A stretch of 48,338 nt of DNA from Jiangella anatolica (GTDB lineage Bacteria > Actinomycetota > Actinomycetes > Jiangellales > Jiangellaceae): the NCBI RefSeq assembly GCF_003236295.1, contig NZ_POTW01000050.1, positions 1 to 48,338 of the forward strand. Reading direction: 5' to 3'. The position numbers were made by a program, and so were the translations under genes. The notes under the pieces were generated by a model that worked only from the letters and a program-made list of their open reading frames with translations, was not told the origin of the DNA and did not search any database. Positions 1 through 48,338 of the stretch are shown piece after piece. How positions within the stretch are numbered: position 1 is the first letter of the stretch; the number at the start of each line of letters is the position of its first letter.

Positions 1-60
1 GTGCCCACGATCCCGACGTCGAGCCGCGCCGGCCGTTCCTCCGTCACGCGTCCAGGCTAG
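1..60 (+). CDS. Possible 3' tail of a CDS entering from the left
   Basis: Frame 1 is open from the first base and ends with TAG at 58-60, giving about 19 residues (ending SSVTRPG). It would converge on the ABC permease gene, whose stop lies 30 bases further on. No family can be recognised from so short a piece, and a chance open frame is common at this GC content. Confidence 0.22.
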   Translation: MPTIPTSSRAGRSSVTRPG

Positions 61-90
61 ATCACTTCCGGGCCGCGCCTGGGCCGGGGC

Positions 91-2226
91 TCATTCCGCG
101 GCGAGCGCCATCACCGGGGACGTCATGGCGGCGCGGTGGCCGGGTGCGATCGAGGCCAGGACGCCGAGCAGGGTCGCGACGGCGGCGCTGATCACGAGCT
201 GCCCCCACGGGACGACGAACTCCAGCTGGTCGATGCTGGCGACGGCGGCCCAGGCGAACAGCGCGCCGGCCACGGAGCCGACCACCGCGGCGACCGCGCC
301 CATGAGCGCCGCCTCGACGCCGAGCATCACGCGGGTCTGCCGCCGGGTCAGGCCGAGCGCGCGCAGCAGCCCGATCTCCCGGGTCCGCTCGTGCACCGAC
401 AGCGACAGGGTGTTCGCGATCCCGATGAACGCGATCACCAGCGCCAGCGCGAGGATCGCCAGCACCAGGTTCACCGCCTCGTTCAGCTCCTCCTCGAACT
501 CGGCCCGCCGCTGGGCGAAGCTCTGCACGGACAGTTCCGGATGCCCCTCGGTGGCCGCGACGATCGCGGCCCGCGCGTCGTCGCTGTCGACCCCGTCGGC
601 GGCGTTGACGGCGAGCTGGTCTGTGCCGTCCTCGACCACGGTGCCGACCTCCGGCAGCTCCTCGATCGCCCGCGTGACGTCGCCGGGGATGGGCTCGTCG
701 GCGGCGGTGCGGACGGCGAAGTCGGCCGGCACCCGCCCGTCGACCACCACGTCGACGCTCTGCCGGGACGACTCCACGACGGTGAGGAAGCCGGCCACCG
801 TCGTGACACCGATCAGCAGCGCCGCTGTCGTGGCCGCGACCCGCCGCGGGTTGCGCACCGCGTTCGCCGTCGCCAGCTCCGCCGTCGAGCGGGATCCGCC
901 GGCCAGCCGGGCGGCCACAGCGCCGATCACGCGGACCAGCGGCGGCACCACCTTCGGGCCGAGGATCAGCAGCCCGAGGAAGCAGACCGCGGCACCGAAC
1001 ACGACGAGGATCAGCCCGGCCCCGCCACCGGACGTCCCCGACGCTGCGCCCGCGAGCAGCACCAGCGCGCCGGCCACGAGCCCGAGCAGGCCGAACACGA
1101 CCCGGGCCCGGCCGGCGGTCCGGCTGTCCGCGCCGTCCGGCACCGCCTGCAACGCGGCCAGCGGCGACACCCGGGTGGCCGCCCGGGCGGGCAGCAGCGC
1201 CGATCCGACGGTCATCAGCACCCCGATCGCGACCGACCACGCCAGCGTCGCCCCGGTCACCGTCAGCACCATCGACTCGCCCAGCACGGAGCCGGTCACC
1301 TGCGCCGTCAGCGCACCGGCCGCGATGCCGACGAGGCTGCCGGCCAGCCCGATCGCCGCGGACTCGGCCAGCACGCCGCGCAGCACCTGCCGCCGGGTCG
1401 CGCCGACGGTGCGCAGCAGCGCCAGCTCACGGGTGCGCTGCGCGACCAGGATCCGGAACGTGTTGGCGATGACGAACGCGGCCACGATCAGCGACACCGC
1501 GCCGAGCATCAGCAGCGGGATCCGCAACGCCTCACGCTGCGACGACGAGCTCGCCAGCTGCTGCGCCAGCTCGCTCCCGGTGACCACGTCGTACTCGGCC
1601 GCCAGCCCGGCCCGGACGGCGGCCGCGTCGGCGTCGCCGGCCAGCCGCAGGTCCACCCGCGACGCGCCGGGTGGGTCGGCGAACTCGCGCAGAAGGTCCC
1701 AGCCGGCGGTCAGCTCCAGGTCGTCGACGCCGTCGGCGGACAGCTCGGTCAGGCCGGCGATCGGCAGCGTGACCAGGTCGGTCGAGCCCTCGGCGGCCAC
1801 GGTGATCTCGTCGCCCGCGGCCAGTCCGAGCCGGTCGGCCGACCGCTCGTCCAGCAGCACACCGCCGTCGGGCACCTCGGTGTCCAGCGACGCGGCCAGC
1901 AGCAGGGCAGACGCGAACGGGTCGATCCGCCCGTCGTCGTCGACGGTGTGCAGCGCCACTCCGCCCTGAGGCGCAGCCGCGGCGACCCCGTCGGCGCCCG
2001 CAACGGCGGCGACCTCGTCCGGCGACATTGTGCCGCCGGACGGCGCCAGCACCGCGAGATCGACCCCCTCGGCGTCGGCGGCCAGCTCCTTGCGGGTGCC
2101 CGCGTCGAGGGAGTCGGTGAGGATCAGGGTCGCCGCGGTGAAACCCACCGACAGCACGACGACCAGGCCGGTCAGCACCAGCCGCAGCAGGTGGGCACGC
2201 AACCCGGCCAGCACGACGGATCGCAT
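91..2226 (-). CDS. FtsX/MacB-type ABC transporter permease
   Basis: Membrane subunit of an ABC exporter of the FtsX/MacB kind, 711 aa. The N-terminus has one membrane segment (about residues 14-36), then a large extracytoplasmic MacB-core-like domain (about 37-235). FtsX domain 1 follows (about 238-355, with FRILVAQRTRELALLRTVGA). A central pair of membrane segments (about 375-430), a second extracellular domain and FtsX domain 2 (NTLSLSVHERTREIGLLRAL) complete the duplicated layout. This 'RTRELALLR / RTREIGLLR' repeat is the family signature. The ATG lies 3 bases after the stop of the ATPase gene, so the two form one unit. The substrate (lipid, peptide or drug) cannot be told. Confidence 0.93.
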   Translation of the reverse strand: MRSVVLAGLRAHLLRLVLTGLVVVLSVGFTAATLILTDSLDAGTRKELAADAEGVDLAVLAPSGGTMSPDEVAAVAGADGVAAAAPQGGVALHTVDDDGRIDPFASALLLAASLDTEVPDGGVLLDERSADRLGLAAGDEITVAAEGSTDLVTLPIAGLTELSADGVDDLELTAGWDLLREFADPPGASRVDLRLAGDADAAAVRAGLAAEYDVVTGSELAQQLASSSSQREALRIPLLMLGAVSLIVAAFVIANTFRILVAQRTRELALLRTVGATRRQVLRGVLAESAAIGLAGSLVGIAAGALTAQVTGSVLGESMVLTVTGATLAWSVAIGVLMTVGSALLPARAATRVSPLAALQAVPDGADSRTAGRARVVFGLLGLVAGALVLLAGAASGTSGGGAGLILVVFGAAVCFLGLLILGPKVVPPLVRVIGAVAARLAGGSRSTAELATANAVRNPRRVAATTAALLIGVTTVAGFLTVVESSRQSVDVVVDGRVPADFAVRTAADEPIPGDVTRAIEELPEVGTVVEDGTDQLAVNAADGVDSDDARAAIVAATEGHPELSVQSFAQRRAEFEEELNEAVNLVLAILALALVIAFIGIANTLSLSVHERTREIGLLRALGLTRRQTRVMLGVEAALMGAVAAVVGSVAGALFAWAAVASIDQLEFVVPWGQLVISAAVATLLGVLASIAPGHRAAMTSPVMALAAE

Positions 2227-2229
2227 CGG

Positions 2230-3000
2230 TCAGCCTCCCAGCCGGCGCAGGCCGTCGATGACGGCGTCGGGCGTCGGGTCGGCGATCTCGCCGGCGACGT
2301 GCCCGTCGACGAGCATGACGACGCGGTCGGCCGACGACGCCGCGACCGGGTCGTGCGTCACCATGACGACGGTCCGGCCCAGCTCGCGCACGCTGGTGCG
2401 CAGGATCGCCAGCACCTCGCCGCCGGAGCGCGAGTCCAGGTTGCCGGTCGGCTCGTCGGCGAAGATCACCTCGGGCCGGTTGATCAGCGCCCGCGCGACG
2501 GCGACCCGCTGCTGCTGGCCGCCGGACAGTTCGCTGGGCCGGTGCCGCAGCCGGTCGCCGATGTCGAGCACGTCGATGACCTCGGCGAACCAGCGCCGGT
2601 CCGGCCGCTCGCCGGCCAGCTTCAGCGGCAGCAGCACGTTGGCCTCCGCGTCCAGCGTCGGCAGCAGGTTGAAGGCCTGGAACACGAAGCCCAGCCGGTC
2701 GCGTCGCAGCAGCGTCAGCTCGGTGTCGTTCAGCGCCGTCAGGTCGGTGTCGCCGAGCAGCGCCCGGCCCGACGTCGCGGTGTCCAGCCCGGCCAGGCAG
2801 TGGACGAGCGTGGACTTGCCGGACCCGGACGGGCCCATGATCGCGGTGAACCGACCGGCCGCGAACGAGACGTCGACGGAGTCGAGGGCCCGGACGGCGG
2901 TGTCGCCGGAACCGTGGAGCTTGGTCAGGCCGACGGCTTGGACCGCCGGCGCGAGGACGGCGCTCGGGGCGCCGGAGAAGTCAGAGGTTCGTAGGCTCAC
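2230..3000 (-). CDS. ABC transporter ATP-binding protein (LolD/MacB type)
   Basis: ATPase partner of the FtsX permease, 256 aa. Visible motifs: Walker A GPSGSGKST (56-64), Q-loop Q108 in FVFQAFNLLP, signature LSGGQQQR (158-165), Walker B VIFADEP (178-184) and the D-loop Asp 189. The Q-loop 'FQxFNLLP' context is typical of LolD/MacB exporters. The open frame runs much further upstream, but homology begins at about residue 20 and GTG at 2998-3000 is the closest sensible start. The gene is divergent from the adenosine-deaminase-like gene with 87 bp between. Regulation is unknown, though a small inverted repeat lies in that gap. Confidence 0.92.
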   Translation of the reverse strand: MSLRTSDFSGAPSAVLAPAVQAVGLTKLHGSGDTAVRALDSVDVSFAAGRFTAIMGPSGSGKSTLVHCLAGLDTATSGRALLGDTDLTALNDTELTLLRRDRLGFVFQAFNLLPTLDAEANVLLPLKLAGERPDRRWFAEVIDVLDIGDRLRHRPSELSGGQQQRVAVARALINRPEVIFADEPTGNLDSRSGGEVLAILRTSVRELGRTVVMVTHDPVAASSADRVVMLVDGHVAGEIADPTPDAVIDGLRRLGG

Positions 3001-3058
3001 GGTCCCAGCCTGGCGATCGCCGGCGCCGGACGCGTCGGACCTGCGAGTGGACCCGGTG

Positions 3059-3074
3059 TACGACCAAAGTCGCA
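3059..3074. promoter_or_regulatory. Short inverted repeat between divergent ABC and deaminase-like genes
   Basis: CGAC (3061-3064), spacer CAAA, GTCG (3069-3072), within the sequence TACGACCAAAGTCGCA. It lies 15 bases before the GTG of the plus-strand gene and about 60 bases upstream of the ABC ATPase start. Its position suggests a regulator site, but the arms are only 4 bp and no adjacent regulator is assigned to it. Confidence 0.28.
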
Positions 3075-3087
3075 GTAGGGTCGGCAC

Positions 3088-4074
3088 GTGCCGGCCCGTC
3101 CCGTCGAGACGTTGCCCAAGGTCCAGTCGCATCTGCACCTCACCGGTGCGATGCGCCCGGCCACGCTGGACGAGCTGGCCATCCGGCACGGCCTCGCCGC
3201 GCCGCCGCCGGCCGCACTCACCGGCGGACCGCACGAGTGGGCCGTCTTCCAGGGCCGCTACGACGCTGCCCGCGCCGTCATCCGCACCCCGGACGACGTC
3301 GCCCGGGTGGTCCGCGAGGCGGCCGAGGACGACGCCGCCGGCGGCTGCGGGTGGTCGGAGCTGCAGGTCGACCCGACGTCGTACGCCCCGGCGCTGGGCG
3401 GGCTGGAGGCCGCGGTCGAGGCGGTGCTGACGGCGGCCGCGGCGGCCTCGCTGCCGATGGGCGTCGTCGTCGCGTCCAGCTGGGCCCGCTCCGGCGAGCA
3501 CGCCACGACGCTGGCCCGGCTGGCCGCCCGGTACGCCGGCGACGGCGTCGTCGGGTTCGGGCTGTCCAACGACGAGCGACTGGGCCGGGTCGGGGACTTC
3601 GCGCCGGCGTTCCGGATCGCCGCCGACGCCGGCCTGCTGCGCACCCCGCACGGCGGCTTCTTCACCGGCGCGGCGCACGTGCGCGACTGCGTCGAACTGC
3701 TCGGCGCGACCCGGGTCGGGCACGGCACGTCCGCCGCCGACGACGCCGCCGTCCTGGACCTGCTGGCCGAGCGCGGCGTCGCGCTGGAGCTGTGCCCGAC
3801 GTCCTACCCGCCGTTCGGGGTGCACGCGGCCAGCGAGATCCCGGTGCGGACGCTGCTCGCGGCCGGCGTGCCGGTGGCGATCGGCAGCGACGACCCGCTG
3901 CTGTTCGCCGTCGGGCTGGCCGGCCAGTACGCGCTGTGCCGCGACGTGCTCGGGCTGACCGACGCGGAGCTGACGGAGCTGGCGCGCGGCTCGATCACGT
4001 CGTCGGCCGCGCCGTCGCCGCTCCGCGAGACGATGCTGGCCGGCGTCGACGCCTGGCTGGCCGGCCGCCCATGA
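3088..4074 (+). CDS. Adenosine-deaminase-family protein lacking the catalytic Glu
   Basis: Amidohydrolase-fold protein of the adenosine/adenine deaminase family, 328 aa (usual size about 330-360). Metal-site residues are kept: HxH (H15, H17 in SHLHLTG), H188, and the DD pair (D268, D269 in GSDDPLLF). H212 in GHG, the usual base, is also present. The HAGE motif, whose Glu protonates N1 of the purine in known deaminases, reads H188-G-G-F191-F-T-G, so Glu is replaced by Phe. The codons are clear (CAC GGC GGC TTC). The protein may bind a ligand without deaminating, or act on another substrate. It starts with GTG. Its stop abuts the convergent LacI gene with no gap. Confidence 0.85.
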   Translation: MPARPVETLPKVQSHLHLTGAMRPATLDELAIRHGLAAPPPAALTGGPHEWAVFQGRYDAARAVIRTPDDVARVVREAAEDDAAGGCGWSELQVDPTSYAPALGGLEAAVEAVLTAAAAASLPMGVVVASSWARSGEHATTLARLAARYAGDGVVGFGLSNDERLGRVGDFAPAFRIAADAGLLRTPHGGFFTGAAHVRDCVELLGATRVGHGTSAADDAAVLDLLAERGVALELCPTSYPPFGVHAASEIPVRTLLAAGVPVAIGSDDPLLFAVGLAGQYALCRDVLGLTDAELTELARGSITSSAAPSPLRETMLAGVDAWLAGRP

Positions 4075-5133
4075 TCATGGAGTCGGGGGTGGGGTGGACG
4101 TCGTGCCGATCCGCAGCTGGACCGGCAGGAAGACGTCGGCCGGCCGCCGCCCGGCCAGCAGCTCGGTGACCATGCGGCCGGTGAGCCGGCCCTTCTCGGC
4201 GATCGGCTGCACGACCGTCGTCAGCGCCCGCTCGCCCAGCCAGGGTGTGTCGATGCCGTCGTAGCCGACGACGGTGAGGTCCTCGGGCACGCGCAGCCCC
4301 AGCTCCTCGGCCGCCCGGATGACGCCGACGGCGAGCAGGTCGCTCTGCGCGACGATCGCCGTCGGGCGGACGGGCGCCGAGAGCAGCAGCCGGCCGGCCC
4401 GCTCGCCCTCCTCGACGACGTTGCTGGGCGCCTCGGCGACCGGCACCCGCCCGAAGACGTCCTCGGTGGCGGTGAGCCGGGCCCGGCAGTCGGCGAACCC
4501 GACGACGGCCCGGCGCGCGTCGTCGACCATGCCGCCGCGGCCGTCCAGCCGCAGCGGCAGCGCGGCGACGGCGACCCGGCGATGGCCCAGCGCGGCGATG
4601 TGCCTGGCCAGCTCGGCCGCACCGCCGTAGTCGTCGATCCGCAGCAGCGTGACCTCCGGCCGCTCCGGCCCGTCGACGGCGACCACCGGCACGCCGCGGC
4701 CGATGAACAGGTCCAGCAATGGATCGTCGTCGCGGCCACACGTGGCGAACACGACCACGTCGACCGGCAGCCGGCCGGCCTGCTCCGTCGTCGGGGACCC
4801 GTGCTCGGCGTCGCCGGGGAGCAGCAGCAGCCCGGTGCCGGACGGGCTCAGCGCCTCGGCGATGCCGTCGAGCAGCGCGACGGCGACCGGGTCGCGGAAC
4901 GCGTAGAGCAGCCGCTCACCGACGACCGCTCCGACGATGCCGGAGCGGCCCCGGCGCAGCGACCGGGCCACCGGATCGGGGCCGGCGTAGCCGAGCTCGC
5001 GGGCCGCGGCCAGCACGCGGTCGCGGGTCGCGTCGGCCACCGGCCCGGAGCCGCTGAAGGCCAGCGACGCCGTGGACGGGGACACGCCCGCCCGCGCGGC
5101 CACCGCCGCCAGCGTCGCCCGGTGTTCGCCCAC
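4075..5133 (-). CDS. LacI-family transcriptional regulator
   Basis: DNA-binding repressor, 352 aa. Helix-turn-helix at about residues 8-28 (LAAVAARAGVSPSTASLAFS), hinge helix ARSLRRGRSG, then a periplasmic-binding-protein-like sensor domain with the family-typical 'VVGYDGIDTPWLGERALTTV' near the C-terminus. GTG at 5131-5133 is chosen because GAGGGGAG sits just upstream and the HTH begins at once; the frame is open further but without homology. It is divergent from an MFS transporter gene. The gap holds two tandem palindromes with an AATCGATT core, matching the AANCGNTT core of LacI-family operators. Autoregulation and control of the transporter are therefore likely. The effector is unknown. 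Confidence 0.92.
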   Translation of the reverse strand: MGEHRATLAAVAARAGVSPSTASLAFSGSGPVADATRDRVLAAARELGYAGPDPVARSLRRGRSGIVGAVVGERLLYAFRDPVAVALLDGIAEALSPSGTGLLLLPGDAEHGSPTTEQAGRLPVDVVVFATCGRDDDPLLDLFIGRGVPVVAVDGPERPEVTLLRIDDYGGAAELARHIAALGHRRVAVAALPLRLDGRGGMVDDARRAVVGFADCRARLTATEDVFGRVPVAEAPSNVVEEGERAGRLLLSAPVRPTAIVAQSDLLAVGVIRAAEELGLRVPEDLTVVGYDGIDTPWLGERALTTVVQPIAEKGRLTGRMVTELLAGRRPADVFLPVQLRIGTTSTPPPTP

Positions 5134-5189
5134 GTCAGCTCCCCTCACGAAGTTCGTGCTTGCATCGAGTCTCGCGCCATAGCAGAATA

Positions 5190-5217
5190 TCGAATCGATT
5201 CGATCGAATCGATTCGA
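5190..5217. promoter_or_regulatory. Tandem LacI-type operator
   Basis: Two head-to-tail copies of the 14-bp perfect palindrome TCGAATCGATTCGA (5190-5203 and 5204-5217), which together make a 28-bp perfect palindrome. Each centre is AATCGATT, fitting the AANCGNTT core of LacI-family sites. It lies between the divergent LacI gene (start 5133) and MFS gene (start 5246), the expected place for an operator serving both. Confidence 0.8.
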
Positions 5218-5245
5218 CCGCCAAAATTCACCACTGGGGATCTCC

Positions 5246-6466
5246 GTGAACCACTCCGCTCCGGCCCAGCCCGACCTGGCCAGGGTCCTGCGCGCCCGCA
5301 ACGCCGTCTCCACGGTGTTCGCGCTCAACGGGCTGGCGCTGGCGAGCTGGATGGCGCGCATCCCCGAGGTTCGCGACCAGCTCGGCCTGACCCCCGGCGA
5401 GATCGGCCGGGTGCTGCTGGCGCTCGCGGCGGGGTCGCTCCTCGCGCTGCCCACGTCGGGGTTCGTCGTCGGCAAGATCGGCGCCGCCCGCACGGTGGCC
5501 AGCGGCTCGGTACTGGTGGCGCTCGGCCTCACGCTGGCCGGTGTCGGCGCCGACACAGCCGGGGTCGTCGCGCTCACGGCGGCCGGGCTGGCGCTGTTCG
5601 GCTACGGCTCGGGATCCTGGGACGTCGCGATGAACGTCGAGGGCGCCGCCGTCGAGCGGCTGCTCGGGCGGACCATCATGCCCCGGTTCCACGCCGCGTT
5701 CAGCCTCGGAACGGTGGCCGGGGCCGGCCTCGGCGCCGGCGCCGCGGCCATCGGCGTGCCCATCCTGGCTCAGTTGGCCGCCGTCAGCATCGTCGGGACG
5801 GTCGTCGCCATCGTCGCCACCCGCAGCTTCCTGCCGCACGCCGCCGAGGTCCAGGACGACGGCTCGCCGGTCGAGAGGGTCTCCGTGCTCACCGCCTGGC
5901 GCGAGCCGCGCACGCTGCTCGTCGGCCTGATGGTGATGTGCGCCGCGCTGGTCGAGGGCATCGCCAACGACTGGCTGGCGCTCGGCCTGGTCGACGGCTA
6001 CGACGTCAGCAACGCCGTCGGCGCGGCCGGCTTCGCGATCTTCCTCTCCGCCATGACCGTCGGCCGGCTGGCCGGCACCCACCTGGTCGACCGGTACGGC
6101 CGACTGCCGGTGCTGCGCACCAGCGCGGCCCTGGCCATCGCCGGCGTGCTGCTCGTCGTGTACAGCGGGTCGCTCTGGGTCGCGCTGTTCGGCTCGGTCG
6201 TCTGGGGCCTCGGCGCCGCGCTGGGCTTCCCGCTCGGCATGAGCGCGGGCGCCGACGACCCGCGGCGGGCGGCGGCCCGGGTCAGCGTCGTCGCATCGGT
6301 CGGCTACACCGCGTTCCTCGCCGGCCCGCCCATCCTCGGCTGGCTCGGTGACCACGAGGGCGTGCTGCACGCGCTGGTCGCGGTCGCCGTCGCCGCCATC
6401 GTGCTCGGGCTGGTCTCCCCCGCGGCCCGCGAGCTGCGTCCGGAGCCGGTCGAGGCGCGCGACTAG
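5246..6466 (+). CDS. MFS transporter, YbjJ-like
   Basis: Twelve-helix major facilitator superfamily protein, 406 aa, in the cytoplasmic membrane. The N-terminus (NGLALASWMARIPEVRDQLG) and the segment around GSGSWDVAMNVEGAAVE resemble the E. coli YbjJ group. GTG start at 5246 with GGGGA about 5 bases upstream. It is divergent from a LacI regulator over a tandem operator, so expression is probably induced by the LacI ligand. In actinomycetes such LacI/MFS pairs are often linked to sugars, but YbjJ-group substrates are poorly known. The stop overlaps the convergent VOC gene by 4 bases. Confidence 0.87.
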   Translation: MNHSAPAQPDLARVLRARNAVSTVFALNGLALASWMARIPEVRDQLGLTPGEIGRVLLALAAGSLLALPTSGFVVGKIGAARTVASGSVLVALGLTLAGVGADTAGVVALTAAGLALFGYGSGSWDVAMNVEGAAVERLLGRTIMPRFHAAFSLGTVAGAGLGAGAAAIGVPILAQLAAVSIVGTVVAIVATRSFLPHAAEVQDDGSPVERVSVLTAWREPRTLLVGLMVMCAALVEGIANDWLALGLVDGYDVSNAVGAAGFAIFLSAMTVGRLAGTHLVDRYGRLPVLRTSAALAIAGVLLVVYSGSLWVALFGSVVWGLGAALGFPLGMSAGADDPRRAAARVSVVASVGYTAFLAGPPILGWLGDHEGVLHALVAVAVAAIVLGLVSPAARELRPEPVEARD

Positions 6467-6717
6467 CCCTGGACGAAGTCGGCCGCCGTCATGCCCTCGG
6501 GGTGGCCGGGCGGCCACTGCACGAGCTCGATCCGGTAGCCGTCCGGGTCGGTCAGCCACGACGTCCACATGTCCTCGCCGTGGTCGAACGGCGGCTCGGC
6601 CTCGATGCCCTGCGCCGCGAGCTGCGCGACCGTCGCGGCCAGGTCGTCGGTCTGGATGACGAGGTGGTTGACGGCGCCGGTGTCGGCGACCCGGAGGCCG
6701 AGATGCAGCATGCGCAT
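6463..6717 (-). CDS. VOC (glyoxalase-fold) protein with an internal deletion
   Basis: Only 84 aa, while single-domain glyoxalase-fold proteins have about 120-145. Residues 1-12 (MRMLHLGLRVAD) match the usual first strand. Residue 14 onwards (GAVNHLVIQTDDLAATVAQL, then DPDGYRIELVQW) matches the second half. About 40 residues that should lie between 'RVAD' and 'VNHLVIQ' are missing in frame. These normally hold the first helix, several strands and one metal-ligand Glu. H5, H18 and the Glu of RIELVQ remain. It starts 14 bases after the response regulator stop, so it may be transcribed with the two-component genes. Probably a decaying gene, or one that works only as a swapped oligomer. Confidence 0.7.
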   Translation of the reverse strand: MRMLHLGLRVADTGAVNHLVIQTDDLAATVAQLAAQGIEAEPPFDHGEDMWTSWLTDPDGYRIELVQWPPGHPEGMTAADFVQG

Positions 6718-6731
6718 GCGCGGCAGGGTAG

Positions 6732-7400
6732 CTACGACGCGCCGGGCCGGACCAGACCGGTCTCGTAGGCCAGCACCACCAGCTGGACGCGGTCGCGCAG
6801 GCCCACCTTGGCCAGCACCCGGCCGATGTGCGTCTTCACCGTCGCCTCGGTGACGTACAGGGTCGCGGCGATCTCGGCATTGGACCGGCCGCGGACCACC
6901 TCGCGGACGATCTCGTGCTCGCGCTGGGTCAGCTCGGCCCAGACGGCGTCGGGCGGGGTGGCGTCCTCCGGCAGGTGGCCGGCGAACCGTTCCAGCAGCC
7001 GCTTCGTCGTGCTCGGAGCGACGACGGCGTCGCCGGAGTGCACCGTGCGGACGGCGTCGAGCAGCGTCGGTGGTGGGGCGTCCTTGAGCAGGAACCCGCT
7101 GGCGCCGGCCTTGATCGCAGCGAACGCGTACTCGTCGAGGTCGAACGTCGTCAGCACGATCACCTTCGGCGCGTCGGCGCGCTGACGCAGCCGGCGGGTC
7201 GCCTCGACGCCGTCGAGGACCGGCATCCTGACGTCCATCAGCACGACGTCGGCGGCGGTGACGGCGAGCGTGTGCAGCGCCGCGTCACCGTCGCCGGCCT
7301 CGCCGACCACCTCGAGGTCCGGCTGCGAGTCGATCACCATCCGGAACCCGGCCCGGACCAGCTGCTGGTCGTCCACGAGGAAGACCCTCACCGGCTGCAC
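6732..7400 (-). CDS. NarL/FixJ-family response regulator
   Basis: 222 aa. Receiver domain 1-120 with acidic pair D10/D11, phosphoacceptor D56 in VVLMDVRMP, a conserved Thr in IVLTTFD and Lys in GFLLKDA. A LuxR-type HTH occupies about 155-215 (LTQREHEIVREVVRGRSNAEIA...TVKTHIGRVLAKVG). GTG at 7398-7400 is preferred because AAGGAG lies 5 bases upstream. An alternative GTG at 7404-7406 would overlap the kinase stop as GTGA. It forms an operon with the histidine kinase. An inverted repeat just upstream of the kinase gene is a candidate binding site for this regulator. Confidence 0.93.
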   Translation of the reverse strand: MQPVRVFLVDDQQLVRAGFRMVIDSQPDLEVVGEAGDGDAALHTLAVTAADVVLMDVRMPVLDGVEATRRLRQRADAPKVIVLTTFDLDEYAFAAIKAGASGFLLKDAPPPTLLDAVRTVHSGDAVVAPSTTKRLLERFAGHLPEDATPPDAVWAELTQREHEIVREVVRGRSNAEIAATLYVTEATVKTHIGRVLAKVGLRDRVQLVVLAYETGLVRPGAS

Positions 7401-7402
7401 GC

Positions 7403-8578
7403 TCACTCCTTGTCGCCGTAGGGCAGGTCGAGGTCGACCCGCCAGCCACCACCGGTCACCGGTCCCGCCGTCACCGTGCCGCCGTACATCGTCATCCGCT
7501 CCCGCATGCCGGCCAGCCCCTGGCCCAGCCCGTCGTCGTGCGCGGCCGCGCCCCGGCCGTCGTCGCTGACCTGGGCGGTGAGGCGGTCCGCGCCGAACAC
7601 CAGCGCCACCGTCGCCCGGGCGGCCGGCCCGGCGTGCTTGAGCGCGTTCGTCAGCGCCTCCTGGATCACCCTGTAGACCGCCAGCGAGGGTCCCGGCGCC
7701 AGCGGCCGCGGCGGCCCGGTGACGTCGAGGTCGACCGGCAGCCCGGCCTGCCGGACCGACGTGACCAGCTCGGGCAGGCTGCCCAGCCCGGGCTGCGGGC
7801 GGACGCTGCCGCCGTCGGCGTCGTCGGCGGAGCGCAGCACGCCGAGCAGCCGGCGCATCTCGGCCAGCGCGCCGCGGCCGGTGTCGCCGATCGTCTTCAA
7901 CGCGTCCAGCGCCGCCTGCGGGTCGTGGTCGCCGGCGTAGCGGCCGCCGTCGGCCTGGACGACGATCACGGAGAGGTTGTGCGCGACGACGTCGTGCATC
8001 TCGCGGGCGATGCGCGAGCGCTCCTCGGCGGCGGCCAACTGGGCCCGCTGGTCGCGCTCCCGCTCGGCCTGGTGCGCGCGTTCGACCAGCTCGGCGACGT
8101 AGGCCTGCCTGACCCGCCGCACGTCGCCCATCGCCCACGCCCCGACCACGACGGCCGACAGCGCCACGAAGCTGGCGACGAAGGCCTCCTGATCGCTGGG
8201 CGGGTAGTCGCGCGCGGTTGCGAGCACAACGCCGAGGAACCCGGCCGCGAGCCCGCCGCGGCTGGCCCACCGCGAGCCGTACGCGCTGACGGCGTACAGC
8301 CCGATCAGCAGGATGATGCCGGACGGCGTGAGCTGCAGGCCGGTCGCCCACTGCACCAGCCCGCAGCCGACCAGCACGGCGAACGACTCGACCGGCCGCA
8401 TGCGCCGGAACACCAGCGCCGCGCACATGACGGCGCCGAGAGTCAGGTGCGCCCAGCCGGGGTCATAGGCGGCCGCGGAGAACACGACGACGGTGAGGAA
8501 CAGTCCGAGCGCGATGGCAGCGTCCGGCACGAGCGGGTGCCGGCGCACCCACGCGTACAGCCGATCCCTGCGCCTCAC
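7403..8578 (-). CDS. Sensor histidine kinase (HisKA_3 type)
   Basis: 391 aa, integral membrane sensor kinase. The N-terminus has about five or six hydrophobic segments with little extracellular sequence. A coiled linker (about 155-185) leads to the dimerisation/phosphoacceptor helix ERSRIAREMHDVVAHNLSV with H195 as the phosphorylated His. The HATPase domain has the N-box (IQEALTNALKHAG) and G-box (DDGRG, LGQGLAGMRERM). It phosphorylates the NarL-type regulator encoded directly downstream. The start is taken as GTG 8576-8578, since the upstream extension lacks homology; no strong ribosome site is seen. The stimulus is not known; no membrane target gene is adjacent apart from the VOC remnant. 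Confidence 0.92.
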   Translation of the reverse strand: MRRRDRLYAWVRRHPLVPDAAIALGLFLTVVVFSAAAYDPGWAHLTLGAVMCAALVFRRMRPVESFAVLVGCGLVQWATGLQLTPSGIILLIGLYAVSAYGSRWASRGGLAAGFLGVVLATARDYPPSDQEAFVASFVALSAVVVGAWAMGDVRRVRQAYVAELVERAHQAERERDQRAQLAAAEERSRIAREMHDVVAHNLSVIVVQADGGRYAGDHDPQAALDALKTIGDTGRGALAEMRRLLGVLRSADDADGGSVRPQPGLGSLPELVTSVRQAGLPVDLDVTGPPRPLAPGPSLAVYRVIQEALTNALKHAGPAARATVALVFGADRLTAQVSDDGRGAAAHDDGLGQGLAGMRERMTMYGGTVTAGPVTGGGWRVDLDLPYGDKE

Positions 8579-8592
8579 GGTGAGCAGGCTAA

Positions 8593-8609
8593 CTCGGAAC
8601 CCTTCCGAG
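8593..8609. promoter_or_regulatory. Inverted repeat upstream of histidine kinase / F420 reductase genes
   Basis: Perfect CTCGGAA-CCC-TTCCGAG (7+3+7 bp). It sits 14 bases upstream of the histidine kinase start and 44 bases upstream of the divergent reductase-like gene. Position and symmetry suggest an operator, perhaps for the adjacent response regulator. Protein identity is inferred only. Confidence 0.45.
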
Positions 8610-8653
8610 GGTGTGCGCCGTACAAGGGGTGAGGCCCGAGGAGAGGACGAACG

Positions 8654-9334
8654 ATGCGTGTAGCGGTACTCGGCACCGGCATGGTCGGCCAGGCCGTCGC
8701 CGGCCGGTTCGACGAGCTGGGCCACGACGTGCACGTCGGCACCCGGGACCCGGCGGCCACCATGAGCCGTACCGAGCCCGACCAGCTCGGCAACCCGCCG
8801 TTCCCCGCCTGGCGCGAGCGGCATCCCGGCGTCCGGCTCGACACGTACGCCGACGCCGCCGCGGTCGCCGAGCTGGTGGTCAACGCGACGCCCGGCACCG
8901 TGACGCTGGAGGTGCTCGAGGCGGCCGGCGCGGAGCACCTCGACGGCAAGGTGCTGATCGACATCTCCAACCCGCTGGTGTTCACGCCGGACGGCCCGCC
9001 GACGCTGTTCGTGGAGAACACCGACTCGCTGGGCGAGCGGATCCAGCGGGCGTATCCGGGCGCGCGCGTGGTGAAGGCGCTGAACACCGTCAACGCGGAG
9101 CTGATGGCGCACCCGGCGACGCTGGCCGGCGGTGACCACTCGATCTTCGTGTGCGGCGATGACGCGACGGCGAAGGCGCAGGTCACCGAGGTGCTGACCA
9201 GCTTCGGCCATACCGACGTCATCGACCTCGGCGGCATCATCAGCGCCCGCGGAGTCGAGATGTACCTGCCGGTGTGGCTGCGGCTGATGGCTGCGCTCGG
9301 CACCGCAAGGTTCAACGTTAGGGTGATCCGCTGA
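8654..9334 (+). CDS. NADPH-dependent F420 reductase-like oxidoreductase
   Basis: 226 aa, size and layout of the NADP-dependent F420 oxidoreductase family. Rossmann nucleotide motif G7-T-G9-M-V-G12 at the N-terminus, followed by the 'GHDVHVGTRDP' strand/loop where NADP phosphate is usually bound. The segment 'DGKVLIDISNPL' and 'ARVVKALNTVNAELM' are family-typical. ATG at 8654 with GAGGAGAGG upstream. In such enzymes hydride moves between NADPH and F420, but several actinobacterial members act on other substrates, so the exact reaction is uncertain. The 3' end overlaps the convergent DUF5937 regulator gene by 17 bases. Confidence 0.85.
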   Translation: MRVAVLGTGMVGQAVAGRFDELGHDVHVGTRDPAATMSRTEPDQLGNPPFPAWRERHPGVRLDTYADAAAVAELVVNATPGTVTLEVLEAAGAEHLDGKVLIDISNPLVFTPDGPPTLFVENTDSLGERIQRAYPGARVVKALNTVNAELMAHPATLAGGDHSIFVCGDDATAKAQVTEVLTSFGHTDVIDLGGIISARGVEMYLPVWLRLMAALGTARFNVRVIR

Positions 9335-10283
9335 CGCCGTCGGCGGTGGCGCGGACCAGGCGGTCGCCGTCGGCCGTGCGGTAGTAGAGGACGGAGCGAC
9401 CGGCGCGGCGGCGCCGCACCAGCTGGGCATCCAGCAGCACCTTGAGATGGCCTCCGACGGAGCCGAGCGCGAACCCCGTCACGGCGACGAGCTGGGTCGT
9501 GCTCATCGGGTCGTCGAGCAGGCTCAGGAGCGTGGCGCGGGCCGGGCCGATCAGCCGGGCCAGGGCGCCGGACGTGGTCGAGCGGCCCTCGGCCAGCAGG
9601 CCGGCGCACGGATAGACGATCGAATAGCGATGCGGACGGCGCCAGCCGACCCAGCCACGGGCGCCGGTGACCGGGATGAACAACAGCTGCCCCTGATGCA
9701 GGTCGCGTGGCGGGTAGTCGTAGGCGTTGATCCGCAGCCGCCCCTCGCCGAGCCAGCGCATGCCCGGCCGCATGTCGTCCAGCGCCGAGGCCCAGCCGCT
9801 GGTGCTCAGCCGCCGGGTCCGGGCGATGGCGTCGGCCTCGAACGCCCGGGCCCGGCGCTGCCAGTCCGGCTCGATCGTCTCGGTCCACACCCAGTCGAGC
9901 ACGGCGGCGATGCGCTCCGGCAGGTCCGGCACGTCCAGGACGGGGTCGTCGCCGTCCAGATCGGCACGCAACGCGGCGGCCGGCGTCGCGCGGATGCGCC
10001 GCAGCTCGTCGTCGAACGTGGGCTCGTCGTCCAGCGGCGGCGCGCAGAGGAAGTCGGCCAGCCAGGTGGGCAGCAGTGCGTCCCGCACGAACGCCCGGCC
10101 CACGGGGTCGGCGGCCATCCGGGCCTGGAACGCCGCCCGCGACTGGGCCGGGCGGATGAGCTGACCCGGGCGGTTGGGCCGCTCCCCCGTCAGGACCCTG
10201 ATGGCCGCGATGGTCTCGGCCAGCGCCGACACGCGGAACCGGCTGCCGGCGAGGACGTCGGCGTCGATCAGCCAGATGCCCAT
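9318..10283 (-). CDS. ArsR-like regulator with N-terminal DUF5937 domain
   Basis: 321 aa. The C-terminus (about residues 235-315) is a winged helix of the ArsR/SmtB kind (LSLLDDPMSTTQLVAVTGFALGSVGGHLKVLLDAQLV, then a RRAGRSVLYYRT wing). No Cys metal-binding motif is visible in the recognition helix. The N-terminal 230 residues match the DUF5937-type sensor region found in actinobacterial regulators. It is divergent from an MFS transporter. A perfect inverted repeat lies directly in front of its ATG and overlaps the ribosome-binding site, so autorepression is probable. The effector is unknown; a drug or small organic molecule exported by the MFS protein is the simplest guess. Confidence 0.85.
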   Translation of the reverse strand: MGIWLIDADVLAGSRFRVSALAETIAAIRVLTGERPNRPGQLIRPAQSRAAFQARMAADPVGRAFVRDALLPTWLADFLCAPPLDDEPTFDDELRRIRATPAAALRADLDGDDPVLDVPDLPERIAAVLDWVWTETIEPDWQRRARAFEADAIARTRRLSTSGWASALDDMRPGMRWLGEGRLRINAYDYPPRDLHQGQLLFIPVTGARGWVGWRRPHRYSIVYPCAGLLAEGRSTTSGALARLIGPARATLLSLLDDPMSTTQLVAVTGFALGSVGGHLKVLLDAQLVRRRRAGRSVLYYRTADGDRLVRATADGVSGSP

Positions 10284-10303
10284 GTTTCGCCTCCACCCGA
10301 AAC
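10284..10303. promoter_or_regulatory. Operator or leader hairpin in front of the DUF5937 regulator
   Basis: GTTTCG (10284-10289), 8-base spacer, CGAAAC (10298-10303), perfect arms, touching the ATG of the regulator gene. Read on the minus strand the spacer is GGTGGAGG, that is the Shine-Dalgarno itself. TAGAGT just upstream could be the -10. It may be a DNA operator that covers the translation start, or an RNA hairpin that displays the ribosome site in its loop. Confidence 0.5.
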
Positions 10304-10342
10304 TCTAGCGGCCCCGGAACGGCGCTGCCCAGACTGCCTGCC

Positions 10343-11548
10343 ATGCGCACCTACCGGGAACTGTTCCGCACGCCGGAGTTCACCCCACTCTTCCTCGCGT
10401 CGTGCGCGCAGGTCGCCGCGACGACGCTGACCGGGCTCGCCCTCGCCACGCTGGTGTACGCCCGCACGGAGTCGCCCCTGCTGTCGGCGCTGAGCATGTT
10501 CGGGCCGTCGTTCGCCGCGGTGGTCGGCGCCACCACGCTGCTCTCGGTGACCGACCGGGTGCCGCCGCGGCCGGCGATGACGCTGGTCGCGCTCGCCACC
10601 ACCGTGGGCTGCCTCGTGCTGGCGGCTCCGGGGCTGCCGCTCGCGGCGATGTTCGCGGTGGTCTTCGGGCTCGGCCTGACGGCGTCGATCGGGTCCGGGG
10701 TGCTGTACGGACTCGTCGACGAGATCCTGCCGCCCAAGGGGTACGTGCTGGGCCGGTCGGCGCTCAACATGTCGGTCGGCGCGATGCAGGTGACGGGGTT
10801 CGCGCTCGGCGGCGTCCTGCTCGCCGTGGTGTCGCCCAGAACGGCGCTGCTCGTGGGTGCGGCGCTGGCCGCCGGCTCGCTGCTGGTCGTCCGGCTGGGG
10901 CTGAGCACCCGGCCGGCCCGCAGCTCGGGCCGTCCGTCCCTGGCGATCACGTGGAGGGTCAACCGGAGCCTGCTCTCGTCGCCGGCCCGCCGGGCGGTCT
11001 ACCTCGCGATGTGGGTGCCCAACGGCCTGGTCGTGGGGTGCGAGGCGCTGTTCGTCCCCTACGCGCCGCACGCCGCCGCCGTCCTGTTCGTCGCGGCCGC
11101 CCTGGGGATGCTGCTCGGCGACCTGGCCGCCGGGCGGCTGCTGTCGCCGCTGACCCGGCAGCGCTACGTCACACCGCTGCGCTTCGCCCTCGCGGTGCCG
11201 TACCTGCTGTTCGTGTTGCCGCTGGACCTGGCGGTCGCCGCCGGCGCGGCCGCCGTCGCGTCCGTCGGGTTCATGTCGACGCTGCTCCTGCAGGAGCGGC
11301 TGATCGCGCTGACCGGCAAGGACGTGCGCGGTCAGGCTCTGGGGCTGCACGCCTCGGGGATGAAGGCGATGCAGGCGGCCGGCGCGACGCTGGCCGGCCT
11401 GGTCGCGCAGGTGCTGCCCGTCGGGATCGCCATGGCCGTGATGGCTGCGCTGTCGGTCGCCGTCACCTTGGCGCTCACGCCCGGTCTTCGGTTGTCCACG
11501 TGCGACGAAGCCACAGCAGGCCGAGCACCGGCAGCACCAGCGGTATGA
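10343..11548 (+). CDS. MFS efflux transporter
   Basis: 401 aa, about 12 membrane helices, no large loops. The opening 'MRTYRELFRTPEFTPLFLASCAQVAATTLTGLALATLVY' is common among actinobacterial MFS exporters controlled by local regulators. Divergent from the DUF5937/ArsR regulator with 59 bp between, so it is the likely regulated target. The last 74 bases overlap, antisense, the 3' end of the minus-strand membrane protein gene; the tail there (after about residue 378) is hydrophilic and not typical of the family, so the overlap probably reflects stop-codon drift. Substrate unknown. Confidence 0.88.
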   Translation: MRTYRELFRTPEFTPLFLASCAQVAATTLTGLALATLVYARTESPLLSALSMFGPSFAAVVGATTLLSVTDRVPPRPAMTLVALATTVGCLVLAAPGLPLAAMFAVVFGLGLTASIGSGVLYGLVDEILPPKGYVLGRSALNMSVGAMQVTGFALGGVLLAVVSPRTALLVGAALAAGSLLVVRLGLSTRPARSSGRPSLAITWRVNRSLLSSPARRAVYLAMWVPNGLVVGCEALFVPYAPHAAAVLFVAAALGMLLGDLAAGRLLSPLTRQRYVTPLRFALAVPYLLFVLPLDLAVAAGAAAVASVGFMSTLLLQERLIALTGKDVRGQALGLHASGMKAMQAAGATLAGLVAQVLPVGIAMAVMAALSVAVTLALTPGLRLSTCDEATAGRAPAAPAV

Positions 11549-11885
11549 AGCCGTATCCCCGTCCGTACAGCGACCACACCGTGTCGTCGGGGAAGTCGCC
11601 CGGGTCGAACGCCGTGATCGTGCCCACCGTCAGCACGCCGATCAGCTCGACGCTGACGGCGGCCAGCGCCACGCGGCGGGCGGTCGCGCCGGGCCGGGCG
11701 AGCGCCACCGTCGCGACGATGTACACGACGGCGGCGAATGCCGACAGCAGGTACGCCACCGGCGCCTCGTCGAAGCTGGTCGCGATCTGCACGCCGGCCC
11801 GCGCCGACGCCGACAGCGCGAACACCGCGTAGACGGCGATCAGCAGCCGGCCCGGCCCACTGGCGCGGCGCGACGCCCCGCTCAC
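11475..11885 (-). CDS. Small membrane protein, unknown function
   Basis: 136 aa with about four hydrophobic segments (LLIAVYAVFALSASARAGV, VAYLLSAFAAVVYIVATVAL, VALAAVSVELIGVLTVGTI, YGFIPLVLPVLGLLWL). It ends RRTWTTEDRA. The start is GTG at 11883-11885, overlapping the TGA of the upstream membrane gene as GTGA, which implies translational coupling. Such four-helix pairs occur in actinobacteria but I cannot assign a function. Its 3' end overlaps the convergent MFS gene by 74 bases. Confidence 0.78.
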   Translation of the reverse strand: MSGASRRASGPGRLLIAVYAVFALSASARAGVQIATSFDEAPVAYLLSAFAAVVYIVATVALARPGATARRVALAAVSVELIGVLTVGTITAFDPGDFPDDTVWSLYGRGYGFIPLVLPVLGLLWLRRTWTTEDRA

Positions 11886-12244
11886 GCGCCCGCGTCCCAC
11901 AGCTGCTGCATGCGCACCACCAGCAGCGGAACCACCAGCGCGGCCACGACCAGCACCGACGTGCCCCAGCGGGACTTCTCCGCCAGCGCCCAGAACAGCC
12001 CGAGCGGGATGATGATGAGGTTCATCAGCAGGTACCCGACGAACGTCGCGGTCTCCTCCGGCGCTCCGTCGGCGATCATCAGCACGACCGCAACGACCGC
12101 CTGGATCAGCACCAGCAGCTCGACCACGCCGGCGCCGACGACGTACGGCTCGCGCGGCGGCCGGTTGCGCACGACCGCCACCAGCGCCCACGCGGCGTAG
12201 GCGAGCGCGGCCACGATGACGGCCCAGTCGACGACGGCAACCAT
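11882..12244 (-). CDS. Small membrane protein, unknown function
   Basis: 120 aa with about four hydrophobic segments beginning right at the N-terminus (VVDWAVIVAALAYAAWALVA). The ATG is 9 bases after the stop of the DUF885 gene and its TGA overlaps the next gene by 4 bases, so it belongs to the same minus-strand run. Together with the following gene it looks like a two-subunit membrane unit. No catalytic motif is visible and no function is proposed. Confidence 0.77.
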   Translation of the reverse strand: MVAVVDWAVIVAALAYAAWALVAVVRNRPPREPYVVGAGVVELLVLIQAVVAVVLMIADGAPEETATFVGYLLMNLIIIPLGLFWALAEKSRWGTSVLVVAALVVPLLVVRMQQLWDAGA

Positions 12245-12253
12245 GTCAGTCCG

Positions 12254-13933
12254 TCACGGGAGCCGGGACAGCTCGTCGGTCAGGTCGTCCAGACCCAGCG
12301 AGCCCATCGAGAGCGCGGCCATGTGCCACGCCTTGAGGTCGAAGTCCGCGCCCCGCGCCGCCCGGGCGGCGTCGCGGCCGGCCAGCCAGGCCCGCTCGCC
12401 GAGCTTGTAGCCGATCGCCTGCCCCGGCGCGCCGAGGTAGCGGACGATCTCGGAGTCGATGAACGCCGGGTCCCGGCCGTTGAAGGCGGCGAAGAACTCG
12501 CGGGCCAGCTCCGGCGTCCACACCTCGCCGGGGTGGAACGTCTCGCCGTTCGGGATCCGCAGCCGCAGGTGCATCCCGATGTCGATGATGACCCGGATCG
12601 CCCGCATGATCTGCGCGTCCAGATAGCCCAGCCGCACCGCCGGGTCGGTGAGGTAGCCCAGCTCGTCCATCAGCCGCTCGGCGTAGAGCGCCCAGCCCTC
12701 GACCATCGCACTGACCGAGCCCAGGCTCACCTGGTAGCGCGACAGTGAGCCGGCCACGTGCACCCACTGCGCGAGCTGGAGGTGATGGCCCGGGACGCCC
12801 TCGTGGTACCAGGTGCTGACCAGGCCCCACACCGGGAACCGGGTCTCGCCCAGCGTCGGCAGCCAGGTGCGGCCGGGCCGGCTGAAGTCCAGCGACGGAC
12901 GGGTGTAGTACGGCGCCGCGGCGCTGCCGGGCGGCGCGATCATCGCCTCGACGTGCTTGACCGGCTCGGCGAGGTCGACGTGGGTGCCGTCGAGATCGGC
13001 CATCGCCCGGTCCATCAGGCCCTGCAGCCAGTCGCGAACCTCGTCGACGCCCTCGATGGCCTCGCCGTGCTCGTCGAGGTGGCGCATGACGGCCAGCGGC
13101 GTGTGCCCGGGCAGGACGGCGTCGGCGGCCGCCTTCATCTCCTCGCCGATGCGGCGGAACTCGGCCCAGCCGTAGGCGTAGGCGTCCTCGAGGTCCAGGT
13201 CGGAGCCGGTCCAGCGGCGGGCCGCGACGGCATACCGCTCCCGGCCGACGGCGTCCGGCGTGCCCTCGGCGGCCGCCCGGTAGCCGCCGGTGAGGTAGTC
13301 GCGCAGCTCGGCCAGCCCGACGTTCGCCTCGGCCGCGGCGGCGGTGAGCTCGGTGCGCAGCGCGTCCGGGCCCTTGGCCACGAAGCCGGTGTACCAGTCC
13401 GCCGTCAGCCAGGTGTCGAGCTGCTCGACGACGGTGTCGACCTGACGCGGCGCGGCGTAGAGGCCGCGCCCGTCGCCCTCCTGGAGCGCGGCCCGCAGGC
13501 CCGCGGCGGCCGCCGGGACGTTGCGCAGCCGGCGGCCGATCACCGCCCAGTCGTCCTCGGTCTCGGCCGGCATCATCAGGAAGACCGAGCGCAGCGACTG
13601 CACCGGCGAGAACAGGTTGCTCAGCTCGCGCAGCCCCTCGCCGGCGTCGTGCAGCGCCAGCGACGCGGTCAGCCGCTCGCGCAGCAGCCGCGCGGCCCGT
13701 CGCTCCTCCACCGGCAGGCCGCCGTTCGACGCCGCGGCCCGCTCGGCGGCGTCGAGCTCCGCCAGCGTCGCCCGGGCGGCGCCGGCCTCCGCCTCCTGAC
13801 CGTCCGGCGAGTAGTCCGGCATCGCGTCGACGCCGGGCCGGATGCCGAGTGCCGTCCCGACGATCGGGTTCAGGTCGGCGATGGTCTCGACGTAACGGTC
13901 GGCGATGGCCCGGGGAGTGTCGTCGTGAGGCAC
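12254..13933 (-). CDS. DUF885 family protein (putative zinc-dependent hydrolase)
   Basis: 559 aa, mostly helical, cytoplasmic (no signal). The hallmark is HEGVPGHH at residues 377-384, the conserved metal-site-like motif of DUF885 proteins; family members are often annotated as carboxypeptidases or dipeptidyl enzymes on fold grounds. A second conserved stretch, 'MVEGWALYAERLMDELGY', follows. The frame is open upstream for about 65 codons, but GTG at 13931-13933 (VPHDDTPRAIADRYVETI) matches the usual N-terminus. It starts 49 bases after panD and is followed by two coupled membrane genes. The substrate is unknown. Confidence 0.9.
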   Translation of the reverse strand: MPHDDTPRAIADRYVETIADLNPIVGTALGIRPGVDAMPDYSPDGQEAEAGAARATLAELDAAERAAASNGGLPVEERRAARLLRERLTASLALHDAGEGLRELSNLFSPVQSLRSVFLMMPAETEDDWAVIGRRLRNVPAAAAGLRAALQEGDGRGLYAAPRQVDTVVEQLDTWLTADWYTGFVAKGPDALRTELTAAAAEANVGLAELRDYLTGGYRAAAEGTPDAVGRERYAVAARRWTGSDLDLEDAYAYGWAEFRRIGEEMKAAADAVLPGHTPLAVMRHLDEHGEAIEGVDEVRDWLQGLMDRAMADLDGTHVDLAEPVKHVEAMIAPPGSAAAPYYTRPSLDFSRPGRTWLPTLGETRFPVWGLVSTWYHEGVPGHHLQLAQWVHVAGSLSRYQVSLGSVSAMVEGWALYAERLMDELGYLTDPAVRLGYLDAQIMRAIRVIIDIGMHLRLRIPNGETFHPGEVWTPELAREFFAAFNGRDPAFIDSEIVRYLGAPGQAIGYKLGERAWLAGRDAARAARGADFDLKAWHMAALSMGSLGLDDLTDELSRLP

Positions 13934-13982
13934 CCAGTCATCATGCCTGGCGCGGTACCGAGCCGTGCGGCAGCCCCGCGGG

Positions 13983-14405
13983 TCAGCCGACGGCGAGGGT
14001 GTCGCCGCGCACCTGGGCGGGCGCGCCGGGCACCGGCTCGGCGGGATCGGCGCCGGTCCCGACGATGCGGTTGGCGGCGTCGACGTGCACGACCCGCGGC
14101 CGCAGTGTGCGCGCCTCGGCGTCGTCAACCAGGCCGTAGCTGATCAGGATCACCAGGTCACCGGGCTGCACGAGCCGGGCGGCGGCGCCGTTGATGCCGA
14201 TGACGCCGGACCCGCGCTCACCGGGGATCACGTACGTCGTCAGCCGGGCGCCGTTGGTGATGTCGACGATGTCGACCTGTTCACCGGGCACCAGGTCCGC
14301 GGCGTCGAGGAGATCCTCGTCGACCGTGACCGATCCCACGTAGTGCAGGTCGGCCTGCGTGACGGTGGCGCGGTGGATCTTGCCCTTCATCATGGTGCGG
14401 AACAC
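13983..14405 (-). CDS. panD: Aspartate 1-decarboxylase proenzyme
   Basis: 140 aa. Makes beta-alanine from L-aspartate for pantothenate and CoA. The proenzyme cleaves itself at Gly24-Ser25 ([17 protein letters not shown]) to form the pyruvoyl group on Ser25; Y22 and the later '[22 protein letters not shown]' block are all present. Lys9 and His11 (GKIHRATVT) fit the active-site region. ATG at 14405 lies 3 bases after the stop of the PH-domain gene upstream, an unusual partner; panC and panB are not in the window. Length is normal for actinobacteria, with a slightly longer C-terminal tail than in E. coli. Confidence 0.96.
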
Positions 14406-14408
14406 TCG

Positions 14409-15869
14409 TTACTCCTGGTCTCGCTCGCTCGATGCGGCGGGTGGGCCGTCACCGTCGGCGTGGCCGTCGGGTCGGGGCGCCGGCTGCTGCCGGTACCTCG
14501 CCATCCATTGTTCTGGAACATCGGCCTTGCGTGCCAGCCGGGCCCGCTCGGCCTGCTCCTCGGCGATCGCCCGCGCCTCCTCCGGCCGGCGGTGCGCGAT
14601 GACCGCGTCGACCGGTCCGGGCGTGGTGTCGACGTGCACCGAGGCCAGCCCGAGCCGGCGCTGCACCGGCCCCTGCACGATCCGCACGCTCTGCGTCTTC
14701 GCGTGCGGGACGGCGGTGAGGTTGCGATACAGCACCCCCTCGCGGACGACGACCACGTGCTCGTCGACGCCGTAGGCCAGCTTCTTCCAGCCGAACGGCC
14801 GCAGCCAGCGGGCCGGCCGCGGGGCATGCGTCAGCGGCACCGACAACGGGTCGGACCCCGGCAGTACCTGCCGCAGCACCTCGGCCGCCTCCTCGTACGT
14901 CGCCACCGGCAACAGCGTGGACGTGCGCTGGCTGTCGTCGGACGACTCGCCGCCGTATCCCGCGACGTCGACGTCCAGCCGCACCCAGCCCTTCCCTCTC
15001 CACAACAACGGCTGGCGCATCGCTACTCCCTGAACCCGGCCCGGCGGCACGGTCTGGTGCTGGGTGTCGAGCAGGCCCTTGCGGATGCGGTAGCCGTCGG
15101 GCGACTCGGCCAGGACGAAGGCGAAGTTGCGGCCCAGCTGTGCCCACAGCGCGGCGCCGATCGCGATCACGCCGGGCAGCATCGACGACAACAGGCCGAT
15201 GGTGATGTCGCTGTCGCGGAAGAACAGGAACGCGACGCCGATGCCGGCGATGAACACCACACCGGCGACGAACGCGCCGGACAGCACCGTCGACCACATC
15301 AGCCGGTCCAGCGGCACCTCGTGCACCACCCGCTCCGGCGCCTCCGGCGTGTCCGCGTCGATGCCGGCGGCCCGGGCCAGCAGTTCGGCCCGCAGCCGGA
15401 CCGCGTCGTCGACGGCGAGGTACTGCAGCGGCGCCTCGGCCTTGCCGCCGCCGGCCACCTCCAGCCGCAGCTCCGACACGCCGAGCAGCCGGCCCGCCAA
15501 CGGGCGGTTGATGTCGACGGCCTGCAGCCGGTCCAGCCGGACCCGCCGGGACCGGCGGTTCAGCATGCCGGAGTCGATCCGCAGCGCGTCGCCGTCGAAG
15601 CCGTAGCGGGTGAACCACCAGGACAGCAGCCCGGCGATCATCCCGACGACGGCGAAGGCCAGCGCGGTGAGGCCGAAGCGGCCCATCTCGCCGGAGCGCA
15701 GCGCATCCTGGCCGCCGAGGCCGATGGCCAGCGCGAGGAAACCCCAGCCGCGCAGCAGCGGGGTCAGCGGGTGCAGCCGGCGGAAGTGCTCCGGCGTCGG
15801 GTCGACCCGGGCCGGCTTGGCGCGCCTCTGGCCGGCGTCGCCGGACTCGTGCTCGGGCGTGCTGGTCAC
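14409..15869 (-). CDS. PH-domain (DUF304, YdbT-like) membrane protein
   Basis: 486 aa. Repeated bacterial PH-type (DUF304/bPH2) modules alternate with paired membrane segments. Segments are seen at about 35-80 (LTPLLRGWGFLALAIGLG; GLTALAFAVVGMIAGLLSWW) and near 190-240 (TVLSGAFVAGVVFIAGIGVAFLFF). 'RRSRRVRLDRLQAVDINRPLAGRLLGV' and 'PHAKTQSVRIVQGPVQRRLGLASVHVDT' are the repeated PH motif. The GTG start overlaps the stop of the smaller PH protein as GTGA. YdbS/YdbT pairs such as this are widespread; some Bacillus members are tied to bacteriocin resistance, but the role here is not shown. Confidence 0.88.
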   Translation of the reverse strand: MTSTPEHESGDAGQRRAKPARVDPTPEHFRRLHPLTPLLRGWGFLALAIGLGGQDALRSGEMGRFGLTALAFAVVGMIAGLLSWWFTRYGFDGDALRIDSGMLNRRSRRVRLDRLQAVDINRPLAGRLLGVSELRLEVAGGGKAEAPLQYLAVDDAVRLRAELLARAAGIDADTPEAPERVVHEVPLDRLMWSTVLSGAFVAGVVFIAGIGVAFLFFRDSDITIGLLSSMLPGVIAIGAALWAQLGRNFAFVLAESPDGYRIRKGLLDTQHQTVPPGRVQGVAMRQPLLWRGKGWVRLDVDVAGYGGESSDDSQRTSTLLPVATYEEAAEVLRQVLPGSDPLSVPLTHAPRPARWLRPFGWKKLAYGVDEHVVVVREGVLYRNLTAVPHAKTQSVRIVQGPVQRRLGLASVHVDTTPGPVDAVIAHRRPEEARAIAEEQAERARLARKADVPEQWMARYRQQPAPRPDGHADGDGPPAASSERDQE

Positions 15870-16366
15870 AGACCGGCCGCCTGGGCCTCGCCCAGCGCCG
15901 AGAGCCGGTCCCGCAGCCGCGCGGCCTCAGCGGCCGGCAGGCCGGGGATCTTCGCGTCGGTGGCGGGCGAGGCGGTGTGCAACTGGACGGTGGCCAGACC
16001 GTAGCGCCGCTCCAGCGGCCCGGACGCGACGTCGACGAACTGCATGCGGCCGTACGGCACCACCGTCAGCCGCCGGTACATGACGCCGCGGGTGACCAGC
16101 AGGTCGTCCAGCCGCTCGGCATAGCCCCAGGCGCGCCAGTTGCGCGGGATCAGCCACAGCCCCCACAGCAGCGCGATCAGCGCGACGCCGACCACGATGA
16201 GCACGGCCGGCAGCCCGAAGATCAGCCCGAGCGCCACCCCGGCGATGCCGCCGGCCAGCGCCACCGTGATCACCAGCACCAGCCGGCGCAGGGCGACGAG
16301 CTTGCGCGACACCTGCTGCCAGGCCTCACCGGGCGGGGCGAACAGCTGGTCCTGGTCTTCCTCCAC
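15866..16366 (-). CDS. PH-domain (DUF304, YdbS-like) membrane protein
   Basis: 166 aa. Two adjacent membrane helices at about 28-72 (LVLVITVALAGGIAGVALGLIFGL; VLIVVGVALIALLWGLWLI) and one C-terminal bPH2 module (LLVTRGVMYRRLTVVPYGRMQFVDVASGPLERRYGLATVQLHT). This is the small partner of the YdbS/YdbT pair; its stop overlaps the start of the larger gene by 4 bases. It starts 10 bases after the DUF1684 gene. Probably forms a membrane complex with its neighbour. Confidence 0.9.
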   Translation of the reverse strand: MEEDQDQLFAPPGEAWQQVSRKLVALRRLVLVITVALAGGIAGVALGLIFGLPAVLIVVGVALIALLWGLWLIPRNWRAWGYAERLDDLLVTRGVMYRRLTVVPYGRMQFVDVASGPLERRYGLATVQLHTASPATDAKIPGLPAAEAARLRDRLSALGEAQAAGL

Positions 16367-16376
16367 GGCGTCGAGG

Positions 16377-16988
16377 CTACTCCGGCGGGATCAGCTCGCC
16401 GGCCGCGACATCGACGGCGAGCGTGTTGCCGGGCGGCGCCAGCGGACAGGTCCAGGCCGGGTCGTAGGCGCAGGACGGGTTGTAGGCGAAGTTGAGGTCG
16501 ACGACGAGGGCGTCGTGCACCGAGCCGCCGAGATCGGCGCCCTTGACGGTGTCGAGCAGGTAGCGCCCGCCGCCGTAGGTCGCCCGGCCGGCCGACGCGT
16601 CCTTGACCGGCACGAACACGCCGCCGCCGTAGGAGTCCAGCCACCAGACGTCCAGGTCGCCCAGCGGCAAGTGCAGCCGGCCGGCCAGCACGAACGGCAC
16701 GACGCCGTCGGTGGCCGTCGGCACCTCGATCCGCCGCGGCTCGACGTCGGGGTCGACCGGCAGCACGAACCGCAGCGCCGGGTCGTACGCGGCGTGCCGC
16801 AGGCCCGCGAAGCCGGCCCGGGCCTCGGACCGGACCGGCGACGCGGGATGCGTGCGGACCAGCTCGTCCCTGCCGGCCGCCCACTCCTCGCGGGCGCCGG
16901 CCGGGTCGCGCTCGCTGGTGTCCCGGACGGCGGCGTAGAGCGCGTGGACCCGGCGCCGCCAGTCCAGGACGTCGAGCGCGCCGATCAG
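16377..16988 (-). CDS. DUF1684 family protein, probable CTG start
   Basis: About 203 aa. The body (RTHPASPVRSEARAGFAGLR ... FVPVKDASAGRATYGGGRYLLD ... DLNFAYNPSCAYDPAWTCPL) matches DUF1684. That family has a compact beta domain; its PSCAYDP segment is strongly conserved. No ATG, GTG or TTG lies where homology begins (LDVLDWRRRVHALY). A CTG at 16986-16988 with AAGGGG five bases upstream overlaps the TGA of the binding-protein gene as CTGA, giving a plausible coupled start. If this is wrong, the gene starts within a few codons. Function unknown. Confidence 0.78.
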   Translation of the reverse strand: MIGALDVLDWRRRVHALYAAVRDTSERDPAGAREEWAAGRDELVRTHPASPVRSEARAGFAGLRHAAYDPALRFVLPVDPDVEPRRIEVPTATDGVVPFVLAGRLHLPLGDLDVWWLDSYGGGVFVPVKDASAGRATYGGGRYLLDTVKGADLGGSVHDALVVDLNFAYNPSCAYDPAWTCPLAPPGNTLAVDVAAGELIPPE

Positions 16989-17971
16989 AGCAGCCCCTTG
17001 TCCTCGAGGTAGGCCCGTGCGACGTCGGGCGCCTGCTGCCGCTCGGCGTCGACCTGGGCGTTCAGCGTGGCGAGGTCGTCGGTGGTGAGGACCTCGGCGA
17101 GCTGGTTGAGCACCTCGGCGATGGCGGGGTCGCCGGCGGACTCGGTGTTGACCACCGGCACCAGGTTGTCCGCGGCCTGCAACCCCTGGTCGTCCTCGAG
17201 CGTGACCAGGCCGAACTGGTCGAGCGTGCCGTCGGTGGTGCCGACCAGGCCGAGCTGGGCGTCGCCGCGCTCCACCGCCTGCTTGGTCTCGCTCGTGCTG
17301 AACCCGGTGGCCAGCGGCGGGTCGACGATGTCGAGCCCGTACACCGACTCCAGGCCCGGCTCGCAGAACGGCCGGTCCGGGCACTCCTCGACCGCGGCCA
17401 GCGTGATCGGCTGCCCCAGCGCGCCGAGGTCGGAGAGCGTGGTCAGGCCGTTCTGGTCGGCGAACTCCTGGGTGACGGCGAACGCGTTCTGGCTGGCCGC
17501 CTCGGCCGGGTCGAGAATCGTCAGCCCGCGCTCCTCGGCCAGCGGCCGGGCCGCGTCGACCGTCTCGGTCGCGTCGGACGTGGCGATCGGCGCGCTCGAC
17601 GGGGCGTCCGGGCCGTTGATGGCGCCGTTGAGGAACTCGGCGAACGTGGCCAGGTACTCCGGCACGATGTCGATCTCGCCGCTCTCCAGCGCCGGCTCGT
17701 AGATCTCGCGTGCGTCGACGGACTGGATGTCGACGTTGTACCCGGCGTCCTCCAGCAGCGCCGCGTACATCTCCTGCATGATCACCATCTCGGTGAAGTT
17801 GGCGCCGCCGACGGTGAGGTCGCCCCCGCCGCCACCGCCCTCGGTGGCGGTCGAGTCGCCGTCACCCTCCTCGAACGGGTCGTCGTCGCCGCCGCACGCC
17901 GCCAGCGACAGCGCCAGGCCGGCCGCCGTCGCCAGCACGGCCGCTCGTCTCCGCATGGTCATGACATTCAC
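16985..17971 (-). CDS. Osmoprotectant/glycine-betaine-type ABC substrate-binding lipoprotein
   Basis: 328 aa. Lipoprotein signal: positive start (MTMRRRAAVLATAAG), hydrophobic core and lipobox LAAC followed by a Gly/Asp/Glu-rich linker. The mature part matches the OpuC/ProX-like (QAT family) binding proteins: 'LTVGGANFTEMVIMQEMYAALLEDAGY', 'YEPALESGEIDIVPEYLATF', 'EDDQGLQAADNLVPVV', and 'LTTDDLATLNAQVDAE'. GTG at 17969-17971 has AAGGTGA six bases upstream; ATGs at 17960-17962 and 17954-17956 are alternatives. It delivers a compatible solute such as betaine or choline to the two permeases encoded upstream. The true ligand is not known. Confidence 0.92.
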   Translation of the reverse strand: MNVMTMRRRAAVLATAAGLALSLAACGGDDDPFEEGDGDSTATEGGGGGGDLTVGGANFTEMVIMQEMYAALLEDAGYNVDIQSVDAREIYEPALESGEIDIVPEYLATFAEFLNGAINGPDAPSSAPIATSDATETVDAARPLAEERGLTILDPAEAASQNAFAVTQEFADQNGLTTLSDLGALGQPITLAAVEECPDRPFCEPGLESVYGLDIVDPPLATGFSTSETKQAVERGDAQLGLVGTTDGTLDQFGLVTLEDDQGLQAADNLVPVVNTESAGDPAIAEVLNQLAEVLTTDDLATLNAQVDAERQQAPDVARAYLEDKGLL

Positions 17972-18060
17972 CGGTGTCACCTTCTGTGTCCCGTGCCGGG
18001 CGTCGGGCCCGGCACGCGTGTCCGGCGAGCACCTCATAGCGCCCGCGTGGAATCAGTCAA

Positions 18061-18795
18061 CTACGCGCCACTGACAACCTCGTCGGCGATCAGCGGCATT
18101 CCCCGGTCACGATCCGATCTCGTCCGGCGCCGGCGGGTCCGGCGCATCGGGTCGACGGAGCGCTGCAGCAGCGCCATCAGCCCCTCGACGACCAGCGCGA
18201 GCAGGCAGACGATGATCGCGCCGCCGACGATCTGCGGGGTGTCCTGGCGGCCGAAGCCGCTGGTGATGATCCGGCCCAGCCCCGGGCCGGAGATGATGGC
18301 GGCCAGCGTCGCCGTGGCCACGATCTGCACCGTCGCCAGCCGGACGCCGCCCATGATGAGCGGGATCGCCAGCGGCAGCTCGACGCCGCGCAGCAGCTGG
18401 GGCCCGCTCATGCCCATGCCACGAGCGGCCTCGACGGCGTCGCGGTCGACCTCGCGCATGCCGACGTAGGCGTTGGTGAGGATCGGCGGGATGCCGAAGA
18501 GCACCAGCGCGATGATCGTCGTCCAGGCCGACAGCGCGAGCGGGGTCATGTAGAGCAGCGCCAGGATCGCGAACGTCGGCACCGCCCGGCCGATGTTGCT
18601 GATGTTGATGGCCAGTGTGCCGCCGCGGCCGAGGTGCCCGAGCCACAGGCCGATCGGCAGCGCGATGGCGCAGGCGATCAGCACCGCCGCCCCGCTGATC
18701 CAGAGGTGCTCTACCAGCCGGGTGCCGACGCCCGTCGGGCCGGACCAGTTGTCGGCGTCGAAGAGCCAGCTCAGGCCGTCCAGGAGCCCGTTCAT
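18061..18795 (-). CDS. Osmoprotectant ABC transporter permease
   Basis: 244 aa, ProW/OpuCB-like. About five membrane helices; the inner-membrane EAA loop reads 'VDRDAVEAARGMGMSGPQLLRGVELPLAIPLIMGG'. ATG at 18795 overlaps the upstream permease stop as ATGA, so the two are coupled. Together they form the channel heterodimer. The C-terminus is a basic tail (RRTRRRRTRSDRDRG). The frame continues upstream of the ATG but without homology. Confidence 0.92.
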   Translation of the reverse strand: MNGLLDGLSWLFDADNWSGPTGVGTRLVEHLWISGAAVLIACAIALPIGLWLGHLGRGGTLAINISNIGRAVPTFAILALLYMTPLALSAWTTIIALVLFGIPPILTNAYVGMREVDRDAVEAARGMGMSGPQLLRGVELPLAIPLIMGGVRLATVQIVATATLAAIISGPGLGRIITSGFGRQDTPQIVGGAIIVCLLALVVEGLMALLQRSVDPMRRTRRRRTRSDRDRGMPLIADEVVSGA

Positions 18796-19496
18796 GCGGT
18801 CACCGTCCGGCGCCAGGGCGTGAGCCAGCGTTGCAGCCCGAGCAGCAGCGCGTCGGCGATCAGCGCGAGCACCACGCACAGCACCGACGCCGTCAGCACC
18901 TCGGCGTGGAAGTTGCTGCTCAGACCGCGGTTGATGAGGTTGCCCAGGCCGCCGTGGTTGACGATCATGCCCACCGTCGTCAGCGCGACCGTCGACACCG
19001 TCGCGACGCGGAGCGAGGCGAAGATCGCCGGCACCGCCAGCGGAAGCTCCACCTTGCGCAGCAGCCGCAGGCCGTCGTAGCCCATCCCGACGGCCGCCTC
19101 GCGGACGTCATCCGGCACCGCGTCCAGGCCGGTGAGGATGCCGCGGACCAGGATCGTCAGCGAGTACAGCACCAGCCCGATCACGACCGTCGTCATCGTG
19201 ATGCCGGTGAACGGCAGCAGCAGCGAGAACAGCGCCAGCGACGGCAGCGTGTACAGCGCCGTCGACGTGCCGAGGATCACGCCGCGCAGCCAGCCGAGCC
19301 GGCGCGCCAGCACGGCCAGCACCAGCGCGACGGCGAAGCCGATGACGACGGAGAGCACCGTGATGGTGACGTGCTGACCGAGCGCCTCGGTGATGTCCTC
19401 GCGCCGCGTACGGATGTACTCGCCACACACCCAGTCGTTGCGCACGAGGCAGTTGTCGGTCAGGGTTGCGGTATGAACGGGCCCGGAGAGCGCCAT
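18792..19496 (-). CDS. Osmoprotectant ABC transporter permease
   Basis: 234 aa, second ProW/OpuCB-like channel subunit. The N-terminal 30 residues (with two Cys, NCLVRNDWVCGEYI) are typical of this subgroup. Helices follow from 'HVTITVLSVVIGFAVALVLAVL', and the EAA loop reads 'VPDDVREAAVGMGYDGLRLLRKVELPLAVPAIFAS'. ATG at 19496 starts only 24 bp from the ATG of the divergent ATPase gene, so the promoters must overlap the opposing coding regions, or the mRNAs are leaderless. Confidence 0.92.
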   Translation of the reverse strand: MALSGPVHTATLTDNCLVRNDWVCGEYIRTRREDITEALGQHVTITVLSVVIGFAVALVLAVLARRLGWLRGVILGTSTALYTLPSLALFSLLLPFTGITMTTVVIGLVLYSLTILVRGILTGLDAVPDDVREAAVGMGYDGLRLLRKVELPLAVPAIFASLRVATVSTVALTTVGMIVNHGGLGNLINRGLSSNFHAEVLTASVLCVVLALIADALLLGLQRWLTPWRRTVTA

Positions 19497-19520
19497 TCCG
19501 TTGACGCTACCGAAGAACCG

Positions 19521-20672
19521 ATGATTCGTCTCGACCGTGTCTCCAAGAGGTACCCGGACGGCACGGTCGCGGTGCAGGAGCTGACGCTCGAGGTGGGCCG
19601 CGGCGAACTGGTCGTCCTCGTCGGCCCGTCCGGCTGCGGCAAGACCACGACGATGAAGATGGTGAACCGGCTGGTGGAGCCGACCGGCGGGCGCATCGTC
19701 GTCGACGGTGTCGACGTCACCGACGCCGACCCGGTCGCGCTGCGCCGCGGCATCGGTTACGTCATCCAGAACGTCGGGCTCTTCCCGCACCGCACCATCG
19801 AGGAGAACATCGCCGTCGTGCCGGAGCTGGTCGGCTGGCAGCGCAAGCGCCGCCACGAGCGCGCCCGCGAGCTGATGGAGCTGGTCGGCCTCGACCCGGC
19901 GGTGCACGGCAAGCGGTACCCGCACGAGCTCTCCGGCGGCCAGCGGCAGCGCGTCGGCGTGGCCCGCGCGCTCGCCGTCGACCCGCCGGTGCTGCTGATG
20001 GACGAGCCGTTCAGCGCCGTCGACCCGGTGGTCCGGTCGCAACTGCAGGACGAGTTCCTGCGGCTGCAGGACGACGTGCGCAAGACGATCCTGTTCGTCA
20101 CGCATGACATCGAGGAGGCGGTCCGGCTCGGCGACCGGATCGCGGTCTTCAAGCAGGGCGGCCGGCTGGAGCAGTTCGACACGCCGGCGGCCATCCTCGG
20201 CATGCCGGCGACGGAGTTCGTGGCCGACTTCGTCGGCGCCGACCGCGGCCTCAAGCGGCTCTCCGTCACCGCCATCACCCCGGCCGACCTGGAGCACCCG
20301 CCGGTCGTCCGCGCCGACGACGACGTCGCCACCGCGGGCGCCGAGCTGGGCGACGGGCGGTGGGCGGTGGTGCTCGACGCCGACGGCGGGCTGGCCGGCT
20401 GGGTCGGCCACGACATGCTGACCGGCGCCGGGAAGGTCCGCGAGCGCGCGCGGCGGATGGAGGCCTGGGTCGAGCTGGACGACTCGCTCAAGGTGGCGTT
20501 CGCGGAGATGCTGCAGTGGAACGCCGGCTGGATCGCCGTCCTCGACGACGACCGCTACGTCGGCGTGCTGACGCCCACGACGCTGCACGCGGCGCTGCGG
20601 CGCTCCGTCGAGGCCGAGGCCAAGGACGTCGCCCGGGCCGAGGTCGTGCTCGAGACGGTGCAGAACGCCTAG
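19521..20672 (+). CDS. Osmoprotectant ABC transporter ATP-binding protein with CBS domains
   Basis: 383 aa, ProV/OpuCA type. Walker A GPSGCGKTTT (about 35-44), Q-loop VIQNVGLFPH, signature LSGGQRQR, Walker B LLMDEPFSAVD, and H-loop THDIEEA. The last 120 residues (from about 260) form a CBS-like pair that in OpuA-type transporters senses ionic strength. The ATG at 19521 is picked because homology begins at MIRLDRVSKRYPDG; a much longer open frame upstream is a shadow. It powers the two permeases encoded divergently 24 bp away, an arrangement that differs from the usual single operon. Confidence 0.94.
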   Translation: MIRLDRVSKRYPDGTVAVQELTLEVGRGELVVLVGPSGCGKTTTMKMVNRLVEPTGGRIVVDGVDVTDADPVALRRGIGYVIQNVGLFPHRTIEENIAVVPELVGWQRKRRHERARELMELVGLDPAVHGKRYPHELSGGQRQRVGVARALAVDPPVLLMDEPFSAVDPVVRSQLQDEFLRLQDDVRKTILFVTHDIEEAVRLGDRIAVFKQGGRLEQFDTPAAILGMPATEFVADFVGADRGLKRLSVTAITPADLEHPPVVRADDDVATAGAELGDGRWAVVLDADGGLAGWVGHDMLTGAGKVRERARRMEAWVELDDSLKVAFAEMLQWNAGWIAVLDDDRYVGVLTPTTLHAALRRSVEAEAKDVARAEVVLETVQNA

Positions 20673-20691
20673 GCCGGACGAACCCCAGCGC

Positions 20692-21399
20692 ATGCGCTCG
20701 GTGACGGTGCGAGCCGACGACCGGACCCGCCTGCACGTGGGCGTCACAGGAAGCGGGCCCGACGTCGTGGTCCTGTCAGGTGGCCCGGGCTGCGTCCACT
20801 ACCTCGAGCACGATGACATCGCGCCGCGCGGAATGCGGGCCTGGTATCCCGAACCACGCGGCGTCGGGCGTTCCGGCGGGGGCCCGCACACCCTCGAGCA
20901 GGCCGTCGCCGACCTCGAGGCGGTCAGACGGTTCGCCGGTGTCGACAGCTGGGTGGTGCTCGGCCACTCCTGGGGCGCCGACCTGGCGGTCCGCTACGCC
21001 CTGGATCACCCCGGCCGGGTCCGCTCAGTCGTCGGCGTCGCCGGGCACGGACTCCACAAGGACCGGACCTGGTCGCGCACCTACGAGGCGCTCAAGCACA
21101 CCGAACCCGAGATCGCCATCGACTGGGACCCCGGGGTGTACCGGTCGCTGAGCGACTCGTTCGTCGAGTGGATCCACAGCGACGACTTGTTCCGGCGCCT
21201 GGCCGACTGCCGGGTCCCGATGACCATCGTCGCCGCCGAGCACGACATCCGCCCGTCGTGGCCGCTCCGTCAGCTCGCGGCGCTGGTCGAGCACGGCGTC
21301 TACGTCGAGGTCCCGGGTGTGCCGCACGACCTGTGGTCGACCCATCCCGAGGTCTGGGTCGACGTCGTCACGAAGGCCTGCGCCGGCGACGCGAGCTAG
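20692..21399 (+). CDS. Alpha/beta-fold hydrolase
   Basis: 235 aa, proline-iminopeptidase-like alpha/beta hydrolase. Oxyanion loop 'LSGGPGCVHYLEHDD', nucleophile elbow GHSWGAD with Ser in the middle, acid in 'VAAEHDIRPS' and the catalytic His in 'PGVPHDLWS'. No signal peptide, so cytosolic. It starts 19 bases after the ATPase stop and may be read from the same promoter. The cap region is short (usual family length 270-310), so specificity may differ from true iminopeptidases. Its stop overlaps a convergent gene by 4 bases. Confidence 0.88.
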   Translation: MRSVTVRADDRTRLHVGVTGSGPDVVVLSGGPGCVHYLEHDDIAPRGMRAWYPEPRGVGRSGGGPHTLEQAVADLEAVRRFAGVDSWVVLGHSWGADLAVRYALDHPGRVRSVVGVAGHGLHKDRTWSRTYEALKHTEPEIAIDWDPGVYRSLSDSFVEWIHSDDLFRRLADCRVPMTIVAAEHDIRPSWPLRQLAALVEHGVYVEVPGVPHDLWSTHPEVWVDVVTKACAGDAS

Positions 21400-21992
21400 G
21401 CGCTGCGCTCCTCGCGCTGCGGCGCGGGGGCGGCCTTCTTCTTGCGGTCCGCCTCGGGCAGCAGCTCGGTGTTCTTGTCCTCCCACTTGATGAGGTCGAC
21501 GACCGTCGGCGCCTCGGAGAGGTCGGGCCACAGGTCGTTCCACTCCGCGCCCTCGGCCAGCCGGGCCAGCTCGACGCTCGGGGTGGAGGCGCCGGGGCGG
21601 GCGCTGCGGGCGGCCGCGATCTCGGCCTCCAGCAGGTCCAGCTTCGAGCGCATGACGTCGATCCGCTCGGACGCGACGTCGAGCAGGCCGACCATGTGGT
21701 CGGTGAACTCGCGGTGCTCCTCGGAGTAGCGGGCGTGCGCCTCGGAGTACTCCGCCGCCTGCTCGGCCCGGACCGTCGCCACCTCGACCCGCAGCTTGCG
21801 CTCCAGCCGGAGCACGAACGCGCCCAGCACCGCCGCCGCGACGGCGCCCGCGGCGGCCGCGATGCGCGGCCACGGCCCGCTCAGGACCAGGGCGGCGACC
21901 GTCAGCGCGATGGCCGCCGTCGGCGCGGCGACGGCGAGCAGACGGACAGCGGTGAGGCGGCGGCGGTGACGGACGGAGGCCATGGGCGTCAC
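21396..21992 (-). CDS. Membrane-anchored coiled-coil protein, unknown function
   Basis: 198 aa. Basic N-terminus (VRHRRRLTAVR), two adjacent hydrophobic segments (LLAVAAPTAAIALTVAALVL; IAAAAGAVAAAVLGAFVL), then a charged, probably coiled-coil region (LERKLRVEVATVRAEQAAEY ... VASERIDVMRSKLDLLEAEI), and a tail rich in Lys/Glu. GTG at 21990-21992 with GAAGG about 5 bases upstream; ATG three codons on is an alternative. No known family recognised. It stands alone between a convergent hydrolase and a gene-poor stretch. Confidence 0.72.
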   Translation of the reverse strand: MTPMASVRHRRRLTAVRLLAVAAPTAAIALTVAALVLSGPWPRIAAAAGAVAAAVLGAFVLRLERKLRVEVATVRAEQAAEYSEAHARYSEEHREFTDHMVGLLDVASERIDVMRSKLDLLEAEIAAARSARPGASTPSVELARLAEGAEWNDLWPDLSEAPTVVDLIKWEDKNTELLPEADRKKKAAPAPQREERSA

Positions 21993-22061
21993 CGTACCTT
22001 CTTGTACGGCGCGAATCGGACTTCACACGCCGCGCCACACCGGGAACTTCCGTCCCGTGTT

Positions 22062-22259
22062 TCACCCGCGCCGAGGTCGCGCTCGCCGGCCGCCAGTGAC
22101 GTGAGCGATCGCCCGCCGCGCCGCTCCCAGCGCACGTGGCCGCCGCCGCCAGGCCGCCGGCACCCGCCACGGCACCTGCGGCTCGTGCGGGACCCGGGCG
22201 CGGCTCAGCGCGAGCCCGCCGGTCGCGCCTCCGGACGGCAGCACACGTGGGTCGGTCAT
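22062..22259 (-). CDS. Doubtful small Arg-rich ORF in a gene-poor gap
   Basis: The stretch 21993-22301 (309 bp) has no clear gene. The only candidate is this 65-residue ORF (MTDPRVLPSGGATGGLALSR...), rich in Arg, Pro and Ala. GAGG sits too close to the ATG to be a good ribosome site, and no family is recognised. High GC makes such ORFs frequent. It could be a small conserved actinobacterial protein or noise. Confidence 0.28.
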   Translation of the reverse strand: MTDPRVLPSGGATGGLALSRARVPHEPQVPWRVPAAWRRRPRALGAARRAIAHVTGGRRARPRRG

Positions 22260-22301
22260 GCCTCGATGATCCGGGACCGAAGGCCCCGCGTCACCTGGAT
22301 T

Positions 22302-22778
22302 TCAGGCCGGGTGGGCGCCGCCGTTCTCGTCGTCGGACGGGGGCGGGACCTCGCCGGCGCGTTCGAGGCGGACGGCGGCGATCGTCAGCACGACCGCGGC
22401 CACGATGACGACGGCGGAGAGGATGGCCCGGTTGCGGCCCATCGGGGAGTCGAGGCGGCCGACGGCGAGCAGGCCGAGCCCCGTGTAGACGCCGACCAGG
22501 ACTGCGCCGAAGTACTCCGACGCCTTGGCCAGCGCCACCGAGCGGGCCACTCGCAGCGCGTCGATGCGGGTGTCGAAGCGACGCTCGTGGATCCAGCCGC
22601 GCACCGCCCGGGCGCCGGCGAACATCGCGATCGCGAGGAACAGCAGCAGCGCCGGCAGCACCCACGGGATCGGCGGCAGCACGTCGGACATCGCGTCGAC
22701 GACGCGGCCGATGGACCAGCCGACCGGGACCGCCACCAGGGCGACCCAGATCAGCGAGCCGATCCTCGTCCTCTGCAC
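22302..22778 (-). CDS. DUF3180 membrane protein
   Basis: 158 aa with four membrane helices (IGSLIWVALVAVPVGWSIG; WVLPALLLFLAIAMFAGAR; FGAVLVGVYTGLGLLAV; AILSAVVIVAAVVLTIAAV) and a cytosolic acidic tail. The 'RIDALRVARSVALAKASEYFGA' stretch between helices 2 and 3 is the conserved block of DUF3180. In actinobacteria this gene regularly follows folK, and here it starts 6 bases after it. The function is unknown, and a link to folate is by context only. Confidence 0.9.
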   Translation of the reverse strand: MQRTRIGSLIWVALVAVPVGWSIGRVVDAMSDVLPPIPWVLPALLLFLAIAMFAGARAVRGWIHERRFDTRIDALRVARSVALAKASEYFGAVLVGVYTGLGLLAVGRLDSPMGRNRAILSAVVIVAAVVLTIAAVRLERAGEVPPPSDDENGGAHPA

Positions 22779-22784
22779 AGGTCG

Positions 22785-23351
22785 TCAGGCGGGGATCTCG
22801 AGGGCCTCGTCCAGCCGGCGGACGCCGGTGGCGTCGACGGCGGAGCTGAGGTCGATCACCCGGCCCAGACCGGGGACGCTGAAGTCGGGGTCTATGTCGG
22901 CCCACGGGACCAGCACGAACGCCCGCTCGGCCAGCCGCGGGTGCGGCACGTGCAGATCGTCGTCGTCGGAGGTGACGTCGCCGACGGCGAGCACGTCGAT
23001 GTCGAGCGTGCGCGGGCCGTTCGGGACGTCGCGGGTGCGGCCGTAGGCGGACTCGGTGGACTGCGCCCGCTCCATCAGCGAGCGCGGCGAGAGCGTCGTG
23101 TCGACGACGAGGACGGCGTTGAGGAACCGCGGCGAGCCCTCGGGGGTGCCGACCGGCTCGGACTCGTACACCGGCGAGACCGCGACGGGCACGATCTCGG
23201 ACGAGTCGGTGAGGGTGTCGACGGCCGCCTGCAGGAACTCCAGCCGGTCACCCAGGTTGCTGCCCAGCGCGAACGCGGTACGGCGCAGCGGGCGCAGGTC
23301 ACCGGTCAGGGTGTCGGCGTCGACGACGTTGGGGTTGGGGACATTGGTCAC
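22785..23351 (-). CDS. folK: 6-hydroxymethyl-7,8-dihydropterin pyrophosphokinase
   Basis: 188 aa. Transfers pyrophosphate from ATP to hydroxymethyl-dihydropterin, the step before dihydropteroate synthase. Motifs: 'AFALGSNLGDRLEFLQAAVDTL' at about 27-48, 'VSPVYESEPVG', 'FLNAVLVVDT', 'YGRTRDVPNGPRTLDIDVLAVGD' with the metal-binding Asp pair, and 'VPHPRLAERAFVLVPWADI'. About 25 extra residues at the N-terminus are usual in actinobacteria. The start overlaps the folB stop by 4 bases, so translation is coupled. Confidence 0.96.
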   Translation of the reverse strand: MTNVPNPNVVDADTLTGDLRPLRRTAFALGSNLGDRLEFLQAAVDTLTDSSEIVPVAVSPVYESEPVGTPEGSPRFLNAVLVVDTTLSPRSLMERAQSTESAYGRTRDVPNGPRTLDIDVLAVGDVTSDDDDLHVPHPRLAERAFVLVPWADIDPDFSVPGLGRVIDLSSAVDATGVRRLDEALEIPA

Positions 23352-23710
23352 GTTCTGGCCCTTCGAATCGTCACGGTCACGTCGTCGAAGGGCACCGTCA
23401 CCGGCGCCTCCGGCTTGTGCACGGTCACTTCGGCAGCCTCCACCCTGGGATCGTCCAGGCAGAGGTCAGCGATGCGCTGGGCAAGCGTCTCGACCAGTCG
23501 GACCGGCTCCCCCGAGACGAGGCCGACCACCCGCTCAGCAAGACTGCCATAGTCCACGGTGTCGGTCAGGTCGTCGCTCCGGGCCGCAGCACGAGTATCG
23601 ACGCTCAGCGCGACGTCGACGCGGAACAGCTGGCCGTTCTCCCGTTCGTGGTCGAACCAGCCGTGGCGCCCCCGCGCGGTCAGCCCGCGCAGCTCGATGC
23701 GGTCAGTCAC
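23348..23710 (-). CDS. folB: Dihydroneopterin aldolase
   Basis: 120 aa, the normal length. Converts dihydroneopterin to 6-hydroxymethyl-dihydropterin and glycolaldehyde; works as an octamer. Motifs: 'IELRGLTARGRHGWFDHERENGQLFRVDVAL' with the conserved Glu, 'TVDYGSLAERV', 'VRLVETLAQRIADLCL' with active-site Glu, and 'VTVHKPEAPV' containing the catalytic Lys. GTG start. It lies 68 bases downstream of folP and overlaps folK by 4 bases. Confidence 0.95.
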   Translation of the reverse strand: MTDRIELRGLTARGRHGWFDHERENGQLFRVDVALSVDTRAAARSDDLTDTVDYGSLAERVVGLVSGEPVRLVETLAQRIADLCLDDPRVEAAEVTVHKPEAPVTVPFDDVTVTIRRART

Positions 23711-23778
23711 CAGACGACCCTAGCCGCCACCACCCGCCCGCCGGGCACCCGGACGGGAGTGGGATTGCCCACGCCGGT

Positions 23779-24639
23779 TCATCCTCGCGCGAGCCGGGCC
23801 GCCACCCGCACCGCGTCCAGCGTCGCGGGGACGGTGTGCACCCGGACGCACCAGGCCCCGGCCAGCGCGATCACCGTCGAAAGCGCGTCGGTCGCGGCGT
23901 CGCGGCTGGCCGGCGGACGGCGCTCGCCGGTCGCCGGGTCAGCCAGCAGCTCGCCGAGGAACGTCTTGCGCGACGCCGCCACGAGCACCGGCAGCTCCAG
24001 CGCGTGCAGCTCGGCCAGCCGGGCCAGCAGCGTCCAGTTGTGGTCCCAGGTCTTGGCGAAGCCGAGGCCGGGGTCGACGGCGATGTGCTCCGGCCGCACC
24101 CCGGCGGCCACGGCGGCGTCGATCCGCGGCCGCAGCTCGGCCAGGACGTCGGCGACGACGTCGTCGTAGGTCGCCCGCTCCTGCATGTGGTCGGCATGCC
24201 CGCGCCAGTGCATGAGCACGACCGGGACGTCCGCCTCGGCCATGACCCGCAGCATGTCCGGGTCGGCCTGCCCGGCGGACTGGTCGTTGACCAGCCGCGC
24301 GCCGGCCTCCAGCGCGAGCACGGCGACCTCGGCGCGCATGGTGTCGACGGAGACGACGGCGCCCGCGGCGGCGAGCTCGCGGATCACCGGCAGCACCCGG
24401 CGCCGCTCCTCCTCCGCCGACGGCCGCTGTGCCCCGGGCCGGGTGGACTCGCCACCGACGTCGACGAGGTCGGCGCCCTGCTCCATCAGCTGCAGCCCGT
24501 GCTCGATCGCGTCGGCCGGCTCGTACCAGAAGCCACCGTCGGAGAACGAGTCCGGCGTCACGTTGACGACGCCCATGACGAGCGTGCGGTCCGGCCGCGG
24601 CAGGTCCGCGACGTAGCGCAGCGGGCGGCCGGCGCTCAT
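23779..24639 (-). CDS. folP: Dihydropteroate synthase
   Basis: 286 aa. Joins pterin pyrophosphate and p-aminobenzoate; the sulfonamide target. Motifs in order: [16 protein letters not shown] (loop 1), [12 protein letters not shown] (loop 2), [49 protein letters not shown], and [11 protein letters not shown] with the substrate Lys and Arg. All key residues appear intact. ATG at 24637-24639 overlaps the purD stop as ATGA, so folP is coupled to a purine gene rather than to folE as in many actinobacteria. Confidence 0.96.
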
Positions 24640-25874
24640 CGGCGCAACGCGATGTCGGTGCGGTGGTGGCTGCCGTCGAGGGTGATATAGCCGACCGCCT
24701 CGTACGCGCGAGCGCGCGCCTCGTCGATGTCGTCGCCGACGCCGGTGACCGACAGCACCCGGCCGCCGCTGGACACGACGGCGCCGTCGGCGTCCAGGCG
24801 GGTGCCGGCGTGCAGCACCTCGACCCCCTTGACGGCGGCCGCCTCGGCCAGGCCGCCGATCGGGTCGCCGGTGCGCGGCGCGGCCGGGTAGCCGTTCGCC
24901 GCGACGACGACGGTGACCGCGGCGCCGTCGCGCCACACCGGCGCCGGATGCTGGGCCAGCATGCCGGTCGCCGCGGCCCGCAGCAGCCCGCCGAGCCCGG
25001 ACCGCAGCCGGGCCAGCACGGCCTGCGTCTCGGGGTCGCCGAACCGGGCGTTGAACTCGACCACCCGCACGCCGCGCGACGTCAGCGCGAGCCCCACGTA
25101 CAGCAGCCCGGCGAACGGGGTGCCGCGGCGCAGCATCTCGTCGATGGTCGGCTGCACCACCCGGGCCATGACGTCGTCGACCAGGCCCTCCGGCGCCCAC
25201 GGCAGCGGCGTGTAGGCGCCCATGCCGCCGGTGTTCGGGCCCTCGTCGCCGTCATAGGCGCGCTTGAAGTCCTGCGCCGGGGTGAGCGGCACCGCGACCC
25301 GGCCGTCGGTGACGCAGAACAGCGACACCTCGGGACCGTCGAGGTACTCCTCGATGACCACCCGGCCGCAGGCCTCGGCGTGCGCCAGCGCGGCCGCACG
25401 GTCGTCGGTGACGACGACGCCCTTCCCGGCCGCCAGACCGTCGTCCTTGACGACGTGCGGCGCACCGAACCGGTCCAGCGCGGCCTCGGCCTCGGCGCGG
25501 GTCTCGCAGACCAGGGCCATCGCGGTCGGGACCTCGGCCGCGGCCATGACGTCCTTGGCGAAGGCCTTCGACCCCTCCAGCCGGGCCGCCCGCCCGGACG
25601 GGCCGAAGCAGGCGATGCCGCGCGCCTTGACGGCGTCCGCGACGCCCGCGACCAGCGGGCCCTCCGGACCGACCACGACGAGGTCCGCACTGAGCCGGGC
25701 GGCCAGGTCGGCCACGGCCTCGGGCTGGTCCGCGACGACGGAGTGGACGGCGACGTCCGCGGCGATGCCCGCGTTGCCCGGCGCGGCGTGCACCTCGGAG
25801 ACCTCGGGATCGCGCAGCAGGCAGCGCACCAGCGCGTGCTCGCGGGCGCCGGATCCGATGACGAGTACCTTCAC
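24636..25874 (-). CDS. purD: Phosphoribosylamine-glycine ligase
   Basis: 412 aa, normal size. Second step of purine synthesis (phosphoribosylamine + glycine + ATP to GAR). N-domain '[15 protein letters not shown]', '[16 protein letters not shown]', ATP-grasp core '[16 protein letters not shown]', '[14 protein letters not shown]', '[13 protein letters not shown]', and metal site '[17 protein letters not shown]'. GTG start at 25872-25874 fits the family's N-terminus exactly; the frame is open far upstream without homology. It begins 11 bases after the LLM gene and overlaps folP by 4 bases. Confidence 0.97.
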
Positions 25875-25885
25875 GGACGCCGACC

Positions 25886-26788
25886 CTATCGGGCGAGGGT
25901 CGCGGCCACCTCCAGTGTCCGGATCCGGTCCGCCGCCGGCCCGACCGGGATCAGCTGCAGCTCGTCGGCGCCGGCGTCGGCGAACGCCCGGAAGGCCCGG
26001 CCGACGGTCTCCTCGTCCCCGGCGATGACCGTCTCTCCGGGGGTCCGGACACCCTCGCGGTCCAGTTGGGCGCGGTAGCCCGGCAGGTCGCTCGCCGGGC
26101 CGAACTGCCGCTGCACCCAGGCGCGGGCGCCGTCCGGGTCCGCCGTCACGGCGACGCACACCCCGGCGATGACGGCGGGGCGGTTTGGGCGGCCGGACGC
26201 GGTCGCGGCGGCGGTGAGCGCCGGGACGACGTGCTCGCCGATGGAGCGCGGTCCGGCCCAGGTGGTGACGGTGCCGTCGGCCAGCTCGCCGGCCACCCGC
26301 AGCATCGCCGGGCCGAGCGCCGACAGCAGCACCGGCGGCGGCTCCACTGCCACGCTCACCTGCCCGTTCGCGGCCAGCAGCTCGCCGGCGAACGAGACCG
26401 GCTCGCCGCGCAGCAGCGGCCGCAGCGCCGTCAGGTACTCGCGGGTGTGCGCGGCGGGCCGGTCGTACGGCAGCCCGTACTGGCCCTCGACGATCGGCGC
26501 GTGGCTCGGCCCGACGCCGAGCACCAGCCGTCCGCCGGTCGCCGCGTGCACCGTCAGCGCCTGGGCGGCCAGCGCCAGCGGGTGCCGCGGATGGGTCCGG
26601 ACGACGGCCGTGCCCAGCCGCACGTCCGGCACCGCCGGGCCGATCGCCGTCAGCAGCGTCAGCGGGTCCCAGCCGGACCGCTCGCCCAGCCACACCGCCT
26701 CGTACCCGGCCGCCGCGGCCGCCCGGGCCCGCTCGGCCACTGTCGCAACGCTCACGCCGTCGTCGTCGATCCACACCCCGATCCGCAT
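25886..26788 (-). CDS. LLM-class F420-dependent oxidoreductase
   Basis: 300 aa, bacterial-luciferase-like TIM barrel. '[36 protein letters not shown]' and '[25 protein letters not shown]' are typical of the actinobacterial F420-using subgroup. FMN use cannot be excluded from sequence. It is the first gene of a run into purD-folP, though with no evident metabolic link. Divergent from a LysR regulator over a canonical LTTR box, so it is the probable LysR target. Confidence 0.88.
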
Positions 26789-26844
26789 GGCATCGAGTCA
26801 AGCCGTCGGAACAGCCCGGACCAACGGCCGGTTGTCCTGTGCAG

Positions 26845-26863
26845 CGATCACATCCGGTGATCG
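26845..26863. promoter_or_regulatory. LysR-type (ATC-N9-GAT) binding site
   Basis: Perfect inverted repeat CGATCAC-ATCCG-GTGATCG (7+5+7). It contains both the T-N11-A and the ATC-N9-GAT patterns expected of a LysR-family site. It lies 14 bp before the LysR gene start and 56 bp before the divergent LLM gene. Confidence 0.75.
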
Positions 26864-26877
26864 ACGGGAGGCCGCGA

Positions 26878-27753
26878 GTGGAGCTGCGTCAGCTCAGGTA
26901 CTTCGTGACGGTGGCCGAGGAGCTGCACTTCGGCCGGGCCGCCGAGCGGCTGCACATCGTCCAGCCCGCGGTGAGCCAGCAGATCGGCCGGCTGGAGCGG
27001 GAGTTCGGCGTGCGGCTGTTCGACCGGTCGTCGCGGCGGGTCCGGCTCACCGATGACGGGCGGCGGCTGCTGGCCCAGGCCCGGCGTGTGCTGGCCGCGG
27101 CCGCGGAGACGACGGCGCTGGCGGACGAGCTGGCCGGGCGGACCGCCGTGCTGCGGCTGGGCGCCGCCGCCGGGCTGGAGCGACGGGTCGCGCGCGGGCT
27201 GGCGGCGCTGCGGGCGGACCGCCCGGACCTCGGCGTGGAGCTCGCCGACGGTCCGGTCAGCGCCCAGCTGGACGCGCTGCGCCGTGGTGATCTGGACGCC
27301 GTCCTCGTCCAGGGCGCGGTCGCGACCGACGACGAGCTCGTCGCCAGCCAGGAGTGGTGCGACGAGGTCGTGGCGGCGCTCCCGGCCGGCCATCCGCATG
27401 CCGGCGGCGACACCGTCCGCGTCGCCGACCTGGCCGGTCGGCCGGCCCGGCTGCCCGCGCCGCAGTGCGACGGCCCGTTCCACCGGCTGCTGGCCGGCGC
27501 CGGGGTCCGCCCGATGCCGGACCGGCCGGCGGGCACGGTCGAACGGACCCTGCTGGAGCTGGCCGGCGCCGCGGACCAGTGGGCGCCGATCCCGGCCGGC
27601 GGGCCACCGCCGCCGGCGGGCGTGCGGACGCTGCGGTTCGACCCGCCGCTGCCGCTGCCGGGCCTGCTGGTGACGCCGGCGCGGATGCCCGCGGAGTGCC
27701 GGGCCGGGCTGGCCACGGCCTTCGGCGGCTCCGACATCATCGACTACGGTTGA
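26878..27753 (+). CDS. LysR-family transcriptional regulator
   Basis: 291 aa. N-terminal winged helix '[50 protein letters not shown]', then a PBP2-like effector domain from about residue 88. The longer frame begins 13 codons earlier, but GTG at 26878-26880 has GGGAGG six bases upstream and gives the standard N-terminus. Divergent from the LLM oxidoreductase gene, with a textbook LTTR box between. The effector domain is slightly short, with only weak similarity at the C-terminus. Inducer unknown. Confidence 0.92.
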
Positions 27754-27758
27754 CGGTG

Positions 27759-28538
27759 ATGAGCGAGCGATGGATCGACCTCGTCGGCGCGGTCAACGTC
27801 CGCGACCTCGGCGGGCTACCCACCACCGACGGCCGCGTCACCCGCTTCGGCCAGGTGCTGCGATCGGACAACCTGCAGGACCTCATCGGCGACGACATCG
27901 ACCGGCTCACCGGCGAGCACCTGGTGCGCGACGTCGTCGACCTGCGCACGACGTTCGAGGTGACGGCCGAGGGGCCGGGCCCGCTCACCCACGTCGACGC
28001 CGTCACCGTCCACCACCTGTCGCTCTACCCCGAGGTCGGCACGGCCACCGACGTCGAGGCCGACAGCGTGCTGCCGTGGACGACGGCCAAGGACGGCGAC
28101 GAGACGATCTGGGTGAACTCCGGCGTCTACTACACCAATTACCTGCGGCACCGGCCCGGCAACGTCGTGGCGGCTCTGCGCACGATGGCGACCTCCGGCG
28201 GCTCGACGCTGGTGCACTGCGCGGCCGGCAAGGACCGCACCGGCGTCGTCTGCGCGCTGGCGCTGTCCGTCGTCGGCGTCGACCGGCAGGCCGTCGTCGA
28301 CGACTACGTGCAGACCGGCGAGCGCATCGACGCGATCATGACCCGGCTCAAGGCCAGCGCCACGTACGCCGCCGACCTCGAGGGCCGGCCCAACGACGCG
28401 AACCTGCCGCGCGCGGAGTCGATGCACACGTTCCTCGACTTCGTCGACACCGAGTTCGGCGGCGCGACCGGCTGGCTCCAACTGCACGGCTGGACCGACG
28501 ACGAGACCGCCGCGCTGCGCGCCCGGCTAGTCGGCTGA
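27759..28538 (+). CDS. Tyrosine/serine protein phosphatase, PtpB-like
   Basis: 259 aa, protein tyrosine phosphatase fold. Signature loop 'LVHCAAGKDRTGVV' (HCxxGKDRTG), with nucleophile Cys, the Lys-Asp pair typical of the PtpB/lipid-tyrosine phosphatase group, and Arg. The N-terminal 'VNVRDLGGLPTTDGRVTRFGQVLRSDNL' is the family's conserved opening. It starts 5 bases after the LysR stop, so the two may be co-transcribed. Such proteins hydrolyse phosphotyrosine or phosphoinositides; the host target is unknown. No secretion signal. Confidence 0.92.
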   Translation: MSERWIDLVGAVNVRDLGGLPTTDGRVTRFGQVLRSDNLQDLIGDDIDRLTGEHLVRDVVDLRTTFEVTAEGPGPLTHVDAVTVHHLSLYPEVGTATDVEADSVLPWTTAKDGDETIWVNSGVYYTNYLRHRPGNVVAALRTMATSGGSTLVHCAAGKDRTGVVCALALSVVGVDRQAVVDDYVQTGERIDAIMTRLKASATYAADLEGRPNDANLPRAESMHTFLDFVDTEFGGATGWLQLHGWTDDETAALRARLVG

Positions 28539-28542
28539 GCTC

Positions 28543-29139
28543 TCAACGATCCGCCAGCGCCGCCTCGAGCCGGGTCCGCACGCCCGGCCACTCCTCGCGC
28601 AGGATCGAGTAGTAGACGGTGTCGCGCCAGCCGCCGTCCCAGCGGCGCATGTGGTGACGGAGCACGCCCTCGCGCCGCGCGCCCAGCCGCTCGATCGCAC
28701 GCTGCGACCGGACGTTGAGGTGGTCGGTCTTCAGCGCCACCCGCTCCAGCCCGAGCGTCTCGAACGCGTGCCCGATGACCAGCAGCTTCGTCGCCGTGTT
28801 GACCTCGGTGCGCCACCATGCGGTGCCGACCCAGGTGGAGCCGACCTCGACCCGGCCGTTCCCCGGATCGATGTCCAGGTACGACGTGGACCCGACGACG
28901 CGGCCGTCGGCACGGCGCCGGATCGCCCACCCCACGGCGTCGCCGCGGGCGGCCGCCGCCAGCGCCGCGTCGAGCGAGCCGGCCAGGCCGCCGTCGGGCC
29001 CCGGCTGCCAGGTCGACAGCCAGCGGAACAGCTCGTCCGGCTCGGACACGGCGGCGTTCAGCTCGTCCAGGTGCGCCGACGACAGCGGCTCCAGCTCGAT
29101 CCACGGGTTGGCCAGCGGCACGGCGGCGATGGTGGTCAC
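28543..29139 (-). CDS. GNAT acetyltransferase, RimJ/RimL-like
   Basis: 198 aa. 'VPLANPWIELEPLSSAHLDEL' start, 'GRVVGSTSYLDIDPGNGRVEVGSTWVGTAWWRTEVNTATKLLVIGHAFETLGLERVALKTDHLN' acetyl-CoA region, and 'SQRAIERLGARREGVLRHHMRRWDGGWRDTVYYSILREEW', typical of the RimL-type group. Likely acetylates an amino group on a protein N-terminus or small molecule. GTG start. The stop faces the phosphatase gene 4 bases away, and the gene sits 22 bases after the MMPL gene. Confidence 0.9.
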   Translation of the reverse strand: MTTIAAVPLANPWIELEPLSSAHLDELNAAVSEPDELFRWLSTWQPGPDGGLAGSLDAALAAAARGDAVGWAIRRRADGRVVGSTSYLDIDPGNGRVEVGSTWVGTAWWRTEVNTATKLLVIGHAFETLGLERVALKTDHLNVRSQRAIERLGARREGVLRHHMRRWDGGWRDTVYYSILREEWPGVRTRLEAALADR

Positions 29140-29161
29140 CGGGCCATCATCGCCGACCGCC

Positions 29162-31252
29162 TCAGGCCTCGCTGAGCCCGACCCGCGCGTGCAGCCGGCG
29201 CAGCAGCGGCGGCGCGTACCAGGCGTGCCGTCCGAGCAGCCGCATCGACGCCGGCACGAGGACGCCGCGGACCACCGTCGCGTCCAGCAGGATGGCCAGC
29301 CCGCAGCCCAGCCCGAACAGCTGCAGGAAGCTGACCTGCCCGGTGACGAACGCGAAGAACGACACCGCGAGCAGCGCCGCGGCCGTCGTCACGATGCGGC
29401 CGGTGCGGGCCAGCCCGGTGACGGTGGCGTCGTGGACGCTCGCGCCCGCCGCGACCTGCTCGCGGATGCGGCTCATCACGAACACCTCGTAGTCCATCGA
29501 GAGCCCGAACACGATGCAGAACAGCAGCAGGATCATCGCCGTGTTCAGTGGCGCCGCCGTGAAGCCGAGCACCGACGACAGCGCGCCGTCCTGGAAGATC
29601 ATCACCAGCACGCCGAACGTCGCGGCCAGCACGAGCACGTTCGACAGCAGCGCCCGGATCGGCTGCACGACGCTGCCGGTGAACAGGAACAGGATCACGA
29701 ACGTCGTGACGACGATCATCCCGGCGGCCACCGGCAAGCCGGCGCCGATCGCGTCCAGGGTGTCGACCAGCTGCGCGCTCGCGCCGCCGACCAGCGCGTC
29801 GACCCCGACCGGCGGCGGCACCGCGCGGATGTCGCGGACCAGGTCGCGGGCGGTCCCCGAGGCCCGGTCGGCCTCGGTGACGACGGCCAGCAGCGCGTGC
29901 TCGGGGCCGGACATGGCCACGTCGACCCGCTCGACGGCGGGCAGCTCGGACAGCCGGGCTGTGTACGCGGACAGCGCGGCGTCGTCGACCGGCCCGGTGG
30001 TCACCACGTCGAGCGCGGTGGCCTCGCCGGCCGGGAAGTCGTCGCGCAGGGCGTCGCCGACCTGCCGGCTCTCGGCGGACGTCGGCAGCACGCGGTCGTC
30101 CGGCATCCCGAACGTGACGCCGAGCACCGGCACGGCCAGCGCCAGCAGCACACCGGCCACCGGCAGCACCGCGAGAGCTGGACGGCGCATCACCCCGGCC
30201 GCGAGCCGGCCCCAGAACGGCGCCTCGGCGCTGCGGGCACCCCGGGTCCACGGCACCCGGCCCGCGTCGACGCGGCGGCCCAGCACGGCGAGCAGCGCGG
30301 GCAGCACCGTCAGGACGGCGACGACGGAGATCAGCACGACGCCGATGCCCGCGTAGGCGAACGAGCGCAGGAAGTACATCGGGAACACCAGCAGCGCGGC
30401 CAGCGCCGCCGCGACCGCCAGCCCGCTGAACACGACCGCCCGCCCGGCGGTGCGCATTGTCCGCACGACCGCGGCCTCGACGTCGCCGTCGTGCGCCAAC
30501 TCCTCCCGGAACCGCCCGACCACCAGCAGCGCGTAGTCGATCGCCAGGCCCAGGCCGAGCGCCGTCGTCAGGTTGATCGCGAACACCGAGACGTCGGTGT
30601 TCGTCCCCAGCACGGCCAGCTCGGCGAACGTGCCGACGATCGCCACCGCGCCGATGGCCAGCGGCAGCAGCGCCGCGACGACGCTGCCGAACGCGAACAC
30701 CAGCAGCACGAGGATGAGCGGGACGGCGATCGCCTCGGCCACCAGCAGGTCGGCCCCGACCTGCTCGACCACCTCGTCCTCGGCAACGGCCGGGCCGCCC
30801 GCGACGACCGTCAGGCCGTCCTGATCACCGCGGTACTCGTCGGCGACCGCCGCGGCGTCGTCGGAGTCCGGGTCGGCCAGCGTCACCAGCACCAGCGCCC
30901 GCGTCCCGTCCGTCGACCGCAGCGACGGCGCGCCGGTGGTCCAGTAGGACCGCGCGCCGGCGACGCCCGGCTCGGCGGCGAGCCGCTCCGTCAGCACCAG
31001 GCCGGCGGGCGCGGCGTCGTCGACGGTGCCGGACCCGGCGGTGGCCACCAGCACCAGGTCGGCCCGGCCGCCGGCCGCCGCCATCAGCTCGTCGGCGGCG
31101 ACGGACTCGGCCGCGGGGTCGGTGAAGCCCTCGGACTGCAGCTGCCCGAACGCGCCCGCGCCGACGACGCCGGCCGCCACGAGGACGACGGCGGCGACCG
31201 CGAGAACGGACCGGGCCCGGCGCACGACGAAGGCCGCGAGATGGTCCAGCAT
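29162..31252 (-). CDS. MMPL-family RND transporter
   Basis: 696 aa, about 12 membrane helices in two halves: one helix near residue 20, a loop to about 155, five helices, then a second helix at about 345 with loop and five more. 'LALGLGLAIDYALLVVGRFREEL' and 'CIVFGLSMDYEVFVMSRIREQ' are the paired MMPL helix-4 motifs with the conserved Asp-Tyr couples that carry proton transfer. Exports lipids or drugs in relatives. Divergent from a TetR regulator over a repeat-rich operator, so it is probably repressed and substrate-induced. The GNAT gene follows closely. Confidence 0.93.
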   Translation of the reverse strand: MLDHLAAFVVRRARSVLAVAAVVLVAAGVVGAGAFGQLQSEGFTDPAAESVAADELMAAAGGRADLVLVATAGSGTVDDAAPAGLVLTERLAAEPGVAGARSYWTTGAPSLRSTDGTRALVLVTLADPDSDDAAAVADEYRGDQDGLTVVAGGPAVAEDEVVEQVGADLLVAEAIAVPLILVLLVFAFGSVVAALLPLAIGAVAIVGTFAELAVLGTNTDVSVFAINLTTALGLGLAIDYALLVVGRFREELAHDGDVEAAVVRTMRTAGRAVVFSGLAVAAALAALLVFPMYFLRSFAYAGIGVVLISVVAVLTVLPALLAVLGRRVDAGRVPWTRGARSAEAPFWGRLAAGVMRRPALAVLPVAGVLLALAVPVLGVTFGMPDDRVLPTSAESRQVGDALRDDFPAGEATALDVVTTGPVDDAALSAYTARLSELPAVERVDVAMSGPEHALLAVVTEADRASGTARDLVRDIRAVPPPVGVDALVGGASAQLVDTLDAIGAGLPVAAGMIVVTTFVILFLFTGSVVQPIRALLSNVLVLAATFGVLVMIFQDGALSSVLGFTAAPLNTAMILLLFCIVFGLSMDYEVFVMSRIREQVAAGASVHDATVTGLARTGRIVTTAAALLAVSFFAFVTGQVSFLQLFGLGCGLAILLDATVVRGVLVPASMRLLGRHAWYAPPLLRRLHARVGLSEA

Positions 31253-31273
31253 GAGCGTTCCTCACTGATGTGG

Positions 31274-31331
31274 ACGGGCGTAAACTTGACGGGTGTCAAC
31301 TTGCCATCACATGTGGGTAGGTGTCAACATC
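31274..31331. promoter_or_regulatory. Three-copy direct-repeat operator between MMPL and TetR genes
   Basis: Two abutting 15-mers, ACGGGCGTAAACTTG (31274-31288) and ACGGGTGTCAACTTG (31289-31303), differ at two bases. A third diverged copy, GTAGGTGTCAACATC, lies at 31317-31331. GGTGTCAAC occurs exactly in copies two and three, 28 bp apart. TTGAC-GGGT-GTCAA (31286-31299) also makes an inverted repeat across copies one and two. The array fills the divergent gap, as expected for TetR operators. Confidence 0.65.
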
Positions 31332-31337
31332 AACGGG

Positions 31338-31967
31338 ATGTCCGAGCCGACGACGCGGTCGACGTACCACCACGGCGACCTCCGCAACGCGCTGCTCGAC
31401 GCCGGCGCGCGGCTCGCCGAGAAGGGCGGTCCGGACGCAGTCGGGGTCCGGGCCGCGGCCCGCGAGGTCGGCGTCAGCCCCACCGCGGCCTACCGGCACT
31501 TCGAGAACGCCGACGACCTCCTGCTCGGCGTCAAGGCGCGGGCGTTCGAGGTGCTGACCGACGCCATGCGCGCGCGGCTTGCCACCGTTCCCGACACCGG
31601 CGACCCGGGTGAGACCGCGTCGCGCCGGCTCGAGGCGCTCGGCCGGGCCTATGTCGGCCTCGCGCTGGCCGAACCGGGGATGTTCCGGGTCGCGTTCTGC
31701 GAGAAGGGCGCGCTGCCCTTCGACGACCTGCCCGACACCCTCGCCATGGTCGCGCAGGTCATGGACGAGCTGGTCGCGGCCGGCCGGCTGCCGCCGCAGC
31801 GCCGCCCGCTGGCCGAGATCGCGGCGTGGGCGTCCGTGCACGGCATCGCCCGGCTGGCGCTGGACGGCCCGCTGGCCCACATCGCGCCCGAACTGTTCGC
31901 GGCGTCCGTCGACCGCGTCATCGACATGACTCTGCGTGGCCTGACCGGAGAAGGGACCACGGCGTGA
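31338..31967 (+). CDS. TetR-family transcriptional regulator
   Basis: 209 aa. N-terminal HTH 'GGPDAVGVRAAAREVGVSPTAAYRHFENADDLLLGVKARAF', then a TetR C-terminal ligand domain with 'GRAYVGLALAEPGMFRVAF', typical of the WHG subgroup. ATG at 31338 is chosen because the family usually begins close before 'STYHHGDLR'; an in-frame ATG at 31311 would lie inside the operator repeats. Likely represses the divergent MMPL exporter and itself. Its TGA overlaps the GTG of the downstream acetyltransferase (GTGA), so they are coupled. Confidence 0.92.
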   Translation: MSEPTTRSTYHHGDLRNALLDAGARLAEKGGPDAVGVRAAAREVGVSPTAAYRHFENADDLLLGVKARAFEVLTDAMRARLATVPDTGDPGETASRRLEALGRAYVGLALAEPGMFRVAFCEKGALPFDDLPDTLAMVAQVMDELVAAGRLPPQRRPLAEIAAWASVHGIARLALDGPLAHIAPELFAASVDRVIDMTLRGLTGEGTTA

Positions 31968-32560
31968 TCATCCGGCCGTACGAGTCCGGCGATGACGACG
32001 CGCTCTACGACATCTGCCTGCGCACCGGCGACAACGGCGGCGACGCGACCGGCCAGTTCGCCGACCCGCGGCTGCTCGGCGAGCTGTTCGTCGGGCCGTA
32101 CCTGCGGTTCGAGCCGGAGCTGGCGTTCGTCGCCGACGACGGCGCGCCGGCCGGCTACGTGCTGGGCGCGCGCGACACGAGGGCGTTCGAGCGCGACTGC
32201 GACCGGCAATGGTGGCCGCCGCTGCGGGCGAAGTACCCGCCGGGGTCGTTCCCGGCCGGGACCCGCGACGCCTACTACGTCGAGCGGCTGCACGAGGACC
32301 GCTCGGCCGACCCGGCGATCGTCGCCGACTACCCCGCCCACCTGCACATCGACCTGCTCCCCCGCACGCAGGGCCGGGGCATCGGCCGGGCGCTGATGCA
32401 GACGCTGCTGGCCGCGCTGCACGACGCCGGCGCGCCCGCCGTCCACCTCGGCGTCGGCGCCGCGAACACCCGGGCGATCGCGTTCTACGAGCGGATGGGC
32501 TTCACGACGCTGCGCGAGTCGGCGAACGGCCGCACGATGGGCCGCCCCACCGCCCCGTGA
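31964..32560 (+). CDS. GNAT acetyltransferase resembling the OGA C-terminal HAT-like domain
   Basis: 198 aa. 'IIRPYESGDDDALYDICLRTGDNG', 'LLGELFVGPYLRFEPELAFVADD' and 'YPAHLHIDLLPRTQGRGIGRALMQTLL' with 'FYERMGFTTL' follow the pattern of bacterial proteins similar to the acetyltransferase-like domain of eukaryotic O-GlcNAcase. The acetyl-CoA P-loop QGRGIG is intact, so the protein may be active on an unknown substrate. GTG start overlaps the TetR stop by 4 bases. It may modify the substrate of the MMPL pump or act on something else; this is inference. Confidence 0.85.
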   Translation: MIIRPYESGDDDALYDICLRTGDNGGDATGQFADPRLLGELFVGPYLRFEPELAFVADDGAPAGYVLGARDTRAFERDCDRQWWPPLRAKYPPGSFPAGTRDAYYVERLHEDRSADPAIVADYPAHLHIDLLPRTQGRGIGRALMQTLLAALHDAGAPAVHLGVGAANTRAIAFYERMGFTTLRESANGRTMGRPTAP

Positions 32561-32569
32561 CGGGACGGG

Positions 32570-33913
<1,344 letters not shown>

Positions 33914-34323
33914 TCAGCCGAGCGCTTCGGCGGCCTCTTCGCTGGAGTCGCGGAGGAACTGCGCGCAGCGGGTGGCCTCATCGGTCTCGCCGATGGCCTC
34001 GGCGGCCCGGCCGAGCGCGTTCAGCGAGCGCAGGAAGCCGCGGTTGGGCTCGTGCGCCCACGGGATCGGCCCCTGGCCCCGCCAACCGGCCCGGCGCAGC
34101 TGGTCCAGCCCGCGGTGGTAGCCGGTGCGGGCGAACGCGTAGGACGTGACGGCGTCACCGGCGGCGAACGCGCGGTCGGCGAGGTCGGCCCACGCCGCGG
34201 AGTAGGTCGGGTGTGCCGCCGCCACCGTGGCCGCGTCGACGCCCGACATCAGAGCCTCGCGGGCCTCCGGGTCGTCGGGCAGCAGCGTCTCCGGCGGACC
34301 GGCCAGCAGGTTCTCGCCCGCCA

Positions 34324-34324
<1 letters not shown>
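33914..34324 (-). CDS. DUF3151 family protein
   Basis: 136 aa. 'MAGENLLAGPPETLLPDDPEARE' and 'WADLADRAFAAGDAVTSYAFARTGYHRGLDQLRRAGWRGQGPIPWAHEPNRGFLRSL' are the conserved DUF3151 blocks. The protein is helical and soluble with no catalytic motif recognised. In mycobacteria and most actinobacteria it sits between fba and purA, as here. The ATG overlaps the fbaA stop by one base (TGATG), so translation is coupled. Function unknown. Confidence 0.93.
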
Positions 34325-35346
<1,022 letters not shown>

Positions 35347-35531
35347 GGATGCTCCGTTCCGGTCGGACGGCAGTACCCAGCCGTCCGGGCTCTCGCCCCA
35401 CGTCTGCGGGGGGCACGCATGTCAGGCCCAGTATTCACCGTAACCCGGTGGTAACGCGAAACCGTCCCCGCATGCGCCGGGCCGATAGGCTTGGGGCCTG
35501 GTCAACCCACGACCTCAGTAGAGGAGACGCC

Positions 35532-35798
35532 GTGCCCGAGCGCACCGCAGTCGTCGCAAGCAAGGCCGGGCTGCACGCCCGGCCCGCCGCTGTCTTCGTC
35601 AAGGCCGCCGCGGAACAGCCCACGAAGGTGTCGATCCGCAAGCCGGACGGGGAACCGGTCGACGCGTCCAGCATCCTGTCGATCATGACGCTCGGGGTAG
35701 AACAGGGCGACCAGGTGGTCCTGTCCGCGGAGGGGGACAAGGCCGACGCCGCCCTCGACGCCCTCGTCACGCTGCTGGAACGCGACCTCGACGAGTAG
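35532..35798 (+). CDS. ptsH: Phosphocarrier protein HPr
   Basis: 88 aa, the standard size. General PTS phosphocarrier; H15 in 'SKAGLHARPAAVFVKAA' receives phosphate from enzyme I, and R17 stabilises it. The Ser47 region 'DASSILSIMTLGVEQGD' resembles the regulatory serine site of Firmicutes; HPr kinase is generally absent in actinobacteria. GTG at 35532 with GAGGAG five bases upstream. The gene stands alone, followed by a strong terminator; enzyme I is not in the window. Confidence 0.96.
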   Translation: MPERTAVVASKAGLHARPAAVFVKAAAEQPTKVSIRKPDGEPVDASSILSIMTLGVEQGDQVVLSAEGDKADAALDALVTLLERDLDE

Positions 35799-35815
35799 CT
35801 CCGCAGCTTCGGCGC

Positions 35816-35850
35816 CGACGCCGCAGGTGGCCCGTCCACCTGCGGCGTCG
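35816..35850 (+). terminator. Terminator after ptsH
   Basis: Perfect 15-bp stem (35816-35830 with 35836-35850), loop CCCGT, 18 bases after the ptsH stop. The left arm ends CCGCAGGTGG. A short CCGTTT follows. A strong intrinsic-type hairpin. Confidence 0.8.
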
Positions 35851-35866
35851 CCGTTTCCCGGGCACC

Positions 35867-35896
35867 TTGTGGTCCTGGACATTGCTCGGTTATCCT
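35867..35896 (+). promoter_or_regulatory. Candidate promoter of the FadR-type regulator
   Basis: TTGTGG (35867-35872), 18 bases, TATCCT (35891-35896). Directly downstream of the ptsH terminator and 28 bases before the regulator GTG. Fits a vegetative sigma-factor promoter loosely. Confidence 0.35.
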
Positions 35897-35923
35897 ACAA
35901 ATCACCGCCGGGGAGGAGTGCAC

Positions 35924-36646
35924 GTGGCACAGGGGGACCAACTGACGCGACTGACGGCGCTGCCGCGGCCGCCGAGCCTGCACGAATCCGTGCAGACGGC
36001 GCTGCGCGACTACATCCTCGGCAACGGCCTGCGCGCGGGTGACGGCCTACCGGCCGAGGGCGCGCTGGCCCAGCAGCTCGGCGTCAGCCGCAACTCCGTC
36101 CGCGAGGCGGTCAAGGGACTGGTGTCCCTCGGCATCCTCGAGACCCGGCGCGGCAGCGGGGTGTTCGTCAAGGACTTCTCGCTGTCCCTGCTCATCGACA
36201 ACCTCCCGTTCAACCTGCTGTTCGACTTCAGCGAGCTCGCCGACCTGCTGGAGGTGCGCCGCGCCGTCGAGAACGACCTGATCGAGCGCGCGGTGCACGA
36301 CATGACCGACCAGACCAAGGCCGAGCTGGCGCAGATCCTCGGCGAGATGAAGGAGAAGTCCGAGCGCGGCGTCGACGTCCTCGACCAGGACCGCCGGTTC
36401 CACCGCACGCTGTTCGCCGACGCCGGCAACGCGGTCGCGCTCAAGCTGCTCGACGCGTTCTGGCTGACGATGAGCCGGGCGGTCGGGCAGGTCGCGGAGA
36501 TCGCCGACGACAGGCCGGCCGACACCTACCGGCAGCACGACGCCATCTACCGGGCGGTGCTCCGCAGCGACGTCCCGGCCGTGCACGACGCCCTGTCCGA
36601 CCACTACGCGCCCATCCTGACCCGGCTGGACCGCGCCAGGTCGTAG
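35924..36646 (+). CDS. FadR/GntR-family transcriptional regulator
   Basis: 240 aa. GntR winged helix 'LHESVQTALRDYILGNGLRAGDGLPAEGALAQQLGVSRNSVREAVKGLVSLGILETRRGSGVFV', then an FCD-type helical effector domain with 'EVRRAVENDLIERAV', 'DRRFHRTLF' (DxxxH metal motif) and a late 'HDAIYRAVL' His. GTG at 35924 with GGGAGGA about 6 bases upstream; GTG at 35918 is possible. FCD regulators often sense uronates, gluconate or other carboxylates. The adjacent beta-helix gene may be a target, but a terminator-like hairpin separates them. Confidence 0.92.
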   Translation: MAQGDQLTRLTALPRPPSLHESVQTALRDYILGNGLRAGDGLPAEGALAQQLGVSRNSVREAVKGLVSLGILETRRGSGVFVKDFSLSLLIDNLPFNLLFDFSELADLLEVRRAVENDLIERAVHDMTDQTKAELAQILGEMKEKSERGVDVLDQDRRFHRTLFADAGNAVALKLLDAFWLTMSRAVGQVAEIADDRPADTYRQHDAIYRAVLRSDVPAVHDALSDHYAPILTRLDRARS

Positions 36647-36663
36647 CTCTGCCTTCCTGTTCC

Positions 36664-36690
36664 GGGTGCGGACCGTTCGGGTCCGTGCCC
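36664..36690 (+). terminator. Hairpin after the FadR-type gene
   Basis: 11-bp stem with two G-U pairs (36664-36674 with 36680-36690), loop GTTCG, 17 bases after the regulator stop. Likely separates the regulator from the beta-helix gene. Confidence 0.45.
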
Positions 36691-36731
36691 CGCTGGACCC
36701 TGCTCTCTTCCGTCGCCTTCGAGGAGTTGCC

Positions 36732-38540
36732 ATGTCCGTGTCGCCGTTGACCAGACGTTCGCTGCTGGGAGTCGCCGGAGCGGGTGCGGTAGGTGTGGCG
36801 GCCGCGGGACCGGCCGCCGGCGCCGATCCGGCCGGCAGCGAGGCGCTGACCGTGCCGTCGCGAGCGGCTGCAGAACAGCTGGTCGTCAACGGGCGGGTGC
36901 GGGCGGTGCGCACGTGCGGCTACGCCGAGGCCGGCGACGGCGGCGGCGCGCTGTACCGGCGGTTGGACGCCGCGCCGGCCCTGCCGGAGCGCTGGCACCT
37001 GCGCACCCGCGACGGCGCCTGGTGGGAGCTGGCCGAGGACGTCGTGTCGGTGAAGGCGCTCGGCGCGGCCGGCGACTACGACCTGGCCACCGGCACGGGG
37101 ACCGACGACACGGCGGCGCTGCAGGCCGCGGCGCGGCGCGGCGGGACGATGTACGTGCCCGGCGTCGACGGCGGCTACCTGACGACGGACTCGATCAGCC
37201 TGCTCGTCGACGGCACGCACTGGTTCGGCGACGGGTACCGCTCCCGGATCGTCCTGGTGTCCGGTCCGGGCGGAGCCGGCGAGCTGCTCGGCATCCACGG
37301 CGCCGCGCCGTCGACACCGTCGGGGCCGCCGCAGCGCTACGTGCAGGGCGTCCGGGTCAGCGGGCTGCACCTGGACACGAACAACGGGGCGAACGACAAC
37401 GGCCTGGGCGGCTCGTTCTGCCGCGACGTGCAGGTCGACGACCTCTATTTCTCCCGCATCGGGCGCAAGGCGCTGACCTTCCAGTACCACTGCGCGAACA
37501 TCCGCTGCCGCGACGTGACGGTGTACGAGGCGGCCACCGAGCCGCGGTCCACGTTCGCCGTCATCAGCGTCGAGGGCCAGACCGCCGGCGTGGACCTCTC
37601 CTACTATCCCGGCGGCACCACCAGCACCGAGGACCTCGGAGGCGCCGACGTGCACGACATCTCCTTCAGCGACATCACCTGCCACGCGACCGGCTACAAC
37701 TACGTCGTCGTCTCCAACGCGCACCGGGTCCGGTTCGACGGGCTCGCGCTGGGCGACACCGCCGGCGCCGGGTCGTTCGTGATCTTCACGCGCCGCGTGT
37801 GGGACAGCCACGTCCGGGGCGTGCGCGGCGGCGACACCGCGCGCCGGTTCCTGGAAATCGGCGAGCTGGCCGACTCGTGCACGTTCTCGGACCTGCGCTT
37901 CGGTGCCACGACTGGCAGCAGCGCCGACGGCCGGGCGGTGCGGATCGGCGGCACCCGGATCCGGCTCGCCGACTGTGCGTTCCGGCACGGCGACGCCGCG
38001 ACCTTGGAGGCGGTGCTGGTGGCCGGCGCGGACGCGACGATCACCGGCCTGCACGTCGCCGAGTGCGCATCGCAGTACGTGCTGAACGCGCCGCCGGCCG
38101 GCGTCCGGCTCAAGCTCACCGACTCGACGTTCGTGTCGGCGACCGCCGCGGCGTTCCGGGTCCGCGGCGACCAGGCGCAACTGTCGGGCAACCACTTCCG
38201 CACGCCGGCCGGGCCGTTCGCAGGGCGGTTCGAGGGCGCAGGCAACGTGTTCACCGGCAACCACGTGGCCGGCGCCGCACCCGGCCGGGTCGTCGTCACC
38301 GCCGCGGCCAGCGTCATCGCCACCCAGAACACGTTCGAGTCCGGCGCGACGATGACGTTCGAGGGCGGCAGCCTCTACGCCAGCGCGGCGTACGGCAACA
38401 CCGGGCTCACCGGCGCCGCGCCCAACCTGCTGCCGCTGGCCGGCGGCGCACTGCACGCCGACGGGTCCGGCGTACTGCGGATCAAGGGGTCCCGGTTCGG
38501 CTCCGACACGGATGGGGTGGCGGTGGGTGGGCAGGGCTAG
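36732..38540 (+). CDS. Tat-exported right-handed beta-helix protein (pectin-lyase-like)
   Basis: 602 aa. Twin-arginine signal 'TRRSLLGVAGAGAVGVAAAG' ends around residue 35. From about residue 110 the pattern 'VSVKALGAAGDYDLATGTGTDDTAALQAA' is the start of pectate-lyase-3/GH55-type beta helices; short repeated coils follow ('VRVSGLHLDTNNG', 'DISFSDITCHATGYNYVVVSNAHRVRFDGL', 'ITGLHVAECAS'). ATG at 36732 with GAGGAG 5 bases upstream. Likely an extracellular polysaccharide-active or surface-binding protein. I cannot name catalytic residues, so lyase activity is not proven. Confidence 0.85.
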   Translation: MSVSPLTRRSLLGVAGAGAVGVAAAGPAAGADPAGSEALTVPSRAAAEQLVVNGRVRAVRTCGYAEAGDGGGALYRRLDAAPALPERWHLRTRDGAWWELAEDVVSVKALGAAGDYDLATGTGTDDTAALQAAARRGGTMYVPGVDGGYLTTDSISLLVDGTHWFGDGYRSRIVLVSGPGGAGELLGIHGAAPSTPSGPPQRYVQGVRVSGLHLDTNNGANDNGLGGSFCRDVQVDDLYFSRIGRKALTFQYHCANIRCRDVTVYEAATEPRSTFAVISVEGQTAGVDLSYYPGGTTSTEDLGGADVHDISFSDITCHATGYNYVVVSNAHRVRFDGLALGDTAGAGSFVIFTRRVWDSHVRGVRGGDTARRFLEIGELADSCTFSDLRFGATTGSSADGRAVRIGGTRIRLADCAFRHGDAATLEAVLVAGADATITGLHVAECASQYVLNAPPAGVRLKLTDSTFVSATAAAFRVRGDQAQLSGNHFRTPAGPFAGRFEGAGNVFTGNHVAGAAPGRVVVTAAASVIATQNTFESGATMTFEGGSLYASAAYGNTGLTGAAPNLLPLAGGALHADGSGVLRIKGSRFGSDTDGVAVGGQG

Positions 38541-38627
38541 CCCTTGTGTTCGTCGAAGGCGGCCGAGGGCGTCGCCGGCGCGTGCTAGCGTGCGGCGCGG
38601 CCCTGCTCCCTGCACTTGGACGTGCTG

Positions 38628-39230
38628 ATGTCGTTCTCGCTCGCCCGCCGCGCCGCCCTGCTGTCCGCGTCGGCGCTGCTCGCCCTCACTGCCTGCGGTT
38701 CCTCCTCCGACGACGACGATTCGTCGGCGGACGGGTCGTCGTCGGAGTCGCCGGCTGCGACCTCCGCGCCGTCGTCGCCGTCGGAGCCGCCGTCGTCGGA
38801 GCCGTCGTCGGAGCCGTCGCCGAGCGAGACCACGCCGACGGTCACGGAGACGCCCGCGGCGCCGCCGGCCGCCGGTTCGGAGGAGACCACCGAGGCGGCG
38901 ATCACCCGGTTCGAGACGTTCCTGCACGCGCTCGGCGCCGCGGACGTCGCGACGATGTGCGCGATCGCGGGACCCGCCGCCGCCCAGGCCGAGGCCGACG
39001 GCTTCGGGCCGTGCGAGTCGACGATGCCGATGATGGCCGGCATGCTCTCGGAGGAGCAGTCGGCGGCGCTGGCGACCGCCACCATCGATCCCGAGCTGGT
39101 CGACGACAGCGCGCCGGGCCAGGTGATCATCCCCGCCGAGGCGATCGTCGCCGACGTCACCTTCACCGCGGATCAGCTCGGCGACAGCGTCCTCGCCTAC
39201 CAGGACGGCGACTGGTTCGTCGTCGACTGA
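38628..39230 (+). CDS. Ser/Pro/Glu-rich lipoprotein, unknown function
   Basis: 200 aa. Lipoprotein signal 'MSFSLARRAALLSASALLALTACGSS' with lipobox LTAC. A disordered linker of Ser, Asp, Glu and Pro with SSEPSSEPS repeats covers about 25-85. A small C-terminal domain follows (TRFETFLHALGAADVATMCAIAGPAAAQAEADGFGPC ... VLAYQDGDWFVVD), with two Cys that could form a disulfide; this resembles small NTF2-like/DUF4878-type domains, tentatively. An in-frame TTG at 38616 is possible, but ATG 38628 fits the signal better. Confidence 0.75.
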   Translation: MSFSLARRAALLSASALLALTACGSSSDDDDSSADGSSSESPAATSAPSSPSEPPSSEPSSEPSPSETTPTVTETPAAPPAAGSEETTEAAITRFETFLHALGAADVATMCAIAGPAAAQAEADGFGPCESTMPMMAGMLSEEQSAALATATIDPELVDDSAPGQVIIPAEAIVADVTFTADQLGDSVLAYQDGDWFVVD

Positions 39231-39266
39231 GGGTCGGGCGACCTGACCGATCGCAGGGGCACGCGG

Positions 39267-40787
39267 TCAGAACGGCGGGTCGTCGGTCCCTGGAGGCGGG
39301 TCGTGGACGGGTCCGGGCCGGTCGGGCCCGCGGCTGGTTGTCCGGCCGGTGGGGCTGGTCCAGCGCAGCGTGCCCGGTTCGGGCCGGTCGACCGCGAACG
39401 GGCCGTGGTGCTTGATCAGGTGGTGCTTGCGGCACAGCGGCGTGAGGTTCGCCGGGCACGTGAGCCCGCCGGCGCCGTAGGCGTGCACGTGGTCGAGGTC
39501 GCAGCGGACCGCGGGCACCGCGCACCCCGGCGCCCTGCAGGTCCGGTCGCGGAGCAGTACGTGGTCGACGAGGTCGCGGGTGGGGGTGTAGCGGGTCCGT
39601 CCGTGGTCGACAACGGCGCCGGTCACCGGATCACAGCCCACCCACGTCCAGATCCCGGCTGCGGCCAGTTCGCGCGCGACGCGGGCCGGGACGTGCCCGT
39701 ATCCGTCCAGGTCGCCTGGTTCCTCGTCGAGGCCGGCGAGCGTCGTGAGCGAGACGGTGACCTGGACCGCGACCGGGCGCCCATGTGCACCACTCAGTGA
39801 CAACGCGCCCGCCACATCGCGGACCGGGCTCTGGACCGAGCCGTCGCCGGTCGGGCCGATGCGGCCCTCGGTCAGGGCAGCCCACGCGAGTTTCGCCAGC
39901 ACGTCCGCACGACGCTGGTCGCGGGTGCGGGCACGAGCGTCACCGGTATCGGCGTCGCGCCGCTTCAGCGCCTTCTCGCCCGAGTCGAGGACCGCCTCGA
40001 TCGCGGCCGCGTCCTCGGCACGCATCAGCGCCTCGATCCACGCCATACCGTCCTCGGCCGGCCACACGCGCACGTGCCGATCCGCAGCTGCGCGCGCCCG
40101 CCTCTCCTCGGCCTGCTCAGGTGCCAGCCGATGCAGCAGACGCTTCACGCTACGCCGCAGCTGGGTCGTGTTCTGCTCACTGGCGCGGCCGATGACGGCC
40201 GCTTCCACCGCTGCCGCAACCTCGCGATCCTGCCGGCCCAGCTCGGCGAGGATCACCCTGACCCGCCGCTCGTCGAGATCGCCCCGTGCCAGCGCGGCGA
40301 GAGTGGCTGGGAAGTCGCGCACGAGCCGCACCGACTCGTTGACCAGATACTCCGCCTGTCCCGAGGTGAGCGCCAGCGGTGCCGTCACCTCCAGCGCGGC
40401 ACACGACTCGGCGCTGACCGACCTGAACTCGGCCGCCGACGACGCCGGCGCCAGCTCCGAGCGCGACGCCAACTCCTCGGCCAGGGTCGCCTGCAGGGCC
40501 CGCGCCTGGGACATCACCCGCTGACACGAGACGATCAAGTCGCTCAGCTCACCGGCCGCCACCGCTGCGGCCCCGTGATCGTCCACGACTGCCAGTGCGG
40601 ACAGTTCCGCACGGATGGCCGCCACCGCCGACGTCCGGGTGGTCGGCACCACCTCGGTCACCGGCACGAACTCCCCGTCGGCCAGCCAGCACGAGACGTC
40701 GGAGGCGGGTTCGCATTCGTCGAACCACGACAGCCCGGCGGGCACGGCCGCCGCATCCGCGTCGATCATGATGACCATACGTAGCAT
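39267..40787 (-). CDS. DUF222 / HNH endonuclease-domain protein (13E12 family)
   Basis: 506 aa. N-terminal and central DUF222 region (about 55-330), then a C-terminal HNH module 'CRAPGCAVPAVRCDLDHVHAYGAGGLTCPANLTPLCRKHHLIKHH' with the paired CxxC-like zinc Cys and DLDH/HH metal residues. This is the mycobacterial REP13E12 family, abundant and multicopy in actinobacteria. It appears intact. Several ATGs lie close together; the first one (40785-40787) follows TAGG directly. Its role is unknown; nuclease activity is inferred from the HNH. Confidence 0.9.
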   Translation of the reverse strand: MLRMVIMIDADAAAVPAGLSWFDECEPASDVSCWLADGEFVPVTEVVPTTRTSAVAAIRAELSALAVVDDHGAAAVAAGELSDLIVSCQRVMSQARALQATLAEELASRSELAPASSAAEFRSVSAESCAALEVTAPLALTSGQAEYLVNESVRLVRDFPATLAALARGDLDERRVRVILAELGRQDREVAAAVEAAVIGRASEQNTTQLRRSVKRLLHRLAPEQAEERRARAAADRHVRVWPAEDGMAWIEALMRAEDAAAIEAVLDSGEKALKRRDADTGDARARTRDQRRADVLAKLAWAALTEGRIGPTGDGSVQSPVRDVAGALSLSGAHGRPVAVQVTVSLTTLAGLDEEPGDLDGYGHVPARVARELAAAGIWTWVGCDPVTGAVVDHGRTRYTPTRDLVDHVLLRDRTCRAPGCAVPAVRCDLDHVHAYGAGGLTCPANLTPLCRKHHLIKHHGPFAVDRPEPGTLRWTSPTGRTTSRGPDRPGPVHDPPPGTDDPPF

Positions 40788-40831
40788 CCTACCAGTCGCA
40801 CGTTCGATTCATCCTCTTGACGTCGGTCTTC

Positions 40832-41470
40832 TCAGCCGTCTTTGCGGGCCAGCAGGTAGGCGAACGATCGGTCCGGGTGGCTCGGGTTGGGCTGGTCGAG
40901 CCGCGCACGGATCTCGAACCCCGCGGCGGTGAGCAGGCCGACGATGTGGTCGGCCGGCAGCAGCCACCACTCGTACGAGACCGGGTGCCCGCCGTAGCCC
41001 TGCTCCGGGCGCAGGTGCTCGTCGGCGCCGAGGTGGGTGCCGAGCAGCAGGTGACCGCCGCCTGCGAGCGTGCGGTGGAACCCGGCGAAGACGGCGGGTA
41101 GCTGGTCGGGCGGCGTGTGCTGGGTGACGAAGTGCGCCAGCAGCCCGCCCAGCTCACCGTTGCCGGCGTCGAGCGCCGCCATCGAGCCGACGGCGAACCG
41201 CAGCTCGGGATGTGCGGCCCGCGCCAGCTCGACCATCCGCGGCGACAGGTCGATCCCCCGGATGTCGAGCCCTTGACCCGCCAGCTCCGCCGTCAACGCG
41301 CCCGGCCCGCACCCGACGTCGAGGACCGGACCCGGGCTCTCGGCCAGCACGATCTCGGCGAAGGCCCGCAGCATGGCATGGCCGAGCGGCCCCAGGCGGG
41401 AGGCCGGGTAACGCTCGGCGTAGGTGTCGGCGACGGTGTCGTAGGACTCGCGAACGGCGGATTCGGTCAC
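40832..41470 (-). CDS. SAM-dependent methyltransferase
   Basis: 212 aa, class I fold. 'VRESYDTVADTYAERYP' opening, motif I 'VLDVGCGPGALTAELAGQG', motif II 'GIDLSPRMVELARAAHPELRFAVGSMAALD', and 'GFHRTLAGGGHLLLGTHLG'. GTG at 41468-41470 gives the usual N-terminus; the frame is open only 8 codons more. Small-molecule methylation is likely; substrate unknown. A small ORF ends 10 bases upstream and could be co-transcribed. Confidence 0.9.
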   Translation of the reverse strand: MTESAVRESYDTVADTYAERYPASRLGPLGHAMLRAFAEIVLAESPGPVLDVGCGPGALTAELAGQGLDIRGIDLSPRMVELARAAHPELRFAVGSMAALDAGNGELGGLLAHFVTQHTPPDQLPAVFAGFHRTLAGGGHLLLGTHLGADEHLRPEQGYGGHPVSYEWWLLPADHIVGLLTAAGFEIRARLDQPNPSHPDRSFAYLLARKDG

Positions 41471-41480
41471 CCGCCCGACG

Positions 41481-41666
41481 CTAGCCGTCGCCACCGACAG
41501 CCTCGCCCCGCATCAAGGCGGCGATCCCGTCGGACGTCCGCTCCGGCCCGTCGAACCCGGCGGCGAGCAGGAACGCGAACAGCACCGGCCCATCCTCTTG
41601 GACCAGCGCGACCAGATCGGGACGATCGTGCACGCGCCCATCCTCGCCGATGACGCGTCCGCGCAT
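41481..41666 (-). CDS. Small hypothetical ORF upstream of the methyltransferase
   Basis: 61 aa from ATG at 41664-41666 (MRGRVIGEDGRVHDRPDL...), ending 10 bases before the methyltransferase GTG. No family recognised. Its ATG lies at the edge of the perfect 26-bp palindrome. It may be a real short leader gene or a chance frame; an upstream TTG start is also possible. Confidence 0.33.
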   Translation of the reverse strand: MRGRVIGEDGRVHDRPDLVALVQEDGPVLFAFLLAAGFDGPERTSDGIAALMRGEAVGGDG

Positions 41667-41687
41667 CGGCAAGCGCTTGCCGATGCG
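41662..41687. promoter_or_regulatory. Perfect LacI-type palindrome upstream of polysaccharide lyase
   Basis: 26-bp perfect palindrome whose left arm is CGCATCGGCAAGC, so the centre reads AAGCGCTT, matching the AANCGNTT LacI-family core. It sits 57 bp before the lyase GTG and just upstream of TTGACT at 41701-41706, a possible -35. No LacI gene is adjacent. Confidence 0.75.
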
Positions 41688-41744
41688 GCGGTTCGTCTGT
41701 TTGACTCCGCTCTGTCAGGTCTAGACCTCTGCCGAGGAGGACCC

Positions 41745-44291
41745 GTGGAGCTCAGCCGCCGCCGAGTGTTGTCGATCCTGGCCGCCGCGGGGCTGGCCGC
41801 GGTCGTCCATCCGCCGCGGGCGGCGGGCCGGCCCGGCGCCGGCCCCGAAGCCGGTCCCGCCGCCGCCACACCGGGGACCGACCGCCTGCTCGCGAACACC
41901 GTCGCGATCTTCGCCGGCACCCCCGACGTCAACACGCACCCGGCCGTCGCGCCCAAGCTCGCGGCCATCGACCGGACCGCCGCCACCTGGCGCGCCGCCC
42001 GGCAGAACGCGGGACCGAGCGAGCTGTTCGCCGGCCTGCCGCTCGGCGCCAGCGACCCGAACCTCAACGCGTCCTACCAGCACCTCTACGAGATCGCCCT
42101 GGCCACCGCCACTCCCGGCTGCCAACTTCACGGCGACGCCGCCGCCCGGCAGGAGGCACGCGACGGCCTGGCCTGGCTGCACGACCACTACTACGGCGAC
42201 CAGGCCGCCGGCTACTACGGCAACTGGTTCACCTGGGAGATCGGCATCTCCACGCACGTCGGCAAGACCCTCGCCCTCCTGGGCGAGAACGCCCCGGCCG
42301 ACCTGATCACCACCTACGTCGCGTCGATGGACGCCTACCTGCGCAACGGCATCGACGGCGACGTGAACCTGGACTCGCGCTTCCACACCGGCGCCAACCT
42401 CGCCGACATCACCACCAACCGGATGATCCAGGGCGCGCTGCTCGGCGACGAGGCACGCATCCGCAAGGCGATCGAGGACCAGCTCACCGTCTTCGCGACC
42501 ATCGACCCGTACGCCCTCCAGCACGGCAACACCGACGGCTACTACGCGGACGGCTCGTTCATCCAGCACCACTCGGTCGCCTACACCGGCGCGTACGGCC
42601 GGGCGCTGCTCACCCGCGTCGTGCAGACGCTGAAGATCCTGGCCGGGACGGGGTTCGCCGACGGCGCCGCGCTGGTGCCGGTCGTGCAGCGGTGGGTGAC
42701 CGACGGGTTCGCGCCGCTGATCTTCGAGGGCTGGATGATGGAGATCGTCAAGGGGCGGTCGGTCTCGCGCACGTCGACGGGGTACACCGACGTCGCGCAG
42801 GTGGTCGAGGCGATCGTCGACCTCGCCGGGTACTCCGCGGACGCCGAAGCCCTGCGCGGCTACGTGAAGTCCATCCGGTCGACGTCGCGGGCGGCGCTGG
42901 ATCCGGCGACGTTCGTGTCGCCGGTCAGCATCGCGAGCTACGCCGACCTCGTCGCCGACCCGTCGGTCGAGCCGGCGGACCTGAACCCCGCGGAGCGCTG
43001 CGTCGCGTTCAACGCCATGGACAAGACCGTGCACCGCCGCCCCGGCTACGCGTTCGCGCTGGCCCGCAGCTCGGACCGGATCAGCAAGTACGAGTACATG
43101 AGCGGCGAGAACCTCATGCCGTGGTTCCAGGGCGACGGCGCGCACTACCTGTACCTGTCCGGCCAGGACCAGACCCAGGCGTTCGGCGTCGACTACTTCA
43201 CGACGGTGTCGCCGTACGGCCTGGCCGGGGTGACGGCGCCGGTCGAGGAGCGCCGGACGATCCCGCAGCTCTACGGCACGCCGTACTACGACAACCCCGG
43301 CCACCCGCTGAACTTCACCTCGTCGTCGACATCGCAGAACACCTACGTGTACTTCCCGCGCGGCACGAACGGCCACTCCGGCGGCGCGACGCTCGGCGCG
43401 TACGGCGCCGCGTCGCTGGTGCTCTCCAGCGACGTCGCGTGGGCGGACAAGCAGCAGGGCATCCTGCCGGAGGGCTTCGTCGTCTACCGCAACGCGACCG
43501 CGACGAAGTCGTGGTTCCTGTTCGACGACGAGATCGTGGTGCTCGCCGCGGGGATCGGCGACGACGCGGGCCGAGCCGTCACGACGACGGTCGACGCGCG
43601 GATCGCTGCGGCCGCCGACCCGGTGACGGTGACCGGCGCGCTGCGCGGCGGCGGCACGTGGACCGGACCCGGCACCGCAGACCTCGCCTGGCTGCGGTGG
43701 GCCGACCCGGCGCAGGACGCGGCCGTCGGCTACGTGTTCCTGTCCGCGCAGCCGGTCCGGGTCGGCCTGGACACCGTCACCCGCAGCCGCCGCGTCGTCC
43801 GCACCGCGAACCCGGACACCGCGGTGACGAAACGCGTCCTCGGCGTGACGATCGACCACCCGGCCGGCGCCGCGCCGTCGTCGCACGCGTACGCGCTGGT
43901 CCCGCACGCGACGGAGGCGGCGCTGACGGCGTACGCGGCCGGCCCGCTGGAGGTGCTCGCGAACACGACCGACCTCCAGGCCGTCTGTCACACCGGCCTC
44001 CGGCTGACCGGCGTCAACACGTTCACCGCCGGCCGCCACGACGCCGGCGGGCTGAGCGTCGACGGACCCGCGTCGGTGCTGATGCGCAGCAGAAGCCGGC
44101 TCACCACCGTCGCCGTCTCGGACCCGACGATGGACCGCGACGTCGTCGAGGTCCTCGTGACCGGCCGAACGCTGACCCGCGTGGCCGGCGACCGCGACGT
44201 CACCGTCCGGCAGACCGCCGACGGCACGCTGCTGACCGTCGTGACCCGGCAGGCCTACGGCCGATCCCGCACCGTGACGCTGCGCGGCTGA
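41745..44291 (+). CDS. Polysaccharide lyase family 8 (hyaluronate/chondroitin/xanthan lyase type)
   Basis: 848 aa, the usual size. Signal of the Tat kind 'SRRRVLSILAAAGLAAVV'. N-terminal alpha/alpha toroid (about 45-385), then beta-sandwich domains. Catalytic triad by pattern: N218 (TGAN), H275 and Y284 in QHHSVAYTGAYG, spaced 9 apart as in hyaluronate lyase. The aromatic patch is NWFTWEIG at 160-167. Cleaves uronic-acid-containing polysaccharides by beta-elimination. Which polymer (hyaluronan, chondroitin, xanthan) cannot be told. GTG at 41745 with GAGGAGG upstream. The LacI-type palindrome suggests sugar-induced control. Confidence 0.95.
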   Translation: MELSRRRVLSILAAAGLAAVVHPPRAAGRPGAGPEAGPAAATPGTDRLLANTVAIFAGTPDVNTHPAVAPKLAAIDRTAATWRAARQNAGPSELFAGLPLGASDPNLNASYQHLYEIALATATPGCQLHGDAAARQEARDGLAWLHDHYYGDQAAGYYGNWFTWEIGISTHVGKTLALLGENAPADLITTYVASMDAYLRNGIDGDVNLDSRFHTGANLADITTNRMIQGALLGDEARIRKAIEDQLTVFATIDPYALQHGNTDGYYADGSFIQHHSVAYTGAYGRALLTRVVQTLKILAGTGFADGAALVPVVQRWVTDGFAPLIFEGWMMEIVKGRSVSRTSTGYTDVAQVVEAIVDLAGYSADAEALRGYVKSIRSTSRAALDPATFVSPVSIASYADLVADPSVEPADLNPAERCVAFNAMDKTVHRRPGYAFALARSSDRISKYEYMSGENLMPWFQGDGAHYLYLSGQDQTQAFGVDYFTTVSPYGLAGVTAPVEERRTIPQLYGTPYYDNPGHPLNFTSSSTSQNTYVYFPRGTNGHSGGATLGAYGAASLVLSSDVAWADKQQGILPEGFVVYRNATATKSWFLFDDEIVVLAAGIGDDAGRAVTTTVDARIAAAADPVTVTGALRGGGTWTGPGTADLAWLRWADPAQDAAVGYVFLSAQPVRVGLDTVTRSRRVVRTANPDTAVTKRVLGVTIDHPAGAAPSSHAYALVPHATEAALTAYAAGPLEVLANTTDLQAVCHTGLRLTGVNTFTAGRHDAGGLSVDGPASVLMRSRSRLTTVAVSDPTMDRDVVEVLVTGRTLTRVAGDRDVTVRQTADGTLLTVVTRQAYGRSRTVTLRG

Positions 44292-44319
44292 GCGAGCGCT
44301 CCGGACCCGAGGTGGCGGG

Positions 44320-44454
44320 TCAGCGCTTCTTCGTGGTCGGGATGATCTCGATCTTGGACTTCGCCTCGGCCTTGGCGGCCTTGTCGGCGCGCTTCTCCTT
44401 GAGCGACTTGCCAGCCTTCTTGGACAGGTGTTGTCGCGGCGACTTGTCGGCCAT
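44320..44454 (-). CDS. Small Lys-rich protein, unknown function
   Basis: 44 aa: a third of the residues are Lys or Arg (MADKSPRQHLSKKAGKSLKEKR...). ATG at 44454 with GGGAG about 6 bases upstream. Such short basic proteins of this type recur in actinobacteria. A role in nucleic-acid binding is plausible by charge only. It stands alone, 68 bases after the RNase H gene. Confidence 0.7.
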   Translation of the reverse strand: MADKSPRQHLSKKAGKSLKEKRADKAAKAEAKSKIEIIPTTKKR

Positions 44455-44522
44455 GGATGCTCCCTGCTCGGGGAGCCTGATCAGCCCCTTGTGCTGCCCA
44501 CAGTACGCCTCATGCGCCCTTG

Positions 44523-45164
44523 TCAGGACTGCGCGATCTTGGCGGCGACCGCCAGCTCGTCGACGAGGTCGTTCATCGGGTCGCCGGAGTGGCCCTTGAC
44601 CCAGCGGAAGACGACGTCGCCGCGCTGCTCGACCAGGTCGACCAGCGGCTCCCAGAGGTCGCGGTTGGCCACCGGCGACTTGGTCGACGTGACCCAGCCG
44701 CGCGTGCGCCAGTTGCGCCACCACCCGTCGCGGAAGCAGTTGACCACGTAGGCGGAGTCGCTGACGACGACCAGCGGGCCGTCCAGCGCCTTGACGGCCT
44801 CCAGCGCGGCGGTGATCTCCATCCGCTGGTTCGTCGTGCTCGGGTCGGACCCGGCCGCGAACCGCTCCCGCGAGACCGCCCAGGCCCAGCCGCCGGGCCC
44901 GGGGGTGCCGGAGCAGGCGCCGTCGGTGTAGACCTCGACCGCGCCCTCGGGCGCCTCCATGGCCGGCGGCCGCGGCCGCTTGGCCCGGGCCGGCTTGGCG
45001 GCAGGAGCGGCGGCGTCGTCCGGCACCGGGATCAGCGCGGGCGCGCCGGCGCAGGCGGCGTGCACCCAGGCGCGGTTGCGGCCGCTGCCCGAGCTCTCGA
45101 GCTCGTCGCCGGGGTGGATGTCTCCACCGCACGCACCACACCGGCCGGGGTACTTCGCGAGCAC
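44523..45164 (-). CDS. rnhA: RNase HI with an N-terminal zinc-ribbon-like domain
   Basis: 213 aa. Degrades RNA in RNA-DNA hybrids. Catalytic residues in order: D81 (YTDGACSG), E116 (QRMEITAA), D136 (VSDSAYV) and D202 (NDLVDELA), with H192 in VKGHSGDP. The first 70 residues are extra: C9-x2-C12 and H35-x2-C38 form a likely zinc ribbon, then a Pro/Lys/Arg linker. Core RNase HI is about 155 aa. GTG at 45164 with GGGAGAGG upstream. The N-domain may bind nucleic acid; this fusion is seen in some actinobacteria. Confidence 0.92.
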   Translation of the reverse strand: MLAKYPGRCGACGGDIHPGDELESSGSGRNRAWVHAACAGAPALIPVPDDAAAPAAKPARAKRPRPPAMEAPEGAVEVYTDGACSGTPGPGGWAWAVSRERFAAGSDPSTTNQRMEITAALEAVKALDGPLVVVSDSAYVVNCFRDGWWRNWRTRGWVTSTKSPVANRDLWEPLVDLVEQRGDVVFRWVKGHSGDPMNDLVDELAVAAKIAQS

Positions 45165-45201
45165 GAGCGCCTCTCCCTTCGACGAACGGACTCCCGGCAC
45201 C

Positions 45202-46107
45202 CTACCCGCGGCGCCGCAGCAGGACGCCCGCGAGAGCGACATCGGCGGGGTCCAGCGCGGCCTTGCCGTCCTCGATCTCCCACAGCGCGTTCTGCAGGAC
45301 CCGGCCCAGCGTCCAGCCGGCGGCCCGCGGCCGGTCGACACCGACCAGCTCGGTGAGCAGGTCGAACCGGCGCAGCACGGTCCGCTCCACCCCGTCGGCT
45401 ATGGCGGCGGGCCAGCGCGAGTTCAGCGCCGGCCAGAGGTCGAAGCCGGGGTCGCCGGCCAGCGGCACCGGGTCGATCGCCAGCCACGGCTCCCGCTCTC
45501 CCGCCAGCACGTTCTCGTCGTGCAGGTCCCAGTGCAGCAGCCGGTCGCCGGACTCGGGCAGCAGGTCCGCGACGGCGGCCGCGCAGGTCTGGACCAGCCG
45601 CCGCTCGGCGGGGTCGGCCAGCGACGGCGCCGCGGCGGGGGCGTCGGCCACCATCGCGGCGGCGACCTCGGACAGCCGCGGCAGGCCGTCCGGCGCCGGC
45701 ACCGCGACCAGCCGGGCCAGCAGCTCGCCCAGCACGGTCATAGCGGCGTCGTCGGACGGGAGCGACGACAGCGGCCGGTCACCGTCGAGCCGCTCCAGCA
45801 GCATCGCGCCACCGTCGTGGGCGAGCAGCCGCACGACGCCGTCGCCGGACCACGTCCGCAGCCCGATGACGGCGGCCGCGGACTCCTCGTTGTCCGGCTG
45901 CAGCCGCAGGACGGCCGGCGTGCCGTCGGCCCTGACCACCGGCTGGACCAGCGCCGCCATCCCGTTGCCGGCCGGGCCGTCCGGGCGCAGCTCCCAGGTC
46001 TGCAGAACGTGCGCCAGCAGCCGGGGCAGCTCGGCCAGCCAGGCGCGGCCGGCGTCGTCGCGCCCGTACGAGGTGACCAGGGCGGCCGGCGCCGCGTCGG
46101 GACTCAC
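45202..46107 (-). CDS. Aminoglycoside phosphotransferase-family kinase, APH(6)-like
   Basis: 301 aa. Resembles the streptomycin 6-kinase group: 'VLRLQPDNEESAAAVIGLRTWSGDGVVRLLAHDGGAMLLERLDGDRPLSSL' in the N-lobe, catalytic loop 'RLLHWDLHDENVL' (HxDxxxxN), then 'WLAIDPVPLAGDPGFDLWPAL', the metal-binding DPxxxxGDP. All catalytic residues are present. True streptomycin resistance or a housekeeping small-molecule kinase both remain possible. GTG start overlaps the phosphodiesterase stop by 4 bases. Confidence 0.9.
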   Translation of the reverse strand: MSPDAAPAALVTSYGRDDAGRAWLAELPRLLAHVLQTWELRPDGPAGNGMAALVQPVVRADGTPAVLRLQPDNEESAAAVIGLRTWSGDGVVRLLAHDGGAMLLERLDGDRPLSSLPSDDAAMTVLGELLARLVAVPAPDGLPRLSEVAAAMVADAPAAAPSLADPAERRLVQTCAAAVADLLPESGDRLLHWDLHDENVLAGEREPWLAIDPVPLAGDPGFDLWPALNSRWPAAIADGVERTVLRRFDLLTELVGVDRPRAAGWTLGRVLQNALWEIEDGKAALDPADVALAGVLLRRRG

Positions 46108-47396
46108 CCCGGCATCGTAAGCAGCGCCTCCGTGAGTACCCGTCCCTCGGACCGCGCCGGCGCGGGGATGCCGAGCAGCGCCGCGATCGTCGGAGCGATG
46201 TCGACGTGCCGCGCCCCGTCCAGCCGGGCCCGCGCCGAGACGCCCCGCCCGGCGACCAGCAGCGCGGCCTCCCGCTCGCCGGTCCGGCCGTGGTAGCCGC
46301 GCGGGCCGTCCGGGTCGGTCAGGCCGAACGACCAGCCGGCGGCCGGCTCGGCCACCAGGTCACCGAGCAGCGGGCTGGCGCCGAACGCTTCGAGCTCACC
46401 GCGACCGTGGACGCGCTCGACCGGCCCGACGGACTCCAGCGCGGCCCGCGCTCGGGCGATCGCGTCGGGCGTGCGGGCGGCGCCGAGCAGGTACACGTTG
46501 GCGACCCCGCCGACCACCATCGCCACGTCGGTCGACGGCGCGGGCGCGGCGCCCGGCGCGACGAACTCCGGCGCGAATCCGGCCGCGCTCAGCGCCGTCA
46601 GCACGTCCGCTCCGAAGGCCCGGGTGAACGTCGTCATGCCGTGGTCGCCGAGCAGCACGAACGCGGTGCTGCCGTAGATGCCGACGTCCTTCGTCGCCTG
46701 CACGAGCCGGCCCAGCGCAGCGTCGAGCGCGGCCAGCCGGGCGCCCATGCCCGGCGACTCCGCGCCCTCGGCGTGCCCGAGCGCGTCGAGCTCGTCGGCG
46801 TAGACGGCGAGCAGGGTCGGCGGCTGCTCGACGGTGACCGTCGTCGTGCCGGAGCGCACCGGGCGTCCGTGCAGGATGTCGGCGGCCAGGTCCATGCGCG
46901 CGGGGCCGGGCCCGCCGGGCTGCACGTACAGCGCCCGCGGGTCGCCGAACACGACGCCGTGGTTCTGCACGATGAAGAACTGCACCGACGCGACCGTCCC
47001 GCCGGCCGCGGTCACCGCCTCGGCGATGCTCTGCGCCTCCAGCGTCCTGCTCTGGCTCACCGCCCGCCCGGTCGCCCGGTCGAGGAAGTACGGCGTGTTC
47101 AGGTGCGTGCGCGGCCAGGCGCCGGTCACGACGCTGGCCCACGACGTGTTCGTGATCGACGGGAAGCAGCCGGTCGTGGTGCCGAGGACGCCGCGGCGGG
47201 TCAGCGCGTCCAGGTGCGGCGTCTCGACCAGGTCGAGGTAGGCCGGGTCGAACCCGTCCCAGCCGATCAGCACCACGTGCCGGGCCGAGCCACGCCCGGC
47301 GCCCTCCACCGCGGCGGCGACGGAGGGCAGCGCGAGCGCGGCGGCGGTCCCGGCGCCGGCGGCGAGCACGGCGCGACGGCTCAAGATGGTTCCCAT
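46104..47396 (-). CDS. Tat-exported type I phosphodiesterase/nucleotide pyrophosphatase-like protein
   Basis: 430 aa. Signal 'LSRRAVLAAGAGTAAALALPSVAAA' with RR pair. Alkaline-phosphatase fold: first metal Asp in 'VVLIGWDGFDPAYLD', nucleophile region 'GCFPSITNTSWASVVTG', second 'FVLLGDHGMTTF' (DH), and third 'GYHGRTG' with His, then 'HVDIAPTIAALLGI'. Likely hydrolyses phosphodiester or phosphate esters outside the cell. Start ATG at 47396. It is coupled to the APH-family gene downstream, a pairing with no obvious metabolic reason. Confidence 0.9.
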   Translation of the reverse strand: MGTILSRRAVLAAGAGTAAALALPSVAAAVEGAGRGSARHVVLIGWDGFDPAYLDLVETPHLDALTRRGVLGTTTGCFPSITNTSWASVVTGAWPRTHLNTPYFLDRATGRAVSQSRTLEAQSIAEAVTAAGGTVASVQFFIVQNHGVVFGDPRALYVQPGGPGPARMDLAADILHGRPVRSGTTTVTVEQPPTLLAVYADELDALGHAEGAESPGMGARLAALDAALGRLVQATKDVGIYGSTAFVLLGDHGMTTFTRAFGADVLTALSAAGFAPEFVAPGAAPAPSTDVAMVVGGVANVYLLGAARTPDAIARARAALESVGPVERVHGRGELEAFGASPLLGDLVAEPAAGWSFGLTDPDGPRGYHGRTGEREAALLVAGRGVSARARLDGARHVDIAPTIAALLGIPAPARSEGRVLTEALLTMPG

Positions 47397-47429
47397 GGGG
47401 GCGAGCGTTCCCGCCCGGAGTGAACGTGG

Positions 47430-48239
47430 TCAGTCGGTGAGATAACGGGCCAGGTACTCACCGGTGTACGTCGACCCGTCCGCGGCCAGCGCGGCCGGCG
47501 TGCCCTCGAACACGACCCGGCCGCCGTCGTGGCCGGCGCCGGGGCCGAGGTCGATCACCCAGTCGGCGGCCGCCACGACGTCGAGGTTGTGCTCGATGAC
47601 GATGAGCGTGTTGCCCTCGTCGACCAGCCGATGCAGCAGCGCGATCAGGTGCTCGACGTCGGCGAGGTGCAGCCCGGTGGTCGGCTCGTCGAGCACGTAG
47701 AGCTTGCCGCCGACGACCAGCTCGCTGGCCAGCTTCAGCCGCTGCCGCTCGCCGCCGGACAGCGTGGTGAGGGTCTGCCCGAGCGTGAGGTAGTCCAGGC
47801 CGACGTCGCTGAGCCGCAGCAGCACCGCGCGGATCGCCTTCTCGGTGAAGAACTCCAGCGCCTCGGCGACGCTGAGCTCGAACACGTCGGCGATCGACCT
47901 GCCGCGGACGAGGTGGCGCTGCGCCTCGTCCTTGAACCGGCGGCCGCGGCAGACCTCGCACACGGTCGTGACGCCGTCCATGAACGCGAGATCGGTGAAG
48001 ATCACCCCGGCGCCCTGGCACTCCGGGCAGGCGCCGTCGGAGTTCGGGCTGAACAGCGCCGCCGGCGCGCCCGTCGTGCGGGCGAACAGCGTCCGGATCG
48101 GGTCGAGCATGCCGGTGAAGGTCGCCGGGCTGGACCGCCGCGACCCGCGCACCGGGCTCTGGTCCAGCATGACGGCGTCCGGGCGGACGGCGGGCAGGTG
48201 GCCGCGAATCAGGCTGGACTTCCCCGACCCGGCCACCCC
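47430..48239 (-). pseudogene. UvrA-like ABC ATPase, 3' part only (cut by an inverted repeat)
   Basis: C-terminal part (about 269 codons) of a UvrA-like protein of the short UvrA2/DrrC-type group. Second Walker A GVAGSGKSS lies at the right end, then CPECQGAG ... CEVCRG (zinc CxxC pair), 'LSDVGLDYLTLGQTLTTLSGGERQRLKLASEL', Walker B 'LYVLDEPTTGLHLADV' and 'IVIEHNLDV'. At 48239/48240 the frame runs into the inverted copy of its own middle section, so the start is not present. An ATG at 48281 lies inside that copy and is not the real start. Whether this is a true break or an assembly fold-back is unknown. Confidence 0.85.
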
Positions 48240-48338
48240 CGTCACGACCGTGTGCGAGGTCTGCCGCGGCCGCCGGTTCAAGGACGAGGCGCAGCGCCAC
48301 CTCGTCCGCGGCAGGTCGATCGCCGACGTGTTCGAGCT
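47875..48338. repeat. Perfect 99-bp inverted repeat reaching the window end
   Basis: Bases 48240-48338 are the exact reverse complement of 47875-47973 (sum of paired coordinates 96213), with a 266-bp spacer. The arm codes the UvrA-like segment TVCEVCRGRRFKDEAQRHLV, read on the minus strand in the left copy and on the plus strand in the right copy. It ends only at the last base, so its true length is at least 99 bp. Confidence 0.97.

Follow-up and report, generated by a model that had tools for sequence, protein, structure and literature searches.

A 14-bp LacI-type operator core, conserved at the promoter of a PL8 polysaccharide lyase gene in all 12 Jiangella genomes compared, probably places the lyase under the control of a LacI-family regulator that is encoded in an inositol-type locus on another contig; we put the probability of this reading at roughly 0.6. 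The analysis started from a 48,338-base contig of Jiangella anatolica, referred to here as the window, which belongs to a genome of 7.0 Mb in 256 contigs. An earlier note on the window had described a 26-bp LacI-type operator before the lyase and had predicted that a distant regulator reads it. The LacI-type site and its link to the lyase were borne out, and a remote regulator is likely, but the conserved unit proved to be 14 bp rather than 26 bp, and the proposed regulon was not recovered.

The lyase gene (41745 to 44291, plus strand, GTG start) encodes a protein of 848 amino acids in which the N-terminal, super-sandwich, and C-terminal domains of PL8 enzymes are all present above the Pfam cut-offs (PF08124, PF02278, and PF02884). 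In this respect it resembles the xanthan and hyaluronate lyases of the family. Among solved structures, xanthan lyases match best (1j0m; 7.6e-72), followed by hyaluronate and chondroitin AC lyases; however, the protein scores far below the NCBIfam cut-offs for both HylB and chondroitinase AC. Its N terminus, MELSRRRVLS, was read by eye as a twin-arginine-like signal. No other enzyme for polymer use was recognised among the 20 window proteins that were scanned. A gene resembling aminoglycoside/hydroxyurea kinases (PF04655) lies downstream of the lyase at 45202 to 46107. When the promoter region was compared to plasmids, a single Nonomuraea record was hit, and the match covered only the coding part of the lyase.

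The palindrome before this gene, CGCATCGGCAAGCGCTTGCCGATGCG (41662 to 41687), is a perfect even palindrome of 26 bp with a CG centre, as the earlier note had it, and its end is 57 bp from the GTG start. When the window was shuffled 30 times with a first-order Markov model, the longest palindrome was 24 bp in one shuffle and 16 to 22 bp in the other 29. The length of the palindrome is mildly unusual within the window, yet it is weak evidence by itself because, by our own rough estimate, 7 Mb of DNA with this composition should contain one or two palindromes of 26 bp. A scan of the whole source genome with up to 3 mismatches found no second copy of the 26-mer. Formally, this is the outcome that the earlier note had counted against its reading; the lack of copies does not refute an operator, however, because the core of the palindrome is conserved across species.

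What the species share is the inner 14 bp, GGCAAGCGCTTGCC (41668 to 41681), a core of LacI-family type with a CG centre; all 12 Jiangella genomes, the source genome included, carry it before the lyase. Eight of these cores are exact, two have one mismatch (G002 and G005), and those of G003 and G006, both GGAAAGCCCTTGCC, have two. The CG centre is accordingly kept in 10 of the 12 promoters and absent from G003 and G006. Mean pairwise identity among the 12 promoters was 0.94 over the 14 bp of the core, compared to 0.30 over the 25 columns upstream and 0.44 over the nine columns downstream. The outer arms are private to the source genome; the perfect palindrome extends over 26 bp there and over 0 to 20 bp in the 11 other Jiangella. 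It is this conservation across species, and not length, that we regard as the decisive evidence for the predicted site. The core lies at -77 to -64 relative to the start codon, inside the range of about -140 to -30 that is typical of LacI-family sites. Form, place, and conservation together support the view that 41668 to 41681 is a LacI-type operator at which binding is predicted, in line with what the earlier note had proposed for the longer palindrome.

The position of the core relative to the lyase promoter is nearly fixed. From sequence and alignment we infer that TTGACT (41701 to 41706, plus strand) is a candidate -35 box and that GAGGAGG (41734 to 41740, plus strand) is the likely ribosome-binding site of the lyase; with TTGACT taken as the -35 box, only about 10 bases would remain for the leader. 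The distance from the operator centre to TTGACT is 25 to 26 bp in all 12 Jiangella. Among 393 genomes of the class, the arrangement AAGCGCTTGCC-N16..21-TTGACT was present in nine, eight Jiangella and one other member of the same family. TTGACT is part of a conserved block, TCTG(T/C)TTGACTCC, and many Streptomyces and Kribbella PL8 promoters contain a block like that at 41697 to 41708, similarly spaced from the start codon. Such a block is present also where the operator is absent, but not in all of the 29 PL8 promoters that were compared.

Could the palindrome be a chance or structural feature, such as a hairpin or terminator, that no regulator reads? Its single copy in the genome fits that idea, as do the shuffles and the rough estimate that palindromes of 26 bp are not very rare at the scale of 7 Mb of high-GC DNA. 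A core identity of 0.94 in 12 genomes and the near-fixed spacing to TTGACT speak against it, as does the lack of a T-run after the palindrome, and we consider this explanation extremely improbable.

The operator is also very unlikely to act on the divergent minus-strand genes instead of the lyase. These are a small open frame of about 77 codons (41481 to 41715), which has no Pfam match, and a methyltransferase gene (40832 to 41470). In the window, possible TTG/ATG starts of the small frame fall inside the palindrome, and G009 and G010 have relatives of the frame (about 50% identity) that also overlap the operator. However, in G005 some 1.8 kb separates the relative from the operator, and the methyltransferase gene is about 0.2 to 2.1 kb away in the nine other Jiangella regions in which it was found. 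The operator goes with the lyase: its spacing to the lyase box stays at 25 to 26 bp while the divergent genes lie at varied distances. One genome, G008, carries a second exact operator site on contig C10 (locus L107, near 9700 to 9850). The upstream part and the N-terminal codons that follow are 89% identical in DNA to those of the lyase, but the rest of the region gave no lyase match. This second copy of operator, promoter, and first codons is a broken duplicate of the lyase.

No gene next to the lyase offers itself as the regulator. A profile built from 52 LacI proteins of the source genome detected no LacI gene beside the lyase in 92 lyase loci, in agreement with what the earlier note had reported for the window. 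These loci comprise 80 named loci, with flanks of up to 4 kb that in some cases are cut by contig ends, together with 12 Jiangella regions spanning 13 to 20 kb; one of these regions, L107, holds only the broken copy, and six of the named loci come from species that are also among the 12. The source genome has 53 LacI matches, only one of which is on the window contig. That gene lies at a distance from the lyase, inside an open reading frame on the minus strand (4075 to 5577; LacI helix-turn-helix, 4984 to 5115), and, as had been noted, the operator near it is different. A 28-bp double AATCGATT palindrome, TCGAATCGATTCGATCGAATCGATTCGA, is located at 5190 to 5217 between this frame and an MFS transporter gene (5246 to 6466, plus strand) and is likely the operator pair of the local LacI protein.

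The neighbourhoods of all 53 LacI genes were compared to the lyase core, over 10 kb for the locus on contig C7 and about 2 to 3 kb for most others. Only the C7 locus has a site with at most 1 mismatch; the best site had 2 mismatches in one further neighbourhood and 3 to 5 in the other 51. Of the LacI genes in the source genome, 52 were examined for autoregulatory sites, and none has one resembling the lyase core in its promoter; the 53rd, on contig C36, was covered by the scan for the core. It counts against a pairing with the C7 gene that LacI paralogs often have AAGCGCTT in common.

The C7 LacI gene (L049, 3423 to 4466) is followed by the site GGCAAGCGCTTTCC (5015 to 5028; GGAAAGCGCTTGCC on the opposite strand) and then by a gene for a Gfo/Idh/MocA oxidoreductase, whose ATG is 13 bp beyond the site. 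There is no such site before the C7 LacI gene itself. The C7 site is identical to the lyase core in 13 of 14 letters and differs in one; of the two, only the lyase site is symmetric. Orthologs of the C7 LacI (86 to 100%) and of the oxidoreductase (85 to 100%) are present together with GGAAAGCGCTTGCC in 12 of 12 Jiangella genomes. The LacI gene is intact in G003 and G006 although the lyase site in these genomes has no CG centre. The inositol-type character of the locus is tentative: an IolC kinase scores above its NCBIfam cut-off (363 versus 300), an IolG-like dehydrogenase scores below its own (301 versus 355), and another dehydrogenase is likewise below. The neighbours also include a gene for a xylose-isomerase-like barrel protein, and in G003 the oxidoreductase is followed by a DUF993 protein. 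The earlier suggestion of a distant LacI regulator has, in the C7 LacI protein, a specific candidate that would control the lyase through the core operator.

The sites found with a relaxed motif are consistent with this pairing. GGMAAGCGCTTKCC matched 28 sites in the 12 Jiangella genomes, compared to 2 for a reversed control pattern. By our own reading of the neighbourhoods, 12 of the 28 are at the LacI/oxidoreductase locus, eight are at the lyase, and one is at the broken lyase copy. Three more precede xylose-isomerase-like barrel genes (G003, G006, and G007; two of them examined with Pfam), two precede ThuA/sorbosone-dehydrogenase genes (G002 and G004), one precedes an open reading frame of 1572 amino acids (G003), and one lies between convergent genes (G005). 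Against the pairing, the lyase core with one mismatch allowed is not enriched in the genus, with 2 to 5 sites per genome versus 5 to 12 for a control pattern. In the source genome GGMAAGCGCTTKCC has two sites, one at the lyase and one at the C7 LacI/oxidoreductase locus, and no other gene for uronate-polymer use was recognised at either. The predicted regulon in this genome thus comprises two sites and is not the uronate-polymer regulon that copies of the palindrome had been expected to define. Loci with the 14-bp motif before barrel or ThuA/sorbosone dehydrogenase genes were seen in L052, L056, L057, L061, and L246, and in some Jiangella this placement suggests a regulon for oxidised sugars.

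An alternative is that another of the 53 LacI-family proteins binds the operator, with the lyase as its only or main remote target. Several of these proteins have ATVSR-like recognition helices that might read AAGCGCTT, and the difference in symmetry between the lyase and C7 sites is in keeping with two different proteins. However, no other LacI neighbourhood in the source genome has a site with at most 1 mismatch, and more than three quarters of the local LacI regulators in the set covered by PMC4052901 are autoregulated. We consider this alternative rather unlikely, and the C7 LacI protein remains the preferred candidate.

Genomes outside the genus bear on this choice in both directions. The AAGCGCTT operator was found in 7 of the 80 named PL8 loci, five of them Jiangella, and in none of the rest, in a scan that required near-symmetric sites and may have missed asymmetric ones; the lyase promoters of L121, L134, and L141 have variant forms that it did not detect, the form for L121 being read from a genome of the same species. 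Four non-Jiangella genomes with a lyase operator of AAGCGCTT or AAACGCTT type (G012 to G015) were searched further, and each contains a LacI relative (61 to 81%) with GG(C/T)AAGCGCTT(T/G)CC beside it; in G015 the LacI gene is truncated by the contig end and the site precedes a barrel gene. In Actinopolymorpha alba (G026) the LacI site is present, and the near-symmetric scan found no lyase operator. Among Kribbella, three of the four lyase promoters compared have a weaker asymmetric form (GGCAAGCGGTTGCT and similar) at the same spacing. No such site was found in the flanks searched around the closest LacI relatives (54 to 56%) in nine Kribbella genomes, and the Kribbella form is hardly above its control in these genomes (23 matches versus 16). 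The Kribbella data, which do not pair the lyase site with a C7-type LacI, are neutral or against the pairing and in that respect would suit regulation by another LacI protein. In Phytoactinopolyspora, the lyase operator is placed 6 bp before TTGAAT and overlaps that box, an arrangement that favours repression there.

A second conserved palindromic box, which the earlier note had overlooked, lies over the putative -10 region of the lyase promoter. This box, TCAGGTCTAGACCTCT (41715 to 41730), resembles the dre operators of DasR, a regulator of GntR/HutC type. The dre site of the Streptomyces coelicolor chitinase gene SCO7225 is tcaggtctagacctgt, with which it shares 15 of 16 letters (PMC4398421). 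Its core, GGTCTAGACC, is retained exactly in 9 of the 12 Jiangella lyase promoters and with one mismatch in another; two promoters have lost it. Matches to a strict version of the box numbered 13 across the 12 genomes (control, 0), and seven of these are at the lyase; of the six others, the two that were looked at are on contigs C14 and C122 of the source genome. In that genome GGTCTAGACC occurs four times, and two of the three occurrences away from the lyase adjoin genes for GntR regulators with a UTRA domain. In contrast to Streptomyces, where DasR is known, none of the 11 UTRA-domain proteins of the source genome was identified as DasR.

These observations allow a working model. The core at 41668 to 41681 would be the operator through which a LacI-family regulator acts on the PL8 lyase, and the C7 LacI protein would bind both this site and the C7 site, with an inositol-like or oxidised sugar as its putative ligand. 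The same protein may activate the lyase from upstream of the -35 box and repress the C7 oxidoreductase gene, a combination that is possible because the lyase site is upstream of the putative -35 box and the C7 site is near a start codon. Through the second box, over the putative -10 region, the lyase may respond to a further signal, which could be an amino sugar. In its fullest form the model, which we offer only tentatively, is that an inositol-type LacI captured a secreted PL8 lyase as a remote target in Jiangellaceae. This LacI would activate or gate the lyase while bound at a near-constant distance ahead of the -35 box, a DasR-like repressor would occupy the -10 region, and as a result the enzyme would be made only when a cyclitol or oxidised-sugar signal and an amino-sugar signal agree. 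The comparison suggests that lyase production in Jiangella answers two signals, and it links an isolated polysaccharide-lyase gene to a remote regulator in a way that can be tested. It also illustrates that a palindrome present in one copy may be assigned by comparison across species rather than by counting copies in one genome.

The literature that we found contains no report with these site letters. No LacI-lyase pairing of this kind was found in reports on Jiangella polysaccharide lyases, and the portions available to us of reports that join LacI proteins with hyaluronate lyase (Streptomyces) or xanthan lyase describe no such remote pairing; in the xanthan cluster of Paenarthrobacter, the LacI genes are inside the cluster. 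Most sites of the LacI family are even palindromes centred on CG, and most fall between 140 and 30 bp ahead of the start codon (PMC4052901). The lyase site is like them in all three features and differs from that set in that its proposed regulator gene is remote, rather than beside the lyase.

Two inositol-linked regulators offer the closest parallels. The high-affinity footprint of IolQ (DegA), the inositol repressor of Bacillus subtilis, holds GAAAGCGCTTGC, the same 12 bp that form the middle of the C7 site in Jiangella (PMC5504672). The likeness is one of site letters, and both IolQ and the C7 LacI are LacI-family proteins with a link to inositol, which for the C7 LacI is putative. Unlike the lyase case, IolQ represses a nearby scyllo-inositol dehydrogenase gene (iolX) from sites downstream of the promoter, and the targets described in the available part of that report do not include a polysaccharide lyase (PMC5504672). 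IpsA, an inositol-responsive LacI-type regulator of Corynebacterium, activates genes from sites ahead of the -35 box and represses them from sites that overlap the -35 or -10 box (PMC3899939). The IpsA-activated genes and the Jiangella lyase are alike in site position, upstream of a -35 box that is putative for the lyase, and differ in function, as the targets of IpsA are inositol synthesis and cell-wall genes (PMC3899939). The lyase operator is of an ordinary gene-control type with an unexpected candidate partner.
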